Source: Nonomuraea dietziae
GTDB taxonomy: Bacteria > Actinomycetota > Actinomycetes > Streptosporangiales > Streptosporangiaceae
Assembly (NCBI RefSeq): GCF_014195505.1
Contig: NZ_JACIBV010000001.1
Span: 558,001-622,000 of the forward strand
Reading direction: 5' to 3'
DNA: 64,000 nucleotides
Shown here: positions 1 to 64,000 of the stretch, piece after piece
How positions within the stretch are numbered: position 1 is the stretch's first letter
How the letters are laid out: the number at the start of each line of letters is the position of its first letter
Made by a program: the position numbers and the translations under genes
The notes under the pieces: generated by a model
Seen by the model: the letters and a program-made list of their open reading frames with translations, nothing else
The model's database searches: none
What the model was told of the DNA's origin: nothing

Positions 1-405
1 CAGTGTCGCGTTGGCCCGCTGCGGATCCTTGACGACCAGGGAGACCATGCCGTTGACGCCCGGTTCGAACATCCCGGCGGCCGTCCCCGACAAGAACGCC
101 ATCACCAGCAACAGGGCGTACGGCGGAGCGCCATCCAGGAAGGCGACGGCCACGACCCCCTGGGTGACGACCCTGACCACGTCCGCGCCGATCATCAGGC
201 GCCGGGCGCCGATCCGGTCGGCGACGACCCCGCCGAACACCATGACCAGCACAGCCGACGCGGTCCAGATGGCGAGCACGTAGCCGACGCCCGCGATCCC
301 GTAGACTTTCCCGATCGCCAGCGCCGAGGCGACGGGCATCATCGCGTCACCGAGCAGCGAGATCGTGCGGGCCCCGAAGTAGAGGGTGAAGCTCCTCGTC
401 CACAT
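1..405 (-). CDS. MFS transporter, N-terminal part (cut by window edge)
   Basis: The minus strand reads open from an ATG at 405 to the window edge, giving the first 135 residues of a major facilitator superfamily permease. The N-terminal helices are visible, as is the conserved loop between TM2 and TM3 with a GVVADRIGARR motif typical of MFS antiporters. The C-terminal part lies outside the window. It is divergent from the GlxA/AraC-type regulator at 478 and is probably its target, with a 72-bp shared promoter region. Substrate cannot be told; by family it is an inner-membrane drug or metabolite exporter. The family assignment is firm, the function inferred. Confidence 0.85.
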   Translation of the reverse strand, partial: MWTRSFTLYFGARTISLLGDAMMPVASALAIGKVYGIAGVGYVLAIWTASAVLVMVFGGVVADRIGARRLMIGADVVRVVTQGVVAVAFLDGAPPYALLLVMAFLSGTAAGMFEPGVNGMVSLVVKDPQRANATL

Positions 406-449
406 GAGCCCCAATTCTGGATTTTTCCTTATCAGAGCACCGGTGTCCC

Positions 450-472
450 AAATGACATCATTAGGTACATTT
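450..472. promoter_or_regulatory. Possible operator between MFS and AraC-type gene
   Basis: The short divergent intergenic region contains AATGA-CA-TCATT (451-462), nested in a wider AAATG...CATTT pair (450-454 and 468-472). It lies just upstream of the regulator start at 478, so it is a candidate binding site for that regulator. The arms are short and AT-rich, so chance is possible. Confidence 0.3.
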
Positions 473-477
473 GCGCC

Positions 478-1449
478 ATGCCCCTGGATTGCCCGGAAAC
501 GCCCCCGGCGCCCCTCGACCCGCATCGCGTGGTCGCCTTGGTCGCCCGGAACCAGGAGCTCTACCCGGTCACCTCCGCCTCAGCCGTCTTCGGCTACCAC
601 GGCCCAGACATCCCCCAGCACTACAGCTTCAGCCTGTGCGCCGAACACCCCGGCTCCCTCCCCACCACTCTCGGCGTCCCCATCCAGGTGGACAGCGGCC
701 TCGAAGCCCTCGACGACGCCGACACCGTGGTCATCGCGGGCTGGACCCTCATCCCCTCGCCCGCCGTACTCCGCGCGGTGTCCCAAGCCCATGCCCGAGG
801 CGCCCGCATCGTCGCCGTCTGCGCCGGAATCTTCATCCCCGCCGCCCTGGGCCTTCTGGACGGCCGCCGCGCCTCCGTCCATTGGGAACTCTCCGGCGAA
901 CTCGCCGCCCGCCACCCCCGCGTCATCCCCGACGACACCGTCATCTACGTCGATCACGGCGACGTCGCCACCGCCGGAGCCTCGGCCGCCACCCTCGACC
1001 TCTGCCTTCACCAGGTCCTCCAGGAGTACGGCGCGGCCCATGCCATGCGCATCGGCCGCCAGCTCGCCGCCGGTCCGCACCGTGAGGGCTGCCAGCGCCA
1101 GTACCCTTCCCTCCCCACCACCGGCCCCATGCCGGACTCCCTGGCCCCCCTGCTCGAATGGCTCCTCTCGCGTCTGCACGACCAGATCACCGTCGAGGAC
1201 ATGGCCGCCTTCTCGGGCGTCTCCCCTCGCACCCTCACGCGCCAGTTCGCCGAGCAGCTCGGCGTCCCACCCGCCCGCTGGCTGCTGGAGCGTCGCCTGG
1301 CCGCCACCCGGGCCCTGCTGGAGGACACCGACCTGCCCGTCGAGACCATCGCCACCCGCGTAGGCCTCTCCTCGGCGGTCAACCTCCGGCGCCGCTTCCA
1401 CACCGCTCTGCGCACCACCCCGGCCGCCTACCGCCGCTCCTTCCGCTGA
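478..1449 (+). CDS. GlxA-family transcriptional regulator (DJ-1/PfpI + AraC HTH)
   Basis: 323-residue regulator with two domains. Residues about 15-190 form a DJ-1/PfpI-like class I glutamine amidotransferase fold, with the elbow motif AVCAGIF (Cys near 113) followed by GLLDGRRASVHW. Residues about 215-320 form the paired AraC/XylS helix-turn-helix (SGVSPRTLTRQF, then an ALLEDTDLPVETIATRVGLS stretch). This is the usual GlxA-like architecture and length; the DJ-1 domain acts as ligand sensor and is normally non-enzymatic. It is divergent from the truncated MFS gene, its most likely target. Its last codons overlap a small minus-strand reading frame at 1428-1553. Confidence 0.92.
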   Translation: MPLDCPETPPAPLDPHRVVALVARNQELYPVTSASAVFGYHGPDIPQHYSFSLCAEHPGSLPTTLGVPIQVDSGLEALDDADTVVIAGWTLIPSPAVLRAVSQAHARGARIVAVCAGIFIPAALGLLDGRRASVHWELSGELAARHPRVIPDDTVIYVDHGDVATAGASAATLDLCLHQVLQEYGAAHAMRIGRQLAAGPHREGCQRQYPSLPTTGPMPDSLAPLLEWLLSRLHDQITVEDMAAFSGVSPRTLTRQFAEQLGVPPARWLLERRLAATRALLEDTDLPVETIATRVGLSSAVNLRRRFHTALRTTPAAYRRSFR

Positions 1450-1553
1450 GGAGCCGCCGTCTCCACCAGTAAGCGCAGCGGGGTCCAGCGGTCGGCCTGA
1501 GGGCCGTCGAACAGCTCGACGGGGAAGCCGGTCGGTGTGTTGTTCGCGGTCAT
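1428..1553 (-). CDS. Small ORF coupled to the methyltransferase (possible gene fragment)
   Basis: A 41-residue frame whose ATG overlaps the TGA of the methyltransferase in an ATGA arrangement, so it is placed for translational coupling. The start MTANNTPTGFPVELFDG looks like a real N-terminus. The frame runs antisense into the 3' end of the GlxA-type gene and stops in a basic tail, which suggests a gene whose body was lost when the two genes were joined. I recognise no family. It may be untranslated or non-functional. Confidence 0.35.
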   Translation of the reverse strand: MTANNTPTGFPVELFDGPQADRWTPLRLLVETAAPQRKERR

Positions 1554-2203
1554 GCCGGCATGCCGCTCGGATTGTCGGCGAGCACGCAGGCGACGGGCGG
1601 GTCGAGATCGAGGGTCTCGACCCGAAGATGGGTGAAGCCGGCCTGGGTGAGCATGTCCTGGAGCTCTTGGGCGGCTCGGGCCGTGGTGTCCCGGTCGGCG
1701 CCGGGGGAGCGGGGCTGGCTGACGAGCGCGATGCGTCCCGCGGGGCGGAGCAGGCGGCGCAGCTCGCGAAGCCGCTCCACCGGGTCGGGCCAGAACCCCA
1801 CGGAGTTGACGGCGAGGATGGCGTCGAGCGGATCGCCGAAGCTCGGCAACCGCTCCACGGAGGCGTGCGTGAGGTGCACGCGGTGGGCGCGGACGGCGGC
1901 GGCGTTGCGACGGGCGGCCTGCCGGACCATGGCCCGCGAGTGGTCGATGCCGAAGACGTGGCCCCGGGTGGCGCGGCCGGCGAACTCGGCGACGGCGACG
2001 CCAGGACCGAAGCCGATCTCGAGCACCCGGTCGGTGGGCTGCACGTCCAGCAACGACACCGCCCAGATGTTGCGCTGCCGGTTGGAGGGGCGATGGGCGA
2101 ACATCCAGCCGATCGCCCACCCGACGATGCCACGGGGGTGGTGCGCCTGGCGCACCAATCCTCTGAGCGCGCGTTGCCTGAGAGATGTACCTGCTGTCTG
2201 CAT
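1550..2203 (-). CDS. Class I SAM-dependent methyltransferase
   Basis: About 217 residues with a Rossmann methyltransferase core. Motif I reads VLEIGFGPGVAV (about residues 60-72), then an acidic/His motif II region (GIDHSRAMV), and the post-motif FWPDPVERLRELRRLLRPAGR typical of UbiE/Methyltransf_11 proteins. Substrate is not readable. I prefer the ATG at 2203 to an upstream TTG at 2224 because the MerR-type promoter (-35 TTGACT at 2235-2240, 19-bp spacer, weak -10 at 2210-2215) would start transcription near 2203, giving a leaderless message. It is divergent from the MerR gene at 2241 and probably under its control. Confidence 0.85.
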   Translation of the reverse strand: MQTAGTSLRQRALRGLVRQAHHPRGIVGWAIGWMFAHRPSNRQRNIWAVSLLDVQPTDRVLEIGFGPGVAVAEFAGRATRGHVFGIDHSRAMVRQAARRNAAAVRAHRVHLTHASVERLPSFGDPLDAILAVNSVGFWPDPVERLRELRRLLRPAGRIALVSQPRSPGADRDTTARAAQELQDMLTQAGFTHLRVETLDLDPPVACVLADNPSGMPA

Positions 2204-2216
2204 GATCGCAGTCAAC

Positions 2217-2238
2217 GACTTCAAGTACGCTTGAAGTC
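2217..2238. promoter_or_regulatory. MerR-type operator/promoter
   Basis: Perfect inverted repeat GACTTCAAG-N4-CTTGAAGTC. On the minus strand it sits in a long (19-bp) spacer between TTGACT and a weak -10, the spacing MerR-family activators require. Its ACTTCAAG half-site resembles SoxR-type boxes. On the plus strand it ends two bases before the MerR start codon, so it can also autoregulate merR. Confidence 0.75.
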
Positions 2239-2240
2239 AA

Positions 2241-2678
2241 ATGGCTGAGCAGTTGACGATCGGTGAGCTGGCGCGCCGCACCGGTGTCGCCACCTCCGCT
2301 CTGCGCTACTGGGAGGACCTCGGCCTGCTCCCGGCACCGGCTCGGGTCTCAGGCCAACGACGTTATCCGCCATCGGCGGTCAGGCTGGTCGGTGTGGTCA
2401 TGTTGCTGCGCGATGTCGGTTTCACGTTGCGGGAGGTCAAAGCGTTCATCGCGGCTCGTTCGCCGGCCGGTGACGGCTGGCGGGAGCTGTACCAACGCAA
2501 GCTCACCGAGCTGGATCAACGGATCGCCCAGGCTCAGGTGGCACGTACTGTCATCGCCCATGGCCTGGCCTGCCCGCACAGGGACATCTTCGAGTGCTCC
2601 AACTTCGCCGGCGGGGTCGCGGCGCTCCTGGCGGGATCCTCTCTCGAAGAGGCTCACGAAGAGATTCATTCGCACTGA
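2241..2678 (+). CDS. MerR-family transcriptional regulator
   Basis: 145 residues. The N-terminal winged helix reads [20 protein letters not shown] followed by [17 protein letters not shown], the canonical MerR DNA-binding region. A dimerisation helix follows, then a short C-terminal effector region with the motif [16 protein letters not shown], with two Cys near residues 113 and 121. That places it with small actinobacterial MerR/SoxR-like regulators. The Cys pair could sense redox or metal, but there is no SoxR Fe-S motif of four cysteines. The ATG follows the operator almost directly, so its mRNA may be leaderless. Likely target: the divergent methyltransferase. Confidence 0.92.
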
Positions 2679-2798
2679 CCCTGCCGTCGAGAGAGGCGGC
2701 CTCACCGTCGGCGCGAGATCGTCACGGACGACGGCTCGGGACCAGCTCTCCGCGAACGCCGTGTGTGCAGCAATGCAGCGGATCCACTTGATGAGCAC

Positions 2799-2822
2799 AT
2801 ACTGCGTATGCATACTTAGTAT
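2799..2822. promoter_or_regulatory. PadR operator candidate
   Basis: A 24-bp dyad with ATACT...AGTAT ends around a TATGCATA core, matching at 10 of 12 paired positions. It ends three bases before the padR start at 2825. PadR proteins typically repress their own ABC-transporter operon from such a site. Predicted autoregulatory operator. Confidence 0.65.
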
Positions 2823-2824
2823 CC

Positions 2825-3334
2825 ATGTCGATCAGGCAGGGACTGCTCGCCCTGCTCAGCAGGGGGCCTCGGCATGGCTACCAACTGCGGGTGGAGTTCG
2901 AGGCGTCGACGGGGGCGACCTGGCCGCTCAACATCGGCCAGGTCTACACGACGCTGTCCCGCATGGAGCGCGACGGCCTGGTCGAGCCGGGCGAGTCGGA
3001 CGAGCAGGGCCGGGTCGTCTACACGATCACCGCGGCCGGCCGGGAGGAGCTGGCGCGGTGGTTCAGCACCCCCGTCGTCCAGTCCGACCGGCCGCGGGAC
3101 GAGCTGGTCATCAAGCTGGCCATGGCCGTCGCCGCCAAGAAGGTGGACGTCTCCGAGGTCATCCGCAAGCAGCGGACCGCGACCATGCGAGCCCTCCAGG
3201 AGCTGACCAGGGCCAAGCGAGCTGCCACAGAAGGTGCGGTCCAGCGGCTCGTGCTCGATTCCATGATCTTCCAGGCCGAGGCCGAGCAACGGTGGCTGGA
3301 TCACTGCGAGGCCGTTCTCAAGGAGGAAAGATGA
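2825..3334 (+). CDS. PadR-family transcriptional repressor
   Basis: 169 residues. The N-terminal PadR winged helix is clear (start [20 protein letters not shown], then [19 protein letters not shown]), followed by the helical PadR C-terminal domain carrying the dimer interface. First gene of an operon with an ABC ATPase remnant and an FtsX-type permease; its stop overlaps the next ATG (ATGA). Such PadR proteins repress adjacent export systems until a drug or peptide binds. The start at 2825 lies directly behind the 24-bp dyad. Confidence 0.93.
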
Positions 3335-3645
3335 CGGTCGTACGGCTGGCCGAGGTGGCCAGAACCCACGGCGAAGGGGCGACAGCCGTCCACGCCCTGG
3401 AAGGTGTGAATCTCGAGGTCGACGAGGGAGAGCTGGTGGCGGTCATGGGCCCGTCCGGCTCCGGCAAGTCGACCCTGCTCAACCTCGCGGGCGGGCTAAT
3501 ATTGCGCGCTCGCTGTGACGCGGGCACGGCGGTCCTGCTCGTCACCCATGAGCCGCGCTACGCCGCCTGGGCCGATCGTGTGGTGTTCCTCCGCGACGGG
3601 ATGATCACGGATTCCACGAGCGTGTCGCTGGTGAGCGCCCGATGA
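3331..3645 (+). pseudogene. ABC transporter ATPase with central deletion
   Basis: In-frame, 104-residue version of a MacB/LolD-like ATPase that is normally about 230-250 residues. The N-terminal strands and Walker A ([14 protein letters not shown], residues about 42-55) are intact. The sequence then jumps through [13 protein letters not shown] directly to VLLVTHEP (H-loop) and VVFLRDG. The Q-loop, the LSGGQ signature and Walker B are all absent, about 130 codons lost without breaking the frame. It is translationally coupled to padR and to the permease by ATGA overlaps at both ends. ATP hydrolysis as a normal dimer is not expected. It may be kept as a coupling ORF, or the deletion is recent. 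Confidence 0.85.
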
Positions 3646-6164
3646 GCGCTGTTCTCGCCGCGCTGCGCATCGCCCGCCGGAGCGCGTGGCGCTCCCGGGG
3701 ACGGAGCGCGCTCATCATGGTGATGATCGGCTTGCCCGTCTTGGCGATCACGGCGATTCTCACCCTCATCGCGACCACGAGCGTCACCGGGCCGGAGGGA
3801 CTGGTGGCCGAGCTCGGCGCGGCCGACGCCCGTCTCACGCAGATACCCGAGGGTAGGGTGATCCACCAGGAGCCGAACGGGGCGATCTCGGGCCCGGGTG
3901 ACGACGGAGCGGCCTTATCCAGACCCAGCGCCGCCGAGGTAGCCGCACTGCTCGGACCGGGCACCCGGTTGATCCCCTTCAGCACCGGCGTGCTCCGGCT
4001 GGGGACCGAGCGGGTCGACGCGCTGGAGGGCGACCTGCGGGATCCGCTGACCAGGGGGATGCTGACGCTGAGCGAGGGCAGGTTTCCCTCCGCCAGGGAG
4101 GTGGCGGTGACACCGGCGCTCGGCCTGCGGCCAGGCGATCTCCTGCGGCCGTCCGGTGCGGCGCCGCTGACGGTGGCAGGCGTGGTCGAGCACCCGCACC
4201 GGCCGTCGCTGCGACAGGTCGTGGGGCCTGATCTGCCGTTGGCGCCGTTGGATGGATGGGGGTCTCCTGGCGAGTACGGCATCGGCTGGCTCGCCGACAC
4301 CCCCAAGCCGGTGACCTGGGCCGAGGTGCCCGCGCTGAACAGGGCCGGTCTGTTCGTCACCTCGCGCGCCATGGTCGCCGACCCGCTGCGCACTCCGGTT
4401 CGTGCCTCAGCCTTCGATGTCCAGAGCATGGTCGGGATCGGCGCCATGGTGATCATGGTGGTGCTGGTGACCGTGCTGCTGGCTGGGCCGGCCTTCGCGG
4501 TCGGGCTCAGGAGACGGCGCAGGGAACTGGCGGAGATCGCGGCGCAGGGCGGTTCGGCCGGGCACCTGCGGACGATCGTGCTGGCCGACGGGCTGGTCCT
4601 CGGCGGTGCGGCCGCCCTCGTGGCGACGGTGCTGGGCATCGGGGCCGGGATACTGGGCGCCCAGGTCGCGGCGCGCTGGGGAGTGGGAGCCGGCGCGCGT
4701 TGGGGTCCGACGGTCGGCCCGCCGGACGTACCGTGGTCGCCGGTACTGAGCGTCGCCGCGCTGGGCCTGCTCACCGGGCTCGTGGCGGCGCTGGTGCCTG
4801 CCGTACGAGCGGCTCGGCAGGACACGGCGACCGTGCTGGCCGGTCGCGCGCCCGCGGTAGCCGATCGGCCGGGATGGCCCCTGGCGGGGGCTGTACTGGT
4901 GCTGGCCGGACTGGGGGCGACCGTGGTGGCGCGGCGTCAGCCCGGCTCGGTGTGGGTGCTCGCCTCCGCGGTGCTGGTCTTGCTCGGGCTGGTGGTGTTG
5001 ACGCCATGGCTGGTCGGCTACACGGGACGGCTGGCCGCGCGGTTGCGGCTCCCGCTGCGGGTGTCCGTCCGCGACGCGGTCCGCCACCGATCCCGGACGG
5101 CGAGCGCCGTGGCGGCTGTCATGGCGGTCACGGCCACGGTCACGGCGATGGGCATCGGCACCTACAGCCAATACGTGGACCGGCGCGACGCCTATACCTC
5201 GGCGCGCCCGACCGGCACGCTGGCGATCTGGGGCGGTACCATGGCCGACGCGACCTGGGACAAGCTGCGCGCCGCAACGGCCTCCCAGTTGCCGGGCGTG
5301 CCGCTGGCCGCCGGCTATCAGGCGAAGGACTCCCAGGGCCGCCGCTACGCGTTGCGGTACACGGTGCGATGGAACGGGACACGGACGCGTCGCACGGTGG
5401 CCATCGGAGACCAGGCCCTGCTCAGGCTCCTGCAAGGCCGCCACGACCCGCAGGCAGCCGCGGCGCTGGCGAGCGGCAAGGCCGTGGTGTTCGACGCGGC
5501 CGCGCTGCGGGACGGCAAGCTCGCGCTGCGGGCGAGCTCCACGTCCGGCCCTGCGCGCAAGCTCGATGTGCCCGCGGTGCTGGCCACACCCGCCGACAAG
5601 CACCAGGGCGGCGCCCTGCTGCCGCGCACCCTGGTCGAGCAGGCTGGTTTCTCGACGGCCGAGCGCCAGCTCTACGCCATGCACCGGCTGTCAGCCGACT
5701 CGACACTGTGGCGCGATCTCACCAAGGTGACCCCCCGCGTCACGATCGCCACCGAGGAGGGCTACCGCAACGTGCCCGACCCCGACTTGTGGGGCTGGCT
5801 GGGCGGCGCTCTCGTCCTCGTCGTCGGCGGCACGCTGGCCGCCACCCGCCTGGCAGCCGCCGACATGCGTCCTGAGCGGGCGACGATGACGGCCATCGGC
5901 GCCCCGCCCGGGACGGTGCGGATGATCGTGGCCGGCCAGGCCCTCTACATCTCCGGGCTCGGCGCGCTGGTGGGGCTGGTCGCCGGCACGGTGGCGGGCG
6001 TGGCGCTGAGCCGGCCGATGACGACGCACGGCGCCGGAGATCTCGCCACGATCGCCATACCGTGGCCCTTCCTGATCGCCGTGGTGGTGGGGCTGCCCGT
6101 TCTGGCGACTGCGGCGGCGCTGATCACCCGGACCAGGCTGCCCCTCGCCCGCCGGCTCCTGTGA
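3642..6164 (+). CDS. FtsX-like ABC transporter permease
   Basis: 840 residues, the usual length of large actinobacterial FtsX-domain permeases. An N-terminal TM anchor (residues about 25-45) is followed by a large extracytoplasmic MacB-like domain. Then comes a first FtsX unit (TM helices near 265-290, with [20 protein letters not shown] between helices), two central TMs around 405-460, a second periplasmic domain, and a second FtsX unit at 715-835 ([15 protein letters not shown]). It should export or extract hydrophobic substrates or peptides with a cognate ATPase, but the ATPase encoded just upstream lacks its core. It therefore needs another ATPase or is non-functional. Start overlaps the previous stop. 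Confidence 0.9.
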
Positions 6165-6174
6165 CAGGCGAAAG

Positions 6175-6212
6175 CGCCTTCGGCGTACCAGGCGGGCGGT
6201 ACGCCGAAGGCG
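6175..6212. terminator. Bidirectional terminator between convergent genes
   Basis: A 15-bp perfect stem: CGCCTTCGGCGTACC (6175-6189) pairs with GGTACGCCGAAGGCG (6198-6212) across an 8-nt loop. It lies in the 53-bp gap between the convergent permease and mannosidase genes. No T-tract, as is common in high-GC actinobacteria. Confidence 0.85.
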
Positions 6213-6217
6213 GGCGC

Positions 6218-9200
6218 TCAGCGGCTGAACCGCAACGTGACCAGCTCGAACGGGCGCAGCGACACCGCCACCGACCCGTCGGTCAGCTCCGGCGCGGCCA
6301 CGTCGGCGAGCGGGCGCTCCAGCAGGTCGGTGACGGCGACGCCGGTGGCGTCGAAGCCGGTCGAGAGGCGGGCGTGGACCCGGCCTCCCCTGGACTCGTG
6401 GAAGCGGACGACGACGTCCCCGCTCCCGTCGTCGGCCAGCTTCACGGCGGTCACCACGACCGCGTCGTCGTCCACGGTGACCAGCGGCGCGATCACCGCG
6501 TCGCCCGGCACCCGCCGCTCGGGCAGGTTGATGAACCAGCCCTCACGGACCGCGTCGCCGATCGTCGCGCCGGGCACGAGCGCGTGACGGAAGCGGTGCA
6601 CGCCCTGGTCGGTCTCGGGGTCGGGGAAGCGCGGGGCGCGCAGCAGCGACACCCGCAGCGTGGTGGTCGTGCCCGAGTCCGACGCCCGCACGGCGCGGGT
6701 CACGTCGTGGCCGTAGGTGGAGTCGGTGACCAGTGCCACGCCCCAGCCTGGCTCCTCCACGTGCACGAACTTGTGGTTGCACGCCTCGAACTTGGCCGCC
6801 TCCCAGCTGGTGTTGGTGTGGGTGGCGCGGTAGGCGTGGCCGTACTGGCTCTCCGAGGCGTACCGGTCGGCGCGCACGTCCAGAGGGAAGGCCAGCTTGA
6901 GGAACTTCTCGGTCTCGTGCCAGTCGACCTCGGTGCGGATGTCAAGCCGTCCGGCCTTGACGGTGAGGAGCTGCGTGACCCGTGACGCGCCGAACGAGCG
7001 CACCACGCGGACCGAGCCGGGCTCCTCGCCCGGCGCGACCTCGTCGGCCTCCACCAGGTCGGTCACCGTGTTCCGGTAGAACTGGTCCACGTCCCAGGCG
7101 TCCCACATGTTGGGGAAGTCAGGGTGGATCTGCAGGAGGTTGGCGGCCTGCCCTGGCGCGACCGTCTCCCGCTGCGCCCGCAGGTCGTACGCCGAGACGA
7201 CCAGGCCGCGGCCGTCGATCTCCACCCGCAGCAGCCCGTCGTCCAGGACGTACCCGCCCTCGTCGCGGGTGCGGAGTTCGGCGGCGAGAGCGGGGGCTGC
7301 GACCGCGGCCGCTCCACCTGCCGGGACACCGTTGCGGGCGTGCGGCGCCGCGTTGAAGACCAGCTCGCCGGAGCCGGGGTTGCCCGCGAGGGCCCGCTGC
7401 GAGGCGTCGATGATGTCGTTCAGCTCCGCGGCCACGGCGGCGTACGTCTTCTCGGCCTCGCGGTGCACCCAGGCGATGGACGAGCCGGGCAGGATGTCGT
7501 GGAACTGGTGGAGCAGCACGGTCTTCCAGATCCGGTCGAGCTGTTCGTAGGGGTAGGGGTGCCCGGCACGGACGGCGGCGGTGGCCGCCCACAGTTCGGC
7601 CTCGCGCAGCAGCGACTCGCTGCGCCTGTTGCCCTGCTTGGTCTTGGCCTGGCTGGTGAGCGTGGCGCGGTGCAGCTCCAGGTAGAGCTCGCCGACCCAG
7701 ACCGGCGGGTTGGGGTAGTCGGCCTCGGCCTTGGCGAAGAAGTCGGCGGGCGTCTCCCATGTGACGGTGGCCGAACCCTCCAGGTCCCGCAGCCTGGCCG
7801 CCTTGGCGACCATCTCGCGGGTGGTGCCGCCGCCTCCGTCGCCCCAGCCGGTCGGGGCGAGGGAGTGCCGCGCGACGCCCTTGTCCTTGAAGTTGCGCGC
7901 CGCGTGGGCGATCTCGCTGCCCTTCATCGAGCAGTTGTAGGTGTCCACCGGCGGGAAGTGGGTGAAGATCCTGGTCCCGTCGATGCCCTCCCACAGGAAC
8001 GTGTGGTGGGGGAATTTGTTGACCTGGCTCCAGGAGATCTTCTGGGTGAGGAGCCGCTTCGACCCGGCGGCCTTGACGATCTGGGGAAGCCCTGCGGCGA
8101 AGCCGAACGTGTCGGGCAGCCACACCTCGTCGTTCTCGATGCCGAACTCGTCGAGGAAGAACCGCTTGCCGTGGACGAACTGCCTGGCCATGGCCTCCGA
8201 GCCGGGCATGTTGGTGTCCGACTCCACCCACATGCCGCCCGTGGGGACGAACCTTCCCGCGGCCACCGCCTTGACGACCCTGGCCCAGACCTCCGGCCTG
8301 TGCTCCTTCACCCAGGCCCACTGCTGCGCCTGCGACATGGCGAAGACGAAGTCGGGCTCGTCCTCCAGCAGCGCGGTCATGTTGGAGGTCGTGCGGGCCA
8401 CCTTGCGGACGGTCTCACGCAGCGGCCAGAGCCAGGCCGAGTCGATGTGGGCATGGCCCACCGCGCTGATCCGGTGGGCCGAGGGCGCCGCCGGCGTGGC
8501 CAGCATCCCGGCCAGCTCGGCACGGCCGGCGGCGGCCGTACCGTTGACGTCCTGCAGGTCGATCGCGTCGAGGGCCCGCTCGACGGCGCGCAGCAGCTCC
8601 CAGCGGCGGGCGCCGTCGACGGGCAGCTCCGCCATCAGCTCGCCGAGAACCTCCAGGTCGATCACCAGCTGCCAGACGGTCTCGTCGAAGATCGCCAGGT
8701 CCATGCGGGCCAGCCGGTACTGCGGCTCGGTGCCCGCCGTCTCCTTGTCGCCGAGCTTCGTGGGCACGAAGGGGTGGTAGTCGAGGATGACGGGGTTGGA
8801 GGCCGCCTCGATGTGCAACCGCACCTCCTCGCCGCCCTTGACCGGCGCCCCGACGCGGATCCACTGGTTGCGCGGGTTGAGCCCCTTCACCGGGGTGCCG
8901 TCGGGACGGTAGACGAGCCCCTCGCACTGGAAGCCCGGCATGTTCTCGTCGAAGCCGAGGTCGAGAACCGCCTCGACGCTCCGGCCCGCCCACTGCGCCG
9001 GAACCGTGCCCGTGACGGTGAACCAGCTCGTGCCCCAGGGAGCGCCCCACCTGTCGCCGACCGCGATGGGCTCGGGCACGGCCGACAGGCCCTCGGCCAC
9101 CGGCACGGGTTCGCCGGGCGCGTTCCACACGGCCACCTCGAGCGGCACCGACTCGGGGTACACGGCCGGGCGGATGCGCTCGTCAAGGACGCGCTTGAGA

Positions 9201-9232
9201 CGCGCTTCGACCAGCTCGCGGTCGTCATGCAT
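6218..9232 (-). CDS. GH38 alpha-mannosidase
   Basis: 1004-residue glycoside hydrolase family 38 enzyme, full length for the bacterial group. An N-terminal beta domain (about 1-240) precedes the catalytic barrel. That begins with GHAHIDSAWLWP (zinc ligands His and Asp near 260) and carries the nucleophile region GGMWVESDTNMPGSEA (Asp near 340). The alpha-mannosidase middle domain is near 510-590 and the C-terminal beta-sandwich is at 640-1000. There is no signal peptide, so it acts in the cytoplasm, hydrolysing alpha-mannosidic bonds of imported oligosaccharide. Last gene of the minus-strand operon with the ABC importer (30 bp after the second permease). A LacI operator at the operon head probably controls it. 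Confidence 0.95.
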   Translation of the reverse strand: MHDDRELVEARLKRVLDERIRPAVYPESVPLEVAVWNAPGEPVPVAEGLSAVPEPIAVGDRWGAPWGTSWFTVTGTVPAQWAGRSVEAVLDLGFDENMPGFQCEGLVYRPDGTPVKGLNPRNQWIRVGAPVKGGEEVRLHIEAASNPVILDYHPFVPTKLGDKETAGTEPQYRLARMDLAIFDETVWQLVIDLEVLGELMAELPVDGARRWELLRAVERALDAIDLQDVNGTAAAGRAELAGMLATPAAPSAHRISAVGHAHIDSAWLWPLRETVRKVARTTSNMTALLEDEPDFVFAMSQAQQWAWVKEHRPEVWARVVKAVAAGRFVPTGGMWVESDTNMPGSEAMARQFVHGKRFFLDEFGIENDEVWLPDTFGFAAGLPQIVKAAGSKRLLTQKISWSQVNKFPHHTFLWEGIDGTRIFTHFPPVDTYNCSMKGSEIAHAARNFKDKGVARHSLAPTGWGDGGGGTTREMVAKAARLRDLEGSATVTWETPADFFAKAEADYPNPPVWVGELYLELHRATLTSQAKTKQGNRRSESLLREAELWAATAAVRAGHPYPYEQLDRIWKTVLLHQFHDILPGSSIAWVHREAEKTYAAVAAELNDIIDASQRALAGNPGSGELVFNAAPHARNGVPAGGAAAVAAPALAAELRTRDEGGYVLDDGLLRVEIDGRGLVVSAYDLRAQRETVAPGQAANLLQIHPDFPNMWDAWDVDQFYRNTVTDLVEADEVAPGEEPGSVRVVRSFGASRVTQLLTVKAGRLDIRTEVDWHETEKFLKLAFPLDVRADRYASESQYGHAYRATHTNTSWEAAKFEACNHKFVHVEEPGWGVALVTDSTYGHDVTRAVRASDSGTTTTLRVSLLRAPRFPDPETDQGVHRFRHALVPGATIGDAVREGWFINLPERRVPGDAVIAPLVTVDDDAVVVTAVKLADDGSGDVVVRFHESRGGRVHARLSTGFDATGVAVTDLLERPLADVAAPELTDGSVAVSLRPFELVTLRFSR

Positions 9233-9262
9233 GGAGAGAGACTCCTTGTTCTGGAAACCGGT

Positions 9263-10195
9263 TCAGCCCTTGATCGCGCCCTCCGCTACGCCGCGGAAGA
9301 AGAACCGCTGCAGCGAGGCGAAGAGGATCACGATGGGCAGGAAGGAGATCATTGTCCCGGCCGCGATGAGGCGGGGATTGGCGGTGAAGGTTCCGTTGAG
9401 GTACTGCAGGCCAACGGTGAGCGTGAAGTTCTTCGGGTCGTTGAGCACGATGAGCGGCCACAGGAAATCGTCCCAGGCCCCGATGAAGGCGAAGATCGTG
9501 ATGACGCTGAGCATCCCGCGCACGTTCGGCAGGCCGAGGTGCACCAGCCGTTGCCAGGGCGTCGCCCCGTCGATGACCGCCGCCTCGTCCATCTCCTTGG
9601 GGATGGCCTGGAACGCCGTGCGCATCAGCAGCACGTTCAGCATCCCGATCGTGCCGGGCAGTGCCACGCCCAGCAGGGTGTCGGCCAGGCCCATGCCCCG
9701 GACGGTGAGGTACTGGGAGATGATCGTCACCTCGCCCGGCAGCACGAGCGTGGACAGGAACAACGCCAGGAGCAGCTTCGCGCCCCGGAACTCCAGCCGG
9801 GCCAGCGCGAACCCCGCCAGCGTCGCGCCGATCGCGTTGCCGCACACGACGATGACCGCCACGATCAACGAGTTGAGCGCGTACGTCCAGACGGGGATCG
9901 TCGCCGCGACCTTCGCGTAGTTCTCCAGCGTCGGCTGGAGCGGGATGAAGCTCGGCGTCTGCGCGAAGACGTCCTCGTACGGCCCTTTGAGCGAGGTGGA
10001 CACCTGCCACAGGAACGGCAGGACCGTGATCGCCAGCACGACCAGCAGCAGCGTGTACCGCAGCACCAGCTCGCCGGGCCCCGGAGCGCCGAAACCGCCC
10101 CGGCCCCGCCGTACCCGGCCCGCGTGCCGCCCCGACGACGATCGAAGGGCGGGTACGACGTGGCCGGTCGTCTCGCGCGTCTTCATGTCCGCCAT
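9263..10195 (-). CDS. Carbohydrate ABC importer permease (MalG/UgpE type)
   Basis: 310 residues, six predicted TM helices after a polar, Arg-rich N-terminus of about 45 residues. The conserved cytoplasmic EAA loop reads KEMDEAAVIDGATPWQRLVHLGLPN, shown here as EMDEAAVIDGATPWQRL then the conserved LP; this is the ATPase docking site of CUT1 importers. One base separates it from the upstream permease stop, so the two are co-translated. It imports oligosaccharide released by the GH85 enzyme, by context. No ATPase gene lies in the operon; actinomycetes usually power such importers with a shared MsiK-type ATPase encoded elsewhere. Confidence 0.95.
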   Translation of the reverse strand: MADMKTRETTGHVVPALRSSSGRHAGRVRRGRGGFGAPGPGELVLRYTLLLVVLAITVLPFLWQVSTSLKGPYEDVFAQTPSFIPLQPTLENYAKVAATIPVWTYALNSLIVAVIVVCGNAIGATLAGFALARLEFRGAKLLLALFLSTLVLPGEVTIISQYLTVRGMGLADTLLGVALPGTIGMLNVLLMRTAFQAIPKEMDEAAVIDGATPWQRLVHLGLPNVRGMLSVITIFAFIGAWDDFLWPLIVLNDPKNFTLTVGLQYLNGTFTANPRLIAAGTMISFLPIVILFASLQRFFFRGVAEGAIKG

Positions 10196-10196
10196 G

Positions 10197-11096
10197 TCAG
10201 GCCGCCTTCCTGGAGAGCCGCGCCAGCAGGAGCATCGGACCGATCGTGATGACGAAGAGGAGGATGCTCAGCGCGGAGGCGTAACCGAAGTGGCCGTAGA
10301 AACCGCGACTGTAGAGCTGGATCAGCATCACGAGCGACATCGCCCGCCCGCCTGGCCCGCCCGTGCCGTTCGACAACACGAACAGTTCGGAGAACACCCG
10401 CAACGCCGAGACCGCCACCAGCACCGAGACCAGCAGCATCGTGTTGCGCACGCCCGGGACCGTCACGCTCCAGAAGCGGCGCACCGGCCCGGCCCCGTCC
10501 ACGGCCGCGGCCTCGTGCAGCTCACGTCGTACGTTCCCGAGCGCCGACAGGTAGATGATCATGTAGTAGCCCAGGCCCTTCCACACCGTCAGCGTGATGG
10601 CGCTGAACACCAGCAGCCAGCGGTCGGTCAGGAACGGCAGCGGCCCCTGGAGCACCCCCATCTCCTGCGCGAGCCCGTTGATCACGCCCCGGTCGCTCAG
10701 GAGCCAGCTCCAGATGAGGGCGACCACGACCGCCGAGGCGACGACGGGGGTGTAGAAGGCGGTGCGGAAGAACGTGATTCCCGGGATCTTCTTCTCGACC
10801 AGCACTGCCAGCAGCAGCGGCAGGAAGGTGAGCACCGGCAGGCAGACCGCCATGAACACGATGCTGTTGAGCAGCGCGTCGACGAGCTGGGTGTCGTCGA
10901 GCATGCGCCCGAAGTTGTCCAGGCCGGTGAAGTGCCCGCCGCTCAGCGGCTTCGCGTTCGTGAACGCCAGGACCAGCGTGTTCAGCGAGGGCCAGACGTT
11001 GAAGACGAACAGCCACAGCGCGGCGGGCGCCACCAGCAGCCAGGGGATGATCCGGCGGCGGAGGGCGCTCTGCGCGGGGAGCAGGGGAGTGGTCAC
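10197..11096 (-). CDS. Carbohydrate ABC importer permease (MalF/UgpA type)
   Basis: About 299 residues, six TM helices with the extended first periplasmic loop of MalF-type subunits and the EAA loop RRELHEAAAVDGAGPVRRFW (about residues 190-210). I choose the GTG at 11096 because it overlaps the TGA of the binding-protein gene (GTGA). An in-frame ATG at 11117 inside that gene is an alternative and adds seven residues. It pairs with the MalG-type permease downstream to form the membrane channel. Confidence 0.93.
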   Translation of the reverse strand: MTTPLLPAQSALRRRIIPWLLVAPAALWLFVFNVWPSLNTLVLAFTNAKPLSGGHFTGLDNFGRMLDDTQLVDALLNSIVFMAVCLPVLTFLPLLLAVLVEKKIPGITFFRTAFYTPVVASAVVVALIWSWLLSDRGVINGLAQEMGVLQGPLPFLTDRWLLVFSAITLTVWKGLGYYMIIYLSALGNVRRELHEAAAVDGAGPVRRFWSVTVPGVRNTMLLVSVLVAVSALRVFSELFVLSNGTGGPGGRAMSLVMLIQLYSRGFYGHFGYASALSILLFVITIGPMLLLARLSRKAA

Positions 11097-12373
11097 TGGT
11101 TGAGCAGCTCGTTGCATTTGGCGACCGCGGCGTCCAGCGCCTCCTTCGAGGAGACCTCGCCGGTGAGCGCCAGAGCGATCTGCTGCCGAATGAACTTGCT
11201 CATCGCCTCGGTGACCTCGAAGGGCTGGAGCACCTTCGCCGTGGCGAGAGACTTGAACGCGATGACCTTGGCGTCGCCGCCGTTGGTGCCGTCGCTCTTG
11301 GTGAAGAACGGGTCGTTGGCCGAGGCCTTGGTGCTCGGGAAGACGCTGACCTCGTGCGCGAACGCCGCCTGGTTCTCCGGGCTGGTCACCCAGCGCGCCA
11401 GCGCGATCGCCGCGGCCGGGTTCTTCGACTTCTTCGAGACCGACAGGCCCTGGACGTACAGCGGCGGGATGCCCATGGCGACCGACGGCACGACCTTGGG
11501 TGCGAGCGAGGGGTTGTCGGTCTTGACGGCGATGATGTGGTTGGCGCCGGCCGTCGTCCAGGCCACGGTGCCCTCGTTGAACAGCTTGGCGTTGCCTGCG
11601 TAGGTGTCGGTGAGCACGTCCCGCGGCAGCAGGCCCTCCTTGTAGGCGGCGCGGTACTTGTCGATCACCGCGGCGGCCTCGGGGGTGTTGAAGACGAAGC
11701 TCTTGCCGTCATCGGAAAGAATTTTCACGCCCGCCTGGGTGAGGTCGCCCAGTTCGGGACGGCGGCTCATCAGGTAGGCCTTGCCGCCGGACTTCTGCTT
11801 GAAGATCCGAGCCTGCTCGACCAGCTCGTCGAAGGTCGCCGGCGGCTTGGCCGGGTCCAGCCCGTTCTTCTTCATCAGCTCGGAGTTCCAGTAGTTGACG
11901 TCCGTGTTGAGGTACCACGGGTAGCCGAACGTCCCGGAGAACCCGCGGAACTTGTACGCGTCGAGGCCACCGGCGACGTACTCTTCGGCGAGCTTGGGGT
12001 CGACCTGGGCGACGTCGAGCAGCATGTCCTGCATGACCAGCGGCCGGGCGAAGTCCGGCGGCAGGTTGGTCACGTCCGGCAGGGTGCCCGAGGCGGCCTG
12101 GTTGAGCACCTTCTCCGAGTAGGCGTCCGGCGGCTGGTCGATCCATTCGACCTTCGTGCCCGGGTACTTCTTCTCGAAGGCGCCGATGACGCCCTCCATG
12201 TACGTCGTGAACTTGGGCTTCAGGGCCCAGGTCTGTAGCGTGACCGTGCCCTTCACCTCGCCCGTGGCCGCCGCGGTCGAGGCGGGGGCAGCCTGCGGGT
12301 CGGCCCCGCCCAGCCCGCAGCCCGAGACGACCATGACGGCTGCCACCGCCAGTCCCGTCCAGTACCTACGCAT
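11093..12373 (-). CDS. Extracellular sugar-binding lipoprotein of ABC importer
   Basis: 426 residues, family 1 extracellular solute-binding protein. The N-terminus has an Arg-rich start, a hydrophobic core and a lipobox ending VVSGC (Cys near 19), so the mature protein is lipid-anchored outside the membrane. The binding domain includes LPDVTNLPPDFARPL and FGYPWYLNTDVNYWNSELMK, with the domain order of maltose/oligosaccharide binders. First gene of the importer-mannosidase operon, divergent from the LacI gene. A LacI-type operator lies just upstream of its start. Likely ligand: high-mannose oligosaccharide, inferred from neighbouring glycosidases. Confidence 0.93.
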   Translation of the reverse strand: MRRYWTGLAVAAVMVVSGCGLGGADPQAAPASTAAATGEVKGTVTLQTWALKPKFTTYMEGVIGAFEKKYPGTKVEWIDQPPDAYSEKVLNQAASGTLPDVTNLPPDFARPLVMQDMLLDVAQVDPKLAEEYVAGGLDAYKFRGFSGTFGYPWYLNTDVNYWNSELMKKNGLDPAKPPATFDELVEQARIFKQKSGGKAYLMSRRPELGDLTQAGVKILSDDGKSFVFNTPEAAAVIDKYRAAYKEGLLPRDVLTDTYAGNAKLFNEGTVAWTTAGANHIIAVKTDNPSLAPKVVPSVAMGIPPLYVQGLSVSKKSKNPAAAIALARWVTSPENQAAFAHEVSVFPSTKASANDPFFTKSDGTNGGDAKVIAFKSLATAKVLQPFEVTEAMSKFIRQQIALALTGEVSSKEALDAAVAKCNELLNQ

Positions 12374-12390
12374 GGCGCTCTCCTTGCGTG

Positions 12391-12404
12391 CTAAATCGCT
12401 CTAG
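12391..12404. promoter_or_regulatory. LacI-family operator (importer operon)
   Basis: CTAAATCGCTCTAG, a dyad centred on CG, 18 bp upstream of the binding-protein start codon. It matches the second site at 13500 in 12 of 14 positions and the common actinobacterial LacI pattern of T/A-rich arms around a central CG. Confidence 0.7.
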
Positions 12405-12471
12405 TTGCCGGACTATTCCCCCGGCTAGACTCGCGTGTCAATAGCTGAGACGAACTCGTGAAGGAGCAGCA

Positions 12472-13503
12472 GTGCGCCGACCGACGATCACCGACATCGC
12501 GCAGCGGGTCGGGGTTTCGAAGGGCGCGGTGTCCTTCGCGCTCAACGGCCGCCCGGGGGTCGGCGAGGCCACCCGCGCACGAATCCTGCAGGTCGCGAAG
12601 GAGATGAACTGGCGCCCGCACAGCGCCGCCCGGGCCCTCGGCGGGGCCCGCGCGGAGGCCGTGGGCCTGGTCATCGCCCGGCCCGCCAGCACCCTCGGCG
12701 TGGAGCCGTTCTTCGCCCAGTTGCTGTCCGGGCTGCAGGCGGGGCTGTCGGCGCAGTCAGTGGCGCTGCACCTGCTGATCGTCGAGGACGTCGAGGCCGA
12801 GATGGAGGTCTACCGCGAGTGGGCCTCCGCGCACCGGGTGGACGGGTTCGTCATGGTGGACCTCAAGGTCCGCGACCCGCGCATCGAGGTGCTGGAGGAG
12901 GCGGGGACGCCCGCGGTGGTCCTGGGCGGTCCCGGCAGGCACGGGAGCCTGTCCAGCGTGTGGGCCGACGACCGCGGGGCGATGCTGTCGGTCGTGGACT
13001 ACCTGGCCGCGCTCGGCCACCGCAGGATCGCCCACGTCGCGGGCCTCCCGGCGTTCCGGCACACCCAGCGGCGCATGCGCGCGCTGCACGACCGCGCCGG
13101 CCGGCTTGACCTGGAGGAGGCCGTGTCGGTGCCCACCGACTTCAGCGACTCCGAAGGCGCGGCAGCGACCAGGGCGCTGCTGTCCCGCCCCCGCCGGCCG
13201 ACGGCCATCGTCTACGACAGCGACGTGATGGCGCTGGCCGGGCTGGGTGTGGCGGGCGAGATGGGGGTGAAGGTGCCGGACGAGCTGTCCATCGTGGCCT
13301 TCGACGACTCGGTGCTGACCAGGATCGCGCACCCCGCGATCAGCGCGCTCTCCCGCGACACCTTCGCCTTCGGCAAGCAGCTCGCCGAGGTGATGCTGGA
13401 GATCATCGCAGAGCCCGGGCTGCGCAGGGACGTCAAAACGGCGACCCCCCGGCTGGTGGTCCGGGAGAGCACGGCGCCGCCCGGGGCTTGGCAGGAGAAC
13501 TAA
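12472..13503 (+). CDS. LacI-family transcriptional regulator
   Basis: 343 residues, standard LacI length. The N-terminal headpiece reads TITDIAQRVGVSKGAVSFAL then NGRPGVGEATRARIL, including the hinge that inserts into the operator minor groove. The periplasmic-binding-protein-like effector domain fills residues about 65-335. It is divergent from the importer operon and is followed by the GH5 and GH85 genes. Identical-style operators precede both flanking units, one overlapping this gene's own stop codon. It should repress the glycan locus until a mannose-containing oligosaccharide binds. GTG start at 12472 with a GGAG Shine-Dalgarno. Confidence 0.94.
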   Translation: MRRPTITDIAQRVGVSKGAVSFALNGRPGVGEATRARILQVAKEMNWRPHSAARALGGARAEAVGLVIARPASTLGVEPFFAQLLSGLQAGLSAQSVALHLLIVEDVEAEMEVYREWASAHRVDGFVMVDLKVRDPRIEVLEEAGTPAVVLGGPGRHGSLSSVWADDRGAMLSVVDYLAALGHRRIAHVAGLPAFRHTQRRMRALHDRAGRLDLEEAVSVPTDFSDSEGAAATRALLSRPRRPTAIVYDSDVMALAGLGVAGEMGVKVPDELSIVAFDDSVLTRIAHPAISALSRDTFAFGKQLAEVMLEIIAEPGLRRDVKTATPRLVVRESTAPPGAWQEN

Positions 13504-13513
13504 AACGCTTTAG
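13500..13513. promoter_or_regulatory. LacI-family operator (glycosidase genes)
   Basis: CTAAAACGCTTTAG, matching its reverse complement at 12 of 14 positions. It overlaps the lacI stop codon and lies 36 bp upstream of the GH5 start at 13550. It implies that the GH5-GH85 pair has its own repressed promoter rather than depending only on read-through from lacI. Confidence 0.75.
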
Positions 13514-13549
13514 GCTCCGCCGGGAGATCGTTCGACCCCCGGAGGACGC

Positions 13550-14770
13550 GTGCCCCTGTCCGACCCCATCCGCTACGGCGCCAACTACGTGCCCTCGGCC
13601 GGCTGGTTCCACAGCTGGCTCGACCTCTCGCTCGACGCCGTCCGCCGCGACTTCGAGGACCTGGCTTCGATCGGCCTGGACCACGTGCGAGTGTTTCCGA
13701 TCTGGCCGTGGATCCAGCCGAACCGGGCGATGATCCGGCAGCGTGGCGTGGATGACCTGCTGGCGCTGATCGACGTCGCCGCCGAGTTCGACCTGTCCGT
13801 CGCCGTGGACCTGCTTCAGGGGCACCTGTCCAGCTTCGACTTCCTTCCTTCGTGGGTCCTCACCTGGCACCGGCGCAGCCTCTTCACCGACCGTGACGTG
13901 CGTGACGGCATCGCCACGTACGCCGACCTGATCGCCCGCGCCGTCGCCACCCGCGACAACGTGTTCGCCGTCACGCTCGGCAACGAGGTCAACAACCTCT
14001 ATCCGAGCAACCCCACCACGCCCGAGGCGTCCACGGCCTGGGCCGCGGAGCTGGTCGATGTCGTGCGCTCCGCCGCGCCCGGTCTGCTCGCCCTCCACTC
14101 GCTGTACGACGCCACGTGGTACGACCCTGAGCACCCGTTCCATCCCGCCGACAACGTGGACCTCGGTGACCTGACCACGGTCCACTCCTGGGTGTTCAAC
14201 GGTGTCTCCGCGATAGACGGCCCGCTCGGCCCCGCCACCGTCGGCCACGCCGACTACCTCGTCGAACTGGCGGCGGCCACCTCGCTCGACCCGACCCGGC
14301 CCGTCTGGCTGCAGGAGATCGGCGCGCCCCTGCCCGACGTGCCCGAGGCACACGCCGCCGAGTTCGTCCGTCACACGCTCGACACGGTGACCGCCAACCC
14401 CGCGCTGTGGGGCGTCACCTGGTGGTGCTCGCACGACCTGGAACCTTCTCTGGCCGACTTCCCCGAGCGGGAGTACGACCTGGGCCTGTTCACCGTGGAC
14501 CACCGCCCCAAGCCGGCGGCCAAAGAGCTCGCGACGATCATCGGCGAGCGCCGCCGCCGTACCGAGGAAAGGCGCCCCGCCCTGCGGTGCGACGTGGACC
14601 TGCGGACCGAGCCCTGGCGCCGGGCCGAGGTCGCGCCCGGCAGCGCCTTCCACACCGAATGGGTCCGGCTGCGCCAGACCGGACCCGTGGCCATCGTCGC
14701 CGGCGACCGCGCCGCCGACCCTGGCCACCTCACGACTCGGGGAATCGACACCGTCCTCACTCAGGAATGA
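13550..14770 (+). CDS. GH5 glycosidase, probable N-glycan core beta-mannosidase
   Basis: 406 residues with a (beta/alpha)8 GH5 fold. It opens with YGANYVPSAGWFHSWLDLSL and HVRVFPIWPWIQPNR. The acid/base Glu is in LGNEVNNLYPSN (near residue 145) and the nucleophile Glu in WLQEIGAP (near 255). No signal peptide, so intracellular. The look and context fit GH5 subfamily 18, whose characterised Bifidobacterium member cleaves Man-beta-1,4-GlcNAc from N-glycan cores; subfamily assignment is my inference. It would finish the oligosaccharide after GH38 removes alpha-mannose. GTG start with GGAGG just upstream; 12 bp precede the next gene. Confidence 0.82.
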   Translation: MPLSDPIRYGANYVPSAGWFHSWLDLSLDAVRRDFEDLASIGLDHVRVFPIWPWIQPNRAMIRQRGVDDLLALIDVAAEFDLSVAVDLLQGHLSSFDFLPSWVLTWHRRSLFTDRDVRDGIATYADLIARAVATRDNVFAVTLGNEVNNLYPSNPTTPEASTAWAAELVDVVRSAAPGLLALHSLYDATWYDPEHPFHPADNVDLGDLTTVHSWVFNGVSAIDGPLGPATVGHADYLVELAAATSLDPTRPVWLQEIGAPLPDVPEAHAAEFVRHTLDTVTANPALWGVTWWCSHDLEPSLADFPEREYDLGLFTVDHRPKPAAKELATIIGERRRRTEERRPALRCDVDLRTEPWRRAEVAPGSAFHTEWVRLRQTGPVAIVAGDRAADPGHLTTRGIDTVLTQE

Positions 14771-14782
14771 GAGGGAGCCCAG

Positions 14783-17323
14783 ATGCGACGCCGCCTATTA
14801 CCCGCCCTGTGCGGAGTCCTGATCGCGACGGCCCTCGTCGCCCAGCCCGCCCTGGCCGACCCCACGGCCCGGTCCACCTCCAGGCCCCCCTCCTCACCCG
14901 CCGAGCCGTCCGTTGATCCGTCCCTCTCGGACGCCCCGACCGCCTCGCCCACCCCGGCGGGACAGGGCCGGTCGGGCCGCGCGGCGGTGCGGGCGGCGGG
15001 CGGCCAGCCCTACGCCTCCTACTGGCACCCGAACACGATCCTGAACTGGAACCCGGCGACGGACCCTGACGCGCGGTTCAACCGGTCGCGGGTGCCGCTG
15101 CGGCCCCGTGTCTCAGACCCCGCGCTCAAGGCCAACCCGAACGCCCGCGCTGGCGAGGGCAAGATCGCCTCGCTGGTGTCGTTCGGGCCGACCTCGAACA
15201 ACCCCTCGCAGGGCTCCCTCGACCCCAGCTACTACGCCTTCACCCACTGGCAGTACATCGACACCCTGGTCTTCTGGGGCGGTTCGGCGAGCGAGGGCCT
15301 CATCCTCGCCCCCAACGCGACGGTGATCGACGCCGCGCACCGCAACGGGGTCAAGGTCTACGGGACGGTGTTCTTCCCGCCCACGGCCTACGGCGGGCAG
15401 ATCCAATGGGTACGCGACTTCGTGCAGAAGTCCGGCTCGAACTACGCGGTCGCCGACAAGCTGGTGCAGGTGGCCCAGCACTACGGGTTCGACGGCTGGT
15501 TCATCAACCAGGAGACCGCGGGCGGCGACGCCGCCCTGGCGACCGAGATCCGCTCACTGATGAAGTACGCCAGGGCCAAGGGCCCAGTCGAGTTCATGTG
15601 GTACGACGCCATGACCGAGAACGGCTCGGTCACCTGGCAGGACGCGCTCACCACGGCGAACGACGCCTTCCTGAGCGACCCCGCCAGGGTGTCCGACTCG
15701 ATGTTCCTGGACTTCGGCTGGGGCGCGGGCAACCTGCGGTCGTCGCGCGACCTGGCCCGCTCCCTCGGCCGGGACGAGCACGAGCTGTACGCGGGCATCG
15801 ACACCGAGTCCAACGGATACAACACAGGGGTGAGCTGGGACGCGGTCTTCCCCGCCGGTCAGCCGCACGTCACCTCGCTGGGCATCTACCGGCCCGAGTG
15901 GACATGGAAGTCCTCCTCGAACCCGGCCGACTTCCGCACCCGCGACTCCCGGTACTGGGTGGGCGCGAACGCTGATCCGTCCAACACCGCGACCTCCTCC
16001 TCCTGGAAGGGCCTGGCGCACTACATCGCCGAGTCCACGGCCGTGACCTCGAAGCCGTTCGTCACCGGGTTCAACACCGGGCACGGCGACTTCTACAACG
16101 TCGGCGGGGCCCGCGTGCGCACCGGCGGCTGGAACAACCTGTCAGTGCAGGACGTGCCCCCCACCTATCAGTGGGTGGTGAACTCCACCGGGACCCGGCT
16201 CACGCCGTCCATCGACTACGGCGACGCCTACGAGGGCGGCTCCTCGCTGCGGCTCACCGGGAAGCTCGACGCGGCCAACACCGTGCGGCTCTACCAGGCG
16301 AAGCTTCCGGTGACGGCCGACACCAAGCTGTCCGTCGTGGTCAAGACACCCGCAGCGGGCCCGACCCGGCTGAAGGCCGCCATCGCGTTCACCGACCCGC
16401 CTGGCACCTTCACCACGGTCGACCTGGGGTCCACGAGCGGCACCGGCTGGGAGCGGAAGACGCTGGACCTGTCGGCGCACGCCGGCAAGACCATCGCCCA
16501 GCTCGGCCTGCGCGCCGAGGGCTCCGCCGCCTCGTACGACATCCGGGTCGGGCAACTGGCCGTGTACGACGGAGCCGTGGACGCGCCCGCCGCGCCCTCC
16601 GGCCTCCAGGTGCTCGGCGCGACCGACGTGTCCTCCTCCCGCAAGTCGCTCCGCCTGGCCTGGACCGCCGCCGGCTCCGGATCCGGCGGCCAGGTCCACC
16701 ACTACGACGTCTACCGCCGCAACGCCGACGGCTCCAGGACGTACCTGGGTGCGACCCCGAACGACGCGTACTTCGTGCCGCAGCTCGACCGGGCCGGCGC
16801 GGAGACCAGCACGACGATCGAGGTCGAGGCCGTCTCCACCGAGTACGGCCGGTCGGCCGCCGCGACCGCGACGGTCGCCTGGTCGGGTGAGCCGGGGGAG
16901 GAGAACCGCGCGCTCGGCCGTCCGGCGACCGCCTCAGGGCAGTGCGCCGCGGACGAGGGCCCGGCCAAGGCCGTGAACGGCAGCGTCACCGGCGGGAACT
17001 CCGACAAGTGGTGCACGCTCACCGCGGACAGGTGGCTGGAGGTGGACCTCGGCGAGGCCCGCTCCCTGACCCGGTTCGTGGTCCGGCACGCGCAGGCCGG
17101 CGGGGAGTCCGCGGCGTTCAACACCCGGGACTTCATGATCCAGGTGCGCTCCGCCGCCTCGGAGGAGTGGAAGACCGCGGTGACCGTCACCGGCAACACG
17201 GCGGCCGCCACCACCCACCCGGTCACCCTCACCACCCGCCACGTCAGGCTGTCCATCAGCAAACCGACCCAGAACACCGACTCCGCCGCCCGCATCTACG
17301 AGTTCGAGGCGTGGGGGAGGTAG
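14783..17323 (+). CDS. Secreted GH85 endo-beta-N-acetylglucosaminidase with F5/8 C domain
   Basis: 846 residues. A Sec signal peptide (MRRRLLPALC..., cleavage near ALA-DP, residue about 28) and a Ser/Pro/Thr linker precede the GH85 barrel at about 75-420. Motifs are YASYWHPNTILNWNP at its start and GFDGWFINQE, where Asn and Glu (near 240 and 242) are the substrate-assisted catalytic pair. A beta-sandwich/Fn3-like stretch follows, then a C-terminal F5/8 type C (CBM32-like) module at about 705-846. It cuts the GlcNAc-GlcNAc bond of N-glycans on glycoproteins outside the cell, feeding the ABC importer. It follows the GH5 gene by 12 bp, so same transcript. Confidence 0.93.
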   Translation: MRRRLLPALCGVLIATALVAQPALADPTARSTSRPPSSPAEPSVDPSLSDAPTASPTPAGQGRSGRAAVRAAGGQPYASYWHPNTILNWNPATDPDARFNRSRVPLRPRVSDPALKANPNARAGEGKIASLVSFGPTSNNPSQGSLDPSYYAFTHWQYIDTLVFWGGSASEGLILAPNATVIDAAHRNGVKVYGTVFFPPTAYGGQIQWVRDFVQKSGSNYAVADKLVQVAQHYGFDGWFINQETAGGDAALATEIRSLMKYARAKGPVEFMWYDAMTENGSVTWQDALTTANDAFLSDPARVSDSMFLDFGWGAGNLRSSRDLARSLGRDEHELYAGIDTESNGYNTGVSWDAVFPAGQPHVTSLGIYRPEWTWKSSSNPADFRTRDSRYWVGANADPSNTATSSSWKGLAHYIAESTAVTSKPFVTGFNTGHGDFYNVGGARVRTGGWNNLSVQDVPPTYQWVVNSTGTRLTPSIDYGDAYEGGSSLRLTGKLDAANTVRLYQAKLPVTADTKLSVVVKTPAAGPTRLKAAIAFTDPPGTFTTVDLGSTSGTGWERKTLDLSAHAGKTIAQLGLRAEGSAASYDIRVGQLAVYDGAVDAPAAPSGLQVLGATDVSSSRKSLRLAWTAAGSGSGGQVHHYDVYRRNADGSRTYLGATPNDAYFVPQLDRAGAETSTTIEVEAVSTEYGRSAAATATVAWSGEPGEENRALGRPATASGQCAADEGPAKAVNGSVTGGNSDKWCTLTADRWLEVDLGEARSLTRFVVRHAQAGGESAAFNTRDFMIQVRSAASEEWKTAVTVTGNTAAATTHPVTLTTRHVRLSISKPTQNTDSAARIYEFEAWGR

Positions 17324-17344
17324 CACGGTAACGCGCCCCACCAG

Positions 17345-17382
17345 GCCGGTCGCGCCGCAGGGTTCCCCGCGACGCGACCGGC
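17345..17382. terminator. Terminator after the GH85 gene
   Basis: Perfect 10-bp stem GCCGGTCGCG (17345-17354) with CGCGACCGGC (17373-17382) and an 18-nt loop, 22 bp after the GH85 stop. GC-rich, no T-tract. It ends the GH5-GH85 unit. Confidence 0.75.
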
Positions 17383-17508
17383 GGTGCCGGCAGAGAGGCC
17401 CCGTGTCAGTCACCATCGGCCTCTCGACGTCGGCGATGTCGCTCGATCGTCGGATCGAACTCGACCTCGGGCGCCGGCGCCCTCTTTGGCCTGCTTCAGT
17501 CGATCCGT

Positions 17509-18444
17509 TCAGCGCGGAATCACCCAACCCGGCGCCCAGGTTCCTGCGGCGTCGTGGCCGGCCGCTGTGGCGGCGAGGTGGGCGCGGAGGGTGGCCATCC
17601 CCGGGTGAGGGTTGTCGCGGCGCCACAGGAGCGCATGCGGGTAGACGGGCGTCGGGTCGGTCACCGGGATGCGGCGCAGTCCGTGGTCGGCGGGCCAGAC
17701 CAGGCGGGTCTGCTCGCCCATGAAAGTGGCCAGGGCAGGGGTGTCGGCGATGGTGTCGAGGAGCGCGTCGGAGCCGAAGTTGGGGCCCGTCGCCTCGATG
17801 GTGAGGCCGAACTCGGCGACGAGATCGTCGTAGTAGGCGGCCCACTCGGTACCGGGGACGATGCCGGGCATCCAGATCCGGTGCCCGGCGAGCTGAGCAA
17901 CGGTCAACGACCGGGCGCCCGCCAGCGCGTGGGCGGGCCCGGTGAGGAGCTGGAGCGCCTCGTCGAGCACCCGGACGGACTCGATGTCCTCGGGAAGGGG
18001 CCGACCGGGCACGGCGACGGCGCGGAAGGACGCGTCGATCGCACCGGACCGAATGGCGGCGACGGCCGTCTCGATGTCGAACAGCATCACCACGTCGAGC
18101 TCGATCTCGGGGTGCGCGCGGTGGAAGGCGCGCATCAGGCCCGAGGCCGCGCTGCGTGAGGCGATCACGTCGACGCGCAGCGGACGGCTGCCGGGGAGCA
18201 CGGACGCGACCGCGCGCTCGGCGACGCGCAGCAGCTCGCGCGCGTGGGGCAGGAACGCCTGCCCGTCGATGGTGAGCCGGGCCCCGCGCGCCGTGCGGGT
18301 GAACAGCCGCACGGCGAGGTCCTTCTCCAGCCCGGCGATGCGCTTGGAGACGGCCTGCTGGGTGATCGACAGATCTGCGGCGGCGTCCTGGAACTGGCCG
18401 GCGTCCACGACGGCGACGAACGTGCGCACAGCATCGAGATCCAC
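17509..18444 (-). CDS. LysR-family transcriptional regulator
   Basis: About 311 residues. The N-terminal winged helix (TFVAVVDAGQFQDAAADL, SITQQAVSKRIAGLEKDL) and a LysR substrate-binding domain from about 90 onward are complete. I choose the GTG at 18444 because LysR proteins begin a few residues before the first helix; longer frames upstream add an unlikely basic leader. It is divergent from an MFS transporter and isochorismatase-like gene, the probable targets. The intergenic region has ACAAC-N5-GTTGT, a LysR T-N11-A style box. A fragment of a close paralogue lies at 24185-24397. Confidence 0.9.
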   Translation of the reverse strand: MDLDAVRTFVAVVDAGQFQDAAADLSITQQAVSKRIAGLEKDLAVRLFTRTARGARLTIDGQAFLPHARELLRVAERAVASVLPGSRPLRVDVIASRSAASGLMRAFHRAHPEIELDVVMLFDIETAVAAIRSGAIDASFRAVAVPGRPLPEDIESVRVLDEALQLLTGPAHALAGARSLTVAQLAGHRIWMPGIVPGTEWAAYYDDLVAEFGLTIEATGPNFGSDALLDTIADTPALATFMGEQTRLVWPADHGLRRIPVTDPTPVYPHALLWRRDNPHPGMATLRAHLAATAAGHDAAGTWAPGWVIPR

Positions 18445-18465
18445 ACTGACTGACCTTAATGCACA

Positions 18466-18480
18466 ACTTGGGGTTGTGTG
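18466..18480. promoter_or_regulatory. LysR-type box
   Basis: ACAAC-TTGGG-GTTGT dyad in the LysR/MFS divergent promoter. It lies about 20 bp upstream of the LysR start, the position of a typical LysR recognition site. Exact ends may be off by a base or two. Confidence 0.45.
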
Positions 18481-18560
18481 CTTTCGGTCAGTCGGTTGTT
18501 TGACCTGCCTTCTGGCTGCGCGTTTTGATCTCTCCAATCAACCGGTGGTTGTTCCTAGAG

Positions 18561-19805
18561 ATGGCGGGGTGCGCGTTGCGAAGGTCACTGGGACGGCGGT
18601 TCAGGTGGTTCTGGGCCGCGTATGCGGTCAGCACGTTCGGTACATGGCTCGCGTTCGACGCGTTCGCCCTGATCGCGATTCTCGCTCTGGACGCAGGGCC
18701 TGCCGAGGTGTCGGTTCTGGCCGCCGCGGGGCTCGCGGTCGGGGCGGTGGTCGCGGTGCCGCTCGGGCCGTGGGTGGAGTTCCGGCGTAAGAGACCGGTG
18801 ATGATCGCGATGGACCTGATCCGGTTCACGGCGCTGATGAGCGTTCCCGCCGCCTACGTGCTGGGCTGGCTGAGCTTCGCTCAGCTCCTGGTGGTGGCGG
18901 TCGTTGTCGGCGCGGCCGACATCGCCTTCACCGCTGCGAGCGGAGCATGCCTGAAGTCGCTCGTCCGGTCCGAGGACCTGCTCGTCGCGAACGGGCGGTT
19001 CGAGGCCACGACCTGGACCGCCACCGCGCTCGGGCCGCCGCTCGGTACCGCCGCGATCGGGCTGATGGGCCCGGTGACGAGCGTGGCGGCCAACGCGGTC
19101 AGCTTCCTCCTCTCGGCCGTGGGAATCCGCGCCATCGGCGGGCGGGAGCCACGTCCCGCGCGAACCGCCACACCGCCCCGGCCCGGAGCCGGCGACCTGC
19201 TGGAGGGATGGCGGTACATCCTCGCCAGCCCGGCGCTGCGTCCGTTGTTCTTCAACACTGTCCTGGTCAGCGGCCTGATCATGGCGGCCTTACCGTTGCT
19301 CGCCGTCCTCATGCTCGGCGACCTCGGGTTCGCGCCCTGGCAGTACGGCCTCGCCTTCGGCCTTCCCTGCATCGGCGGCCTCATCGGCTCGCGACTGGCC
19401 CGCCCGCTCCTCGCACGGTTCGGACAGCACAAGGTCATGCTCACCGCCGGGACGCTGCGCGCGTGCTGGCCACTCGGACTGGCCTTCGTCCATCCCGGCC
19501 CCACCGGGCTCTTCCTCGTCATCGCCGTCGAACTCGGGCTGATCACCTGCATGGGCGTGTTCAACCCGGTGTTCGCTACCTACCGGCTCGAACGGCTCCC
19601 TTCGGACCGGGTCGTCCGCACGCTGTCTGCCTGGTCGATCACCAGTAAAGCCACCGTCGCCGCCATGACCGGCGTGTGGGGCCTGCTGGCCGGCCTCACC
19701 GGTCCCCGCATCGCGATCGCGATCGCCGGTCTCCTGCTCATGGCGACCTCACTCCTCCTCCCTCGACACGACCGCACGCCCTCGGAAAGGCAGACACTCG
19801 CATGA
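18561..19805 (+). CDS. MFS transporter (MFS_3/EntS-like)
   Basis: About 414 residues with 12 predicted TM helices. The opening RRFRWFWAAYAVSTFGTWL is typical of MFS_3 exporters, and the TM2-3 loop has PLGPWVEFRRKRPVM, a variant of the usual GxxxDRxGRR motif. I choose the ATG at 18561; an ATG at 18525 adds 12 residues. Its stop overlaps the start of the hydrolase gene (ATGA), so both are co-expressed, probably under the divergent LysR. By family it exports a siderophore, drug or small metabolite; substrate unknown. Confidence 0.88.
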   Translation: MAGCALRRSLGRRFRWFWAAYAVSTFGTWLAFDAFALIAILALDAGPAEVSVLAAAGLAVGAVVAVPLGPWVEFRRKRPVMIAMDLIRFTALMSVPAAYVLGWLSFAQLLVVAVVVGAADIAFTAASGACLKSLVRSEDLLVANGRFEATTWTATALGPPLGTAAIGLMGPVTSVAANAVSFLLSAVGIRAIGGREPRPARTATPPRPGAGDLLEGWRYILASPALRPLFFNTVLVSGLIMAALPLLAVLMLGDLGFAPWQYGLAFGLPCIGGLIGSRLARPLLARFGQHKVMLTAGTLRACWPLGLAFVHPGPTGLFLVIAVELGLITCMGVFNPVFATYRLERLPSDRVVRTLSAWSITSKATVAAMTGVWGLLAGLTGPRIAIAIAGLLLMATSLLLPRHDRTPSERQTLA

Positions 19806-20398
19806 GCACCGCCTCCGCGCTCGACCCCGCACGCACCGCCCTGCTCGTCATGGACTATCAGCCCGCGATCCTCGCGCTGCTACCCGAAAGCGACAGTGAA
19901 GCCCTGCTGGGACGGATGGAGAAGGCAATCGCCGACGTTCGCGCCAAGGGCGGCACCGTCGCCTACGTCCGGGTCGGCTTCACCGAGGCCGACTGGGTCG
20001 CGATCCCGCCCGCCAACAGGTCCTTCGCACCGGTCGCCCAACACCGTCTCATGCACCACGCAGACCCTGACACCGCCATCCACGAACGTCTCGCTCCCCA
20101 GGACGGAGACATCATCGTGCGTAAGACCCGTTACGGAGGCCTGTCCACCACCGACCTCGATCAGCGGCTGCGCGAACACGGCATCACCACTCTGGTCATC
20201 GCGGGCATCAGTACCAGCGGCGTCGTCCTGTCCACCGTCCTCGACGCGGCCGACCGCGACTACCAGCTCTACGTCCTGGCCGACGGCGTCGCCGACCCTG
20301 ACCCCCAAGCGCACGACGTCCTGCTCCATCAGGTCTTTCCCTCACGGGCCCACATCCTCGAAACCGCCGAGCTGCACACCCTCCTGCGGACTGACTGA
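19802..20398 (+). CDS. Isochorismatase-fold hydrolase without catalytic Cys
   Basis: 198 residues. The fold is clear: LLVMDYQP (Asp18), IIVRKTRYGG (Lys near 109) and AGISTSGVVLST (near 135). In cysteine hydrolases of this superfamily (nicotinamidases, YcaC) the last motif carries a nucleophilic Cys two residues after the T-S-G pair position; here Val is found and no Cys is in the loop. True isochorismatases also lack that Cys and cleave an ether by acid catalysis, so this may not be an amidase. The upstream MFS gene overlaps its start, suggesting a transport-plus-modification pair for a small aromatic or drug. Confidence 0.87.
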   Translation: MSTASALDPARTALLVMDYQPAILALLPESDSEALLGRMEKAIADVRAKGGTVAYVRVGFTEADWVAIPPANRSFAPVAQHRLMHHADPDTAIHERLAPQDGDIIVRKTRYGGLSTTDLDQRLREHGITTLVIAGISTSGVVLSTVLDAADRDYQLYVLADGVADPDPQAHDVLLHQVFPSRAHILETAELHTLLRTD

Positions 20399-20586
20399 CG
20401 CGGGCCGCGCCCGCCCGCGACCGGCGAGGTGCTGATGTCGCGAAGGGTTCTGGCAGCGAGCACTGCTGGTAGACCAGGAACCACCCGTCGGCGCCGCGCG
20501 TCGATCTCCAGCCAGATCCAACTCGTCTCCAAGCCCTCGGCGGTGGACTATGCCGTGGTTCCACAGGAATGAGATGGGAGTCATCA

Positions 20587-20829
20587 ATGTCACGACTGTC
20601 CAGGACGGGCAAGCGGATCGGAGCCGTGCTGTTCGGCGCGGTGGCCGCCGCCCTGATCAGCACCACGGCCGCCGCTCCCGCCCACGCGGCGCCCCCGTGG
20701 TGGTCCTACCAGGACGAGTTCGGGGATGCAGGCCTGTACCAGGTTCATTACGAGGACGGCCGCCCCTACACGGTGGAGCTCTGCTGGAGCCACGACTGGG
20801 GCCAGGTGCCCTGCGGTCGGTACTTCTGA
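20587..20829 (+). CDS. Small secreted protein, unknown function
   Basis: 80 residues. Start chosen at the second ATG (20587) because it has GGGAG seven bases upstream. An Arg/Lys n-region, a hydrophobic stretch (GAVLFGAVAAALISTTAAA) and an AHA-AP cleavage site give a signal peptide of about 34 residues. The mature part is about 46 residues, aromatic and acidic, with two Cys (in VELCWSHDWG and VPCGRYF) that could form one disulfide. It is followed by a strong terminator. No recognised family; common as a lineage-specific secreted peptide in streptosporangial genomes, which is inference. Confidence 0.75.
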   Translation: MSRLSRTGKRIGAVLFGAVAAALISTTAAAPAHAAPPWWSYQDEFGDAGLYQVHYEDGRPYTVELCWSHDWGQVPCGRYF

Positions 20830-21104
20830 CCGACCGACCGGACCCCTGTGAGGGGTCCGGTCCGTCCCAGTTCACCAGGCCTCCACTCAGCCCCCGGCTC
20901 GGAGGCCGGACGGGCCAGCGTGTCATCGGGACGGGTAGCCACCGCAGCGCGCAGCCACGGCTCGCCGGCCCAGAGCGGCTCGTCCTCCGCCATGGCCGCG
21001 CCCGGAAGCAAGCTCAGCAACCGCCCGTACTCCCGCGTGGCCTCGGCATCGCCGTCCTGCGCCGCGGCCTGCAACGCTTCCACCCGCTCGGAGAAGATCG
21101 TCAC
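20766..21104 (-). pseudogene. Truncated Sel1/TPR-like protein
   Basis: The first 70 or so residues (MTIFSERVEALQAAAQDGD, REYGRLLSLLPG, GEPWLRAAVATRPDDT) look like the N-terminus of an actinobacterial TPR/Sel1-repeat protein. The remaining frame is low-complexity and runs antisense through the terminator and the small secreted gene. That means the 3' portion was lost. I read it as a 5' gene stub rather than a full gene. Real coding ends somewhere near 20880. Confidence 0.45.
20836..20862. terminator. Terminator after the small secreted protein
   Basis: Perfect 11-bp stem GACCGGACCCC / GGGGTCCGGTC with the pentaloop TGTGA, seven bases after the stop codon. Strong intrinsic-type hairpin without T-tract. 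Confidence 0.88.
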
Positions 21105-21265
21105 GCCGGAACACGCTAACGCCCACCTGCGCTGGACGGGACAACGATGACCGGATCCCCCCGCGGGTTGCCAGACAACCAGGAAACGAAGCCTCCGCAG
21201 TGAGCGACGCTCGCCCAGCTCGCGCTATGTCCGTGATCGCTACCTTGCCCGATAACGATGGTTAT

Positions 21266-21760
21266 CTAGGAAGCCTTGCTGGGTGAGCGCACGGCGCTAG
21301 ACCGTGCCAGTGCCGCCTGGGTGGCGGGGCGCCTGGTGTCCACGTTGCCGGTCAAGGTGTTGAGGATGCCGGGGAGTTCGGCCACCGTTTCGGCGGGCAG
21401 GCCTTCCACGGTCTCCTCCGCCAGGGCGCACCAAAGCTGCTTGACCTGCTCGGCCAGAGCTTTGCCGCTGTCGGTGAGTTCGACGATGCTGGCGCGCTTG
21501 TCGGAGGGGGCGGGTGTGCGGCGGATGTGGCCGCCGGCTTCGAGTTTGCGGGTCATGAGCGTGACGCTGGGTGGCTCGCAACCGAGCGCCTCGCTGAGCT
21601 GGGCCTGGATCATCGGGCCGGTTCGGGCGAGCTCGAGCAGGAGCGCCTCTTGGCCGGGGTGCAGGCCGAGTGGGGCCAGCAGCGCGGCGGCCCTGGCCCG
21701 GTGGCGCAGGCTCAATAGGCGGATGGCCTGGTTGAGGGCGTCGGCTTGCTCGAACTCCAT
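21266..21760 (-). CDS. MarR-family transcriptional regulator
   Basis: 164 residues. Winged-helix core: LLELARTGPMIQAQLSEALG, then PPSVTLMTRKLEAGGHIRR and the beta-wing APSDKRASIVELTDSGKAL, all diagnostic of MarR. It is divergent from a WrbA-like quinone reductase and a DHA2 exporter, with one long palindrome in the shared promoter, so it should repress both directions until a phenolic or quinone ligand binds. Two Cys (near 80 and 107) could be redox sensors as in some quinone-responsive MarR proteins; this is speculation. Confidence 0.92.
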   Translation of the reverse strand: MEFEQADALNQAIRLLSLRHRARAAALLAPLGLHPGQEALLLELARTGPMIQAQLSEALGCEPPSVTLMTRKLEAGGHIRRTPAPSDKRASIVELTDSGKALAEQVKQLWCALAEETVEGLPAETVAELPGILNTLTGNVDTRRPATQAALARSSAVRSPSKAS

Positions 21761-21776
21761 GAGCTCTCCTTGACAG

Positions 21777-21813
21777 ATTGGTTACGCGCATAACTATTAT
21801 GCGCATAACCAAT
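21777..21813. promoter_or_regulatory. MarR operator, 37-bp palindrome
   Basis: Arms ATTGGTTACGCGCATA (21777-21792) and TATGCGCATAACCAAT (21798-21813), complementary at 15 of 16 positions, separated by ACTAT. It lies 16 bp from the marR start and about 25 bp from the wrbA start, covering the divergent promoters. Confidence 0.85.
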
Positions 21814-21838
21814 CTTACTCGACATCCAGGAGCCGGGC

Positions 21839-22519
21839 ATGACCGTGAAGGTCGCCGTCATCTACTACAGCGCGACAGGCAGCGTGCACGCGCTCGCGCA
21901 GGCCGTCGCCGAGGGCGCCGCCTCGGCCGGGGCCGAGGTACGGCTGCGGCGGGTCGCCGAGCTGGCGCCCGACAGCGCGATTGACCAGAACCCGTTGTGG
22001 CGGCAGCACGCCGATGCCGCCGGGTCGATCCCCGAGGCCTCGATTGATGACCTGGCGTGGGCCGATGCGTTCGCATTCGGGACGCCGACGCGGTTCGGCG
22101 CTCCTGCCGCGCAGCTCAAGCAGTTCATCGACCAGGCCGGCGGGTTGTGGCACGAAGGCGGATTGGCCGACAAGCCGGTCACGGCCTTCACCTCGGCGTT
22201 CAACCGGCACGGCGGCAGCGAGGCCACGATCTTGTCGTTGGGCAACGTCTTCTACCACTGGGGAGCCCTGATCGTGCCGCCCGGATTCACCGATCCGGTC
22301 GTGTACGCCGCTGGTGGCAACCCCTATGGCACGTCGCATGTGACCGGCCCGACCGGAGACGGCCCGGACACCGCGGTGCTGGAGGCGGCCAGGTACCAGG
22401 GACAGCGGTTGACCCGGATCACCATCCGGCTGCTGGGAAGCGGGCGCGTCGCCGATGCCGCCGCGGACGACGGGCACGCCCGCGAAAACCTGGCCGCGCC
22501 AGCATCCCGGACCGCGTGA
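21839..22519 (+). CDS. WrbA-like NAD(P)H:quinone oxidoreductase (flavodoxin fold)
   Basis: 226 residues. The FMN phosphate loop is YYSATGSVHALA (residues about 8-20). Also present are FGTPTRFGAPAAQLKQFIDQ, FTSAFNRHGGSEAT and the flavin-ring region YGTSHVTG, all WrbA/Flavodoxin_5 landmarks. Such enzymes reduce quinones by two electrons and avoid semiquinone stress in the cytoplasm. A C-terminal tail of about 30 residues is longer than in E. coli WrbA. It is the first gene of a MarR-controlled cassette with an exporter 25 bp downstream, so likely a detoxification unit for quinone-like compounds. Confidence 0.9.
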   Translation: MTVKVAVIYYSATGSVHALAQAVAEGAASAGAEVRLRRVAELAPDSAIDQNPLWRQHADAAGSIPEASIDDLAWADAFAFGTPTRFGAPAAQLKQFIDQAGGLWHEGGLADKPVTAFTSAFNRHGGSEATILSLGNVFYHWGALIVPPGFTDPVVYAAGGNPYGTSHVTGPTGDGPDTAVLEAARYQGQRLTRITIRLLGSGRVADAAADDGHARENLAAPASRTA

Positions 22520-22544
22520 GCGACGGGTTGGCAGGGAGGAAGTC

Positions 22545-23969
22545 ATGACAACCGACATCGCGACGCAGCGCGCCAGGCCGCACACCGGGCCCGCCTGGTT
22601 GGTCCTGGCCTTGGCGTGTGCCTGCCAGTTCATGGTGATCCTGGATTCGTCCATCGTGAACGTGGCCCTGCCCTCGGTCCGCGAGGACCTCGGTTTTACA
22701 CCTACCGGCCTGGCCTGGGTGGTGAACGGCTACCTGCTCACCTTCGCCGGCCTGATGCTGCTGGGTGGCCGCGCCGCCGACCTGTACGGCCCGCGCCGGA
22801 TGCTGGTCGCCGGGATGTTCCTGTTCTCCGCCTCGAGTCTGGTCGGCGGCCTGGCAACCGCTCCGGAGGTCCTGGTGGCGGCACGCCTCGCGCAGGGCAT
22901 CGGAGCCGCCATGATGGCCCCGGCGACGCTGGCCGTGATCAACACCTCCTTCACCGAGCCGACCGCGCGTGCCAAGGCGTTCGGTGCATGGTCCGCCGCG
23001 GGCGGTGTGGGCGGGTTGGTCGGCGCGGTCGCGGGCGGCGCCATCACCACTGGCCTGTCGTGGCGGTGGGTCTTCCTCATCAACGTGCCCATCGGGGCGG
23101 TGCTGATCGTCGCGGCCATGGTGTCGCTGGCCGGCACGCGAACCGGGCGGCGAGAGTCGCTCGACCTCACGGGCGCGCTCACGGGGACGGCGGGGCTGGC
23201 CGCGGTGATCTACGGGGTCATGCAGAGCGCCGATCATGGCTGGTCGTCCGGGCTGGTCCTCGGGCCGGTCGTGGGGGGCCTGCTCCTGCTCGTCGTCTTC
23301 ACCGCGGTGGAGGCGCGCTTCGCCGCCCAGCCGATGGTGCCCCTGCGGCTGTTCAAGATCCGGGGAGTGGCGGTCGGCAACGGCATGCTGCTGATGTTCG
23401 GCGGAATCGCCATCGCGATGTGGTACTTCACCTCGCTCTTCCTGCAGAACGTCCTCGGCTACAGCGCGCTTCACGCCGGACTCGGGCAGACACCCGCGGC
23501 GGTGATGTTCATGATGATCGCGCGATGGGCCGCCGCCCTGCTGCCGCGCACCGGCGTGCGGCCCCTGTTGCTGTCCGGGAGCGCCTGTTTCCCGGCCGGA
23601 TTCGGCTGGCTCTCCCTGGCTCATGCCGACACCGGCTATGTCACCAGCGTGCTCGGGCCTACCCTGCTCATCGCGGTCGGCATCGGGCTGACCTTCCCCA
23701 CCCTCATGGCCGCGGCGACCGCCTGCGCTCCCGAGAGCGATGCGGGGATCATCGGCGGCCTGGCCCAAACCGCCAGCCAGGTGGGCGGGTCGATCGGCCT
23801 GGCGGTGCTCGCGACGGCCGCCGGCGCCAGAGCCGCGTCGGAGGCCGGCGAGGGCTCCCCGGTCGACGCCCTCGCCGCGGGATACGACCTGGTCTTCCTC
23901 ATGGCGGCCGGGCTCGGCCTGGCCATCGCTGCGGTCAGCATGCTGCTGCCTCGCCACCGGCGCGGCTGA
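22545..23969 (+). CDS. DHA2-family drug efflux MFS transporter (EmrB/QacA-like)
   Basis: 474 residues and 14 predicted TM helices. Landmarks: MVILDSSIVNVALPSVREDL in TM1 (DHA2 motif D1), the GGRAADLYGPRRML loop (motif A) and WRWVFLINVPIG (motif typical of 14-TM exporters). Start at 22545 has GGGAGG seven bases upstream; an upstream ATG at 22455 would overlap the wrbA gene with a non-membrane leader and is rejected. It exports drugs by proton antiport. Same MarR-controlled operon as the quinone reductase. Confidence 0.93.
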   Translation: MTTDIATQRARPHTGPAWLVLALACACQFMVILDSSIVNVALPSVREDLGFTPTGLAWVVNGYLLTFAGLMLLGGRAADLYGPRRMLVAGMFLFSASSLVGGLATAPEVLVAARLAQGIGAAMMAPATLAVINTSFTEPTARAKAFGAWSAAGGVGGLVGAVAGGAITTGLSWRWVFLINVPIGAVLIVAAMVSLAGTRTGRRESLDLTGALTGTAGLAAVIYGVMQSADHGWSSGLVLGPVVGGLLLLVVFTAVEARFAAQPMVPLRLFKIRGVAVGNGMLLMFGGIAIAMWYFTSLFLQNVLGYSALHAGLGQTPAAVMFMMIARWAAALLPRTGVRPLLLSGSACFPAGFGWLSLAHADTGYVTSVLGPTLLIAVGIGLTFPTLMAAATACAPESDAGIIGGLAQTASQVGGSIGLAVLATAAGARAASEAGEGSPVDALAAGYDLVFLMAAGLGLAIAAVSMLLPRHRRG

Positions 23970-24184
23970 CCACCGGCGACGCCGCGGGATTCGCTCGCCG
24001 TACTCAGGGCGCAGTGTCTGTACACGGCGATGCGCGGTCTTCTGGTCGGCTTCAGCCAGGACGTCATCCTCGGCATGGCCGACGCCGTCCCCCGGGGAGT
24101 GCTTCGCCGCCGTGCCCTGGTCGCCCGGACGTGCTCGGACCGCCCTGGGTACGGCGATAAGACAAGCCGTACCCGATCACCTTC

Positions 24185-24397
24185 ATGGCTGGCGGCTCGC
24201 AGACCGTCCTCGTGCCGGGGCACCGGATCTGGATGCCCGGCATCGTCCCCGGTACCGAGCGGGCCGCCTACTGCGACGACCTCGTCGCCGAGTTCGGCCT
24301 CACCATCAAGTCAACCGGACCCAACGTCGGCTCCGACGCGCTCCTCGGCACTCCAGCCCTGGCCACCTTCATGGGCGAGCAGACCCGTATCATCTGA
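24185..24397 (+). pseudogene. LysR effector-domain fragment, duplicate of the 17.5 kb gene
   Basis: 70 codons matching the middle of the LysR protein at 17509-18444: HRIWMPGIVPGTE, DDLVAEFGLTI, GSDALL and TPALATFMGEQTR are shared. At the DNA level the two are nearly identical over about 190 bases, with a 12-base deletion in this copy after GCGCTCCTCG. No DNA-binding domain and no C-terminal half are present. It sits after the DHA2 exporter on the opposite orientation to its paralogue. It is a non-functional relic of an intragenomic duplication or of a related regulator gene. Confidence 0.85.
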
Positions 24398-24427
24398 TGC
24401 TTTTCTGACCGGATCGACACCATGATC

Positions 24428-24860
24428 GAGGCCACTGTGATGGCGTCGCCGCGGCTGTCCTGGGTGCAGGGCAACCGCGATCGTTCCCGCGCCGCCCCGA
24501 TTCGGCGGTGGGCTCCGGGGACGGCGCCGCTCGCCCGCGCTGCACGTACTGATGGCGTTGCTGGCGGGAAACCGTCTTCTACCAGGACGAGGAGCTCGGC
24601 TTGGGCGACGGGCAGATGCCACCCGGCCACGGTGCCGACCCGCTGGGCGCGGCTCAGCCGGAGGAAAGCCGCGACGCCGTGCGCACTCCCATGCCATGGC
24701 GGCCTGGTCCGGGGCTGGGGTTCACCACAGGGCATCGCTTGTTTCCCGACGGCACACGCGGTAACGACGAGACCGTGGCAGCACAGCAGGACGACCCCGT
24801 ATCCCACCTGAACACTCTCGGCCGACTGCTGGGCACCAGACGCCGGCTCATGCGCGTACT
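24428..24860 (+). pseudogene. Decayed GH13 alpha-glucosidase, C-terminal catalytic part
   Basis: Fragments in different frames read in order as one GH13 protein. SWVQGNRDRSRAA covers the NHD region (His changed to Arg), then MALLAGN, VFYQDEELGLGDGQMPP, SRDAVRTPMPW, FTTGHRLFPDG and VAAQQDDPVSHLNTLGRLL. This order is that of trehalose-synthase/alpha-glucosidase-type enzymes. At least two frameshifts (near 24555-24570) break it and the N-terminal two thirds are absent. The catalytic His of region IV is substituted. Non-functional relic. Confidence 0.75.
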
Positions 24861-25068
24861 GGCCGTCACCTACAACGTGAGCGGAGTGCGGCTCGCCGCA
24901 CGGGTGACCGCCTACCGCCGGGCAGCGCTCCGGGCGGTGGCGAACTCTGCACCTGCCCGCCCCAGCGGTGTTCGACACCGACGACCCCGCCGTCACCCCC
25001 GACCGGCCCAGGACCGGTTACCCCCCTCACCTCCTGGCCGGAGGATGACCGCCTCAAGCGGACGCCGA

Positions 25069-25102
25069 ATGCCGGATGCCGGATGCCGGATGCCGGATGC
25101 CG
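25069..25102. repeat. Tandem heptamer repeat (ATGCCGG)n
   Basis: ATGCCGG repeated four times plus six bases of a fifth copy, perfect throughout. It lies about 40 bp upstream of the epoxide hydrolase start, in non-coding DNA. A slippage-prone microsatellite; the seven-base unit could alter promoter spacing. Confidence 0.9.
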
Positions 25103-25143
25103 AGCCCATGCTCATCACCGAATGATCAGACGAGGAAGGCAGC

Positions 25144-26304
25144 ATGTCCGACCACGTGACCCCGTTCCGTCTTGACATCCCCGAGCCCGAACTAACCGAC
25201 CTGCGCGAGCGGCTGCGGCGCACGCGGTGGCCCGAGAAGGAGACTGTCGGCGACTGGTCGCAGGGCGTCCCGCTGGGCTACCTGCGCGAGTTGTGCCGGT
25301 ACTGGGCCGAGGAGTACGACTGGCGGGCGACCGAGAGGCGACTGAACGCGCTGCCGCAGTTCCGGACTTCCCTTGACGGCCTCGGGATCCACTTCCTCCA
25401 CGTCCGCTCGCCCCACCAGGACGCGCTGCCGATCGTCCTGACCCACGGCTGGCCGGGCTCGATCGTGGAGTTCCTGAAAGTGATCGGACCGCTCACCGAC
25501 CCAGCCGCCTACGGTGGCGACGCCCGCGACGCCTTCCACGTCGTCTGCCCGTCCCTGCCCGGCTACGGCTTCAGCGACAAACCGGACCGTCACGGCTGGG
25601 GCGTCGAACGGATCGCCGACGCCTGGGTCGAGCTGATGGCCCGCCTCGGCTACGACCGATACGGCGCACAGGGCTCCGATTGGGGCACGACCATCACCAC
25701 GCTCATCGGCCGGAGGGATCCCGCTCACGTGGCGGGCATCCACCTCATCCCGCCCCTCGCGGCCCCCGATTCGGCCACGTTCGACGACCTCACCGCCGCC
25801 GAACGGGCCGCCATCGCCGACCTGGAACGCGGCCAGGAACACGAGGATGGGTACTCACTGGAGCAGTCCACCCGGCCGCAGACCATCGGCTACGGACTCG
25901 TCGACTCACCGGCACTGCTGTGCGCCTGGATCATCGAGAAGTTCCGGTCCTGGACCGACGGTGACGGCCATCCCGAGAACGCCCTCACTCGTGATGAGCT
26001 CCTCGACAACCTCATGTTCTACTGGCTACCCGGAACCGGCGCATCCGCCGCCCGGCTCTACTGGGAGAGCTTCAAGGCCGTCCAACGGCTCTTCACCGCC
26101 GAGACGACGGACCTGGTGACCGTCCCGGCAGGATGCTCGATCTTCCCCAAGGAGAACCCCCGGCCGTCCCGGCGGTGGGCCGAGAAGCGCTTCACCAACA
26201 TCCTGCACTGGAACGAACCGGAGAAGGGCGGTCACTTCGCCGCGTTTGAGCAACCCGACCTGTTCGTCGAGGAACTGCGTGCCTTCTTCCGCATGCTCCG
26301 CTGA
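25144..26304 (+). CDS. Epoxide hydrolase (alpha/beta fold with EHN domain)
   Basis: 386 residues. Residues about 5-110 are the epoxide hydrolase N-terminal domain (RLDIPEPELTDLRERLRRTRWP). The alpha/beta hydrolase core follows: oxyanion motif LTHGWPGS, nucleophile Asp in GAQGSDWG (near 181), lid region 215-310, and the base His in KGGHFAAFEQP (near 363). Two lid Tyr residues for epoxide activation are plausible. It should open epoxides to diols in the cytoplasm. RBS GAGGAAGG precedes the ATG. Full length for juvenile-hormone/microsomal-type bacterial enzymes. Confidence 0.93.
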   Translation: MSDHVTPFRLDIPEPELTDLRERLRRTRWPEKETVGDWSQGVPLGYLRELCRYWAEEYDWRATERRLNALPQFRTSLDGLGIHFLHVRSPHQDALPIVLTHGWPGSIVEFLKVIGPLTDPAAYGGDARDAFHVVCPSLPGYGFSDKPDRHGWGVERIADAWVELMARLGYDRYGAQGSDWGTTITTLIGRRDPAHVAGIHLIPPLAAPDSATFDDLTAAERAAIADLERGQEHEDGYSLEQSTRPQTIGYGLVDSPALLCAWIIEKFRSWTDGDGHPENALTRDELLDNLMFYWLPGTGASAARLYWESFKAVQRLFTAETTDLVTVPAGCSIFPKENPRPSRRWAEKRFTNILHWNEPEKGGHFAAFEQPDLFVEELRAFFRMLR

Positions 26305-26317
26305 CCGAACAACATGC

Positions 26318-26790
26318 TGGGGCGAAGGCCTGCCGCCGCGTGCGCCTCCGCCATGGGACTCGACCGAGGAAGTTCAGCTGCCCCCCTGGCTCGACAGCGG
26401 CGACGCCGACATCCTGTGCCTCCAGGAGGTGACGCGCACCCCGGTGTCGGCGGCTGGACGCGCTTCGACGACGCCGATCGATCGCTGCCGCAGCAGGCGG
26501 ACCTGCTCGCCGACGTCCGCTCCCGCCTTCCCCGCCATCTCGGCCTGTTTTTCACGGCGAGCGACTCGGGCCTGGTCCTGAATCACGAATGCGGCGCGCG
26601 CATGCGGGACTTCGGGCTCGCCACCTTCGTCGCCGAGGCGCTTCCGATCGTCGGCATGCGGTCCACGTTCGTCCCCGGAAGCTACGCCGAGCATCTGGAC
26701 GGACGGGCGGCCCCGCGCCGCTCTGGCCGTACGCGTCCTCGACCGCCGGACGCGACGCTTGCGGGACATCAGGTTGCCGCAACCGGCGAC
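26318..26790 (+). pseudogene. Decayed endonuclease/exonuclease/phosphatase-family gene
   Basis: Two frames together give an EEP protein. First LPPWLDSGDADILCLQEVTRTP, the conserved LQEV metal-binding motif, seen here as DADILCLQEVTRTP. Then, after a frameshift near 26440, GGWTRFDDADRSLPQQADLL, ADVRSRLPRHLGLFF and DFGLATFVAEALPIVGMRS. A further frame change follows near 26705, and the His/Asp-rich C-terminal half is missing. Related enzymes are Mg-dependent phosphodiesterases. Inactive. Confidence 0.75.
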
Positions 26791-26847
26791 CCCCCTCTGG
26801 CCGGTGCACTGACGGCGGCCCGAGGCGGGTAGATCCGCGAGGGCCGA

Positions 26848-27777
26848 TCAGAGCCAGCCGCGTTCCTTGGCGCGCAAGGCGGCCTGGAAACGGGTGGCGG
26901 CGCCCAGGCAAGCCATGAGGTCGGCGACGTGGGCGCGGAACTTGCGGACCGACATGCCGGTCGAGCGTGCCGCGGTCTCGTCGGTGTCGTGGCGCGTCAG
27001 AGCGTGCAGGACGTGCTGCTCGACCGAGGACAGGGGCAGGTCGTCCAGGTCGCGGGCGCGCGCCCACATGCTGTCGAACACGTCGGTGAGCATGGTGACG
27101 ATGCCGGGCTGGCGGATCTGCAACGCGCCCGCGTTCGGCTGGGTGGGATCGGCCTGGACGTAGGCCACGGTCCTGTTCACGATCGCCATGTGCCTGATCG
27201 GCTCGGTGGTAACCCGGTGCAGGTCGCCCAGGGCTTGCCAGTAGCGGACGTACGGCTCCTGGTCGGGGTCGGTCAGGGCGTCAGTGGAGAAGAGAGAACG
27301 GCTGTGCAGCCCCGCCGCCAGCAGGCGCTTGAACGGTCTGTCCTCGAAGTCGGCGATGACGTTGCGTGGCCGGATCTTCATGTGTCTGAACTCGCTCGGG
27401 TCGGCCGCCAGGTGGGCGCGCAGGCGCTGGGTGACCGTGGGGCCGTCCGGCACGTGCTCGATCATCTGCACGGATCGGCCGCTGCGGTGCTCCTCCGACA
27501 GTTCGGTGAGCACATCCCAGGCCAGGCTCAGGTCGGCGAGCTGGCGCAGGGCCTGGTCGATGCGCTGCCGTACCAGCAGATCGATCGCCGCCGCCGGTGG
27601 CATCGCGGTCATCGCCTCGTCGACCAGCCCCAGCGCCCGCAACTCGGCGAGAACCGCGGATGCCTCTGGCATGGCCAGGTCGGCGCGGGCCGTCGGCAGG
27701 TCGGGTTGGGGGATGCGGAGCAGGTAGCGGTACAGGCGTTCCTGGTCTGCGGTCAGCCCCAGACTGTTCAGACTCAT
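26848..27777 (-). CDS. LuxR-type HTH regulator with TrmB-like N-terminus
   Basis: About 309 residues. The N-terminal part (LGLTADQERLYRYLLRIPQP and a following helical repeat) resembles TrmB/sugar-regulator winged helices. The C-terminal 60 residues form a GerE-like HTH (SSVEQHVLHALTRHDTDETA, ARSTGMSVRKFRAHVADLMA). The middle (about 110-240) is a phospholipase-D-like region often found in these regulators. This architecture is frequent in streptomycetes as orphan regulators near metabolite genes. No clear target; the next gene upstream is a divergent LysR. ATG at 27777 preferred over 27780. Confidence 0.8.
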   Translation of the reverse strand: MSLNSLGLTADQERLYRYLLRIPQPDLPTARADLAMPEASAVLAELRALGLVDEAMTAMPPAAAIDLLVRQRIDQALRQLADLSLAWDVLTELSEEHRSGRSVQMIEHVPDGPTVTQRLRAHLAADPSEFRHMKIRPRNVIADFEDRPFKRLLAAGLHSRSLFSTDALTDPDQEPYVRYWQALGDLHRVTTEPIRHMAIVNRTVAYVQADPTQPNAGALQIRQPGIVTMLTDVFDSMWARARDLDDLPLSSVEQHVLHALTRHDTDETAARSTGMSVRKFRAHVADLMACLGAATRFQAALRAKERGWL

Positions 27778-28134
27778 CACTCAGAGCATCAAGTGCCGTA
27801 AACCATCACATCAACGACGAAACGCTGAAGATCACGTTATGTCCGCCCCGAGGGCGGGCAGGTCGATCGTGCTCACTGGGTCACTCCTGTCATAGCGTTG
27901 ATCTTTGCTTCCGGGATCAGGCCGGTCCGTCTCGGCAGCCCCGCAAGGGCGAGCCGGACGTGCTGCTGTGCCGGGGTCACAGGGGGCGGCCTGGGACGGT
28001 TCCGGCGGAGCCTGGGTCTGGCACCGCGACGTTCCGGCCGACAGGAGCATTGTGGCCGCGGCGGCGCCTCTGGAGGAAACAACAATGCTTTGTGCCGGGC
28101 ACAGCGGATCGCTGTTGCCGCTATCGTGTCGGCC
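27778..28134. other. Divergent intergenic region with short leader-like ORF
   Basis: 357 bp between the LuxR-type and LysR genes. On the minus strand a GTG at 27876 with AGGAG eight bases upstream opens a 14-codon frame (VSTIDLPALGADIT, stop at 27832), upstream of the LuxR-type gene. Its end overlaps a CCGCCC-N3-GGGCGG hairpin near 27843-27857. It could be a leader peptide or the cut-off start of a lost gene. Nothing else recognised. Confidence 0.35.
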
Positions 28135-29052
28135 GTGGGCGACATCGATTTTCGGCACCTGCGTTCGTTCCTGGCCGTGGCACAGGAGCGGTCCATCACC
28201 GGCGCCGGGGCGGTGCTCCACCTGACGCAGCAAGCGGTGTCGACGCATGTGCGGCGGTTGGAACGATCCCTTGGCGTGGTCCTCCTCGTACGCACCTCGC
28301 GCGGCGTTCTGCTCACCGCCGCCGGGGAGGAACTCGCTGCCGGGGGCGTGGCTGTCATCAACGACGTCGCCCACTTGGCCGAACGGGTACGCGCCGTGGC
28401 CGACGCCCAGGCCGGCACCCTTCGTCTGGCCTGCTGTCCCGCCGCCGCCTCTCTGCTCGCCATCGATGTGGCCGACGCCCTGGAGAAGGCGGTTCCAGGC
28501 CTGCAGGTGATGTTGACCGGTGCGCGTAGCCCCAAGGACGAACTCGAGCTTCTCAGCGACGGGCGCGCGGACGCGGCCTTCATGTGGCTGCCGGTCGGTG
28601 ACGTCGGGCTGCATCACGCGGTCGTGCGCAGCGATCCTCGGGCCGTGGTGCTGTCGACCCGCCATCCCCTGGCCGACCGCCCGGCCGTGAGCCTCGCCGA
28701 CCTCGCCGACGATCCGGTCCTGCGTCCCGACGTCCTCACGTCTGCGGAAGCCGAACGGTTCTGGCTTGCGGACCCCCGGCCAGACGGCAGTCCCGCGCCC
28801 CGCGGCTCGATCGTGCCCCTTGTGGAGGACTGCCTGCTGGAAGTCGGCCGCGGCCGCGGCATCTGGCTCCCGCCACAACCCCTGGAGGCGGTGCTGCCCG
28901 CCGGCAACCTGCGCTGGATCCCGGTCACCGACGCTGAGCACTTCGACCTCGGCGTAGTGTGGACCGACCGCGCCCCTCAGCCCCTGATCACGCGACTGAT
29001 CGCCGAAGTCCGCACCATTACCGGCCACGATCAACATCTCCACGCCGCGTGA
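28135..29052 (+). CDS. LysR-family transcriptional regulator
   Basis: 305 residues from the GTG at 28135 (another GTG nine bases upstream is possible). The N-terminal HTH reads FRHLRSFLAVAQERSITGAG, then LTQQAVSTHVRRLERSLGVV, followed by a LysR substrate-binding domain from about residue 90 (GTLRLACCPAAASLL). Full length. Its target is unclear; downstream lies 440 bp of apparently empty DNA and then a DinB-type gene, and upstream the divergent LuxR-type regulator. Confidence 0.88.
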   Translation: MGDIDFRHLRSFLAVAQERSITGAGAVLHLTQQAVSTHVRRLERSLGVVLLVRTSRGVLLTAAGEELAAGGVAVINDVAHLAERVRAVADAQAGTLRLACCPAAASLLAIDVADALEKAVPGLQVMLTGARSPKDELELLSDGRADAAFMWLPVGDVGLHHAVVRSDPRAVVLSTRHPLADRPAVSLADLADDPVLRPDVLTSAEAERFWLADPRPDGSPAPRGSIVPLVEDCLLEVGRGRGIWLPPQPLEAVLPAGNLRWIPVTDAEHFDLGVVWTDRAPQPLITRLIAEVRTITGHDQHLHAA

Positions 29053-29495
29053 AGCCGCGACACCGACGGATCCGCAGCCCGCACAAGGCCAAGTAGAGGG
29101 AGCCCAGGACCCACAGTCCAGGTCGAACCTCTCGCCGGGGTGCCGGCCGATCCGCTGTGCTGGCCGTCGCGTGGAATCCGGCCGCACCGTGACCAGGACG
29201 CTCAACGAGCGATGCACGATCTCCCGAGACCACTGCGCAAGGCGGGACAGAGCGACGCAGTCGTCCACCTGGATGTGGGGTCCACAACCATCACGGCTCC
29301 ACCAGCACTGTCCACAGCGCTCAGTCAGTGGAACGGCACCGCGGCGCGGCTCACATCCTTGCCGGCACCCCTGGCTGCTGAGCGGTTCACCGCATGTGCG
29401 CGCCTTTCGTACGGGCGCAGCGGGCCGGCCGTCTCTTCATGGGTGGACAGCACCGGCGTTCCCCGCATGAGCAGCCCATGGCAGGCTCATGCCGC
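29053..29495. other. Non-coding stretch, nothing recognised
   Basis: About 440 bp between the LysR and DinB genes. Frames are open in places on both strands but show no family motif, no good RBS and shadow-type composition. Given relics elsewhere it may be a strongly decayed gene. No repeats or hairpins stood out. Confidence 0.5.
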
Positions 29496-30080
29496 ATGAT
29501 CGATGGATTCGCGAAAGACAACCTGCACGGGAGACTGCGGCGGGACCGCAAGGCGTTGCTCTGGAAACTCGACGGCTTGTCCGAATACGACGCCCGCCGA
29601 CCTTTGACAGCGACCGGGACCAACCTCCTCGGCCTGGTCAAACACGCGGCCAGCGTCGAGGCCAGGTACTTCGGCGAGGTCTTCGACCGCCCTTCCCCGG
29701 AACCGCTGCCCCGGTGGCAGGACTCCGACGGCAGCGATCTGTGGGCGACCGCGGACGAGACCCGCGATCAGATCATCGGGTTCTACCGGCGCACGTGGGA
29801 ACACTCGGACGCGACGATCAGCGAGCTTCCCCTCGACGCCCCCGGCCACGTGCCGTGGTGGCCGGAGCCTTATCCCAACACGAACCTGTTCGCCATCATG
29901 GTCCATGTCCTCGGCGAGACCAACCGGCATGCCGGGCACGCCGATATCCTGCGCGAGGGCCTCGACGGCCGGACCGGGATGCGCCCCGAACACGAGAAGC
30001 AGATCGACGAGGAAGCCCGTGCAGCCTACTGCGCGAAGATCGAGCAGGCCGCTAGGACGGCCGCACCCGTCAAGGCCTAG
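29496..30080 (+). CDS. DinB/DUF664-family protein
   Basis: 194 residues forming a four-helix DinB-like bundle. Landmarks are LLWKLDGLSEYDARRPLTA, TNLLGLVKHAASVEARYFGE (first metal-ligand His) and VLGETNRHAGHADILREGLDG (second and third His), the DUF664/DinB_2 signature. Members bind a divalent metal; some are mycothiol- or bacillithiol-dependent transferases, most have unknown roles. Start at 29496 chosen because the conserved region begins within 15 residues. It stands alone, followed by the Tn3 relic. Confidence 0.9.
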   Translation: MIDGFAKDNLHGRLRRDRKALLWKLDGLSEYDARRPLTATGTNLLGLVKHAASVEARYFGEVFDRPSPEPLPRWQDSDGSDLWATADETRDQIIGFYRRTWEHSDATISELPLDAPGHVPWWPEPYPNTNLFAIMVHVLGETNRHAGHADILREGLDGRTGMRPEHEKQIDEEARAAYCAKIEQAARTAAPVKA

Positions 30081-30180
30081 TTAGACATACCAGGCAGCCT
30101 GACATCAGCTCCCCTAACGGCGCTTGCGATTTCCGAGTACCCCGGCCACCTGATATGCCCGCGTCACCCGATGTGGGCGT

Positions 30181-30690
30181 TCAGTCCACGCCTTCGTCGT
30201 CCTCGTCCAGCTCGGGCGCGTCCGGGTCGCCAGCGGGCGCCGGGCGCCGGCGGCCGGGGTCGCGGCGGTGAAGCTGTAGCGGCCGAGCAGGTTCAGGTTG
30301 CGGTGCTTGGGCGGGGAGAGCCGGGTGATGTCCTCCTCGCGGATCTCGTGGCCCTCGGCCTGGAGCTGGGCGACGGCGGCGTCGATGTAACGGGTCGTCC
30401 AGTGCACGATGGCGTTGATGACCAGGCCGAGCGAGCCTAGCTGGATCCATGCCGTCCCGGTACGCCTGGTGGATGGTGCCGCGCTTGCCGCGGCACACGT
30501 CCCGGGCCAGCTTGTGGCGGGATTCCTGGACGGTGAGGCCGCCGGTACATCTGCCTCCGGTAGGTGCCGTCGACCGGGTCGACCACGCGCAGCAGGTGCT
30601 CGGTCCTGGCGATCCGCCCGTACTCCGCGAACGCCGCACCCAGCGGAGTCAGGCGCCCCTCGCGTCCGAACATGCGCAGCAGTCCGTAGG
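30181..30690 (-). pseudogene. Tn3-family transposase, C-terminal remnant
   Basis: Three frames read in order give the Tn3 DDE C-terminus: RAYGLLRMFGREGRLTPLG with AEYGRIARTEHLLRVVDP, then SRHKLARDVCRGKRGTIHQ, then LGSLGLVINAIVHWTTRYID and ITRLSPPKHRNLNLLGRYSF. An internal TAG (near 30696) and at least two frameshifts (near 30545 and 30440) inactivate it, and a last shift moves the acidic tail out of frame. The N-terminal two thirds are gone. No terminal inverted repeats were found nearby. A second Tn3 fragment, from another part of such a protein, lies at 34.7 kb. Confidence 0.88.
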
Positions 30691-30999
30691 CACGGACCTA
30701 GTTGGTGACCAGGGAACCGGAGACCTTCAGCATGTCCGGTGTTCAGGCTCGGGCTCGCGTTCCTCGGCACGGCACGGTCATGGGCGGCCTCTGCCTGTTT
30801 CCGGGCCAGCTCAACGACCCCCGCCCGGTCCCGCGATCCGGGCGGGGGCGGTGTTGGCTGCCGCCGCGTTGCGCGGGCCTCCTTGGCCTGTCGAAGCGTG
30901 GTCACTGGAGCGACCGCTGCCCTGCTTGATTAGCTGTGGGAACTGCACTTCTCGCAAGTTACTGCCCCAACGCCGTGACACAACGGATCGCATTTTCTG

Positions 31000-31025
31000 T
31001 TTTTGATTTTCTAGAAAATCAAAAA
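31000..31025. promoter_or_regulatory. Perfect 26-bp AT-rich palindrome upstream of the coiled-coil gene
   Basis: Arms TTTTTGATTTTCT and AGAAAATCAAAAA meet without spacer, perfect over 13 bp each side. It is strikingly AT-rich in a roughly 70 percent GC neighbourhood and ends 15 bases before the GTG at 31041. It is best read as an operator for autoregulation of the downstream gene. As RNA it would make a long A/T hairpin overlapping the leader. Confidence 0.8.
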
Positions 31026-31040
31026 TGATAGGCTTCCGGC

Positions 31041-32276
31041 GTGACAGCGGAGATGACGACCGTTACGCCGTGTGCGCACTGTGGGGCGCCGATCGAGCAG
31101 CGCAAGGGCAGGGGGCGGCCCCGGGCGTACTGCGCCGACACCGACTGCCAGGCGGCGGCCAAGCGGGAGCGGGAGTTGCGCAGGGCGACCCCCGGGCTCG
31201 AAGGATCGTTGGCCAGGGCCGAGCAGTTGTACGAGCGGATGGAGACCGGCCTCGCCGCCGCGATAGAACCGCTGGCCAGGGCGTTGACGCAGGAGCTCAG
31301 TCCCGCAGGGGTGGAGGCCAAGCTCAGCGCGGTCCAGGCCGAGGCGCACACGCGGGTCGCCATCGCTCGCACCGAGCGCGAACAGGCCTTCGAGCAGGTA
31401 CGGCTGGCACGCGAAGCGGCCGAGCACGCACGCAAGCAGACCGTCGAGATGCGTCAGGTGGCCGAGGAGGCGCAGGCCGACAGGGACACCGCGCTACGTG
31501 ACGCGGAGACGGCGCGCGAACAGGCGCTGGCGGCGTTGCGTGAGGCGGCCACCACCGAACGGGTGGCCAAGCAGGCCGCCGCCGAGGCCGAGCGCAGGGC
31601 AGGGGTGGCCGAGCGGGCGCGTGACCAGGCGGTCAGGGAGCTGTCCGAGCGGGTGGAGGCGGCCGAGGCGCAGGCGGAGGAGGCCAGGGCGCAGGCCGTA
31701 CAGGCCGAGGAAAGGGGTCGTGCGCGGGCTGAGCAGGCGCGCGAGGAGGTCGAGCGGGCGGCGGCGGAGGCCGAGCAGGCCGTACGGCAGGCGAGGGAGG
31801 AGGCCGATCGGGCGGTCACGTCCGCGCTGGAGGAGCGGGACGCGGCAAGGACGGCGGCGGCCCAGGCGGGGGAGGCCAGGGAGCGGGCCGAGCGCGAGGT
31901 GGCCGCGGCGCAGGCGCGGGCCACGGCCGCGGAGGCGGAGCGGGACCGGGCGCTCGAGCGGGCCGAGGCGGCCGAGGCGCGCGCGGCGCAGGTCGGAGAG
32001 ACGAGCGCCAGGCTGGCGGCCGAATCGGAGGCGCGGGTGGCGGCCGCCGAGCGGGAGCGGGATCGGGCGGCAGCGCGGGTGCGTGAGCTTGAGGGGCTGG
32101 CGGCGGGGGAGTCGTCGCTGGTGGAGGAGCGCGACCGGCTGCGGCTGGAGTCGCAGCTCGACCGGGCGCGCCTGGAGGATCTTCGGACGGAGCTGGAGGC
32201 GGTCAGGGCGGAGGCGGCGCAGTTGCGGGAGCGCGCGGTGAAAGCGGAGCTACGGGCGGCTTCGAAGGGAGACTGA
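31041..32276 (+). CDS. Zinc-finger protein with long coiled coil (KfrA-like organisation)
   Basis: 411 residues. The N-terminus has a putative zinc site: Cys11-x2-Cys14 and Cys31-x4-Cys36 flanking a basic GRGRPR loop, suitable for DNA contact. Residues about 60-400 are an almost uninterrupted Ala/Glu/Arg-rich coiled coil with heptad spacing. There are no TM segments or signal. A small DNA-binding head plus a long alpha-helical tail behind an AT-rich palindrome is the organisation of plasmid KfrA proteins, which bind their own promoter. Homology to KfrA is not visible, only the architecture. GTG start, with AGG eight bases upstream. Flanked by Tn3 relics. Function unknown; autoregulator or segregation/nucleoid factor is inference. 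Confidence 0.8.
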   Translation: MTAEMTTVTPCAHCGAPIEQRKGRGRPRAYCADTDCQAAAKRERELRRATPGLEGSLARAEQLYERMETGLAAAIEPLARALTQELSPAGVEAKLSAVQAEAHTRVAIARTEREQAFEQVRLAREAAEHARKQTVEMRQVAEEAQADRDTALRDAETAREQALAALREAATTERVAKQAAAEAERRAGVAERARDQAVRELSERVEAAEAQAEEARAQAVQAEERGRARAEQAREEVERAAAEAEQAVRQAREEADRAVTSALEERDAARTAAAQAGEARERAEREVAAAQARATAAEAERDRALERAEAAEARAAQVGETSARLAAESEARVAAAERERDRAAARVRELEGLAAGESSLVEERDRLRLESQLDRARLEDLRTELEAVRAEAAQLRERAVKAELRAASKGD

Positions 32277-32436
32277 CGCGGCGCGGCCGCGGAAGAAGAT
32301 CAGGTCCTTGCAGTTGCGGATGCGCGGCATCAGGTCAAAAAAATCCGGGAGGCGGTGTCGGATCGGGGCGGTGGTGTTCGTAGCAGGGGAGAGGCCGCCC
32401 ACAAGGGGCGGCGCCAAGGCGAAGGAACCGCGGATC

Positions 32437-33045
32437 ATGAAGCTGACGACCATGACTCAGGTCACCATCGATGGAGTGATGCAGGGCAACGGCGCGGCGA
32501 CGGATGACCGCAGGAACGGATTCGAGCGCGGCGGATGGGCCCTGGGGAAGGGCGACGACGAGACCAGGACGTTCATCGCGCAGACCTACCAGCGCGCGGA
32601 GGCGTTCCTGTTCGGCCGGCGCACCTACGAGTTGTTCGCCGGCTCCTGGGGATCAATCGACCAGATGCGCGCCCATCCCATCGGCGTGGCCTTGAACGAG
32701 GCCCCCAAGTACGTCGCCTCGACCACGCTCACCGCGCCGCGGTGGGAGGACACGACCGTTCTCCGCGGTGACCTCGCGGCGGCCATCAGTGAGCTGAAGG
32801 CCAAGCCCGGGGGTGAGCTGCAGGTGCACGGCAGCGGCATCCTGACCCGATGGCTGCTGGAGAACGATCTGGTCGACGAGATGACTCTGATCGCGATCCC
32901 GGTGATCCTCGGCCAGGGCGCGAGACTGTTCCCGGAGACCGGCCCGGATCTTGCGCTCGACCTGGTCGAGTCGCGAGTCGACTCGAAGGGTGTGGCGATC
33001 CAGGTCTACCGGCCGGCCGGCCGCCCGCAGTATGCCACGGCCTGA
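32437..33045 (+). CDS. Dihydrofolate reductase-family protein (RibD C-terminal type)
   Basis: 202 residues. YyaP/RibD-C landmarks: MTQVTIDGVMQGNG, AEAFLFGRRTYELFAGSW, KYVASTTLTAPRWEDTTVL, GELQVHGSGILTRWLLENDL and IPVILGQGARLFPE. The fold binds NADPH; most members have unknown substrates and not classical folate reductase activity. Start at 32437 has GAAGGAA upstream. It is 53 bp before a DGPF protein and ECF42-type sigma factor, a neighbourhood commonly seen for these genes, so probably part of that stress-linked unit. Confidence 0.92.
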   Translation: MKLTTMTQVTIDGVMQGNGAATDDRRNGFERGGWALGKGDDETRTFIAQTYQRAEAFLFGRRTYELFAGSWGSIDQMRAHPIGVALNEAPKYVASTTLTAPRWEDTTVLRGDLAAAISELKAKPGGELQVHGSGILTRWLLENDLVDEMTLIAIPVILGQGARLFPETGPDLALDLVESRVDSKGVAIQVYRPAGRPQYATA

Positions 33046-33098
33046 AGTCCCTGACCACCGAACCCCGCTGTCTTGACACCACAGGAGAGGATCTTCAG

Positions 33099-33422
33099 AT
33101 GCGTTATCTGGTTTCCGTGATCGATGACAAGAGCAATCCCGGCAGCACGGACAGGCAGCCCGCCATCAGCGCGTTCAACGAACGGCTGATCGCCGAGGGC
33201 TACTGGGTCTTCGCGGGCGGACTCGCGGACACCGACGCGGCCACGGTCATCGACAACCGGGGCGAGCAGGCGGTGTTCAGCGACGGGCCCTTCGTGGAGT
33301 CGAAGGAGTACCTCGCCGGCGTCTGGGTGTGGGAGGCCCCCGACCTGGATGTGGCGCTCAAGCTCGCCGCCGAGGCGTCGAAGGTCTGCGATCGAAAGCT
33401 CGAGGTGCGGCCGTTCCTGTGA
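33099..33422 (+). CDS. DGPF (YCII-related) protein of ECF42 module
   Basis: 107 residues. YCII-like fold with the family tetrapeptide in AVFSDGPFVESKEYLAGVWV and the start MRYLVSVIDDKSNPG. DGPF proteins are the conserved genomic partners of ECF42 sigma factors and are the usual ECF42 targets; their biochemical role is unknown. Its stop overlaps the sigma-factor GTG (GTGA), so the two are co-translated. RBS AGGAGAGG. Confidence 0.93.
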   Translation: MRYLVSVIDDKSNPGSTDRQPAISAFNERLIAEGYWVFAGGLADTDAATVIDNRGEQAVFSDGPFVESKEYLAGVWVWEAPDLDVALKLAAEASKVCDRKLEVRPFL

Positions 33423-34651
33423 GCGACGTCGAGGAGGCGATCACCCGGGCCCACCACGACGAGTGGGCGCGGGTGGTGGCCTCGCTGACCAGGCGGTTCG
33501 GTGACCTCGACATCGCCGAGGAGGCGGCTGCCGAGGCGTTCGCGACCGCCGTGGAGCGGTGGCCGGCCGACGGCGTACCGCCCAATCCCGGCGCCTGGCT
33601 GACCACGACCGCCAACCGCAAGGCCATCGACCGGATCCGGCGTGAGAACAAGCGCGATGACAAGCACAGGGAGGCTCGGATGACGTACGACGTCCCAATC
33701 GAGCCTGTTGGCGCCATCGATGACGACCGGCTCCGGCTGCTCTTCACCTGCTGTCACCCGGCGCTGGCGGTGGAAGCGCGCGTGGCGTTGACCTTGCGCA
33801 TGGTCGGCGGTCTGACCGTGCCCGAGATCGCCCGCGCCTTCCTGGTGCAGGGGACCACCATGGAGCGGCGCATCACCCGCGCGAAGGCCAAGATCAAGGC
33901 GGCTCGCATCCCCTATCGGATGCCGTCCGCCGACGATCTGCCGGCTCGTGTCTCCGGCGTCCTGGCCGTCCTGTTCCTCGTCTACAACGAGGGCTACCTG
34001 GCCAGCGGCCCCGACACCGATCCCGTACGACACGACTTGACCACCGAGGCGATCCGGCTCACCCGCCTGATCCGCGCGCTCCTGCCGCAGGACGGAGAGG
34101 TGGCCGGGCTGCTGGCGCTGATGCTGCTCACCGAGGCCCGCCGTACCGCCCGGATCTCGGTGAACGGCGAACTGGTCGCGCTCGACGAGCAGGACCGTGG
34201 AGCCTGGGACGTGGAACTGATCGCCGAAGGTCATCGGTTGGTGCGCGAGCGCCTGGCCGCTGCCGCTGCCGGGGTGGCTCCGGGTCGCTACCAGATCCTC
34301 GCCGCGATCAACGCGGTGCACACCTCCGCCCGTGACATCCGCGACACCGACTGGTCGCAGGTCCTCGCCCTCTACGACCAGCTCGTCCGCCTCGACCCCT
34401 CGCCGATCATCGCCCTCAACCGGGCCATCGCCGTGGCCGAGCTCGACGGGCCGGAGGTGGCACTGGCCATCGTTGACCGCCTCACCGAGGCGTTGGCCGG
34501 CTATCACGCCTACCACGCCACCCGCGCCGACCTGCTGCGCCGGCTGGGCCAAAGTCGGCAGGCACGCGCGGCCTACGACCGGGCGATCGAGCTGGCAGGC
34601 AACACCGGCGAGACCGCCTACCTCACCCGCCGCCGCGACCAACTGCGGTAG
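33419..34651 (+). CDS. ECF42-type RNA polymerase sigma factor
   Basis: 410 residues, much longer than a simple ECF sigma. Region 2 is at about 10-75 (DLDIAEEAAAEAFATAVERW, PGAWLTTTANRKAIDRIRR) and region 4 at about 110-160 (LTLRMVGGLTVPEIARAFLV, TMERRITRAKAKI). A C-terminal extension of about 230 residues has VLFLVYNEGYLAS, GLLALMLLTEARR and TPR-like helices near 330-400. This extension plus the DGPF neighbour marks group ECF42, which works without an anti-sigma factor and uses the C-terminal domain for control. A second pair lies at 44.06-45.68 kb. Confidence 0.93.
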   Translation: MSDVEEAITRAHHDEWARVVASLTRRFGDLDIAEEAAAEAFATAVERWPADGVPPNPGAWLTTTANRKAIDRIRRENKRDDKHREARMTYDVPIEPVGAIDDDRLRLLFTCCHPALAVEARVALTLRMVGGLTVPEIARAFLVQGTTMERRITRAKAKIKAARIPYRMPSADDLPARVSGVLAVLFLVYNEGYLASGPDTDPVRHDLTTEAIRLTRLIRALLPQDGEVAGLLALMLLTEARRTARISVNGELVALDEQDRGAWDVELIAEGHRLVRERLAAAAAGVAPGRYQILAAINAVHTSARDIRDTDWSQVLALYDQLVRLDPSPIIALNRAIAVAELDGPEVALAIVDRLTEALAGYHAYHATRADLLRRLGQSRQARAAYDRAIELAGNTGETAYLTRRRDQLR

Positions 34652-34713
34652 CGCCCGCTCTTGAGGAGCGCACTTGATATGGGGATGAAAGGCGACGCGG
34701 AACGTCTATTGAC

Positions 34714-34950
34714 ATGTTCAGACGCCAACCCTTCTCGCCGAGCAACGGCGCAGGATTCGGGGGCGCCCGGGTTGCGGCGGCCGTAGAGACCCGGCCTCTC
34801 GTCGAGCGGCCGCGACTCGCGCGGTACGTGTCGGTCGATGACGCGTTGTCGCTGTTCGATCTGTTGATGGCGACGAAGTTGCCGGCGCGGGCGGGCCGGG
34901 ATGAGGAGAAGGCCGCGCCGCAGGCCGAATCGGCGTCGCGGGCTACGCAG
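34714..34950 (+). pseudogene. Tn3-family transposase, N-terminal-region fragment
   Basis: About 75 codons, best part PRLARYVSVDDALSLFDLLM then ATKLPARAGRDEEK. It resembles the helical DUF4158-like region of Tn3 TnpA (a D-AL-LFDLLMATKLLARAER type stretch). It stops matching at the junction with the ferredoxin-reductase stub on the other strand. Too short and edge-truncated to be a gene. The assignment rests on one motif, so moderate confidence. Orientation is opposite to the Tn3 C-terminal relic at 30.2 kb. Confidence 0.5.
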
Positions 34951-35091
34951 CGGCGGCCGATCGTAGGGCAGTCGCGGCTCCTCACCGACCATGGTCAACG
35001 CGCCGGTGAATCCTTTCCGGCGCAGGGCTTCGGCGGCGGGCAGACCCGCCGCCGAAGCACCCACGACCACGATTCGAGCTGGCTGGTTCAC
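34948..35091 (-). pseudogene. Ferredoxin reductase, N-terminal stub
   Basis: 48 residues match the start of FAD/NAD-dependent ferredoxin reductases: RIVVVGASAAGLPAAEALRR (FAD-binding dinucleotide loop) and EEPRLPYDRPPL. Beyond that the frame turns into sequence that reads as transposase on the other strand. The GTG start overlaps the stop of the ferredoxin fragment (GTGA), preserving an old ferredoxin-reductase operon order. The body of the enzyme is missing, so no activity is possible. Confidence 0.85.
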
Positions 35092-35201
35092 GACGGGGTC
35101 AGTGTGATCGCCAGGGCTGGGCAGATGCGGGCGGCCTCACGGACGTCCTCCTGCAGCCCGGGCTCCGGGCTGTTCGGCATCTCTGGCAGGGCGTCAGCCA
35201 T
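35088..35201 (-). pseudogene. Ferredoxin, C-terminal fragment
   Basis: 37 codons with the C-terminal motif of P450-type 3Fe-4S ferredoxins: GLQEDVREAARICPALAITL, including the last cluster Cys. The other Cys ligands (N-terminal CxxxxxC part) are absent. An ATG at 35201 with GAGGAG upstream makes it look translatable, but the product cannot hold a cluster. Coupled to the reductase stub. Confidence 0.75.
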
Positions 35202-35294
35202 GGCATCTCCTCGCACCGAATGCGGTCATCGGGTGATCCCGGGCACGCGGGCAGGTCATTCCCGGGGGTGGACGTCATGTCGGTAGATCGCGAG

Positions 35295-36725
35295 TCACGA
35301 GCCCTGGTGGAGCGGAGTGTGGTCGGCGGGCTCCGGGCGGCTCGAACGGTTCGCCGCGCGTGCGGTGATGGCGCCGATCGCGCAGATGATCGCGAATCCG
35401 AACAGTACGTACCGCGCCGAGTCGAGCATCGACGGGTCGCCGAGGTTGACCAGGACTCCGGCCACGGCCGTGCCGAACGCGATCGACAGACTCGTCACGG
35501 TGGCGATCGCCGCGGCGGCCCTGCGTCCTTCCTCCGGATCCTGGGTGCTGGACATGGCGGCCACGGACAGGTGCGGGTAGGCCAGGCCGATGCCGGAACC
35601 CGCGATGAACAACACCGGTACCCAGATGAGTACCAGCCAGGTCGGCGTGTCCTCGCGCTGCAGCAGCCCCTGGAGGAGGAAGCCGGACGTCAGGAGCAGC
35701 GGGCCGATGATGCGCAACCGGCGTACCGTGCGCTCCCTGGTGGCCGATGAGCTGCCGAGCTGGGTCAGCGACCAGCCGAGCGAGATGGCCGCCCCGAACA
35801 GGCCGGCCGCGAGCGGGGGCAGCCCGCCCAACTGCTGGCCGAACAGCGGGACGAACGACTCGACCGCGACGCCGAAGGCCAGTAGCCCGAGCGTCAGATA
35901 GATCCACTTCAGTGGGGAGCCGGCCTGGTAGGTCGTGCGTGGGAAGACCCGCAGCTCGCTGCGCCGTTCGTGGGCGACGAAGACGGCCATCAGCAGCAGC
36001 GCCACCACGGTGCTGCCCACCATCGCCAGGGTGCCGGGCAGCACTCCGGCCAGGCTGACGGCCGCGGTGGCCGCCGTGACCAGCAGCAGCGACACGGCCG
36101 GGACCGGCGCCCGCGCGTCGCTGCGTTCGCCGCGCGGTAGCACTCGGGGCACGACCGCGCAGCACGCCGCCGCGATCACTGCCATCGTCACGAACGCCAG
36201 GCGCCACGAGCCGAACTGGGCGAACAGGCCGCCGAGCGCCGGGCCGACGAAGTTGCCGACGCCGTACATCGCTGACATCAGGGCGTTGCCCCGGGTCCAC
36301 AGTCGGCGCGGCAGGGCCGAGCCGATGACGGCGAACCCCAGCCCGGACAGCACCCCCGCCCCGAATCCCTGGATGCCGCGGCCGGCCAGCAGTACCGGCA
36401 TCGCCGGGCTCGCCGCACAGGCCAGCGAGCCCATCAGGAACACGGCGAAGCCGAGGCGATAGGCGCCGACGTTCCCCCACCGGGCCAGGAGCCGACTGAC
36501 CAGCATCGTCGCGATCACCATGGCGACGAGGTAGATCGTCATGTTCCAGGCGTAGAAGCCGGCGCCGCCGATGTCGGCCACCGCGGTCGGCAGCAGGCTC
36601 GAGGCCAGATAGATATTGACCGCACCGACGAGCACGCCGCCCGCCAGCACGATCGCAGCTCCGAGATGTCGGGGGCCCAGCAGTTCCCGCCAGGCAGGCG
36701 GGGCGGGGGTTGCATCAGGAATCAC
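35295..36725 (-). CDS. MFS transporter, multidrug-type
   Basis: 476 residues. TM1 starts at about residue 23 (GAAIVLAGGVLVGAVNIYLA), with MVSRLLARWGNVGAYRLGFA around the motif-A loop, GRGIQGFGAGVLSGLGFAVI in TM4 and GNALMSAMYGVGNFVGPALG in TM5. That gives 12-14 TM helices of the DHA family. The first codon is GTG at 36725 overlapping a small upstream frame's stop (GTGA). Substrate unknown. It stands alone between scar zones and has no adjacent intact regulator. Confidence 0.9.
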   Translation of the reverse strand: MIPDATPAPPAWRELLGPRHLGAAIVLAGGVLVGAVNIYLASSLLPTAVADIGGAGFYAWNMTIYLVAMVIATMLVSRLLARWGNVGAYRLGFAVFLMGSLACAASPAMPVLLAGRGIQGFGAGVLSGLGFAVIGSALPRRLWTRGNALMSAMYGVGNFVGPALGGLFAQFGSWRLAFVTMAVIAAACCAVVPRVLPRGERSDARAPVPAVSLLLVTAATAAVSLAGVLPGTLAMVGSTVVALLLMAVFVAHERRSELRVFPRTTYQAGSPLKWIYLTLGLLAFGVAVESFVPLFGQQLGGLPPLAAGLFGAAISLGWSLTQLGSSSATRERTVRRLRIIGPLLLTSGFLLQGLLQREDTPTWLVLIWVPVLFIAGSGIGLAYPHLSVAAMSSTQDPEEGRRAAAAIATVTSLSIAFGTAVAGVLVNLGDPSMLDSARYVLFGFAIICAIGAITARAANRSSRPEPADHTPLHQGS

Positions 36726-36895
36726 GCGGTCATCTCGCTCAGGTCGTCGGGGGCTGCGGTGGGCTTCCCGGGTTCGGACTCGCCGGCCACGGCCATGAAG
36801 GCGTTCCGCGCATCGATCCGTCCGCGGTGTGGCCGCCGGCTGCGGGTCTCGATGGCAGGCTCCGCGCCGGGCTGCTCGTTGTCATCAGCACTCAT
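36722..36895 (-). CDS. Small ORF coupled to the MFS gene
   Basis: 57 codons from ATG 36895, hydrophilic, with RGRIDARNAFMAVAGESEPG as the most protein-like stretch. Its TGA overlaps the GTG of the MFS gene, the arrangement of a coupled upstream gene. No family recognised; it may be the tail of a lost regulator. An upstream in-frame ATG at 37066 exists but covers the integrase-like scrap on the other strand. Confidence 0.35.
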   Translation of the reverse strand: MSADDNEQPGAEPAIETRSRRPHRGRIDARNAFMAVAGESEPGKPTAAPDDLSEMTA

Positions 36896-37028
36896 GACTT
36901 CAAGGCTGTCGTTGAACTGAGCCCGGAGACTTTTCGCGCCTTTCGTGGATCGTTCTGGGCCGGTAGCCGGGAAAGCCTCAAGCCGCGGTCGAACCATGCC
37001 GCTCTGCTCCCCGTGGTCGAGGCCGTGC

Positions 37029-37115
37029 GAGCAGCCGATCAAGCACGCCCCGGCGACGTGGAACAAGCACCTGTCCGCGCTGCGATCCTTCGCCGCCTCC
37101 GGCGATCCGCAATGA
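37029..37115 (+). pseudogene. Tyrosine-recombinase-like scrap
   Basis: 28 codons: IKHAPATWNKHLSALRSFAA resembles the SAM-like N-terminal core-binding domain of phage/XerD-type integrases (the ATWNRHLxALRSF pattern), followed by a stop. No catalytic domain is nearby. Very short, so tentative. Confidence 0.35.
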
Positions 37116-37262
37116 GTGGATCACCGCCGGCCCCGCCCGGCACCTGGTGGTCGCGGACTGATGAACGTGTCCCTCAAGGTGAGGGCGGGCAGGCATGAGA
37201 AGACCCCGGCGGCCTTATGCGCATCTTGCCGTTCCGGCTGAGAACGGCAGACCTGAAGGCGG

Positions 37263-38107
37263 TCAGTGCATGTGCCACACACCGTGGGCCCGGGTGAAGT
37301 CGCCCGCTGCCAGCGCGTCGCGTGGGATGAAGATGTAGACCAGGCCGTTGTCGCCGAGTTGAGCGTCCGGTTTGGAGTCGATCTGGGCCAGGAGCAGCCA
37401 TTGAGTGGGCAGCGTGCTCGGTTCGGCGGTCGCGCAGTGTCGCCACGGATCGTCCTGCAGGGGGTCGGCGTAGCCGAGCAGGCGGTGCCGGGGCCGGTCA
37501 TCGTCGTCCAACGGGGGATGGAACTCGATGAACGCCGCGAACTCCTCGCTTGGGTTGGTCGGGTCATCGCCGGTGAGGTCCAGGTCGGTGAGGTCGTGGT
37601 AGAAGGGGCTGTCCAGTGGGGGCAACGACGGATCCACCGCCGGGATCACCGCGCGGTGCGGGAGCGTCTCGGTTCCTGCGGGCGGCTGAGCGACGATCAG
37701 GTCGCGGGCCTCGTCGTTGGCGGCCTCGGCCTCCGCGGCCCACGCCTGCATGGTGTGCGATCGGCGAACCGCTCAAGAAACTGCATCGTGGTCTGTGCCT
37801 GTTCGTCGTTCAGCACAACCTGGGGGAATTCCAGCATGCCGGGGGTCATGGACAGTCCGCCTGTCCGGTCGACGACGCAGGCCAGCAGGGACGGCAGCGA
37901 CTGAACCCATGCCTGAACATAGGCGTGGGTTCGCCTGAGGGTCTGCCCTGCCGGGATCAGCGGGACGGTCTGCTCTGCGCATTCGCCGGTGTCGTCGTTG
38001 TGCAGGCACAATCTCACGCCGAGGGATCCGTCGCTCGCGAAAACGAGGCCAGGCTCGGCAAGCTCCAGGCGTGTCTGCGCATGCTTGGCCGCTCCACCGT
38101 TCCTCAT
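37263..38107 (-). pseudogene. DUF1963 (YwqG-like) gene, frameshifted
   Basis: The C-terminal half (37263-37751) has the YwqG/DUF1963 features: HRLLGYADPLQDDPW, TQWLLLAQIDSKPD, DNGLVYIFIPRDALAAGDF. The N-terminal part lies in another frame (37697-38107) ending near QTTMQFLERFA. A single shift near 37745-37755 would join MQFLERFAD to the AWAAEAEAANDEARD helix. Either a true frameshift mutation or an assembly error. YwqG-like proteins have unknown function. Strand minus, convergent with nothing obvious. Confidence 0.6.
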
Positions 38108-38206
38108 TCTTCGACAGTGCCAAACAGTTGTTCCCTATCTCGTCATTGATGAGGCTCAATGGTGGACGCGACGATGTGTCGGCAAGCGACGACCACAGGG
38201 AGAACG

Positions 38207-38374
38207 ATGGCGAACACAAGCGCGGTGAACAGGTCGACGCTCACGGGCAGGCCGCTGTTCGACGACCACGACGTGCCGATCGAGCGCGCCCTGCTCGAGC
38301 TGCGATCGTTCGAGCACGGCGTCACGATGCATCGCTACGCCGTCCGGGATGCAAGGGAGGCGAGCTCGTGCTGA
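38207..38374 (+). CDS. Small ORF before the MBL hydrolase
   Basis: 55 codons from ATG 38207 with GGGAG just upstream. The sequence FDDHDVPIERALLELRSFEH looks like a real protein segment. Its stop overlaps the start of the MBL gene by a few bases, so translation may be coupled. It could be the N-terminus of a lost protein; no family recognised. Confidence 0.4.
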   Translation: MANTSAVNRSTLTGRPLFDDHDVPIERALLELRSFEHGVTMHRYAVRDAREASSC

Positions 38375-39207
38375 GGCAGATCGCGGATGGTGTGCTGGTC
38401 CATGAGAGCGAGTTCTGCCAGAGCAACGCCGTTGTCGTGCAGGGCCGGGATGGCGTGTTGCTCATCGACCCCGGGGTGCAGGACCACGAAATGGCGTGCC
38501 TCGCGAGCGACGTGTCCGATTTGGGGCAGACCGTTGTGGCAGGCTTCTCGACGCATCCGGATTGGGATCACCTGCTCTGGCACCCCCGCCTCGGCGCGGC
38601 CCCTCGTTACGGCACGGCCCGATGCGCGGCCACCGTGCGGGAGCAGCTGTCCGACCCGGGTGCGAAGGCCGAGATAACCGCCCACCTGGCCCCGACGGGC
38701 ATCGCCGACCAGGTCCCGCTCGACCTGTACGGCCTCATCACCGCCCTGCCCGCCGAGACGGCGCGGATTCCCTGGGATGGCCCTCACGTCCGGATCATCG
38801 AGCACCAAGCGCACGCACCGGGCCATGCGGCGCTGTTCATCGAAGAACGCGGGGTTCTCGTCGCCGGCGACATGCTCTCTGATGTCTTGGTTCCGATGCT
38901 CGACCTGGACGACACCGCTGACCCGATCGAGGACTACCTCGCCGCGCTGCGGCTGCTGGAGGGCGTGGCGGGCGACGTGGATGTCCTCGTCCCCGGCCAC
39001 GGGTCAGTCGGCGAAGCCGATCAGGTACACGCACGGATCGAGCGGGATCGAGCGTACGTGCTCGCCTTGCGTGAGGGCCATGTTCCCAGTGACCCGCGGG
39101 TCGGCCCATCGGCCAAGCCCGGCTGGGAGTGGGTAAGCGATGTGCACGACGGGCAAGCCCAGCGCCTCGCCCGAAGAAGCGAGCGCGACGGGACGCCCGG
39201 CTTCTGA
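38368..39207 (+). CDS. MBL-fold metallo-hydrolase
   Basis: 279 residues from GTG 38368, with GGGAGG eight bases upstream. Landmarks of the metallo-beta-lactamase fold: GVLLIDPGVQ, FSTHPDWDHLLW (a THPDWDH variant of HxHxDH, with the first His kept), HQAHAPGHAALFIEE, GVLVAGDMLSD (Asp ligand) and DVLVPGHGSVG (last His). The second His of HxHxDH is Pro, so one zinc site may be altered. Substrate unknown. It stands alone, followed by a dyad at 39343. Confidence 0.88.
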   Translation: MLRQIADGVLVHESEFCQSNAVVVQGRDGVLLIDPGVQDHEMACLASDVSDLGQTVVAGFSTHPDWDHLLWHPRLGAAPRYGTARCAATVREQLSDPGAKAEITAHLAPTGIADQVPLDLYGLITALPAETARIPWDGPHVRIIEHQAHAPGHAALFIEERGVLVAGDMLSDVLVPMLDLDDTADPIEDYLAALRLLEGVAGDVDVLVPGHGSVGEADQVHARIERDRAYVLALREGHVPSDPRVGPSAKPGWEWVSDVHDGQAQRLARRSERDGTPGF

Positions 39208-39342
39208 GCTGCGGGATCAGCTTTCCGTTTCCAGCTCGGCTCGCACCGTTCGCTGGTCGACGGCAGGGCGGCCCGTTGGCCGTCGAACAGGGCGCGTCGG
39301 TGATCTCGCCGTCCGCAGCCGACCACCAGCACCTGTGGAGGC

Positions 39343-39368
39343 CCCATGATCACGGGCGTGATCATGGG
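39343..39368. terminator. 26-bp dyad between convergent genes
   Basis: Perfect arms CCCATGATCACG (39343-39354) and CGTGATCATGGG (39357-39368) separated by GG. It is in the gap between the convergent MBL and aspartyl-protease genes, so a bidirectional terminator is the simplest reading. The 2-nt spacer and TGATCA core would also suit a protein-binding site. Confidence 0.5.
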
Positions 39369-39460
39369 CGCTGCTGTTTGATCTACGTCGCCAACAGCGT
39401 CCCTCCGGGAGGACGGGGCTTCGCGTTCCCCCGCACTCGCCGGCGCTCACCTGCCAGGTC

Positions 39461-40765
39461 TCACCCTCGCGTGACGGACAACCGCATGGAGGTGTAGTCG
39501 AAGGTGATGGCAAGGGGTTCGAAGAACTCGTGGGAGAAGTTGGCGATCAGATCGAAGCCGAACTGGGCGGACGCGCCGGGGCCTGGCATCCCGGGAACGA
39601 CCTTCTCGAAGGCGTAGCCGCGTACGTCGCGCCTGACCACCCTGCCCAGACTCAGGCGCTCGGCTCTGATCCGGTAGCGCTTGTGCCCGTTCTGCTCGAT
39701 GGGATTGTCGTGGTCCACCTTCAGGCCCGCCTTCTCGGCGATCTCCAGGGTGGTCTCGATCCCGCTGGCGATGCCGCCGGTGTCGACGGTGACCATCCGC
39801 GGCCCGTAGTCCCCGAGGCTGCCCAGCGTGCAGGGAAAGTGGTCTCCGGCCAGCCACAGCGGCAGCCGGTCGCCGTGGCGCACCGGCGGTGGAGTGCTCT
39901 CCTTGCGGCGCAGGATCAGGGCGCGACCGGCGTAGTCCATCGTGGTCAGGAAGTGGTAGAAGATCGTCGTTCCGAACGCGCCCGCCGCAGGTGACCCGTC
40001 GGGCAGGGGTGGCCGGTCTACGTCGCTCCATTGCACCGGAAGGTTGCGGATCTCGATGTTTCCGATCTTGAACGACTCCAGGACGCCGACCCGGATCGTG
40101 AGCGGCTGGTTGTTGGCGTACCCTCCCGACCAGCTGGCCAGGGGACGCACGCCCGCCTCCTCTGCCGCCTCCTGCGACAGGTCGAGCGTCGCGTAGGTGT
40201 CCAGCCAGAATCGTTTGGGCGTCCCGCCGTTCACGACGGCCTCGACGCCGGGTACCGGGTCCAGCGTGAAGAACGGCACGCGCGCGCTCCGCGCCCCGTG
40301 TATCTGCCAGGGTGTGCCGCTGATGTGGGAGTAGAGCGTGGCCAGGGCCTGGTCGCGGGGGCGGTCGATGCTCTTGAGCAGCGGGACCGCGGGGGCGAGC
40401 CGGTCCTGCCGCACGAAGCACTCGGCCAGCCGTTGCGCCGAGGCGAGGTCACCGGGCCGCAGCGCGAGGGCCTTGGACAGATGCCGCTCCGCGTCGCCGA
40501 ACCGGTTGGCCAGCAGGGCGATGTAACCGATCTGCGCCCACGCGTGCACGTTGCCCGGATCGTTGCGCAGGAGACGCCGGTAGCCGCGTTCGGCGGCGGC
40601 GAACCGGCCCCCTTCGAAGAGCTGATCGGGGTCGTCGACGGCGGCGTGCGCCGCGCTCGGGACGGAATCCAGGAGGGGAAGGATCGCGCCCGCAGCCGCC
40701 GCCGACCCCGCTCGTCGCAGGAACGTCCGCCGGTCGACGTCGTGGAACTCCGCTCGTATGGGCAT
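39461..40765 (-). CDS. Tat-exported retropepsin-like protein with TPR domain
   Basis: 434 residues. The twin-arginine signal DRRTFLRRAG (residues 11-20) and following hydrophobic stretch predict Tat export. Residues about 45-140 form TPR-like helices (AERGYRRLLRNDPGNVHAWA). Two aspartyl-protease-like halves follow. The first has FWLDTYATLDLS (near 189) where DTG/DTA is expected, so Gly is Tyr. The second has MVTVDTGGIASGI (near 325) with an intact DTG. Two retropepsin lobes on one chain with only one canonical motif are unusual; activity is uncertain. No signal of a partner gene. Confidence 0.8.
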   Translation of the reverse strand: MPIRAEFHDVDRRTFLRRAGSAAAAGAILPLLDSVPSAAHAAVDDPDQLFEGGRFAAAERGYRRLLRNDPGNVHAWAQIGYIALLANRFGDAERHLSKALALRPGDLASAQRLAECFVRQDRLAPAVPLLKSIDRPRDQALATLYSHISGTPWQIHGARSARVPFFTLDPVPGVEAVVNGGTPKRFWLDTYATLDLSQEAAEEAGVRPLASWSGGYANNQPLTIRVGVLESFKIGNIEIRNLPVQWSDVDRPPLPDGSPAAGAFGTTIFYHFLTTMDYAGRALILRRKESTPPPVRHGDRLPLWLAGDHFPCTLGSLGDYGPRMVTVDTGGIASGIETTLEIAEKAGLKVDHDNPIEQNGHKRYRIRAERLSLGRVVRRDVRGYAFEKVVPGMPGPGASAQFGFDLIANFSHEFFEPLAITFDYTSMRLSVTRG

Positions 40766-40861
40766 ACCGGGCTCCTCGTGTACTGGTCGAGATGTCGTCC
40801 TCCGCAGTGGTCACTGCGGGCATGAGGACAAGCAACACCAGGGGGTGCTTGATTGACATAA

Positions 40862-40970
40862 GCGCACGACGACGGACTGGTCGCGGACTCCTGCCGGCCT
40901 GCCCCCGAGGAGCTGCACGCCGCGGCCGAGGCCGTCCGGCTGTGCCCCAGCGGGGCGCTCGACAACCTCT
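40862..40970 (+). pseudogene. Ferredoxin, C-terminal fragment (second copy)
   Basis: About 36 codons: DGLVADSCRPAPEELHAAAE, then VRLCPSGAL, the C-terminus of a P450-type ferredoxin with its last cluster Cys. No start or N-terminal Cys cluster in frame. Adjacent to an IS-like scrap, so probably cut by transposition. Confidence 0.65.
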
Positions 40971-40977
40971 GCCTGCC

Positions 40978-41050
40978 CTGCCGTCGTGGCTCACCAACCC
41001 GCGGTGGGACCGGTTCGCCGCGCTACTGCCCGACCGCCCCGCTGGGCCGC
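40978..41050 (+). pseudogene. IS transposase N-terminal scrap
   Basis: About 24 codons: WLTNPRWDRFAALLPDRP, the typical opening of IS5-family transposases (L-T/S-N-x-x-W-x-x-x-x-x-LLP). Nothing transposase-like follows in any frame. Too short for certainty. Confidence 0.35.
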
Positions 41051-41269
41051 CACCGGCGACCGGGCGCCGACCGGTTCGTCGCCGACAAGCGCATCCAGCC
41101 GCGGTGGGCGCCGGCGAAAGCGACGCTCGCGGAGCTCGGCCTCGGCCGTCCGGGCGCGCCTGGGGGAGGGGTCGTGGCCAGCAGCGGGGCGGCCGTCCAC
41201 TTGGTGCCCACGGCGACGGTGAGCCCGGGTTCGCGCCACCGGGACGCCGAGAGCCCACGGGGCGTTGAC

Positions 41270-41317
41270 TTTGTCGCAAGGTATGACGCACCATGTTGCT
41301 ACAAAGCTTGCGACAAA
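41270..41317. promoter_or_regulatory. Operator candidate for the membrane protein/GntR operon
   Basis: Perfect inverted 11-mers TTTGTCGCAAG (41270-41280) and CTTGCGACAAA (41307-41317), 26 bp apart. A TTGACT -35 candidate at 41265-41270 abuts the left arm and the right arm overlaps the AAAGGAGG RBS. Likely site for the GntR regulator encoded downstream. Confidence 0.7.
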
Positions 41318-41326
41318 GGAGGCGCT

Positions 41327-42118
41327 ATGACTCGTGGACCGGCACCGGACACCGATCTGCGCATGGCGGGCGAGTGGCTGGCCCACCACGACCTAGCCGA
41401 CACCCACCCGACCCCGCTGCTCGCCAGCCGGCTGGCGGTCCGCAGACGCGCCCGCCTGGCCACTTACGTCATCCTGGCCGCGCTGATCGTCGTGAGCGCT
41501 TTCGTCGCCACTTCCGTTTTCGGCGGCCTCCAGCCGCATCGCCCGCTGCCGCTGCTGGCCCTGGCCGCGTCGGTGGCCGGGCTACTGCTGGCACAGTCCC
41601 TGCTTGACCGGTGGGTGCGACGCGTCGACCAGCGGGCGGGCGCGACACTGTCGCGCAGGGCCGCCCATCCGATCCATCCCGGCTGGCGGACCGTGCTCGG
41701 CCGGCCGTACGCCGTTTTCGCGGTCGCCACGTTCGCCGGCGCGGTGGCGCTGGCCGCAAGCGCCCTGGCCGTTCCCGAGCCGACCGTGCGGCAGATGGCC
41801 GTCGTCGTGCTGATCGGCCTGCTCGGCGCGATGGCCATCACCGCCATGCAGCTGCGCCACCTGCTCAGGTTCCCGGTCGTGGCGGAGGACGAGGAATCGC
41901 TGACCGCCGACGTCATCATGCGCGTCGAGGACGCCCGCGAGCTCACCACGCCGAGCGTGCAGTGGTCGCTGCCGGTGGTGCTGTTCGGTACCGCGCCCGG
42001 CTGGTGGGGCGCCGCCGCGTTCGCCTACCTGATCCTGAGCCTGGCCGCGTGCGTCGCGCTCCATGCCAGGACGCCGTCGTGCGCGACGGTGGCCCAGCGG
42101 GCCATGAGCGTCCGATGA
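41327..42118 (+). CDS. Integral membrane protein of GntR cassette
   Basis: 263 residues with five or six predicted TM helices (about 43-65, 72-92, 126-147, 154-175, 225-246), a cytoplasmic N-terminus of 40 residues, and no enzymatic motif. RBS AAAGGAGG precedes the ATG. The stop overlaps the GntR start (ATGA). Similar pairs, a membrane protein plus a small YtrA-type GntR regulator, occur widely in Gram-positive bacteria and respond to envelope stress; this is context only. Confidence 0.85.
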   Translation: MTRGPAPDTDLRMAGEWLAHHDLADTHPTPLLASRLAVRRRARLATYVILAALIVVSAFVATSVFGGLQPHRPLPLLALAASVAGLLLAQSLLDRWVRRVDQRAGATLSRRAAHPIHPGWRTVLGRPYAVFAVATFAGAVALAASALAVPEPTVRQMAVVVLIGLLGAMAITAMQLRHLLRFPVVAEDEESLTADVIMRVEDARELTTPSVQWSLPVVLFGTAPGWWGAAAFAYLILSLAACVALHARTPSCATVAQRAMSVR

Positions 42119-42492
42119 TCATCATCGACGCGGCTTCGCCGGTGCCCCCGTTCGAGCAGCTGCGGGCCCAGCTCGCCCGGCAGATCCAGGACCGCACGCT
42201 GGCCGTGGGCGCCCGGCTGCCGACCATCCGCCACCTCGCGGCCGACCTCGGCCTGGCCGTCAACACGGTCGGCCGGGCCTACCGGGAGCTGGAGGAGGCG
42301 GGGCTGATCGAGACGCGGGGGCGGGCGGGCTCGTTCGTGTCGTCCGCCGGAGAGGAGGGCAGGGAGCGGGCCCGCCGTGCCGCAGCCGACTACGCGGCCG
42401 TGATCGCCAGCGTCGGCATCGACGCGGGCGAGGCGATCCGCATCGTGCAGGCGGCTCTGACGTCCGGCGCGGCAGCACCGGCCTCGTCATGA
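42115..42492 (+). CDS. GntR-family regulator, YtrA subfamily
   Basis: 125 residues. Winged helix of the YtrA type: PPFEQLRAQLARQIQDRTL, then GARLPTIRHLAADLGLAVNT and VGRAYRELEEAGLIETRGRA. The C-terminal extension is only about 45 residues, too short for a ligand domain and diagnostic of YtrA. It likely represses its own operon through the paired 11-mers at 41270-41317. Confidence 0.92.
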   Translation: MIIIDAASPVPPFEQLRAQLARQIQDRTLAVGARLPTIRHLAADLGLAVNTVGRAYRELEEAGLIETRGRAGSFVSSAGEEGRERARRAAADYAAVIASVGIDAGEAIRIVQAALTSGAAAPASS

Positions 42493-42762
42493 TCGCGACC
42501 CGGCGGCGTGGACACGTCACCGGGGCGCACGACGCCGGCCGATCAGGCGGCGTCCGAGCCGCCGCATCGGCTGCTCCAGGTATCGGTGCGCCGGCCGGCT
42601 CCCTCGACAGCAGCACGACACGGTTCCACCAGGTGATCGCGTGCGGGCCGAGACCGAGGGAGCCGGGCAGGTTTCGTCACCGGCGACGGGCCAGCTTGGG
42701 GCGGGACTGGCCGAAGTTGAGCCGGGCGCCCGCCCTTCCCCTCAGGGCGTGACGAGCCGACC

Positions 42763-43197
42763 TCAGATCCGGGTCATGGTCGATGCGTATCCGCCTCCGC
42801 CGGGGTAGACCCATTCGCCGGTGACCGTGGTGCCGTCGGCGCTGAACGTGCCCTCGTAGTAGGCCGGGCTGCCCTTCGCGCCGCCCCAGATGGTCAGCTT
42901 GTCGCCGGTCAGCTCGTAGGCGTAGTCGAGGGTGTTGCCGGTCGAGTCGTAGAAACGCGACACCACGTCCGCGCCGACCGGCTCGCCGAAGGGGTGCAGG
43001 TGCCCGATCACCTCCAGGCCGGTGACCTGCTGGCCGAATTGGGTGAGCTCCACATGCTGGAGCAGGAAGAAGCGGCCGGGCATCCACTCGTACCGCACCG
43101 TTCCCTCTGCGCCGCCGGTGACCGCCCAGGTGCCGACCAGGCGGTCCAGGGCCTTCATCTCGGCGCTCGGCTGGTTGGTGGCAGACATCGAGTCCAT
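42763..43197 (-). CDS. DUF1579-like hypothetical protein
   Basis: 144 residues, cytoplasmic. The start (EMKALDRLVGTWAVTGGAEG) and the beta-rich body (YEWMPGRFFLLQHVE, GADVVSRFYDSTGN, YYEGTFSADGTTVTGEW) match small DUF1579-type beta-barrel proteins of unknown function. Start may be the ATG at 43188 instead. It is divergent from the DUF998 gene, with a CRP-like box between them. Confidence 0.8.
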   Translation of the reverse strand: MDSMSATNQPSAEMKALDRLVGTWAVTGGAEGTVRYEWMPGRFFLLQHVELTQFGQQVTGLEVIGHLHPFGEPVGADVVSRFYDSTGNTLDYAYELTGDKLTIWGGAKGSPAYYEGTFSADGTTVTGEWVYPGGGGYASTMTRI

Positions 43198-43264
43198 CTC
43201 GTCCTCCTTGGTGAGTGCTTGCCGGTACCTCGGAGGCGATCCCCGGCCCTCGACATCTTTGAGA

Positions 43265-43280
43265 TGTGACTTAGATCACA
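43265..43280. promoter_or_regulatory. CRP/FNR-family binding site
   Basis: TGTGA-CTTAGA-TCACA, an exact CRP consensus half-site pair, extended to seven-base arms by GA/TC on the outside. It lies between divergent genes, 68 bp from one start and 93 bp from the other. Actinobacterial Crp proteins use the same consensus. Confidence 0.65.
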
Positions 43281-43372
43281 TCGCGCTCATGTTGAGATCC
43301 CGGTTCCGGCCACGAGGTAGCGACAGGAACCCGTCGAAGGGGTCCGGTCAAGCAACCATCAAGGAGGAAGTC

Positions 43373-44020
43373 ATGGCCACCGCTGCCACCCCCGCCGTCC
43401 ACACCACTCCCGCCGTCCCCGCTACGTCCGGCCGCCTCGCCGGCGCCCTCGCCGGGCCGGCCTTCTTCGCTTCGGCCATCGCTCAGATGCTCACCCGTGA
43501 GGGCTTCGACATCACTCGGCACCCGATCAGCCAGCTCGCCACCGGCGACCTCGGCTGGATCCAGATCGCGACGTTCGTGCTCGCGGGTCTCGGCGGCTTG
43601 GCGCTGGCCGCGGGCGTCGGGCGCACCATCACCGAGGGGGTCGGAAGGCGGGCGCTGCCGATCCTCGTCGGGGTCTTCGGCGCCGGGCTGGTCAGCGCAG
43701 GCCTGTTCACCATGGATCCGGAGAACGGCTTCCCCGCCGGCACCCCTGACGGACCGGCTGCCCAGATGTCCTGGCACGGCGTGGCGCACTCGGTCGCGGC
43801 GGCCGTCTCCTTCACCGCGCTGGCCGTCGCCGCCATCGTGCTGACCGTCCGGTACGCTCGCCGCCGGGCCGTGCTGCCTGCCGTGTTGAGCGGCGCCGCC
43901 GCGCTCGTCCTGCTGCTGCCCATGTCGCCGGATCACATGAGCATCCAGATCGCCGTCAACGGCCTGGTCGCCTTCACCTGGACGACCGTCCTCGCGCTGT
44001 CCCAACGCCGCTCCGCCTGA
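43373..44020 (+). CDS. DUF998 family membrane protein
   Basis: 215 residues, six predicted TM helices. Family signature: GPAFFASAIAQMLTREGFD, HPISQLATGDLGWIQIATFV and FTMDPENGFPAGTPDG. DUF998 members are of unknown function. Start at 43373 behind AAGGAGGAAG. It is followed, after 43 bp, by the DGPF/ECF42 pair and may be co-transcribed with it. Confidence 0.9.
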   Translation: MATAATPAVHTTPAVPATSGRLAGALAGPAFFASAIAQMLTREGFDITRHPISQLATGDLGWIQIATFVLAGLGGLALAAGVGRTITEGVGRRALPILVGVFGAGLVSAGLFTMDPENGFPAGTPDGPAAQMSWHGVAHSVAAAVSFTALAVAAIVLTVRYARRRAVLPAVLSGAAALVLLLPMSPDHMSIQIAVNGLVAFTWTTVLALSQRRSA

Positions 44021-44063
44021 TCACGCGTACGCTCGTCTGAGCACGACCAGGAAGAGGATTCAC

Positions 44064-44435
44064 ATGAAGTACCTGTTGCTCAGCTACACCCCGGCCGCTG
44101 CCTGGGACGCCGCGACCGCCGACACCCCATCCGAGGAGGCACTGGCCGCGTTCGCCGCGTACCAGAAGTTCGAGCAGGAGCTGATCGCCACCGGCGAGTT
44201 CGTCAGCAGCGAGGGCCTCGGCCACCCGGTGGTCAGCACCACCGTCCGCAGGACCCCGAACGGCGTGGTGGCGACCGACGGGCCGTTCGCCGAGCTCAAG
44301 GAGGTCCTGGCCAGCTTCGCCGTGATCGACGTGGCCAGCAGGGAACGCGCCGTCGAAATCGTCTCGCGGATCGTCGAGGTGCTGGGCGAGCCGATCGAGA
44401 TCCGCCCGATCATGGGCGACGACTTCGCGGCATGA
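44064..44435 (+). CDS. DGPF (YCII-related) protein of second ECF42 module
   Basis: 123 residues. MKYLLLSYTPAAAW opening, then VVATDGPFAELKEVLASFAV, the DGPF tetrapeptide in its family context. Partner of the sigma factor that overlaps its stop (ATGA). RBS GGAAGAGG. Confidence 0.93.
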   Translation: MKYLLLSYTPAAAWDAATADTPSEEALAAFAAYQKFEQELIATGEFVSSEGLGHPVVSTTVRRTPNGVVATDGPFAELKEVLASFAVIDVASRERAVEIVSRIVEVLGEPIEIRPIMGDDFAA

Positions 44436-45682
44436 CCGGCCGCACCGGGGACGTGGAGCACCTGCTGCGCACGGAGGCACCGCAGGTGCTCGGTGCGCTG
44501 GTGCGGCGCTTCGGTCACTTCGACGTCGCCGAGGACGCCGTGCAGGAGGCGCTGCTCGCCGCGAGCCGGACGTGGGCGGCCGACGGCGTGCCGGACAACC
44601 CGCGCAGCTGGCTGATCCGCATCGGCTACCGGCGGATGGTCGACCTGCTCCGCTCCGAGCAGGCCAGGCGCCGACGCGAGCAGGAGGCCGGGATGACCGA
44701 GCTGGCCATGCACGAACCGGCCCGCCAGGCGCATCCGCTACAGGAGACCGACGACAGCCTCGCCCTGCTGCTGCTCTGCTGTCACCCCGCGTTGAGCGCC
44801 ACCTCCCAGGTGGCGCTCACGCTGCGGGCGGTGGGCGGCCTGACCACAGCCGAGATCGCGCATGCCTACGGGATGACCGAACCCACCATGGGCACGCGGA
44901 TCAGCCGCGCCAAGCAGCAACTGGCCCGCGCCGGTGCCCGCTTCACCCCGCCGACCGGCGCCGACCGGGGCGACAGAGTGACCGCTGTGATGCAGGTGCT
45001 CTACCTGATCTTCAACGAGGGCTACACGGCCTCCACCGGCGACGAACTCGCCCGCGTCGACCTCACCAGCGAGGCGATCCGGCTGACCCGCATGCTCCGC
45101 GACTCCCTGCCGGACGACCCCGAGGTGGCCGGCCTGCTCGCGCTGATGCTGCTCACCGACTCACGGCGCGCCGCCCGCACCGGCGGCGACGACGAGCTGG
45201 TGCCGCTGGACGAGCAGGACCGGACGCAGTGGGATCCCGACCTGATCCGCGAGGGCACCGAGCTGATCGACAGCGTCTGGGGCAGGCGCGAGGTGGGCCC
45301 GTACCAGCTGCAGGCCGCGATCGCGGCCGTGCACGCCACAGCCGCGACGTCGGAGCAGACGGACTGGCCGCAGATCGCGGCGCTGTACCTCTGGCTGGAA
45401 CGGCTCAGCCCGACCGCGCCGGTGCGGCTGAGCCGGGTGGTGGCGGTGGCCAAGGCGTACGGGCCGGTCCGAGGGCTGGCGCTGCTCGACGACCTCAACC
45501 GTCGCTACCGGCTGGATCAGGAAGCGCTGACCCGGCAACGGGAACGCGCGGTGCGCGCCCACCTGCTCCACATGACCGGTGACGCGGCCGGCGCGGCGCG
45601 GGTGTACCGCGAGGCAGCCGCCCTGACCGGCAACCAGGTCGAGCAGCGCTATCTGCTCGACCGGGCCGACCGCCTCGGCTGA
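44432..45682 (+). CDS. ECF42-type RNA polymerase sigma factor (second)
   Basis: 416 residues with the same architecture as the protein at 33419: region 2 (FGHFDVAEDAVQEALLAASR), region 4 (LRAVGGLTTAEIAHAYGMTE), then the long C-terminal extension (VLYLIFNEGYTAS, GLLALMLLTDSRRAAR, TPR-like end). Clearly a paralogue but diverged, so not a recent duplication. Likely controls the adjacent DGPF gene. It is convergent with the rifampin phosphotransferase gene 16 bp away. Confidence 0.93.
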   Translation: MTGRTGDVEHLLRTEAPQVLGALVRRFGHFDVAEDAVQEALLAASRTWAADGVPDNPRSWLIRIGYRRMVDLLRSEQARRRREQEAGMTELAMHEPARQAHPLQETDDSLALLLLCCHPALSATSQVALTLRAVGGLTTAEIAHAYGMTEPTMGTRISRAKQQLARAGARFTPPTGADRGDRVTAVMQVLYLIFNEGYTASTGDELARVDLTSEAIRLTRMLRDSLPDDPEVAGLLALMLLTDSRRAARTGGDDELVPLDEQDRTQWDPDLIREGTELIDSVWGRREVGPYQLQAAIAAVHATAATSEQTDWPQIAALYLWLERLSPTAPVRLSRVVAVAKAYGPVRGLALLDDLNRRYRLDQEALTRQRERAVRAHLLHMTGDAAGAARVYREAAALTGNQVEQRYLLDRADRLG

Positions 45683-45698
45683 GGCCGGAAGCGACGCT

Positions 45699-48296
45699 TC
45701 AGGGCAGGATCTCGACGTACCCGTCGGTTCCGTGTACACGGATCCGCTGCCCGTTCCGGATCAGCCGGGTGGCGTCCACCACACCCACGACGGCCGGCAG
45801 ACCGTACTCCCGTGCGATCACGGCCCCGTGAGTCATCAATCCTCCGACCTCCGTGACCAGGCCTGAGACGGCGACGAACAGGGGCGTCCAGCTGGGATCC
45901 GTATGGGCGGTGACCAGGATGTCGCCGGCTTCGAGCTCGGCCTCCGCCATGTCCAGGATGACGCGGGCCCTGCCCTCGATGGTTCCGGCGGAGACCGGTA
46001 GGCCGATCAGGGCACCGGCCGGCACGTCGTCGCGTCGGTACGCCCCGGTGATGGCCTCGCCGTCCGAGGTGAGCACCCGCGGCGGCGTGAGCGCGTGGTA
46101 CGACCGGTACGCGTCCTTGCGCTGCCGGATAAGCTGGTCATCCACCTGGTTGGTGCGCACGACGTCGTGGAGCTCCTGGAATGTGAGGTAGAAGATGTCC
46201 TCCTTCTCAGGGAGTACGTCGGCCCGCACGAGACGCTCGGCCTCCTCCAGCAAGGCCTGCTTGTAGACGAGGAGGCGGCTGACGATGCCGTACTTCGGGT
46301 ACTCCCGGTAGCCGATGAAAGTCCGGACCCGGTCGATCATCCGCTTGGCCTCGTCGGCTTTCCGCTCCCCGTCCGGCAGGGCCCGCAAGCGTGACAGCAC
46401 GTCCCTTTCCTTCTTCTCCGCCTCCTGCCGCCCTTGCTCGAAGCGCCGCTCGGCGGCGCCCGGCTCGAAGAGCTTGACGTTGTCGAGGATCACGGGCACG
46501 AGCGTGGTGGGGCGCTCGCGCCAGCGGGGCCTCGTGATGTCGATTTCGCCGACGCAGCGCATGCCATACCGGTCGAGGTACGCCTCGATGGCGTCGCGCG
46601 CTTCAGGCCCGCCCGCGAACTTCGGCAACTCGTCCAGGAAGCCCTCGTCCTCGACGCCCTGCAGGAACGCCACCACCTCCGGATGCGGCCGGATCACGTC
46701 CGCGACGTCGAGCAGCGCCAGTCCCATCTCCGACGTGACGTTGTCAGGGGCGGACAGCGTGAGCGTGTCGGCCGCGTTCTTCTCGCCCAGCCACTCGTAC
46801 AGCTTGTCGTTGAGCCACCACGTGGCCTCCATCCCCGCCATGATCGCCTGCGTGTTCAGCGGATCTTTGAGGACTCGCTTTTGCTCCTCGAAGGCCTCCA
46901 GCAGGAAGTCGAGCAGCGCCGGTCCGGTCTTCGTCCGGATGCCGCGCCGCAGGGCGGCGATGGACGTCTGGCTGCGCTCGATCAGCTCGCTGACGATGGC
47001 CGGATCCGTCTCGATCGGGGCGGGCGCGCCGCCGGCCTGCGGCCCGACGGGACCTCCGTCCGGGAGCGACGGGACGAAGTCGCCGCGGTCGAGGACGGTC
47101 TCCAGCGCGTCCCTGACCAGCGGATCGGACCTCCCCATCATCTCCAGGAGGCCGGCGCGGCTCGCGGGCGACGCCAGCCGCCGGGTGACGTCGACGAACA
47201 GCCGCCCGCCTGCCTCGTGCATCGGCGCGAGGGCCGTCAGCTGCCACACGGAGAGCCCCAAGGGCTTCATGGGGTCGGTCATCATCTGCCCATGGCCGAC
47301 GGAGACGTAGACGTGATTGTCCTGGTCGCCGGTCTCGGGGATGGGGAACAGCGTGGTGATCGGCCGACTCTGAACGATCTGGAAGCCATCATCGACCAGG
47401 CACCATTCGATGTCCTGCGGGCGGCCGAAGTGCTCTTCGATCCGCCGCCCGAGCTGCACGAGCCGCACGACCTGCGCATCCGTCAGCGCCGCCTGCTCCT
47501 GCCGCTGCGGGTCGATCACCACTTCCTGCGTCCCGCCACCCGGCAGCGGGTGGATGGCACGCCGCTTGGCGGCGACCGTCTTGGCGACGACCTCGCCGTC
47601 GCGCACCTTGAACACGTCCGGGTTGACCAGCCCGGAGACCAGGGCTTCGCCGAGGCCGAAGCCGGCGTCCACGGTGGCGACCTTCCGGTCGCCCGTCACG
47701 GGGTCGGCCGTGAACAGGATGCCGGCCGCTTGCGCGAAGACCATCTGCTGCACGACCACGGCCATGCCGACCGTTCGGTGGTCGATCCCGTTGCGCTGGC
47801 GATAGGTCACGGCCCGCTCGGTGAACAGCGACGCCCAGCACCGGCTGACGTGCTGGAGGATCGCCGCAGGGCCCACGACGTTCAGGTAGGTGTCCTGCTG
47901 GCCCGCGAAAGAGGCCGTCGGCAAGTCCTCTGCCGTCGCGCTGGACCGCACGGCGTAGGCGGCCTGCTCTCCGAGCTGGGCGAGCCCGCGGGTGATCGCC
48001 GCCGCGAGACCGCCAGGGATCGCGATCCCTTCGACGGTCCTGCGGATCTCCGCGCTGAGCGTGCGGATCGCCTCCCGGTCATCCGGGTTCAGGTGCGCCA
48101 GCTGATCGAGCAGATCGGCCATCGACGGCGCTTCCGCCACGATGCGCCGGTAGGCGTCCGTCGTCACGCAGAAGCCGGCCGGCACGCGGATCCCCTCGAT
48201 CCGCGACAGCGCGCCCAGATGCGCGCCCTTGCCGCCCACGACCGCGACCTGCGTCTCGTCAACCTTCCGCAGACCCATCACGTACTGCTCAAGCAT
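45699..48296 (-). CDS. rph: Rifampin phosphotransferase (dikinase-like)
   Basis: 865 residues, the length of characterised RPH enzymes. The N-terminal PEP-synthase-like ATP-binding domain is at about 1-315 (VGGKGAHLGALSRIEG, AVRSSATAEDLPTASFAG, GILFTADPVTG). The rifamycin-binding insert follows (about 325-750, including MKPLGLSVWQLTALAPM). The swivelling phosphohistidine domain ends the protein with GGLMTHGAVIAREYGLPAVV, catalytic His near 823. It transfers the beta-phosphate of ATP to rifampin C21-OH, inactivating the drug. Start at 48296 has GGAGG upstream and begins LEQYVMGLRKVDETQVAVVG; an upstream in-frame ATG at 48335 lacks one. A rifamycin-responsive element lies upstream. Confidence 0.93.
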   Translation of the reverse strand: MLEQYVMGLRKVDETQVAVVGGKGAHLGALSRIEGIRVPAGFCVTTDAYRRIVAEAPSMADLLDQLAHLNPDDREAIRTLSAEIRRTVEGIAIPGGLAAAITRGLAQLGEQAAYAVRSSATAEDLPTASFAGQQDTYLNVVGPAAILQHVSRCWASLFTERAVTYRQRNGIDHRTVGMAVVVQQMVFAQAAGILFTADPVTGDRKVATVDAGFGLGEALVSGLVNPDVFKVRDGEVVAKTVAAKRRAIHPLPGGGTQEVVIDPQRQEQAALTDAQVVRLVQLGRRIEEHFGRPQDIEWCLVDDGFQIVQSRPITTLFPIPETGDQDNHVYVSVGHGQMMTDPMKPLGLSVWQLTALAPMHEAGGRLFVDVTRRLASPASRAGLLEMMGRSDPLVRDALETVLDRGDFVPSLPDGGPVGPQAGGAPAPIETDPAIVSELIERSQTSIAALRRGIRTKTGPALLDFLLEAFEEQKRVLKDPLNTQAIMAGMEATWWLNDKLYEWLGEKNAADTLTLSAPDNVTSEMGLALLDVADVIRPHPEVVAFLQGVEDEGFLDELPKFAGGPEARDAIEAYLDRYGMRCVGEIDITRPRWRERPTTLVPVILDNVKLFEPGAAERRFEQGRQEAEKKERDVLSRLRALPDGERKADEAKRMIDRVRTFIGYREYPKYGIVSRLLVYKQALLEEAERLVRADVLPEKEDIFYLTFQELHDVVRTNQVDDQLIRQRKDAYRSYHALTPPRVLTSDGEAITGAYRRDDVPAGALIGLPVSAGTIEGRARVILDMAEAELEAGDILVTAHTDPSWTPLFVAVSGLVTEVGGLMTHGAVIAREYGLPAVVGVVDATRLIRNGQRIRVHGTDGYVEILP

Positions 48297-48588
48297 GCGA
48301 TACCTCCGCGGCAGCCGTGCTCCGTCGCACCGCACCGGCCGATCGGATCACCGGTGCCTCGCGCTCTGTCGAGCCCCCTTGTTGAGCACGTCGCCATCTC
48401 CGTTGCCTTCCCTGTGCCCAGTCGGCCTTCCGCTCCGCCCGGTCAGGCGGCGCGCACACTCGTGCCTCCGCCCCGAGCGCCCGCAACCGCACCGCCAGTC
48501 CCACCACCGGTTCGACGTCACCGCGTCCCATGTCGAGCCCTCTTTTCCGCAGGGTGTGGCCTCGGCCGACGATTCTGCGGCACGACCC

Positions 48589-48607
48589 GGGTCTTGCCGC
48601 AAGCCCC
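48589..48607 (-). promoter_or_regulatory. Rifamycin-associated element (RAE)
   Basis: On the minus strand it reads GGGGCTTGCGGCAAGACCC, matching from memory the 19-bp RAE found before rifamycin-inactivation genes in actinomycetes, with its CTTG-CGG-CAAG dyad. It faces rph, 293 bp upstream of its start. Established work on actinomycetes links this element to rifamycin-induced expression. Confidence 0.8.
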
Positions 48608-48726
48608 CCGGTGCGCTATACGTTAGGAGTGGCAAGGAGAGTGATCTCCCCCTGCGCAGGCGTGGTGTCCGAGCGGTCGTTCCGGCAGCCTCCAGCCCAC
48701 CTGAAACCCGGACGCCGAACAGCCCT

Positions 48727-49236
48727 CTAACCTCCTGGGATCAGGAGTTCAGGGGGCGCAGCAGCGTATTGCGGATGTGAGGCCACTTGTCGCCTGCCGC
48801 GAGATAAACCGAACCCAGTGGTGATCTCGGTGGCGGTCTCGATGCCGGTCAACCCGTCGCGGACGACCAGTACACTCCCGCCGTCGCCACGCCTGTCCAG
48901 GCGCGCGCAGGCGCAGCGCCGCGGGCCGGCCGGTGACGTCGAAGGCGTGCTCGGGCTCGACGGCGGTGACACGGGCCGGGCGCAGCCGTATCCTCGTCCC
49001 CGCGAAGACGTCGGCGAGCTTTGAGCCTCGAGCTCCCGGCCGGCCGCGAGCTGATGCATCCGCAGCCGCTCGACGAAGTCCCGCACAGCGTTGACCACGG
49101 TGATCTCGGTGTCGGCCGGGGACAGCCGGCGGGCCAGGTCCCCGGCCACGTAGACCCCGGCGTAGCCGGCGCCGAGAACGACGATGCGGTGGCGTTGCTC
49201 CTGTCGGTTCGCTTGCTCCCGGTGAACTGAGCGGAA
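48727..49236 (-). pseudogene. Decayed NDH-2-like FAD/NAD oxidoreductase
   Basis: Frame one has HRIVVLGAGYAGVYVAGDLA (dinucleotide loop) and RRLSPADTEITVVNAVRDFVERLRMHQLAAG, shown here as DFVERLRMHQLAAG. A second frame adds ADVFAGTRIRLRPARVTAVE, and the last returns with VLVVRDGLTGIETATEI (the GxxxTGIETATE motif). Frameshifts near 49020 and 48880 plus deletions leave about one third of a 400-residue NDH-2-type enzyme. Inactive. Confidence 0.8.
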
Positions 49237-49336
49237 CGGCGCCCCGATTGCTGACAGGAACCGCATGTGGCATGGGTCACAGAGGGGCAGGAGCGCCGCC
49301 CAACGATGCTCGCGACGCCGAGGCGGCGCAGAGCCG

Positions 49337-49373
49337 TCTCAAAATCAAATCTCTCTTTCTTTAGATTTTGAGA
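49337..49373. terminator. AT-rich dyad at the tetR 3' end
   Basis: TCTCAAAATC (49337-49346) pairs with GATTTTGAGA (49364-49373), overlapping the last tetR codons. A probable terminator for tetR; unusually AT-rich for this genome. Confidence 0.5.
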
Positions 49374-50062
49374 TAGCGATAGACGGTGGCCCTGGAGACG
49401 TCGAAACGGGCGGCGATCTCCTCGCCGCTGCAGCCCTCGGCGTACAGGGCGCGCACCTGTGTGATCTGCTCCTCGGTGAGGATGGCGCGTCGTCCGCCGT
49501 TGCGTCCCCGGGGGAGCCCGCGCGCCCGGGGCGCGACCGGGGCGCCCAGCAGCGCCCGCGCCCCGTCCAGGATCGTGCTACGCAACTGATCGGCCGGTGC
49601 ATCGCGGAACAGCACCACCGGATCGGCCAGCCCGGCGACCACCTGGCAGGCTCGCACCCGCTGCTCGAGCCCGCAGCCTGGACCAGCCACCAGCTCGTTG
49701 GCCAGGGCGATCGCCGTCCGGAAGCGGTCGGCGATCGGCGCCTGCACCAGCAACGTCATGTCCTTGACCAGCATGGTGAGTGTCTGGCGATGGCGCAGGT
49801 GCACATCGACGTAGCCTTCGATCGCCCGCCACCGCACCTCCTCGGCACTGTCGCAGGACTCGGCCTCGGCCAACACCGCCTCCAATTCGTCCAGCAGCGG
49901 AATCGTGAGCCGGCGGAGGATCTCCTCCTTGGAATCGAAGTGGTAGTAGAGCGCAGCCTTGCTGATGCCCACTTCATCGGCGATGGCCTGCATCGAGGTG
50001 GCGCGGTAGCCGCGGGCGGCGAACAGGGCGCGCGCCGCCTCCAAGATTCGCTCGGATGTCAT
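49361..50062 (-). CDS. TetR repressor fused to a resolvase-type HTH
   Basis: 233 residues. The N-terminal TetR HTH is at about 5-50 (ERILEAARALFAARGYRATS, then ADEVGISKAALYYHFDSKEE) and the helical ligand domain at 55-180. Residues about 185-233 add a second HTH: a basic RGLPRGRNGGRRAILTEEQI start, then VRALYAEGCSGEEIAARFDV and SRATVYRYLKI. That is the Hin/resolvase C-terminal DNA-binding fold (GRP-type hook plus HTH_7). TetR proteins normally end after the ligand domain. Two DNA-binding heads could let it bridge sites; the promoter it shares with the divergent hydrolase has two spaced repeats. Confidence 0.88.
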   Translation of the reverse strand: MTSERILEAARALFAARGYRATSMQAIADEVGISKAALYYHFDSKEEILRRLTIPLLDELEAVLAEAESCDSAEEVRWRAIEGYVDVHLRHRQTLTMLVKDMTLLVQAPIADRFRTAIALANELVAGPGCGLEQRVRACQVVAGLADPVVLFRDAPADQLRSTILDGARALLGAPVAPRARGLPRGRNGGRRAILTEEQITQVRALYAEGCSGEEIAARFDVSRATVYRYLKI

Positions 50063-50071
50063 TCGATCTCA

Positions 50072-50117
50072 CTTACCTGAGGTCAGATTATTCGCTAGAG
50101 TGCTTACCGGCAGTCAG
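50072..50117. promoter_or_regulatory. Paired direct repeats, TetR operator candidate
   Basis: CTTACCTGAGGTCAG (50072-50086) and CTTACCGGCAGTCAG (50103-50117), 12 of 15 identical, 31 bp (three helical turns) start to start. Both lie between the TetR and hydrolase starts. The first also contains an imperfect TTACCT/AGGTCA palindrome. Confidence 0.65.
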
Positions 50118-50141
50118 TCTATTGCTGCGGGGATGATCTGT

Positions 50142-51029
50142 ATGCGAACCCAGGTGTCCTTCACCGCCGCCGGCGTCCGGTGCGCCGGCTACCTCTACCT
50201 GCCCACCGGTTCCGGGCCGGTGCCGTGTGTGGTGCTCTGCCACGGCTTCAGCGGGACCATGGACCGGCTCTTCGACTACGCCGAACGCTTCGCCGCCGAA
50301 GGCTTCGCGTCACTGGTGTTCGACTACCGCAGCTTCGGCGAGAGTGATGGCGAGCCCCGCCAAGTCCCCGACATCGACGGCCAGCTCGTCGATGTCCGCG
50401 CCGCCGTGGCCTTCGCCCGCGCGCACGAGCGGATCGACCCCGGCAAGGTGCTGCTGTGGGGCAACTCGCTGGGCGGCGCGCACGTCATCACCGTGGCCGC
50501 GAGCGATCCCCGGATCGCCGCCGTGGTGGCGCAGATCCCTTTCAACGGATTTCCGAAGAAGGTCGAGGGACGCTCGACGAGTGAGACGCTACGGCTGCTT
50601 GGCGCGATCGTCTGGGACGCGATCCGGGGCAAGGTGGGGCTACGTCCGTCCTACATCCCCATGGTGGGACGGCCGGGAGAACTCGCCGTGACCGCCACCC
50701 CCGAGGCCGACCAGCACATCCAGACGCTGACCGGTGGAGGAAAGACGCTGTGGCGCAACAGCGTCGCGCCCAGAGGCCTGCTGCAGATGATGCGCTACCG
50801 GCCCGCCGAGGCCGCCGCGCGGCTGACCTGCCCGCTGCTGGTCTGCGTCGCCGCCGAGGACCGCGAGACACCCCTGGAGAACAGCCGGGTGCTGGCCGAC
50901 CGTGCGCCGCAAGGCGAGCTGCGTGTCTACCCCGGCAGCCACTTCACCTTCTACACCGACCTCAGCTTCCGGGACCGCGTGGTCACCGACCAGGTCGACT
51001 TCTATCGCCGGACATTTGTAACAAGGTGA
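50142..51029 (+). CDS. Alpha/beta hydrolase
   Basis: 295 residues. Catalytic landmarks: oxyanion VLCHGFSGTMDRL, VFDYRSFGESDGEP, nucleophile Ser in LLWGNSLGGAHV (near 109), acid Asp in CVAAEDRETP and base His in YPGSHFTFY. It belongs to the dienelactone-hydrolase/XynE-like group with unknown ester or thioester substrates. Divergent from the TetR fusion and likely repressed by it. Several ATG codons are possible (50100, 50133); 50142 fits the family start. Confidence 0.88.
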   Translation: MRTQVSFTAAGVRCAGYLYLPTGSGPVPCVVLCHGFSGTMDRLFDYAERFAAEGFASLVFDYRSFGESDGEPRQVPDIDGQLVDVRAAVAFARAHERIDPGKVLLWGNSLGGAHVITVAASDPRIAAVVAQIPFNGFPKKVEGRSTSETLRLLGAIVWDAIRGKVGLRPSYIPMVGRPGELAVTATPEADQHIQTLTGGGKTLWRNSVAPRGLLQMMRYRPAEAAARLTCPLLVCVAAEDRETPLENSRVLADRAPQGELRVYPGSHFTFYTDLSFRDRVVTDQVDFYRRTFVTR

Positions 51030-51075
51030 GCGTTCACCAGGGGTGACATCGCGCACCTCCACTTGTGGGAGAACC

Positions 51076-53796
51076 ATGCTGCACGGACGTCAGGCGGAGC
51101 AAGCCGTCATCGCCGAGTTGGTGGAAGGCCGGTACGGTGCACTGGTCGTGCGCGGTGAGGCGGGCATTGGCAAGTCGGCCCTTCTGGAGTGTTCTGCGGC
51201 TGGGGCACGGGCGCAGGTGTTACGGGTGTCCGGTGTCGAGTCCGAGGCCGACCTGCCCTTCGCCGCGCTGCATCTGCTGCTGCGTCCCGTCCTCGAGCAC
51301 GTCGAGGCGCTGCCGCGCCAACAGGCGGAGTCGTTGCGCGGTGCGCTCGGCCTCGGCGGTGCCACCCGGGGCGACCGTTTCCTGGTCGGGCTCGCGACGC
51401 TCAACCTGCTGGTGGAGCTGTCGGCCGCGGGCCCGGTGCTCTGCCTGGTCGACGACGCGCAGTGGTTGGACGGCGAGTCGGCCGATGCGCTGCTGTTCGC
51501 TGCACGCCGTCTGCATGCCGAGCCCGTCGCCGTCCTGTTCGCCGCGCGGGACGGCGATGTGCGGGACGGCGACTTCCCCGCCAGAGGGCTGCCCGAGTTG
51601 CGGCTCCGGGAGCTGGATGCCGAGGCGGCGGGCAACCTCCTCGCCGAGCAGGCGGCGGATCTGCCGCCTACCGTGCGCGACCAGCTGATGGCCGAGGCCG
51701 GGGGCAACCCGCTGGCACTGATCGAGCTGCCCCGGATGCTCACCCCTGAGCAGCGTAAGGGCGCCATGGCTCCGCTGACCTTCTTCGCCGGTACGGCGCA
51801 GCCGGTGACGGACCGGGTGCTGATGGGGTTCCGCGTCCGCGTCTCGGCGTTTCCCGCCGCCACCCGCTCCTGCCTGTTGGTGGCGGCGTTGGACCACCAC
51901 GGCGGGTTGGAGGTGCTGGCGCGCGCGGTCAGCCAGCTTGGGGCCTCGCTGGTCGACTTCGCTGAAGCCGAGCGCGCGGGTCTGGTCCGGGTGGGGCCCG
52001 ACGGCGTTGCCTTCCATCATCCGCTGGTGCGTACTGCGGTGCTGCTGGCCTGCGACATCGGCGACCGGATGGCCGCCCACCAGGCGCTGGCCGAGACCGC
52101 CGACGACGACCGGCGTGCCTGGCACCGGGCCGCCCTCACTCTGCAGCCCGACGAGGAAGTGGCCGGGGAACTGGAGAACCTGGCGCTGCTCGCGCTGCGC
52201 CGCGGCGGGCAGACGGCGGTCTCGGCGGCTTACGCCCGCGCGGCGGAGCTGTCACCCGACCCCGGCCGGGCCGTGCGCCGGTGGACCGCCGCAGCCCAAG
52301 CCGCGATCGAGGCGGGCCTATGGCAGCGCGCGGGCGAGCTGGTGACCAGGGCGCGGCAGCGGGCCGAGACGGTCACGCTGACGGGGTCTGCCCAGGCTGA
52401 ACTCGCCTACGTGCGCGCCAAGCTGGAGGTCGAGGCGGGCCGGCCGCTGGATGGCGTACGGCTGCTGCACGACGGGGCCGAGGCGACCGACGACCTGCCC
52501 AGCAAGTTGTCGCTGCTGGCCATGGCGGGCTACTACACCTGGCCCAGTTCCACCCACCCCGACCAGCTCACCCTGGCCCGCCGTACCGAGGAACTGTGCC
52601 CGGACGGCGAGGGGCCGGTGGAGGCGGTGCGCACCGTCAACCACTCCTTCCGCCGGGTCCTGGAGGGCGACGCCACCCCCACGCTTCTGTCGGGCAGGCC
52701 GGGACGGGACGACCACATCCCCTACGAGCTGCGCTGCCTTCAGGTCTTCCAGGGGATCGTCGGCGAGGACATCGCCGGCATGCTCGACGCCCCCACCGCG
52801 CTCGTGGAGGAATGCCGGGTGGAGGGACGGCTGGGGCGCTTGCCCCAGGCCATGGTGATCCTGGCCATCGCCGAGGTGCTCGGCGGCCGGCATCCCTCCG
52901 CGCGGGCCACGGTGACCACGGGTCTGGCCCTGGCCTCCGATGTCGGCCAGCCGATGTGGCGCGGCTACCTGGCGGGCATCCACGCCTGGCTGTCGGCAGT
53001 CGCCGGGGCGCAGGAGGAGTGCGAGGCGATGGCCGAGCAGGCGATCCGTGACGCCGACCACCGTAGGTGGATGCCCGGAGCCGGTTGGGGGGAGTGTGCC
53101 CGGGCGATCCTCGACCTCGGGCTGGGCCGCTACGAAGCGATGCTTGACCGGGTGGACCGGGCGATGAGCGGTCCCACGAGCCATGCCTTCCTGTGGCGGT
53201 ATTCCTGGCCCGACTACATCGAGGCCGCTGTCCGGGTGGGGAAGCCACGGCGTGCCCAGGACCTGCTCCACAGCTTGGCCGCCTCCGCAGAGGCAGCGGG
53301 CCGGACCGCACCGCTCGCCCTCCTCCAGCGGGCGCGTGCGCTGCTGAGCCCCGACAGCGCGGCCGGGGCGCTGTACGAACGGGCGCTGGCCCTGCACGCC
53401 CAGGACCGGCAGCCGTTCGACGAGGCACGCACCCGCCTGGTTTATGGCGAGTGGCTGCGCCGGAACAGGCGGCGAGCTGAGGCGCGCGGTCAGCTCCAGG
53501 CCGCCATGGAGGCCTTCGACCACCTGGGCGCCACTCCTTGGGCTGCTCGCGCCGCCACCGAGATGCGCGCGACCGGGCTCAGCCTGCCGGACCGCTCGCA
53601 GGCCGCAGATCCGCTGGCCGTGCTGACATCGCAGGAGCTGCAGGTGGTACGGCTGGCTGCCACTGGCGCGTCCAACCGCGAGATCGGCGCGCGGCTGTTC
53701 CTGAGTCCCCGCACCGTCGCCTCCCACCTGTACAAGGCCTTCCCCAAGCTGGGAGTCGCCTCTCGCGCCGAGCTGGCCAGGCTGGAGCTGGCATAG
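51076..53796 (+). CDS. LuxR-family regulator of the LAL (MalT-like) type
   Basis: 906 residues. The AAA/NACHT-like ATPase has Walker A VRGEAGIGKSALLE (about 24-36) and Walker B LCLVDDAQWLD (near 128). A long helical repeat middle runs 330-800 with TPR-like helices (RRWTAAAQAAIEAGLWQRAG). The C-terminal GerE HTH is VLTSQELQVVRLAATGASNR then EIGARLFLSPRTVASHLYKA. LALs are large ATP-dependent activators, often of antibiotic or sugar pathways. ATG at 51076 with GGGAG upstream preferred to the GTG at 51043. The upstream hydrolase is 46 bp away. Target unknown. Confidence 0.93.
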   Translation: MLHGRQAEQAVIAELVEGRYGALVVRGEAGIGKSALLECSAAGARAQVLRVSGVESEADLPFAALHLLLRPVLEHVEALPRQQAESLRGALGLGGATRGDRFLVGLATLNLLVELSAAGPVLCLVDDAQWLDGESADALLFAARRLHAEPVAVLFAARDGDVRDGDFPARGLPELRLRELDAEAAGNLLAEQAADLPPTVRDQLMAEAGGNPLALIELPRMLTPEQRKGAMAPLTFFAGTAQPVTDRVLMGFRVRVSAFPAATRSCLLVAALDHHGGLEVLARAVSQLGASLVDFAEAERAGLVRVGPDGVAFHHPLVRTAVLLACDIGDRMAAHQALAETADDDRRAWHRAALTLQPDEEVAGELENLALLALRRGGQTAVSAAYARAAELSPDPGRAVRRWTAAAQAAIEAGLWQRAGELVTRARQRAETVTLTGSAQAELAYVRAKLEVEAGRPLDGVRLLHDGAEATDDLPSKLSLLAMAGYYTWPSSTHPDQLTLARRTEELCPDGEGPVEAVRTVNHSFRRVLEGDATPTLLSGRPGRDDHIPYELRCLQVFQGIVGEDIAGMLDAPTALVEECRVEGRLGRLPQAMVILAIAEVLGGRHPSARATVTTGLALASDVGQPMWRGYLAGIHAWLSAVAGAQEECEAMAEQAIRDADHRRWMPGAGWGECARAILDLGLGRYEAMLDRVDRAMSGPTSHAFLWRYSWPDYIEAAVRVGKPRRAQDLLHSLAASAEAAGRTAPLALLQRARALLSPDSAAGALYERALALHAQDRQPFDEARTRLVYGEWLRRNRRRAEARGQLQAAMEAFDHLGATPWAARAATEMRATGLSLPDRSQAADPLAVLTSQELQVVRLAATGASNREIGARLFLSPRTVASHLYKAFPKLGVASRAELARLELA

Positions 53797-53797
53797 G

Positions 53798-54514
53798 TCA
53801 GACCCGACGGTAGATGATCGGCTGCGCGGCGACGCCGTTGACCTTGAAGTTGGCCAGCACAAAAGTGCGGAACGTGGGCCGGAAGATCAGGCTGGGCAGA
53901 AAGGCGCACCAGTTGGGCCAGCTGGCGTGGTTGACCAGCCCGTAGTCGGTGGGCTCGCCCTCCACCGGCCGCATCAGCGCGGAGTTGGGCAGCGCGGTCT
54001 TGGCCTGGAACCACCCGGCGGTGTACTCCCACACCTTCAGCAGGGTCTCGCGGTCGTCGGCGTAGAAGTAGTTGAACAGGTAGCAGTGGTCCTGGCTGTG
54101 GTCCACATCGCCGAGCCGTCCGGCGTTGTCGGCCACGATCTGGTGGGTACGGCGGGAGGCCGCGCGGAGCGTCTCGGCGAGTTCCTGGTAGGCGGCGCTC
54201 TCGCGGAGCTCCAGAGCGGCCTCCACGGACGCGGTGCGGATCAGCACGACGACGTCGAAGCGCGCCGGCCGGATGCCCCGGGCGGCCAGCACCTCCTCGC
54301 CCTCGCCGGGTGGGCGCAGGACCGCGCGGAACACGTTCGCCTCGCGCGCCTCGATCCCCGCGACCAGCGCCTTGAGCCGGGCGGCTAGTCGTGTGGGAGC
54401 AGACGCGAAGGGGCCACGCCAGGAGCCGGCCTCGCCGGCCAGCATGACGAAGCCGTCACCGGTTGCGGGCAGCGCCTGGGCCCTGACGGCCAGATGGTCA
54501 TTGATCAGCTTCAT
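53798..54514 (-). CDS. Hypothetical 238-residue protein
   Basis: No family recognised. From ATG 54514 (an upstream ATG at 54580 adds a low-complexity leader) the protein has no signal or TM segment. It has conserved-looking aromatic motifs: DVDHSQDHCYLFNYFYADD, VWEYTAGWFQAKTALPNS and YGLVNHASWPNWCAFLPSL. The centre has a ferredoxin-like AAA-LELR/TASVEAALELRESAAYQE pattern reminiscent of two-domain dabb-like enzymes. It is convergent with the LAL regulator one base away, so its mRNA ends inside that gene. A paralogous operator-like TGACTGATGT lies upstream at 54560. Confidence 0.6.
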   Translation of the reverse strand: MKLINDHLAVRAQALPATGDGFVMLAGEAGSWRGPFASAPTRLAARLKALVAGIEAREANVFRAVLRPPGEGEEVLAARGIRPARFDVVVLIRTASVEAALELRESAAYQELAETLRAASRRTHQIVADNAGRLGDVDHSQDHCYLFNYFYADDRETLLKVWEYTAGWFQAKTALPNSALMRPVEGEPTDYGLVNHASWPNWCAFLPSLIFRPTFRTFVLANFKVNGVAAQPIIYRRV

Positions 54515-54569
54515 GGCGCCGACGCTAGCCAGAGGCCCTCGGGGCTCGCCTCCGTCATCTGACTGATGT

Positions 54570-54668
54570 TCACCGGCCAACTACCGTGCGGATGCTGAGG
54601 GTCTCCTGTTCCTGAGCCTCGGCGACGGTGATGGGCAGCTCCCACGCACCACCCGTGACCAGCACGTT
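54570..54668 (-). pseudogene. FixH/YtkA-like C-terminal scrap
   Basis: 32 codons: NVLVTGGAWELPITVAEAQE ending TLSIRTVVGR, parallel to the C-terminus of the intact gene at 54814 (FAMDGVWELSIILSGDQGEE ... ITISMLL). Reads as the tail of a second FixH-like gene that lost its front. Immediately downstream of the intact copy on the same strand. Confidence 0.55.
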
Positions 54669-54813
54669 GCGGCGACGAAGCGCCGGGATCGGACTGGACG
54701 GACCGAACTTCGTCGAGGGCCGCCACGTGCGAGGCAAGGTGATTTTCACCGCCTGAATAGCGGGTCGACCGTGACCTCCGGGCAGGCCCGTCACGGGAAC
54801 AGCGGTCTTGCCG

Positions 54814-55167
54814 TCACAGCAGCATGCTGATGGTGATCATCTCTTCACCTTGATCCCCGGACAGGATGATCGACAGTTCCCATACGCCGTCCATGGCGAA
54901 CATGTTCTCCGTGGCGACGAAGCGGCCGTGACCGGCCTGGACGGTGCCGACCGGCGGCAGAGCGTGGCCCATGCCGGGCATGGCCGCAGCCAGCGTGACC
55001 GTTTCGGCCTTGCCCGAGGTCACCCGCACCTCGACTGGATCGACCGGCACGGTGACGGTGTAGCGCGTACCCGCCGCCTGCACGCTCTCAGGGCCGCCGC
55101 CGAGCCAGCGCGAAACGACGGCGAACAGCACCCCCGCCACGAGCAGGCAGACACCCGCATACTTCAT
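54814..55167 (-). CDS. FixH/YtkA-like secreted protein
   Basis: 117 residues. One N-terminal TM (residues 5-22, likely a signal anchor), then an extracytoplasmic beta-sandwich typical of FixH/YtkA-like proteins, ending with the family pattern GVWELSIILSGDQGEEMITI. Its ATG overlaps the stop of the upstream membrane protein gene (ATGA). Probably an envelope protein linked to metal or redox chemistry; function unknown. Confidence 0.8.
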   Translation of the reverse strand: MKYAGVCLLVAGVLFAVVSRWLGGGPESVQAAGTRYTVTVPVDPVEVRVTSGKAETVTLAAAMPGMGHALPPVGTVQAGHGRFVATENMFAMDGVWELSIILSGDQGEEMITISMLL

Positions 55168-56105
55168 CGATCTACCTCCATGGTGAAGGACCTGGTCATG
55201 AGACGACCTCTGGCGGCGTACTGGACCCAGACCAGGTAGCGGCCCGGCTCGGGAGATGTGAGCGAGAAGCGCAGTGCGGAGGTCCCGGCCGCCGTCCCGT
55301 GCGCATGCGCCAGGTGTGCGCCGTCCCGGCTCCTGACGATCAGGTGGCCAGGCATGCCCAGCCAGGGCTGGGCCGGCGCCTGCGTGCCGACCTCGATGGT
55401 CAACGGGCTTCCGGCGACGAGGACGGCCGGCGTCAGGCGGGGCGTGACGGGCTGCTGGACGTAGGCGTCCGGCCGCGCCCTACCCGAGACCTCGAAGGCG
55501 CCGGTGAGCAGCTGCCCGCCCGACTCCTGCCGCTCAATCTCGGCGTAGGCCAGGTAGCGACCCCGACGCGGGAGGCTCAGCCGTACGGCCAGCACGCCCA
55601 GCGCGGTCCGCAACGGGTGCACGTGCCGGAAGACCGCGCCGTCCTCGCTGGTGACCACGACATGTGCGGCGGCCTCATGGTGGATGGCGAGGTCGTCCAC
55701 CGGCCGCCCGGTCGCGCTGTCCGCCAGCCGCAGGGCCAAGGTGAACTCGGCGCCCGTGACGGGCCGGGCGGGCAGCGTCGAGAACCGGCCTTGCGCATAC
55801 GGCCGCCCGCCCGCCAGCTGCGTAGGAGAGAGGTACGGCATGAGCAGCATCACCGTGACCGCGACCCCCGCAGCCGCACTCGCACCGCTCACGAGCCGCC
55901 GGGACACGCTCCTGGCCAGCACCCCGCCCACCAGCAGCAGCCCGGCCGCCAGGAAGGCGCCGTCCATCACCATCGCCCAGGGAGCGCTCTCGGGAACCAC
56001 GACCGGGAACGGGATTACCGAGACCTCAGCACCGGCACGGACGCGCAGCTCGTGCGGGCCGGCATGCTCGGCCCGCAACGCTGCCGGCTCCCGACCGGCG
56101 CTCAC
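55164..56105 (-). CDS. Membrane-anchored double YtkA-like protein (N-terminus uncertain)
   Basis: 313 residues from GTG 56105. Two N-terminal TM helices (about 43-65 and 74-94), then two extracytoplasmic beta domains. Each carries a His-rich motif (HHEAAAHVVVTSEDGAVFRH ... HVHPL and HLIVRSRDGAHLAHAHG) like the MHL-VV-D-S-F-HxHP pattern of YtkA/heavy-metal-binding proteins. The reading just upstream (56105-56230) still looks coding in another frame (PLRVSAHALQPVSLELESRS), so the true N-terminus may be upstream across a frameshift. Coupled to the FixH-like gene downstream. Metal or redox handling at the membrane is inferred. Confidence 0.7.
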   Translation of the reverse strand: MSAGREPAALRAEHAGPHELRVRAGAEVSVIPFPVVVPESAPWAMVMDGAFLAAGLLLVGGVLARSVSRRLVSGASAAAGVAVTVMLLMPYLSPTQLAGGRPYAQGRFSTLPARPVTGAEFTLALRLADSATGRPVDDLAIHHEAAAHVVVTSEDGAVFRHVHPLRTALGVLAVRLSLPRRGRYLAYAEIERQESGGQLLTGAFEVSGRARPDAYVQQPVTPRLTPAVLVAGSPLTIEVGTQAPAQPWLGMPGHLIVRSRDGAHLAHAHGTAAGTSALRFSLTSPEPGRYLVWVQYAARGRLMTRSFTMEVDR

Positions 56106-56233
56106 CGAACCGGTCGACTGCTGCCGTCGGTCAGCGAGCGCGACTCCAGCTCCAGGCTCACAGGCTGCAGCGCATGCGCGCTCACCCGCAGCGGCCCCGG
56201 CACCTGCGAGGACGCCGTTTGCCCATCGCCTCT

Positions 56234-56276
56234 GTCACGTGACTGACGTGCCCCGAGCACACGTCAGTCACCTGAC
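56234..56276. promoter_or_regulatory. 43-bp palindromic operator
   Basis: Arms GTCACGTGACTGACGTG (56234-56250) and CACGTCAGTCACCTGAC (56260-56276), complementary at 16 of 17, spacer CCCCGAGCA. It lies in the divergent promoter between the YtkA-like genes and the HXXEE protein. Site of an unidentified regulator; none is encoded nearby. Confidence 0.8.
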
Positions 56277-56315
56277 GGAAGCGATGGGCAGCGCAATCTT
56301 CTTAGAGTTCCGGCC

Positions 56316-56915
56316 ATGATCAAGCGACCTGAACCCTATTCGGCGACCGTTATGGCAATCCTGGCCGCCGCCTTCTGCACCTGGGCCCTGCTCACCCTCC
56401 CCATCCAGGGTGCCGTCATCCTCGTGGTGGCCAGCGTGCTGGGCTGGAGCGGTTGGATCGCCTTCAGCTACACCCGCCCCGTGAAGTCCAGGAAGGTGAT
56501 CGCCGTCTACCTGTGCGCGGTGGGCTTCCAGCTCATCCACATGGCCGAGGAGTACACCGGCGGCTTCCCGCACGAGATCGTCGAGCTGTTCGACTCACCG
56601 CGCGACTGGCCGGAGAAGGAATTCCTGCTCGTCTTCGTCTTCGGTTTCGGCGCTCTCTATTTCTTCGCCGGCGCCGGCGCGCTCTACCGGATCCGCGTGG
56701 CCAACTTCTTCCTGTGGTGGTACGCCCTCGGCGCCGGCCTGCTCAACGGCATCGCCCACTTCGTCTTCCCGATCCTCAAGGGCGGCTACTTCCCCGGCCT
56801 GTACACCGCCGGCGGCCACTTCATCATGAGCGGGCTGCTGATCTACTTACTCATCAAAGAGAACCGCGTGCTCAAGGCGGAGGAGCAGCAGCAGGTTCAG
56901 TCGCTGGTCAGGTAG
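56316..56915 (+). CDS. HXXEE-domain membrane protein
   Basis: 199 residues with five or six TM helices. The HXXEE signature is present: FQLIHMAEEYTGGFP (near 77), then NGIAHFVFPILKGGYFPGLY with the PGL-TA pattern conserved in the family. Function of this family is unknown; the conserved His/Glu suggest metal binding or hydrolase activity in the membrane. Start at 56316 lies 40 bp after the long palindrome. Confidence 0.88.
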   Translation: MIKRPEPYSATVMAILAAAFCTWALLTLPIQGAVILVVASVLGWSGWIAFSYTRPVKSRKVIAVYLCAVGFQLIHMAEEYTGGFPHEIVELFDSPRDWPEKEFLLVFVFGFGALYFFAGAGALYRIRVANFFLWWYALGAGLLNGIAHFVFPILKGGYFPGLYTAGGHFIMSGLLIYLLIKENRVLKAEEQQQVQSLVR

Positions 56916-57108
56916 CGCTGGATGGTCGGCGCGAGCCACTGGGATGTGGCGACGTGGCGACACAGCGGCGCCGCCCTGGGCATCGCCAGCGCTTGCGCGC
57001 CGAGGACCTCGCGCAGCCGCACGGCCCGCGGCCTCATGTGTCGCCCCTGGACGCTGATGGGCTTGGGCAGGAGAGCATGTCGATGATGTCGACCCGACTG
57101 GAGGAGAC

Positions 57109-57573
57109 ATGGAACGAATCGTCGTGCAGCCGGTAGGAACGGTCGTCGGTGGACGCGCTGAGGCGTTTGACGACGACTGGAATGTCGAGAAGGCGCTGAT
57201 CCGTCTCGACGGAACGCGTTTCGGGCCAGAGGCGCTCGCCGGGCTGGACGCGTTCTCGCACCTGGAAGTGGTGTTTCAGTTCCACCTCGTGGACCCATCC
57301 TCGATCAACACCTCCGCCCGTCACCCCCAGGGCAACCCGGACTGGCCCAAGGTCGGCATCTTCGCTCAGCGGGGCAAGAACCGGCCGAACCTGCTGGGCG
57401 TCTCGCGCTGCCGGGTGGTCGCCGTGGACGGCCTGGACATCCATGTCCGCGGCCTGGACGCCGTCGACGGCAGCCCGGTCCTGGACATCAAGCCCTACAT
57501 GGCCGAGTTCGGCCCGCAGGGCGAGACGGTGCAGCCGGAGTGGGCCACCGAGCTGATGCGCACCTACTACTGA
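57109..57573 (+). CDS. TrmO-like (TsaA/YaeB) methyltransferase-fold protein
   Basis: 154 residues, the TsaA/VirR beta-barrel domain. Landmarks: QPVGTVVGGRAEA, ALAGLDAFSHLEVVFQFHLV and HPQGNPDWPKVGIFAQRGKNRPN, with SAM-binding residues of the family. In E. coli the homologue TrmO methylates t6A37 of tRNA-Thr; the C-terminal domain of TrmO is missing here, as in other short bacterial and archaeal members. It precedes an SDR gene by 17 bp and may be co-transcribed. Confidence 0.9.
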   Translation: MERIVVQPVGTVVGGRAEAFDDDWNVEKALIRLDGTRFGPEALAGLDAFSHLEVVFQFHLVDPSSINTSARHPQGNPDWPKVGIFAQRGKNRPNLLGVSRCRVVAVDGLDIHVRGLDAVDGSPVLDIKPYMAEFGPQGETVQPEWATELMRTYY

Positions 57574-57590
57574 AAGGAAGGAAACCTCTC

Positions 57591-58409
57591 ATGTCGAAGA
57601 CCGTCCTGGTGACCGGCGCCTCCACCGGAATTGGGCGTGCCACCGCGCTGCTGCTGGCCCGCGAGGGCTTCACCGTCTACGCGGGGGTGCGCAAGGAGTC
57701 AGACGGCCAAGCACTCGGCCCCACTGTCACACCCATCATTCTCGACGTCACCGACGCCGGCCAGACCGCGGAGGCCGCCGAGCGCCTGCGCCATCTCGAT
57801 GCCCTGGTCAACAATGCCGGGATCGGCGTCACCGGACCGCTGGAGTTCGTCCCCTTGGACGCGTTGCGCCGGCAGTACGAGGTCAATGTCTTCGGCCAGG
57901 TGGCAGTCACCCAGGCGATGCTGCCGATGTTGCGGGCCTCGCGCGGGCGCGTGGTCACAGTCGGCTCGGTGGGCAGTTGGATCACATTGCCCTTCGGCGG
58001 TCCGCTGTGCTCCTCCAAGCACGCCATCCGCTCGCTGAACGACGCGCTGCGCATGGAGGTCAAACCCTGGGGGATCCGCGCGGTACTCATCGAACCCGGC
58101 TCCATTCACACAGACGCGGTGGACAAGCTGGAAGACGAGGTCGAACCCCGACTGGCCTCTCTCGGCCCCGAGGGCAGGCAGCTGTACGGCACCGCCTACC
58201 GCACCATGACCACCGCCGGGCTCAAGGAGGAGCGCTCGGGCTCCAGCCCCGACGTGGTCGCCCGCGCGGTGCTGCACGCCCTGACCGCGCGCAAGCCCCG
58301 CTCCCGCTATCCGGTCGGCAAGAAGTCCCGGCTGATGAGCACGCTCGGCCGCATCGTCCCCCAGTACACCCTCGACCGCCTGCGCCTGCGCGCGCTCGGC
58401 CTGTCCTGA
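57591..58409 (+). CDS. SDR-family protein lacking the catalytic Tyr
   Basis: 272 residues of the classical SDR fold. The NAD(P) loop is TGASTGIGRA (8-17), NNAG near 79, and a C-terminal PGSIHTDAV region. The active site has Ser in VGSVGSW and the K of GGPLCSSKHAI at 143, but the Y-x3-K tyrosine position (139) is Leu (codon CTG). Related actinobacterial proteins read GPYCASK there. A Tyr to Leu change normally kills reductase activity. Either a non-catalytic scaffold or a mutated gene. The RBS AAGGAAGG is good. It precedes the CMD gene by 20 bp. Confidence 0.88.
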   Translation: MSKTVLVTGASTGIGRATALLLAREGFTVYAGVRKESDGQALGPTVTPIILDVTDAGQTAEAAERLRHLDALVNNAGIGVTGPLEFVPLDALRRQYEVNVFGQVAVTQAMLPMLRASRGRVVTVGSVGSWITLPFGGPLCSSKHAIRSLNDALRMEVKPWGIRAVLIEPGSIHTDAVDKLEDEVEPRLASLGPEGRQLYGTAYRTMTTAGLKEERSGSSPDVVARAVLHALTARKPRSRYPVGKKSRLMSTLGRIVPQYTLDRLRLRALGLS

Positions 58410-58429
58410 ACCCCGAACGGAGCACACCG

Positions 58430-59107
58430 ATGCCCCAGCTCGCCGGAGCCGACGCCCTCGTCGCGCTCGACCCCGTTTTCGCCCGGCTCGCCGTCGGTGC
58501 GGGCCACAACCTGTGGGGCCTGACCCACCTGACTCCGCGTGAGAAGGCCTTCGTCTGCCTGACCGCCGACCTGTGCCACCCCCACCTGGGCCTGCCGTTG
58601 GCCATGCACGTGCAGATGGCCCTGGCCAATGGGGTCGAACCCGAGTCGATCCGGGAGCTCTACCGCCACCTGGCCCCCTATGTGGGCTACCCCATCCTCG
58701 TCCCGGCCTTCCAGCGTCTGGCTGAGCTCGGCCTCCCGGAAGCATCCGACACCGAGGCGGTCAAGCCGGTGCCGGTGACCGGGCCGCTGGCCCGCGCCGT
58801 ACGCGACCTCGAGGACGTGGACCCGGGCCTGGCCGCCTTCACCGAGGACCAGCTCGCCCAGCGCTGGGCCCGCACCCACCTCAGTGTGCGCGAGCGGGCC
58901 ATCGCCTGTCTGGTCGTGGACGTCTTCTACCAGACGTTGGGCGAATCCCTCCGCCTGCACGCCGAACTGGCCAAAGCGGCCGGAGCCACCGAGGAAACCC
59001 TGCGCGATCTGCTCCGCGGTCTGGCCGAGTTCGGGCTACCCCGAGCCTGGGCCGCCGCCAAGGCCCTCCTTCCTCAGCGGGGCTCCGGCTCGGGGACCGC
59101 CACCTGA
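58430..59107 (+). CDS. Carboxymuconolactone decarboxylase-like protein (tandem domain)
   Basis: 225 residues with two CMD/AhpD-like helical units. The first has EKAFVCLTADLCHPHLGLPL then AMHVQMALANGVEPESI; the second has RERAIACLVVDVFYQTLGES then LRLHAELAKAAGATEETL. The single Cys-x2-His (CHPH) takes the place of the CxxC of AhpD peroxidase partners, so peroxidase activity is doubtful. Likely a decarboxylase/isomerase or uncharacterised enzyme. Same operon as the SDR. Confidence 0.85.
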   Translation: MPQLAGADALVALDPVFARLAVGAGHNLWGLTHLTPREKAFVCLTADLCHPHLGLPLAMHVQMALANGVEPESIRELYRHLAPYVGYPILVPAFQRLAELGLPEASDTEAVKPVPVTGPLARAVRDLEDVDPGLAAFTEDQLAQRWARTHLSVRERAIACLVVDVFYQTLGESLRLHAELAKAAGATEETLRDLLRGLAEFGLPRAWAAAKALLPQRGSGSGTAT

Positions 59108-59207
59108 GCGCTGCAGGAGGCGAAGGCGCCGGCGCAAGGACTCCCCGGGCTAGAGGTGCCGCCCGCCGGTGCGAGTCCGGGACGAGGCGCGCAGGCCGCC
59201 GGTCGTT

Positions 59208-59390
59208 ACCGTGCAGGGCCTGACCGGCGCATCTACGAGATCGCCGCCGAGGTCACAGGTGCCGCGCCGCGGCGGTGCCTGTTCGTGGATGACCGGCCGG
59301 AGAACGTGGAGGCGGCCAGGTCGCTCGGCATGACCGGCCTCCACTACCGGACGGTGGCGGATCTCGCCGCGGCCCTGGCATGGCGGTGGC
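59208..59390 (+). pseudogene. HAD-family hydrolase C-terminal remnant
   Basis: 60 codons: RIYEIAAEVTGAAPRRCLFV then DDRPENVEAARSLGMTGLHY, the HAD motif III/IV region (K replaced upstream, DD retained). The catalytic N-terminal DxD half is missing and no start precedes it. Continues in frame toward the next gene without a stop, which is chance. Confidence 0.65.
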
Positions 59391-59554
59391 GGGTTGCCTG
59401 CGATTCCGCCCCGACTCCGCCGCTGATCGTCGCCATGCGCTCAGCACAATGGGCGCGGGGTGTGCGTTGGATCACTCGGCATGGCTGTCACGGATCGTCG
59501 CGCCAGCCCGTCCAGACGCATGGGGACTCCCCGCGACTGAACCAAAGGATCACC

Positions 59555-60547
59555 ATGACACGCCTGGACAACGCACCTCAGACCACCGCTCCCCAGCCGG
59601 TGCACAAGCGAGGCTGGCGCCGCCGGCTGGCGGCTGCGCTAGCCCTGCTGGTGGCCGCGCTGCTGTTCGGCGCGTACGGCTGGCAGCCGGCCGAAGACGG
59701 TCGCGCTTTCCGCTCGCCGTACCTTGCCCAGGTCGGCTCACGCTACGCCGACACCCCTATCGCGCGCTTCCACTACGTCCAGGCCGGATCCGGCACGCCG
59801 GTGATCCTGCTCTCGCCCGGCGGCACCTCGGTCATCGGCTGGAAGGATCAGCTCACCGTGCTGGCTCGCGACCACACCGTGTACGTGGTCGACCTGCCAG
59901 GCCAGGGCTACACCCAGCTGAAGGACGCCGACTTCGCCTTCGACCTGGACGCCATGGTCTCCGCCGTCGGCGCCTTCATGGACCACCTCGGTGTACGGCA
60001 GGCCGCGCTGGCGGGCAACTCCTGGAGCGGCGGCTGGGCCCTGGCCTTCGCCCAGCGCCACCCTGATCGCGTCACCAAGCTCGCCCTGCTGGACGCCACC
60101 GGCCTGGACCTGCCGGGGACCTTGATGTGGGAGTCCTTGAAGGTCCCCGTCATCGGGGAGCTGGCCGTCAAGCTGTCCACCGGCAAGTCCACCGTCCGCG
60201 GCCTGGCCAAGGGCATGATGGTCAACAAGGGCCGCGTTAGCGAGCAGTTGCTTGACGAGTGGTGGGCGCCGATGACCTTCTACGACAACATCCGCGCCAC
60301 CTACCTGCTGGAACGCCGTCTGGACTGGGCGCAGACCGAACGCGCCCTCCCCATCACCAAGACCCCGGCCCTGGTGCTGTGGGGCAAGCAGGACACCATC
60401 CAGCCTGTCGAGCGCGCCCACCGTTTCGCCGAACTGCTCCCGAACGAGCAGCTCGTGGTGTTGGATGGCTGCGGCCACGCCCCCCAGCTGGACTGCCCGG
60501 AACCGGTCAACCACCACCTCCAGACCTTCTTCGCCGACTCACGGTGA
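59555..60547 (+). CDS. Membrane-anchored alpha/beta hydrolase
   Basis: 330 residues. A TM anchor at about 22-45 (RRLAAALALLVAALLFGAYG) and a linker precede an alpha/beta hydrolase domain from about 70. Landmarks are ILLSPGGTSVIGWKDQL, VVDLPGQGYT, nucleophile Ser in LAGNSWSGGWAL (near 164), acid Asp in WGKQDTIQP and base His in GCGHAPQLDCPE. The elbow GNSWSG is the usual GxSxG. Start at 59555 has AAAGGA upstream. Substrate unknown. Confidence 0.88.
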   Translation: MTRLDNAPQTTAPQPVHKRGWRRRLAAALALLVAALLFGAYGWQPAEDGRAFRSPYLAQVGSRYADTPIARFHYVQAGSGTPVILLSPGGTSVIGWKDQLTVLARDHTVYVVDLPGQGYTQLKDADFAFDLDAMVSAVGAFMDHLGVRQAALAGNSWSGGWALAFAQRHPDRVTKLALLDATGLDLPGTLMWESLKVPVIGELAVKLSTGKSTVRGLAKGMMVNKGRVSEQLLDEWWAPMTFYDNIRATYLLERRLDWAQTERALPITKTPALVLWGKQDTIQPVERAHRFAELLPNEQLVVLDGCGHAPQLDCPEPVNHHLQTFFADSR

Positions 60548-60828
60548 CCCATTGCCCACGCGTACATAGCCCCTGGTGAGCTGCTCGCGGCAGCCCTCAA
60601 CGATGCGGGCCTTCATACCGACGTGATCAAGGATCCCGGCAGTGGGCGGGGTGGGGGCACCAGCCGTTGCCGGGGCAAGTCGGCTCGTGGAACAGGTCCG
60701 CGGTCTGCTCTTCTTCGAGCGCCGGGCCAGCACGAAGTCGGCGAGAGCGCCGGCGCCAGACCTGATCGTCTCCCATCCGCCGGCACGGGTAGCTCCCGGG
60801 AACGCACACAGAAAGGGACATTCACGCC

Positions 60829-61260
60829 ATGCCATCCACCGATTCCCCGATCCCGCGCTTCCACCTGGCCGTACCAGTCGACGACCTGGCCGCGGCGCGC
60901 CGCTTCTACGGTGAGGTGCTCGGTCTGGAGCAGGGCCGCAGCGCCGAGACATGGGTGGACTGGAACCTGCACGGCCACCAGTTCGTCACCCATCTCGCCC
61001 CTGGCCGCACCCAGCGCATCCACAACCCGGTCGACGGCCACGACGTCCCCGTACCGCACTTCGGCCTCATCCTGACCATCCCGGAGTTCCACGAACTCGC
61101 CGACCGCCTTCGCGGCGCGGGCACCGCGTTCGTCATCGAGCCGTACGTACGCTTCGAGGGCGAGGTCGGCGAGCAGTGGACGATGTTCCTGCTCGACCCG
61201 GCGGGCAACGCTCTGGAGTTCAAGGCGTTCGCCGACGACTCCCAGGTCTTCGCCACCTGA
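60829..61260 (+). CDS. VOC-superfamily protein (glyoxalase-like)
   Basis: 143 residues, two beta-alpha-beta-beta-beta modules: PRFHLAVPVDDLAAARRFYG with LGLEQGRSAETW, and HFGLILTIPEFHELADRLRG with FLLDPAGNALEFKAF. Metal ligands fit His12, His near 78 and Glu near 129. Members bind a divalent metal and include glyoxalases, dioxygenases and drug-binding proteins. Followed by a strong terminator. No partner gene. Confidence 0.9.
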   Translation: MPSTDSPIPRFHLAVPVDDLAAARRFYGEVLGLEQGRSAETWVDWNLHGHQFVTHLAPGRTQRIHNPVDGHDVPVPHFGLILTIPEFHELADRLRGAGTAFVIEPYVRFEGEVGEQWTMFLLDPAGNALEFKAFADDSQVFAT

Positions 61261-61285
61261 CGACGCGCCGTCTCATGCCGCACTC

Positions 61286-61311
61286 CCGGGGGCGCACCCA
61301 TGCGCCCCCGG
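61286..61311. terminator. Terminator after the VOC gene
   Basis: Perfect 10-bp stem CCGGGGGCGC / GCGCCCCCGG with loop ACCCAT, 26 bp past the stop and also placed after the convergent MerR gene. Confidence 0.85.
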
Positions 61312-61352
61312 AAGACACCTTGGCCCCATTCGGTTCGTGCGATGAGCACGAG

Positions 61353-62111
61353 CTACATCTGGGTCCGCGCGTACGTGTGCAGTGCGTCGCGGACGAACGC
61401 CGCCCCCGCGGCGTCGTCGTACATGCCGGCGAAGCGGGGGTCGTCGACGTACATGTCGCCCAGGCCCTTCACCATCTCGATCGAACGCTCCCTGTCGCCC
61501 TCGGCCGTGGGGGTACCCGGGATCTGGCTCAGCCACTGGACGTGCCGGGTAGCCAGTGACCGAGCGTGCTCCGATGTCGGGGAAACCCCGGCCTTCGCTG
61601 CGGCGACCCATGCGGCGACGAGGTCCTCAGTGTCCTGCTTCCAGGCCAGCTGCTGGTCAAGGGTCTTGCCGTGCCACCAGTCGTTGCTCACCTGGAACGC
61701 GCGCTCGCCCCAGCGTGAGATCACCTCGTCCTTGTAGTGGTCGTTGAACCCCGCCAACATCACGTCCATCCGCGGTTCCACCCCCGCCTGCATGGCCTCG
61801 AGCGTGTGACGCACCGATCGGATCTGCCGTTCGAGGCGGTCCCGTTCCTCTTCCAACGCGGCGATGTGGGCGCGGAGCCCGTCGTGGGTGTCCACCTCGT
61901 CGGCCAGGACCTTGGCGATGGCCGGCAAGCCCATGCCGAGCCGGCGCATGAGCAGGATCCGCTGCAGCCGGGCGACCGCGCCCGGGTCGTAGTAGCGGTA
62001 CCCGTTCGCGCCGACCCGGGACGGGGCCAGGAGCCCGACGCGGTCGTAGTGACGCAGGGTGCGACTGCTGATGCCGGCCCTCGCCGCGAGTTCCTGGATC
62101 GTCCACTCCAT
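61353..62111 (-). CDS. TipA-like MerR-family regulator (TipAS domain)
   Basis: 252 residues. The N-terminal MerR HTH is WTIQELAARAGISSRTLRHY with DRVGLLAPSRVGANGYRYYD. A dimerisation coiled coil follows (about 78-112), then a TipAS antibiotic-recognition domain from about 115, with NDHYKDEVISRWGERAFQVS, NDWWHGKTLDQQLAWKQD and a closing FVRDALHTYAR. TipAS captures thiopeptides (covalently in S. lividans TipA, via Cys); the equivalent here has no Cys in this domain, so binding must be non-covalent. Ten bases after the DUF2268 stop, so one operon driven by the MerR-type promoter at 63014-63044. Confidence 0.9.
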   Translation of the reverse strand: MEWTIQELAARAGISSRTLRHYDRVGLLAPSRVGANGYRYYDPGAVARLQRILLMRRLGMGLPAIAKVLADEVDTHDGLRAHIAALEEERDRLERQIRSVRHTLEAMQAGVEPRMDVMLAGFNDHYKDEVISRWGERAFQVSNDWWHGKTLDQQLAWKQDTEDLVAAWVAAAKAGVSPTSEHARSLATRHVQWLSQIPGTPTAEGDRERSIEMVKGLGDMYVDDPRFAGMYDDAAGAAFVRDALHTYARTQM

Positions 62112-62121
62112 CCTTCCAGTG

Positions 62122-63006
62122 TCACCCGCGGCGCAGCGTGGCCGCGATGACCTCCGAGCTGTCGGCGTGCAGGGCCTGCGCCGCCGTCTGCCCGGTCGCC
62201 GCCAGGTAGGTGTCGACCAGCCGGTTGCCCGCGGCGTAACCGGCACCCATCGGCAATCCCACCGGGGTGACACCGAGGTGCTCGGCGCCGGGGTCGCCGT
62301 GCACCCAGGCAGTGAAGTTCTGCATGCCTGTCACGTCGAGCCCGGTGAGCACCTTGGCGAAGATCTCGTCATCGTGCAGGTGCGGCACACCGATGCGGGC
62401 GGGGCCGAGCTCGTCGCCGTAGAGCTGGCGGGCGAAGGCGTCGGCCAGGCCCTCGCCGACGATGTGATCGCCGACCGTGACGGTCATCGGGTCCCACACC
62501 ACCCCGCCCGGGCTCCACCGCAGGTTGTGGTGCAGTTCGTGCACGGCGGTGGCCTCCAGCCGCTCCACGTTCTCGGGGAAGGGCCAGAACGTGATCACGA
62601 TCTGGCCGGAGATGCCGCCGAACCCGGTCACTCCCAGGCAGGGACCCATGAAGTGCTTGTCAGCCGGATCGCCGAGGACGAACAGCACGGTGATGTCCGG
62701 AGCCTCCAGCCCCGGCGTCGCCTCCAGAAGTACGGCGAGAGCGTCGTCGAGCGCGCGTTGCATCCGCTCCCAGGCCCCGGCCGCCGCCAGAGTTTCGAGC
62801 GCGTCGAGGCAACGCTCCTCGTCGCGGTCGATGGGGAACCCGGACGTTTGGAGGTGTATGGCCACCAGGTCGGCCTCGCCGGGGTAGTAGCGGTACATGT
62901 CCCGGATGGGCTCCAGCATCGAACGCAGCAGGTCAACGCGGTCCGCTACCGGGGCCAGCAGGATCCGTCTCATGGCGGAGTAGGTGTCAAGAACAGTGAT
63001 CGACAT
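62122..63006 (-). CDS. DUF2268 predicted Zn-metalloprotease
   Basis: 294 residues from ATG 63006. The zincin motif HELHHNLRW (HExxH, near 155) with a downstream GEGLADAFARQLYG (third-ligand Glu helix) is that of the DUF2268/putative Zn protease family. No signal peptide, so probably cytoplasmic. The start coincides with the predicted transcription start of the MerR promoter, giving a leaderless mRNA, so the longer frame from 63066 is rejected. Co-transcribed with the TipA-like regulator, so the protease may be an inducible target or effector of its ligand response. Confidence 0.85.
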   Translation of the reverse strand: MSITVLDTYSAMRRILLAPVADRVDLLRSMLEPIRDMYRYYPGEADLVAIHLQTSGFPIDRDEERCLDALETLAAAGAWERMQRALDDALAVLLEATPGLEAPDITVLFVLGDPADKHFMGPCLGVTGFGGISGQIVITFWPFPENVERLEATAVHELHHNLRWSPGGVVWDPMTVTVGDHIVGEGLADAFARQLYGDELGPARIGVPHLHDDEIFAKVLTGLDVTGMQNFTAWVHGDPGAEHLGVTPVGLPMGAGYAAGNRLVDTYLAATGQTAAQALHADSSEVIAATLRRG

Positions 63007-63013
63007 GCCTGCG

Positions 63014-63044
63014 ATGCTAGAAGTTGACGCAGCGTCAAGGTCAA
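63014..63044 (-). promoter_or_regulatory. MerR-type promoter with 19-bp spacer
   Basis: Minus strand: -35 TTGACC (63039-63044), 19-bp spacer, -10 TAGCAT (63014-63019). The spacer holds the dyad TTGACGC-A-GCGTCAA on the plus strand (63024-63038), perfect 7-bp arms. This over-long spacing is the hallmark of promoters activated by MerR/TipA proteins. Confidence 0.88.
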
Positions 63045-63176
63045 ACCAGCGGCGACCCGCCGTCACCCAGCCCCGTCATGGGCCGGCCGTTCGCCGCTGA
63101 CGGACTCACGCGCGCCCCGGCCTGTGCTCGCCGTCTCGCCAGGTGAATGGAGGTGATCGTGCAGATCGCGAGCCTG

Positions 63177-63797
63177 TCAGCTGCCGCTCGTCGAGCCGCG
63201 GGTGGACGGCGTGGTCGGCCTGCCGGCTGATTGCCAGCCGCGGGTGAGGATGTCGAAGATTGTTTCGACGGCGGCGCGGCGGTCTTGGTGGCCTCGCGCG
63301 AGGGCAGGGATTTCGAGGACGTATCGGGCGAGGACTGTACAGGCGAGGTCGTCGTGGTCGACGTCGAGCTCGTCGGCGATGGCCGCGGCGAGGGCGTCGG
63401 TGTGCCGGGTCCACATGCGTTCGGCGTAGGCGTGCAGCTCCGGCGTGGAGTCCACCAGCTGGGTGAACCCGGCCCGCTGCGGGTGCGTCTCGATCGGCAG
63501 CCAGGTATCCAGGACGTGTCGGCGGAGGGCGTCGGGGATGCTCTGGCCGGCGGGCCGCTGCCGAACCGCGGCGACCAGCTCCGCTTCCCGGTCCTCGTCC
63601 TGGTCGAAGACGAGGGCTTCCTTGCCGGTGAAGTGCTTGAACACCGTGGTGGTCGACACATCGGCAGCTTCGGCGATGTCGCGGATGCTCACCTGGTCGT
63701 AGCCGTGCTCCAGGAAGAGATCCAGGGCGGCGTCGGCGATCGCTTGACGGGTGGCCGCCTTCTTGCGTTCACGGCGGCTGACGGGTGGCACGGTCAT
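63177..63797 (-). CDS. TetR-family transcriptional regulator
   Basis: 206 residues. The HTH is at about 13-60 (ATRQAIADAALDLFLEHGYD, IAEAADVSTTTVFKHFTGKE) and the C-terminal helical ligand domain carries a TetR_C_7-like pattern (HAYAERMWTRHTDALAAAIA). Complete. Target is likely the gene beyond the right edge, as two 11-bp direct repeats lie upstream. Confidence 0.92.
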   Translation of the reverse strand: MTVPPVSRRERKKAATRQAIADAALDLFLEHGYDQVSIRDIAEAADVSTTTVFKHFTGKEALVFDQDEDREAELVAAVRQRPAGQSIPDALRRHVLDTWLPIETHPQRAGFTQLVDSTPELHAYAERMWTRHTDALAAAIADELDVDHDDLACTVLARYVLEIPALARGHQDRRAAVETIFDILTRGWQSAGRPTTPSTRGSTSGS

Positions 63798-63814
63798 GGG
63801 TTGAGCATATCCGC

Positions 63815-63842
63815 TAGTGGCCTCATATAAATAGTGGCATCA
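63815..63842. promoter_or_regulatory. TetR operator candidate (direct repeats)
   Basis: TAGTGGCCTCA (63815-63825) and TAGTGGCATCA (63832-63842), ten of 11 identical, 17 bp start to start, upstream of tetR in an unusually AT-rich stretch. Confidence 0.5.
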
Positions 63843-64000
63843 GTTGTTTAGTTGACTCATTGCACTTTTATGCCTAGCGTGCTGGATGGGAGCCACGAGA
63901 CCCGAGGATCCAGGCGTTTCGCCCTGCACCCCTTCGTTCGCCGTGGCCCTGTCATCGCGGACCTGTCTGCGAGGCGCCGGGCCGGAAGACCCGGCTCAGG

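Follow-up and report, generated by a model that had tools for sequence, protein, structure and literature searches.

A probably autoregulated, KfrA-like coiled-coil protein with a putative zinc-ribbon/AT-hook head and a conserved A+T-rich promoter element in Nonomuraea

The window, i.e. the whole stretch of 64,000 nucleotides of Nonomuraea dietziae that was analysed, contains the gene of a 411-residue protein which is probably a KfrA-like autoregulated coiled-coil DNA-binding protein equipped with an unrelated zinc-ribbon/AT-hook domain. Judged from the sequences compared here, there are strong grounds to expect that the gene very probably controls itself. It is an unnamed, near-core gene of the Streptosporangiaceae, present in nearly all Nonomuraea genomes and mostly as a single copy, and it has no fixed chromosomal address, being almost never found at the same place in two species. 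The locus is composed of the following elements:

30114..30905, minus strand: relic of a Tn3-family transposase, C-terminal part, flanking context (PF01526, E 3.4e-13)
30931..30960, no strand: second inverted repeat of the upstream region, in degenerate form (aligned upstream regions)
30979..30989, plus strand: conserved CRCAACRGATC box, also written CGCAACRGATC (information-content profile of 72 upstream regions)
30993..30999, plus strand: extra half-site TTTTCTG in direct orientation 5' of the palindrome (left flank of the core strongly conserved in the profile)
31000..31025, no strand: putative autoregulatory operator, a perfect 26-bp A+T-rich palindrome (sequence and conservation)
31008..31017, within the 26-bp palindrome: conserved operator core TTTCTAGAAA
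31026..31034, plus strand: extended -10 element TGATAGGCT, directly after the palindrome and exactly 6 nt 5' of the GTG
31041..32276, plus strand: gene of the 411-aa zinc-ribbon/AT-hook coiled-coil protein, GTG start
31071..31148, plus strand: putative four-Cys zinc ribbon, C11 to C36, C-x2-C-x16-C-x4-C (invariant columns, MutM profile match, AF2 hairpin)
31107..31124, plus strand: AT-hook core GRGRPR, residues 23-28, within the finger loop (G-R-G-R-P invariant in alignments A1 and A2)
31206..32255, plus strand: coiled-coil rod, about residues 56-405 (alignment A1, periodicity, helices)
about 32280..32340, minus strand: scrap of a Tn3 transposase, FFDLMPRIRNCKDLIFFR, flanking context (translated motif recognised, no profile)

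The protein is built as stated in a preliminary description of this DNA, namely from an N-terminal four-cysteine site with a GRGRPR loop and a long coiled coil behind it. The cysteines C11, C14, C31 and C36 follow the CxxC...C...C pattern of zinc ribbons and presumably bind zinc; the corresponding hairpin appears in an AlphaFold model based on an alignment of the 168 conserved N-terminal residues (pLDDT 88; long helices follow a short hairpin), the model of 58 residues alone being devoid of strands. The loop carries the R-G-R-P core with basic neighbours that characterizes AT-hooks, GRGRP[KR] being invariant, and GRGRPR would probably bind A+T-rich DNA in the minor groove. The rod of about 350 residues displays a hydrophobic period of 3.54 residues (shuffle p = 0.002) and, over residues 56-411, a composition dominated by Ala (29%), Glu (19%) and Arg (16%). 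Its length differs among the relatives and its C-terminal end is conserved (alignment A1). No evident sequence family had been recognised before, and indeed Pfam, NCBIfam and solved-structure families provided no match claiming the 411-aa protein, a Foldseek search of the 58-aa head against the PDB gave no match, and no paper on the family was found in the literature. The sole family echo is a weak PDB profile match of the ribbon to MutM (E 0.1).

Relatives were detected in 34 of the 35 other Nonomuraea genomes searched, the one without the gene being 63% complete. In the genome collection they were confirmed in 108 stretches, and the 80 best of these all belong to the Streptosporangiaceae; the named relatives assign the window genome to Nonomuraea. 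Within the order, 127 of 200 genomes contain relatives, some of them diverged paralogs. More distant members were detected in further families of the same class, and plasmids from Nocardiopsis, Streptomyces and Frankia carry them as well; a search for phage relatives found none. The N-terminus is about 80% identical between species, and the cysteines as well as GRGRP show little or no variation across the main family. A homologue in Nonomuraea soli (L104, 6400-6900) has lost the promoter element together with its first cysteine pair, CxxC, and looks degenerate.

The palindrome at 31000-31025, TTTTTGATTTTCT/AGAAAATCAAAAA with a spacer of 0, is as perfect as previously described and constitutes a single copy in the genome of 10.24 Mb, even when 3 mismatches are allowed; its 12-bp core TTTTCYRGAAAA is likewise found only once. 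The half-site TTTTCTG at 30993..30999 might be of functional relevance as well. In the upstream regions compared the extended -10 element is conserved and no -35 hexamer is. Of the 30 congeneric loci parsed, 29 have 6 nt (in one case 7) between the -10 element and the GTG, the remaining one (L004) having been mis-parsed by the pattern. The GTG at 31041 is probably a leaderless start; the sequence makes such a message very probable because the -10 element is followed by six bases and then directly by the GTG. Taking the GTG as +1, the -10 hexamer covers -12 to -7, and the palindrome extends from about -41 to -16.

This element is conserved across species. In the 260 bp 5' of the codon for the first Cys, 72 of the 76 family loci contain the motif TTTCYRGNAA, compared with 4 of 4241 equally sized control windows, the family consensus of the core being TTTCYRGAAA. 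The preliminary description had named homologues without the palindrome and with unconserved cysteines as the finding that would speak against its reading; the opposite was observed, as the core is kept at these loci and the cysteines in essentially all homologues, and the proposal of a new, probably autoregulated family of coiled-coil DNA-binding proteins has thereby gained support at the sequence level. Of the 36 Nonomuraea genomes, 27 yielded a 23-bp version of the element (at most 1 mismatch), in one place each and always at this gene, and the reversed control pattern gave 0 matches. Apart from one deviation in a single sequence, the bases TTTC..GAAA are fixed and dyadic. The two bases at the centre are usually asymmetric, and the outer arms, rich in T and in A, respectively, show no clear co-variation. 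The conserved two-fold symmetry is thus that of TTTC..GAAA only, the conserved feature being a 10-bp core with flanking T and A tracts. A strict 26-bp dyad as operator was rejected since the outer arms do not co-vary across species; the perfect 26-bp symmetry is peculiar to this species and represents an extreme form of the element.

A second inverted repeat, whose genus form is ACTTGCGGGAA-N7-TTCYCGCAAGT, is present in most Nonomuraea; 21 of the 36 genomes contain it in intact form, each at a single locus. It is located 5' of the A+T element and close in front of this gene, G030, with the repeat on another contig, being the exception. The copy of the window at 30931..30960 is degenerate, its left arm having decayed. 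Acrocarpospora and Herbidospora carry a different palindrome at this position, ACATAACGAGGATTATGTTGGA or similar. Among the Nonomuraea loci, three (L044, L052 and L067) have a different 5' end with a small ORF upstream; L044 retains the operator 287 bp upstream, and L052 and L067, whose 5' region is replaced, are without it.

In a paralog subfamily found mostly in one other genus of the Streptosporangiaceae, GRGRP is replaced (e.g. by VGAxRTVRYC), and the operator core is absent from the 330 bp upstream at all loci examined. The operator element is also absent from two class-level relatives with GAGRP/GAGRPF loops and from the homologues on Streptomyces plasmids, which seemingly lie 3' of other genes. 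Several diverged members with a basic loop retain A+T-rich palindromes. Frankia plasmid pFQ12 contains an inverted repeat with 15-bp arms that include TTTCCGGAAA, which is also kept at a related locus, and the Nocardiopsis plasmid homologues possess A+T-rich inverted repeats followed by a -10-like hexamer. AT-hook and operator therewith appear to co-occur, a suggestive pattern that comprises few independent lineages or events. The coiled-coil relatives on the Streptomyces plasmids (L182-L184) seem to be situated 3' of other plasmid genes, two of which are DUF6884; two relatives are near zeta toxin genes, and these loci show no A+T-rich palindrome.

The following mechanism is proposed. The N-terminal zinc ribbon would present the AT-hook loop GRGRPR, which might read the A+T-rich TTTCYRGAAA, probably via the minor groove, and the coiled coil would render the protein at least dimeric. 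The site would be centred near -28, over the -35/spacer region of a leaderless promoter of the extended -10 type. Because it covers this region, a dimer bound at -41 to -16 would most simply block RNA polymerase and thus cause autorepression. We infer DNA binding, dimerisation and repression in preference to activation. The long rod of variable length with its conserved ends might serve DNA bridging or a plasmid-like role in maintenance or partition. A DNA-organising role is a guess; for a maintenance role the best hint is provided by the Nocardiopsis plasmid relatives, which reside near ParA and a primase-like gene, the chromosomal gene being without conserved neighbours. An unnamed, nearly family-wide gene would combine a compact zinc/AT-hook head with a dedicated operator, and dozens of species offer operator-protein pairs amenable to testing.

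Alternatively, the protein might act in the manner of Lsr2 as a nucleoid protein or xenogeneic silencer at many A+T-rich places, the operator being merely one strong site. The AT-hook loop and a rod able to bridge DNA would suit such a function, and known silencers select A+T-rich DNA (PMC4466236). However, the genome contains the recognised core just once (for the palindrome, up to 3 mismatches included), which points to a dedicated operator; we consider the silencer function conceivable but not likely. An auto-activator comparable to WhiB7, whose AT-hook would bind the A+T-rich element of a promoter lacking a -35 hexamer and aid SigA in a positive feedback, appears unlikely. It would account for the conservation of the extended -10 element without that of a -35 hexamer, and there is a precedent in WhiB7, an autoregulatory activator whose AT-hook binds an A+T-rich motif immediately 5' of -35 (PMC3905903). 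Yet the site described here, at about -41 to -16, occupies the -35/spacer DNA instead of an upstream position, its core is palindromic, and the protein is a long rod without a Wbl domain. We regard it as decidedly unlikely that the A+T-rich block is a mere promoter element of the UP-like type and the protein unrelated to it, for example a cytoskeletal rod. A-tracts near promoters are common in principle, and rods of this kind are found in cytoskeletal proteins, but TTTC..GAAA is invariant and dyadic, unique per genome and absent from the paralogs without AT-hook.

Comparison of the surroundings of about 20 kb in 15 Nonomuraea genomes (105 pairs) revealed a median shared length of 1.3 kb, essentially the gene, compared with 14 kb for the surroundings of lsr2, a core-region control which may overstate the contrast. 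In the wider family 2611 of 3003 locus pairs have no neighbouring gene in common. Between the window and the closest relative, with a protein 90% identical, the shared segment is confined to 30931-32259, i.e. to the second repeat, the operator and the reading frame. The identity of the gene tracks genome relatedness (rho 0.54), and its descent is therefore broadly vertical.

The reported position between Tn3 fragments proved correct, with scraps at 30114-30905 (PF01526) and about 32280-32340 (motif); they are a local feature, and a repeat at about 32291-32340 is matched at another place in the relative G006 as well. That the gene is a recent passenger of a Tn3-type element without a selected role is highly improbable and is refuted by its distribution, as it is flanked by such scraps on both sides but near-universal in the genus and present in most of the family, highly similar at the N-terminus between species, and follows genome relatedness in its identity. 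The former suggestion that it came with a mobile element is consequently unsupported as worded, given that, among the genomes examined, almost every Nonomuraea and the majority of the Streptosporangiaceae possess the gene. Diverged relatives are nonetheless carried by plasmids, and the gene is without a fixed chromosomal address. A search for an empty site found the flanks of the relative scattered in the window genome and no clean empty site. Several observations concern the downstream side. A RibD_C gene (32440-33045) follows the coiled-coil gene in the window, and in G006 (L113, 8551-9379) the gene after the homologue is, judged by eye, RibD_C-like. The latter locus contains a 55-bp repeat that recurs in the window genome on two small contigs. 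The region of about 32335-34729 is 96% identical to a stretch of the closest relative, where it lies approximately 185 kb away from the gene, indicating a recent rearrangement.

With considerable reserve, the locus might be viewed as a single-gene, self-operated DNA-binding cassette, kin to actinomycete plasmid genes, which is kept by the family mostly in one copy and relocates between species, the unit consisting of the upstream operators and the reading frame; it may be a portable chromosome-maintenance or silencing locus. In any case it exemplifies a conserved gene lacking a fixed chromosomal place.

Regarding known systems, the finger of Fpg/MutM (zf-FPG_IleRS) contacts DNA and shares the CxxCGxxI...YC pattern with the ribbon, which deviates by the weakness of the match, the x4 spacing of the last Cys and the lack of a glycosylase domain. 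Like Lsr2/H-NS-type silencers the protein would choose A+T-rich DNA by a short basic motif and could bridge DNA; silencers, however, bind many sites while the core is unique here, and membership in the Lsr2 family was rejected for want of a PF11774 match. WhiB7/WblC is also actinobacterial and has four cysteines, an AT-hook and an A+T-rich element in its own promoter. In contrast, Wbl proteins are Fe-S proteins without such a coiled coil and WhiB7 is an activator; assignment to the WhiB-like proteins was rejected, as Pfam gave no Wbl domain match. The closest parallel in organisation, already pointed out in the preliminary description and supported here, is KfrA of the IncP plasmids RK2 and R751 and of the IncU plasmid RA3, with an N-terminal DNA-binding part, an alpha-helical tail and an operator overlapping its own promoter (PMC7783346). 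Membership in the KfrA family was rejected, as the test for the KfrA_N/helix-turn-helix domain failed: the window protein had no KfrA_N match (Pfam) at E <= 1, and six plasmid relatives had no Pfam match at 0.01. Both systems combine a small N-terminal DNA-binding part with an alpha-helical tail of about 300 residues, the long coiled-coil tail being evident here from alignment, AlphaFold and periodicity; both have plasmid relatives near parA and an operator over the own promoter, putative in the present case, where position and conservation of the site fit and repression itself would be expected. They differ in that KfrA uses a helix-turn-helix, in RA3 on five 9-bp repeats, and the present protein a zinc ribbon/AT-hook and a palindromic A+T-rich core. 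KfrA homologues are listed in the RA3 paper for Proteobacteria, Firmicutes and Cyanobacteria, not for Actinobacteria (PMC7783346). The gene would thus realise the KfrA plan with another kind of DNA-binding domain, in a phylum absent from that list of homologues.

Follow-up and report, generated by a model that had tools for sequence, protein, structure and literature searches.

A predicted Tat-exported, two-lobed aspartic-protease-fold family of Streptosporangiaceae with a proposed role in cell-wall-antibiotic stress

Within the 64,000 nt of the Nonomuraea dietziae genome analysed here (contig NZ_JACIBV010000001.1, positions 558,001 to 622,000; hereafter, the window), one gene encodes a member of a protein family that is, on sequence comparison, fast-evolving and patchily distributed among the Streptosporangiaceae. 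We think it probable that the product is a Tat-exported envelope-stress protein of these bacteria, which retains the catalytic dyad, carries a tyrosine in its cleft, and acts as the output of an antibiotic-stress two-component system, binding and perhaps cleaving a peptide of the cell wall. The fold, the clades, the conservation and the shared upstream elements are the computed part of this explanation. The fixed Asp-Thr-Tyr (DTY) state, the pseudoprotease majority of the family and the link to putative cell-wall-resistance operators are the noteworthy features, and the regulatory context is probably the more important part.

Architecture and predicted fold of the window protein

The features of the gene and its product are as follows, in window coordinates.

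39461..40765, minus strand: open reading frame with ATG start, stop codon included, for a predicted Tat-exported TPR plus two-lobe aspartic-protease-fold protein of 434 aa
40640..40765, minus strand: Tat signal region, residues 1-42 (DRRTFLRRAG), from TIGR01409; disordered in the model
40325..40636, minus strand: TPR domain, residues 44-147, with TPR_19 and TPR_14 above cut-off and model helices at 46-147
39890..40312, minus strand: lobe 1, residues 152-292, from PF13650 at 174-258 and the model
40193..40201, minus strand: altered triad D189-T190-Y191 (GAC ACC TAC) of lobe 1; D-T/S-Y in 27 of 139 complete relatives
39971..39979, minus strand: psi-loop motif hydrophobic-hydrophobic-Gly of lobe 1, A263-F264-G265; G265 invariant in alignment A1
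39464..39880, minus strand: lobe 2, residues 296-434, from HHalign of lobe 1 against lobe 2 and the model
39776..39784, minus strand: canonical triad D328-T329-G330 of lobe 2, from sequence and alignment
40833..40863, minus strand: operator-like element GCTTATGTCAATCAAGCACCCCCTGGTGTTG, whose end is 67 nt upstream of the start codon

A sequence-only reading of the window had described a twin-arginine signal, a TPR region and two protease-like lobes, and profile searches and modelling recovered each of these parts. The signal scored 18.4 bits against TIGR01409 (cut-off 16.7), with residues 1-42 modelled at a pLDDT below 50, and the TPR region matched TPR_19 with an E value of 1.7e-9. Lobe 1 is a member of Asp_protease_2 (PF13650; E 1.4e-9, 39 bits against a gathering score of 24.3), a family matched by all 31 members of alignment A1 at E values up to 0.01. 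Lobe 2 of the window protein had no match to PF13650 and stayed below the Pfam cut-offs, and in NCBIfam it reached only a sub-threshold score to TIGR02281 (16.8 against 57.95 bits); its profile nevertheless aligned with that of lobe 1 at an HHalign probability of 95.9. The eukaryotic Asp family (pepsin, A1) was absent among the Pfam matches of the protein down to E 1. The motifs quoted in that reading were also correct, with D-T/S-G present in lobe 2 only and DTY in its place in lobe 1. The psi-loop reads AFG in lobe 1 and, by alignment, IAN in lobe 2, where the verrucomicrobial relatives have LAG.

The AlphaFold2 model (pLDDT 86.3, pTM 0.84) has the expected aspartic-protease fold with paired lobes, and the predicted fold is that of a two-lobed, single-chain pepsin. 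Pepsins matched it with Z scores of 16-17 over about 240 residues, and mycobacterial Rv0977 with a Z score of 15.9. The earlier label ‘retropepsin-like’ fits only in part, since the two lobes together resemble a single-chain pepsin; the PF13650 and TIGR02281 retropepsin-like families differ from the window protein in that it has two lobes per chain, the second under the cut-offs, and DTY in the first. The best match in the PDB was 9iy9 (Z 28.1 over 362 residues, spanning the TPR part and both lobes). As a TPR-plus-two-lobe crystal structure already exists, two lobes on one chain are not unusual, contrary to what had been proposed from the sequence. The 9iy9 protein, annotated as a ‘putative endopeptidase’ or exported protein of Bacteroides fragilis, shares with the window protein a TPR-like N-terminus and two lobes, but is from another phylum, is only 16% identical, and has a canonical DTGA in lobe 1 where the window protein has DTY (HMMER alignment, lobe 1 only). 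No paper was found under its entry code in the open-access literature searched.

To our knowledge, few roles have been established for bacterial two-lobe aspartic proteases. The mycobacterial surface proteases PecA and PE_PGRS16 (Rv0977, 4ehc) are likewise exported actinobacterial proteins of this fold, but have a PE/PGRS N-terminus, type VII export and DTG/DSG motifs, in contrast to the Tat signal, TPR region and DTY of the window protein. According to the published account, the activity of PecA depends on its Asp (PMC6819658). Amuc_1434 of Akkermansia muciniphila is another aspartic protease from a bacterium; pepstatin A inhibits it, and one DTG and one psi-loop motif are described for it (PMC6982040). 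Amuc_1434 is verrucomicrobial, and the window family has verrucomicrobial DTG/DTG relatives (L028 and L029), a likeness by description only.

Distribution of the family and its active-site states

A scan of genome contigs identified 30 homologous loci in other genomes, nearly all from Nonomuraea, Actinomadura and relatives, along with two verrucomicrobial metagenome-assembled genomes at 32-33% identity. The genome of the window strain has two further full-length copies, making three in all (two DTY/DTG and one YTG/NFG). Because of these 30 loci, the two own-genome copies and the confident model, the window protein is not a chance reading frame. Searches with a family profile gave matches in 66 of 297 genomes from the taxonomic family of the window strain and in 76 of 297 from its order (the draws overlap), whilst in a draw of 296 genomes from the phylum it matched the window's own genome only; carrying genomes have one to five copies. 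In the lineage of the window genome, the family is common but patchy.

The lobe 1/lobe 2 states were assigned in 139 complete members, a set that omits 11 short or partial ORF matches; L013 and L025, which are frameshifted or partial, were dropped, and L027 was omitted from alignment A1. There were 25 DTG/DTG members, 27 with D-T/S-Y in lobe 1, 81 designated YTx (Y-T-x, including one Y-V-G), in which Tyr takes the place of the first Asp, and six others. Both D189 and D328 are present in 53 members, neither in 79 and one only in seven; the second-lobe Asp has gone in 79 of the 81 YTx members. The Asp of the DTY site is, by contrast, conserved in the family alignment, with both Asp residues kept in all 27 DTY/DSY members and D189 in 57 of the 58 members outside the YTx clade. 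The single altered DTG that had been singled out as unusual is indeed altered, and the evolution of the site is unusual, but the altered motif is what marks out one clade and is no peculiarity of this gene.

A tree of 114 members was computed with the motif columns removed, and in it the Y-T-x rows (60) formed a single clade with a support of 99. The DTY rows require two changes, with one DTG row, L010, nested inside the DTY clade. The YTx and DTY clades are separate on the tree, and Tyr therefore came into the triad twice, at different positions. D328 underwent no change over a tree length of 7.0 in the DTY clade and at least eight changes over 10.6 in the YTx clade, and this difference is our principal ground for supposing that the DTY proteins still use the dyad. 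Invariance of the Asp alone would be weak evidence, since 72 of 285 columns are also unchanged in the DTY clade. Among the positions that track DTY are R112, P221, Q245 and T326, and aromatic changes, such as W267 next to the psi loop, have become fixed among the YTx members. Median pairwise dN/dS was 0.42 for DTY and 0.68 for YTx (NG86, which is crude at this G+C content); these high values indicate that constraint is modest, and dN/dS was not taken as proof. That both Asp residues were kept while the Gly-to-Tyr change in lobe 1 became fixed suggests that the dyad remains in use, with a different or a more restricted peptide as its target.

The larger sister clade, YTx, has lost the dyad and is, to judge from its residues, a pseudoprotease group. 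The model of a YTx member shows the fold unchanged (Z 26.7 to 9iy9), and its structural matches include TAXI-I, a wheat xylanase inhibitor, and conglutin gamma. These two proteins and Bla g 2 retain the pepsin fold without the full catalytic machinery; all three are eukaryotic and lack a TPR region, and are an analogy only to the window family. DTY and YTx copies occurred together in 10 genomes (16 with DTY and 51 with YTx among 297 searched; Fisher p 3.5e-5, ignoring kinship), with copies in two of the 66 matching genomes left unclassified; this co-occurrence was not counted as evidence.

Upstream elements and gene surroundings

What is conserved at the family loci is the upstream DNA. No conserved neighbour was found in 31 regions (no other gene cluster in more than three loci), nor in 20 regions around YTx genes (no other gene cluster in four or more). 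The upstream regions contain three types of element, each a direct repeat with a spacing of about 11 bp, which is the spacing that OmpR-family regulators bind. Element A (GTGAC-N6-ATGAC) and element B (GTATC-N6-GTATC) lie upstream of YTx genes, and a GGAAAC-N5-GGAAAC-like element lies upstream of DTG and DTY genes (the DTY/DTG element). The elements are rare, with zero to five per genome, and a reversed control pattern gave no sites in each element search. The genomes searched for element A (seven), element B and the DTY/DTG element were picked as carriers of family genes, whereas a 54-genome set of the genus, also searched for element A, was not. In the counts that follow, the assignments to PF00144 (beta-lactamase-fold hydrolases), VanY, Ddl (D-Ala-D-Ala ligase), VanZ and alanine racemase were confirmed with profiles on between one and three examples of each kind, and the remainder come from BLAST comparison with reference proteins or from visual reading.

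Element A had 13 sites in six of the seven genomes, at six YTx genes (by coordinates), six response-regulator/histidine-kinase pairs and one Ddl gene. Across the genus set there were 71 sites in 33 of 54 genomes, and the 28 that were read comprised 22 at response-regulator and/or kinase genes, four at YTx genes and two at serine hydrolases. A divergent gene was called as VanY at 15 of the 22 regulator or kinase sites, and this protein is VanY-N (353.6 bits, cut-off 250); the adjacent regulator scored best against CseB and MtrA, above the VanR models, with all scores under cut-off. Element B had 19 sites in 13 of 20 genomes, upstream of eight YTx genes, six PF00144 genes, two VanY, one VanZ and one alanine racemase (the last at least 541 nt from its site), with one unassigned; the VanZ-like gene at L260 (PF04892, E 1.7e-15) begins 82 nt from the start of the element. 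The DTY/DTG element had 14 sites in eight of 13 genomes: seven at family genes, three at PF00144 hydrolases, three at two-component cassettes, in which a kinase or regulator is accompanied by a lipoprotein, a peptidoglycan-binding HlyD-like protein or both, and one unassigned. The operator-like site at L218 is flanked on one side by a PF00144 hydrolase gene and on the other by a divergent gene for a Tat-type D-Ala-D-Ala carboxypeptidase (family S13).

On these patterns the upstream elements are inferred to be putative operators, and close relatives of the window gene seem to be co-induced with cell-wall resistance genes of the vancomycin type. A close known counterpart of this arrangement is the vanRSY triad of Nonomuraea, with VanY-N and self-resistance to A40926: element A lies between the VanR-like regulator/kinase genes and VanY-N, and also upstream of YTx members of the family. 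The published account describes vanRSY triads in Nonomuraea, with racemase and Ddl genes alongside in rare related genomes (PMC8698665); its main text contains neither ‘aspartic’ nor ‘aspartyl’ and mentions no aspartic-protease-like member. We found no report in the open-access literature searched that ties an aspartic-protease-like member to vancomycin-type resistance genes.

For the window gene itself, a 31-nt matrix was built from the upstream regions of 40 relatives, with a seed that had been picked visually in those very sequences. The best site for this gene, 67 nt upstream of its ATG, scored 14.5 bits, and one in 1000 mononucleotide shuffles did as well. In a held-out test, 38 of 41 upstream regions, the window's included, were matched by at most two of 200 shuffles; the test dropped by hand 17 of the 58 non-YTx members, as tandem copies, distant outgroups or genes with doubtful starts. 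Two of the three misses, L016 and L032, adjoin response-regulator genes (PF00072 and PF00486), and L032 is the DTY paralogue of the window strain, transcribed divergently from a gene for an OmpR-type regulator. The third, L014, lies beside a lipoprotein resembling one in a two-component cassette. The element of the window gene is weaker than the relatives' version, and a search of its own genome that allowed up to three mismatches gave no other site. Element A is absent from that genome and element B has one site, before the YTx paralogue; the PF00144 relative encoded there is distant (35% over query residues 60-242). Searches of that genome by element pattern and with the PF00144 protein yielded no specific partner for the window gene. 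The case for its co-regulation thus rests on its relatives, the weaker motif and the neighbour of its paralogue.

Around other members, Ddl genes lie near YTx genes at L173 and L178, where the ligase is 90% identical to that of L197, with a more distant Ddl at L177, and PF00144 genes adjoin the DTG/DTG members L018, L021 and L030. In the window, the neighbouring ORF at 38071-39207 on the plus strand looks by eye like a metallo-beta-lactamase-fold hydrolase (HPDWDHLLWHP motif); no tie between it and the aspartic-protease-like gene was seen in relatives. A candidate flanking repeat at the family loci resolved as the upstream element itself. Even where loci are 92-95% identical, their homology extends no farther than about 150 nt from the gene, with the exception of the pair L001/L002, which are alike over several kilobases. 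In five locus pairs (L167/L168, L168/L169, L171/L176, L183/L184 and L173/L178) the gene DNA is 85-95% identical and the flanks farther out than about 150 nt are unrelated, as though each gene had moved without its surroundings.

Proposed role and alternative explanations

In the mechanism that we favour, envelope stress would cause a two-component system to turn the gene on, the likely inducer being cell-wall damage. The family genes would be outputs of OmpR-type systems, vanRSY-like and related, that answer damage at the D-Ala-D-Ala of peptidoglycan, with D,D-carboxypeptidases and beta-lactamase-fold hydrolases as co-outputs. The protein would be exported in folded form by the Tat system, its TPR domain may dock it to a partner, and under stress from cell-wall antibiotics its cleft would engage a peptide, or a protein, at the wall. 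The DTG forms should cleave; the DTY forms probably still cleave, with the Tyr narrowing the cleft, or may hold a peptide; and the YTx forms would only bind.

One point in this mechanism that can be challenged is the activity of the DTY forms, which may already be pseudoproteases, with Tyr191 blocking the cleft, that bind, inhibit or scaffold, as an intermediate between DTG/DTG and a YTx-like loss. We regard this as quite possible, if somewhat doubtful. The Gly of the triad is a canonical position, the clade-specific changes at P221, T326 and Q245 suggest that the cleft has been remodelled, the YTx clade shows that the fold can outlast the dyad, and pepsin-fold inhibitors are among the structural matches. 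However, no DTY/DSY member has lost either Asp, whereas members that have lost D189 vary at position 328, with N, S, P, L, G and T all seen there; L010, nested among the DTY proteins, reads DTG, and the tree gives no descent of YTx from DTY.

The regulatory part of the proposal can be challenged in two ways. The shared element could reflect DNA exchange among genes for secreted proteins rather than regulation, if gene, signal peptide and element moved or were copied together as a mobile single-gene module. The abrupt end of homology around the gene is as expected of such a module, as are the N-termini of two PF00144 proteins, L209 and L246, which are up to 82% and 70% identical, respectively, to YTx signal peptides. 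We consider it unlikely as the explanation, since regulator/kinase, Ddl, VanY and VanZ sites carry the element although their proteins are unrelated, and the spacing from element to start varies; moreover, mobility is compatible with regulation and does not exclude it. The other challenge, to which we give only a slim chance, is that the protein has nothing to do with envelope stress and is simply a secreted aspartic protease with a housekeeping or nutritional task, its element inherited with the gene or part of a general promoter. Bacterial two-lobe aspartic proteases do exist, as 9iy9 and PecA (PMC6819658) illustrate, and the patchy distribution and lack of a conserved neighbour would fit. 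Against it stand the rarity of the elements and the empty control, the fact that nearly all of the second sites read lie at cell-wall or two-component genes, and the presence of elements at unrelated genes, which shows that they are not merely carried along with the family gene.

A more specific version of the envelope-stress proposal, which we put forward as speculation and consider rather unlikely, is that the family is a new class of van-type regulon effector, made up of exported pepsin-fold proteins that would capture a peptide at the cell wall, either the peptidoglycan stem peptide or a peptide antibiotic; DTG forms would cleave it, DTY forms would cleave or hold it with altered specificity, and YTx forms would only bind it. 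If this were true, actinomycetes would have a defence based on sequestration or proteolysis beside the remodelling of D-Ala-D-Ala. The actinomycete family concerned includes glycopeptide producers, and a link to vanRSY-type operators would bring a new kind of protein into the actinomycete response to cell-wall antibiotics. The family also spans a canonical enzyme, a Gly-to-Tyr form that keeps the dyad and a dominant, conserved pseudoprotease, and so offers natural variants for the question of how a protease becomes a binding protein.

Some minor observations concern single loci. The PF00144 hydrolases L209 and L246 and the YTx proteins are unrelated secreted proteins with a common 5′ module, consisting of the upstream element and the signal peptide. 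Copies broken by frameshifts or stops were seen at L013, L025/L130, L131, L141 and L164, and could be decaying pseudogenes or draft-assembly errors. Lastly, tandem arrays mix active-site states, with DTY/DLG, DTG/DTG and ATG/DTG at L137, and DTG/DTG and DTG/NAG at L023.
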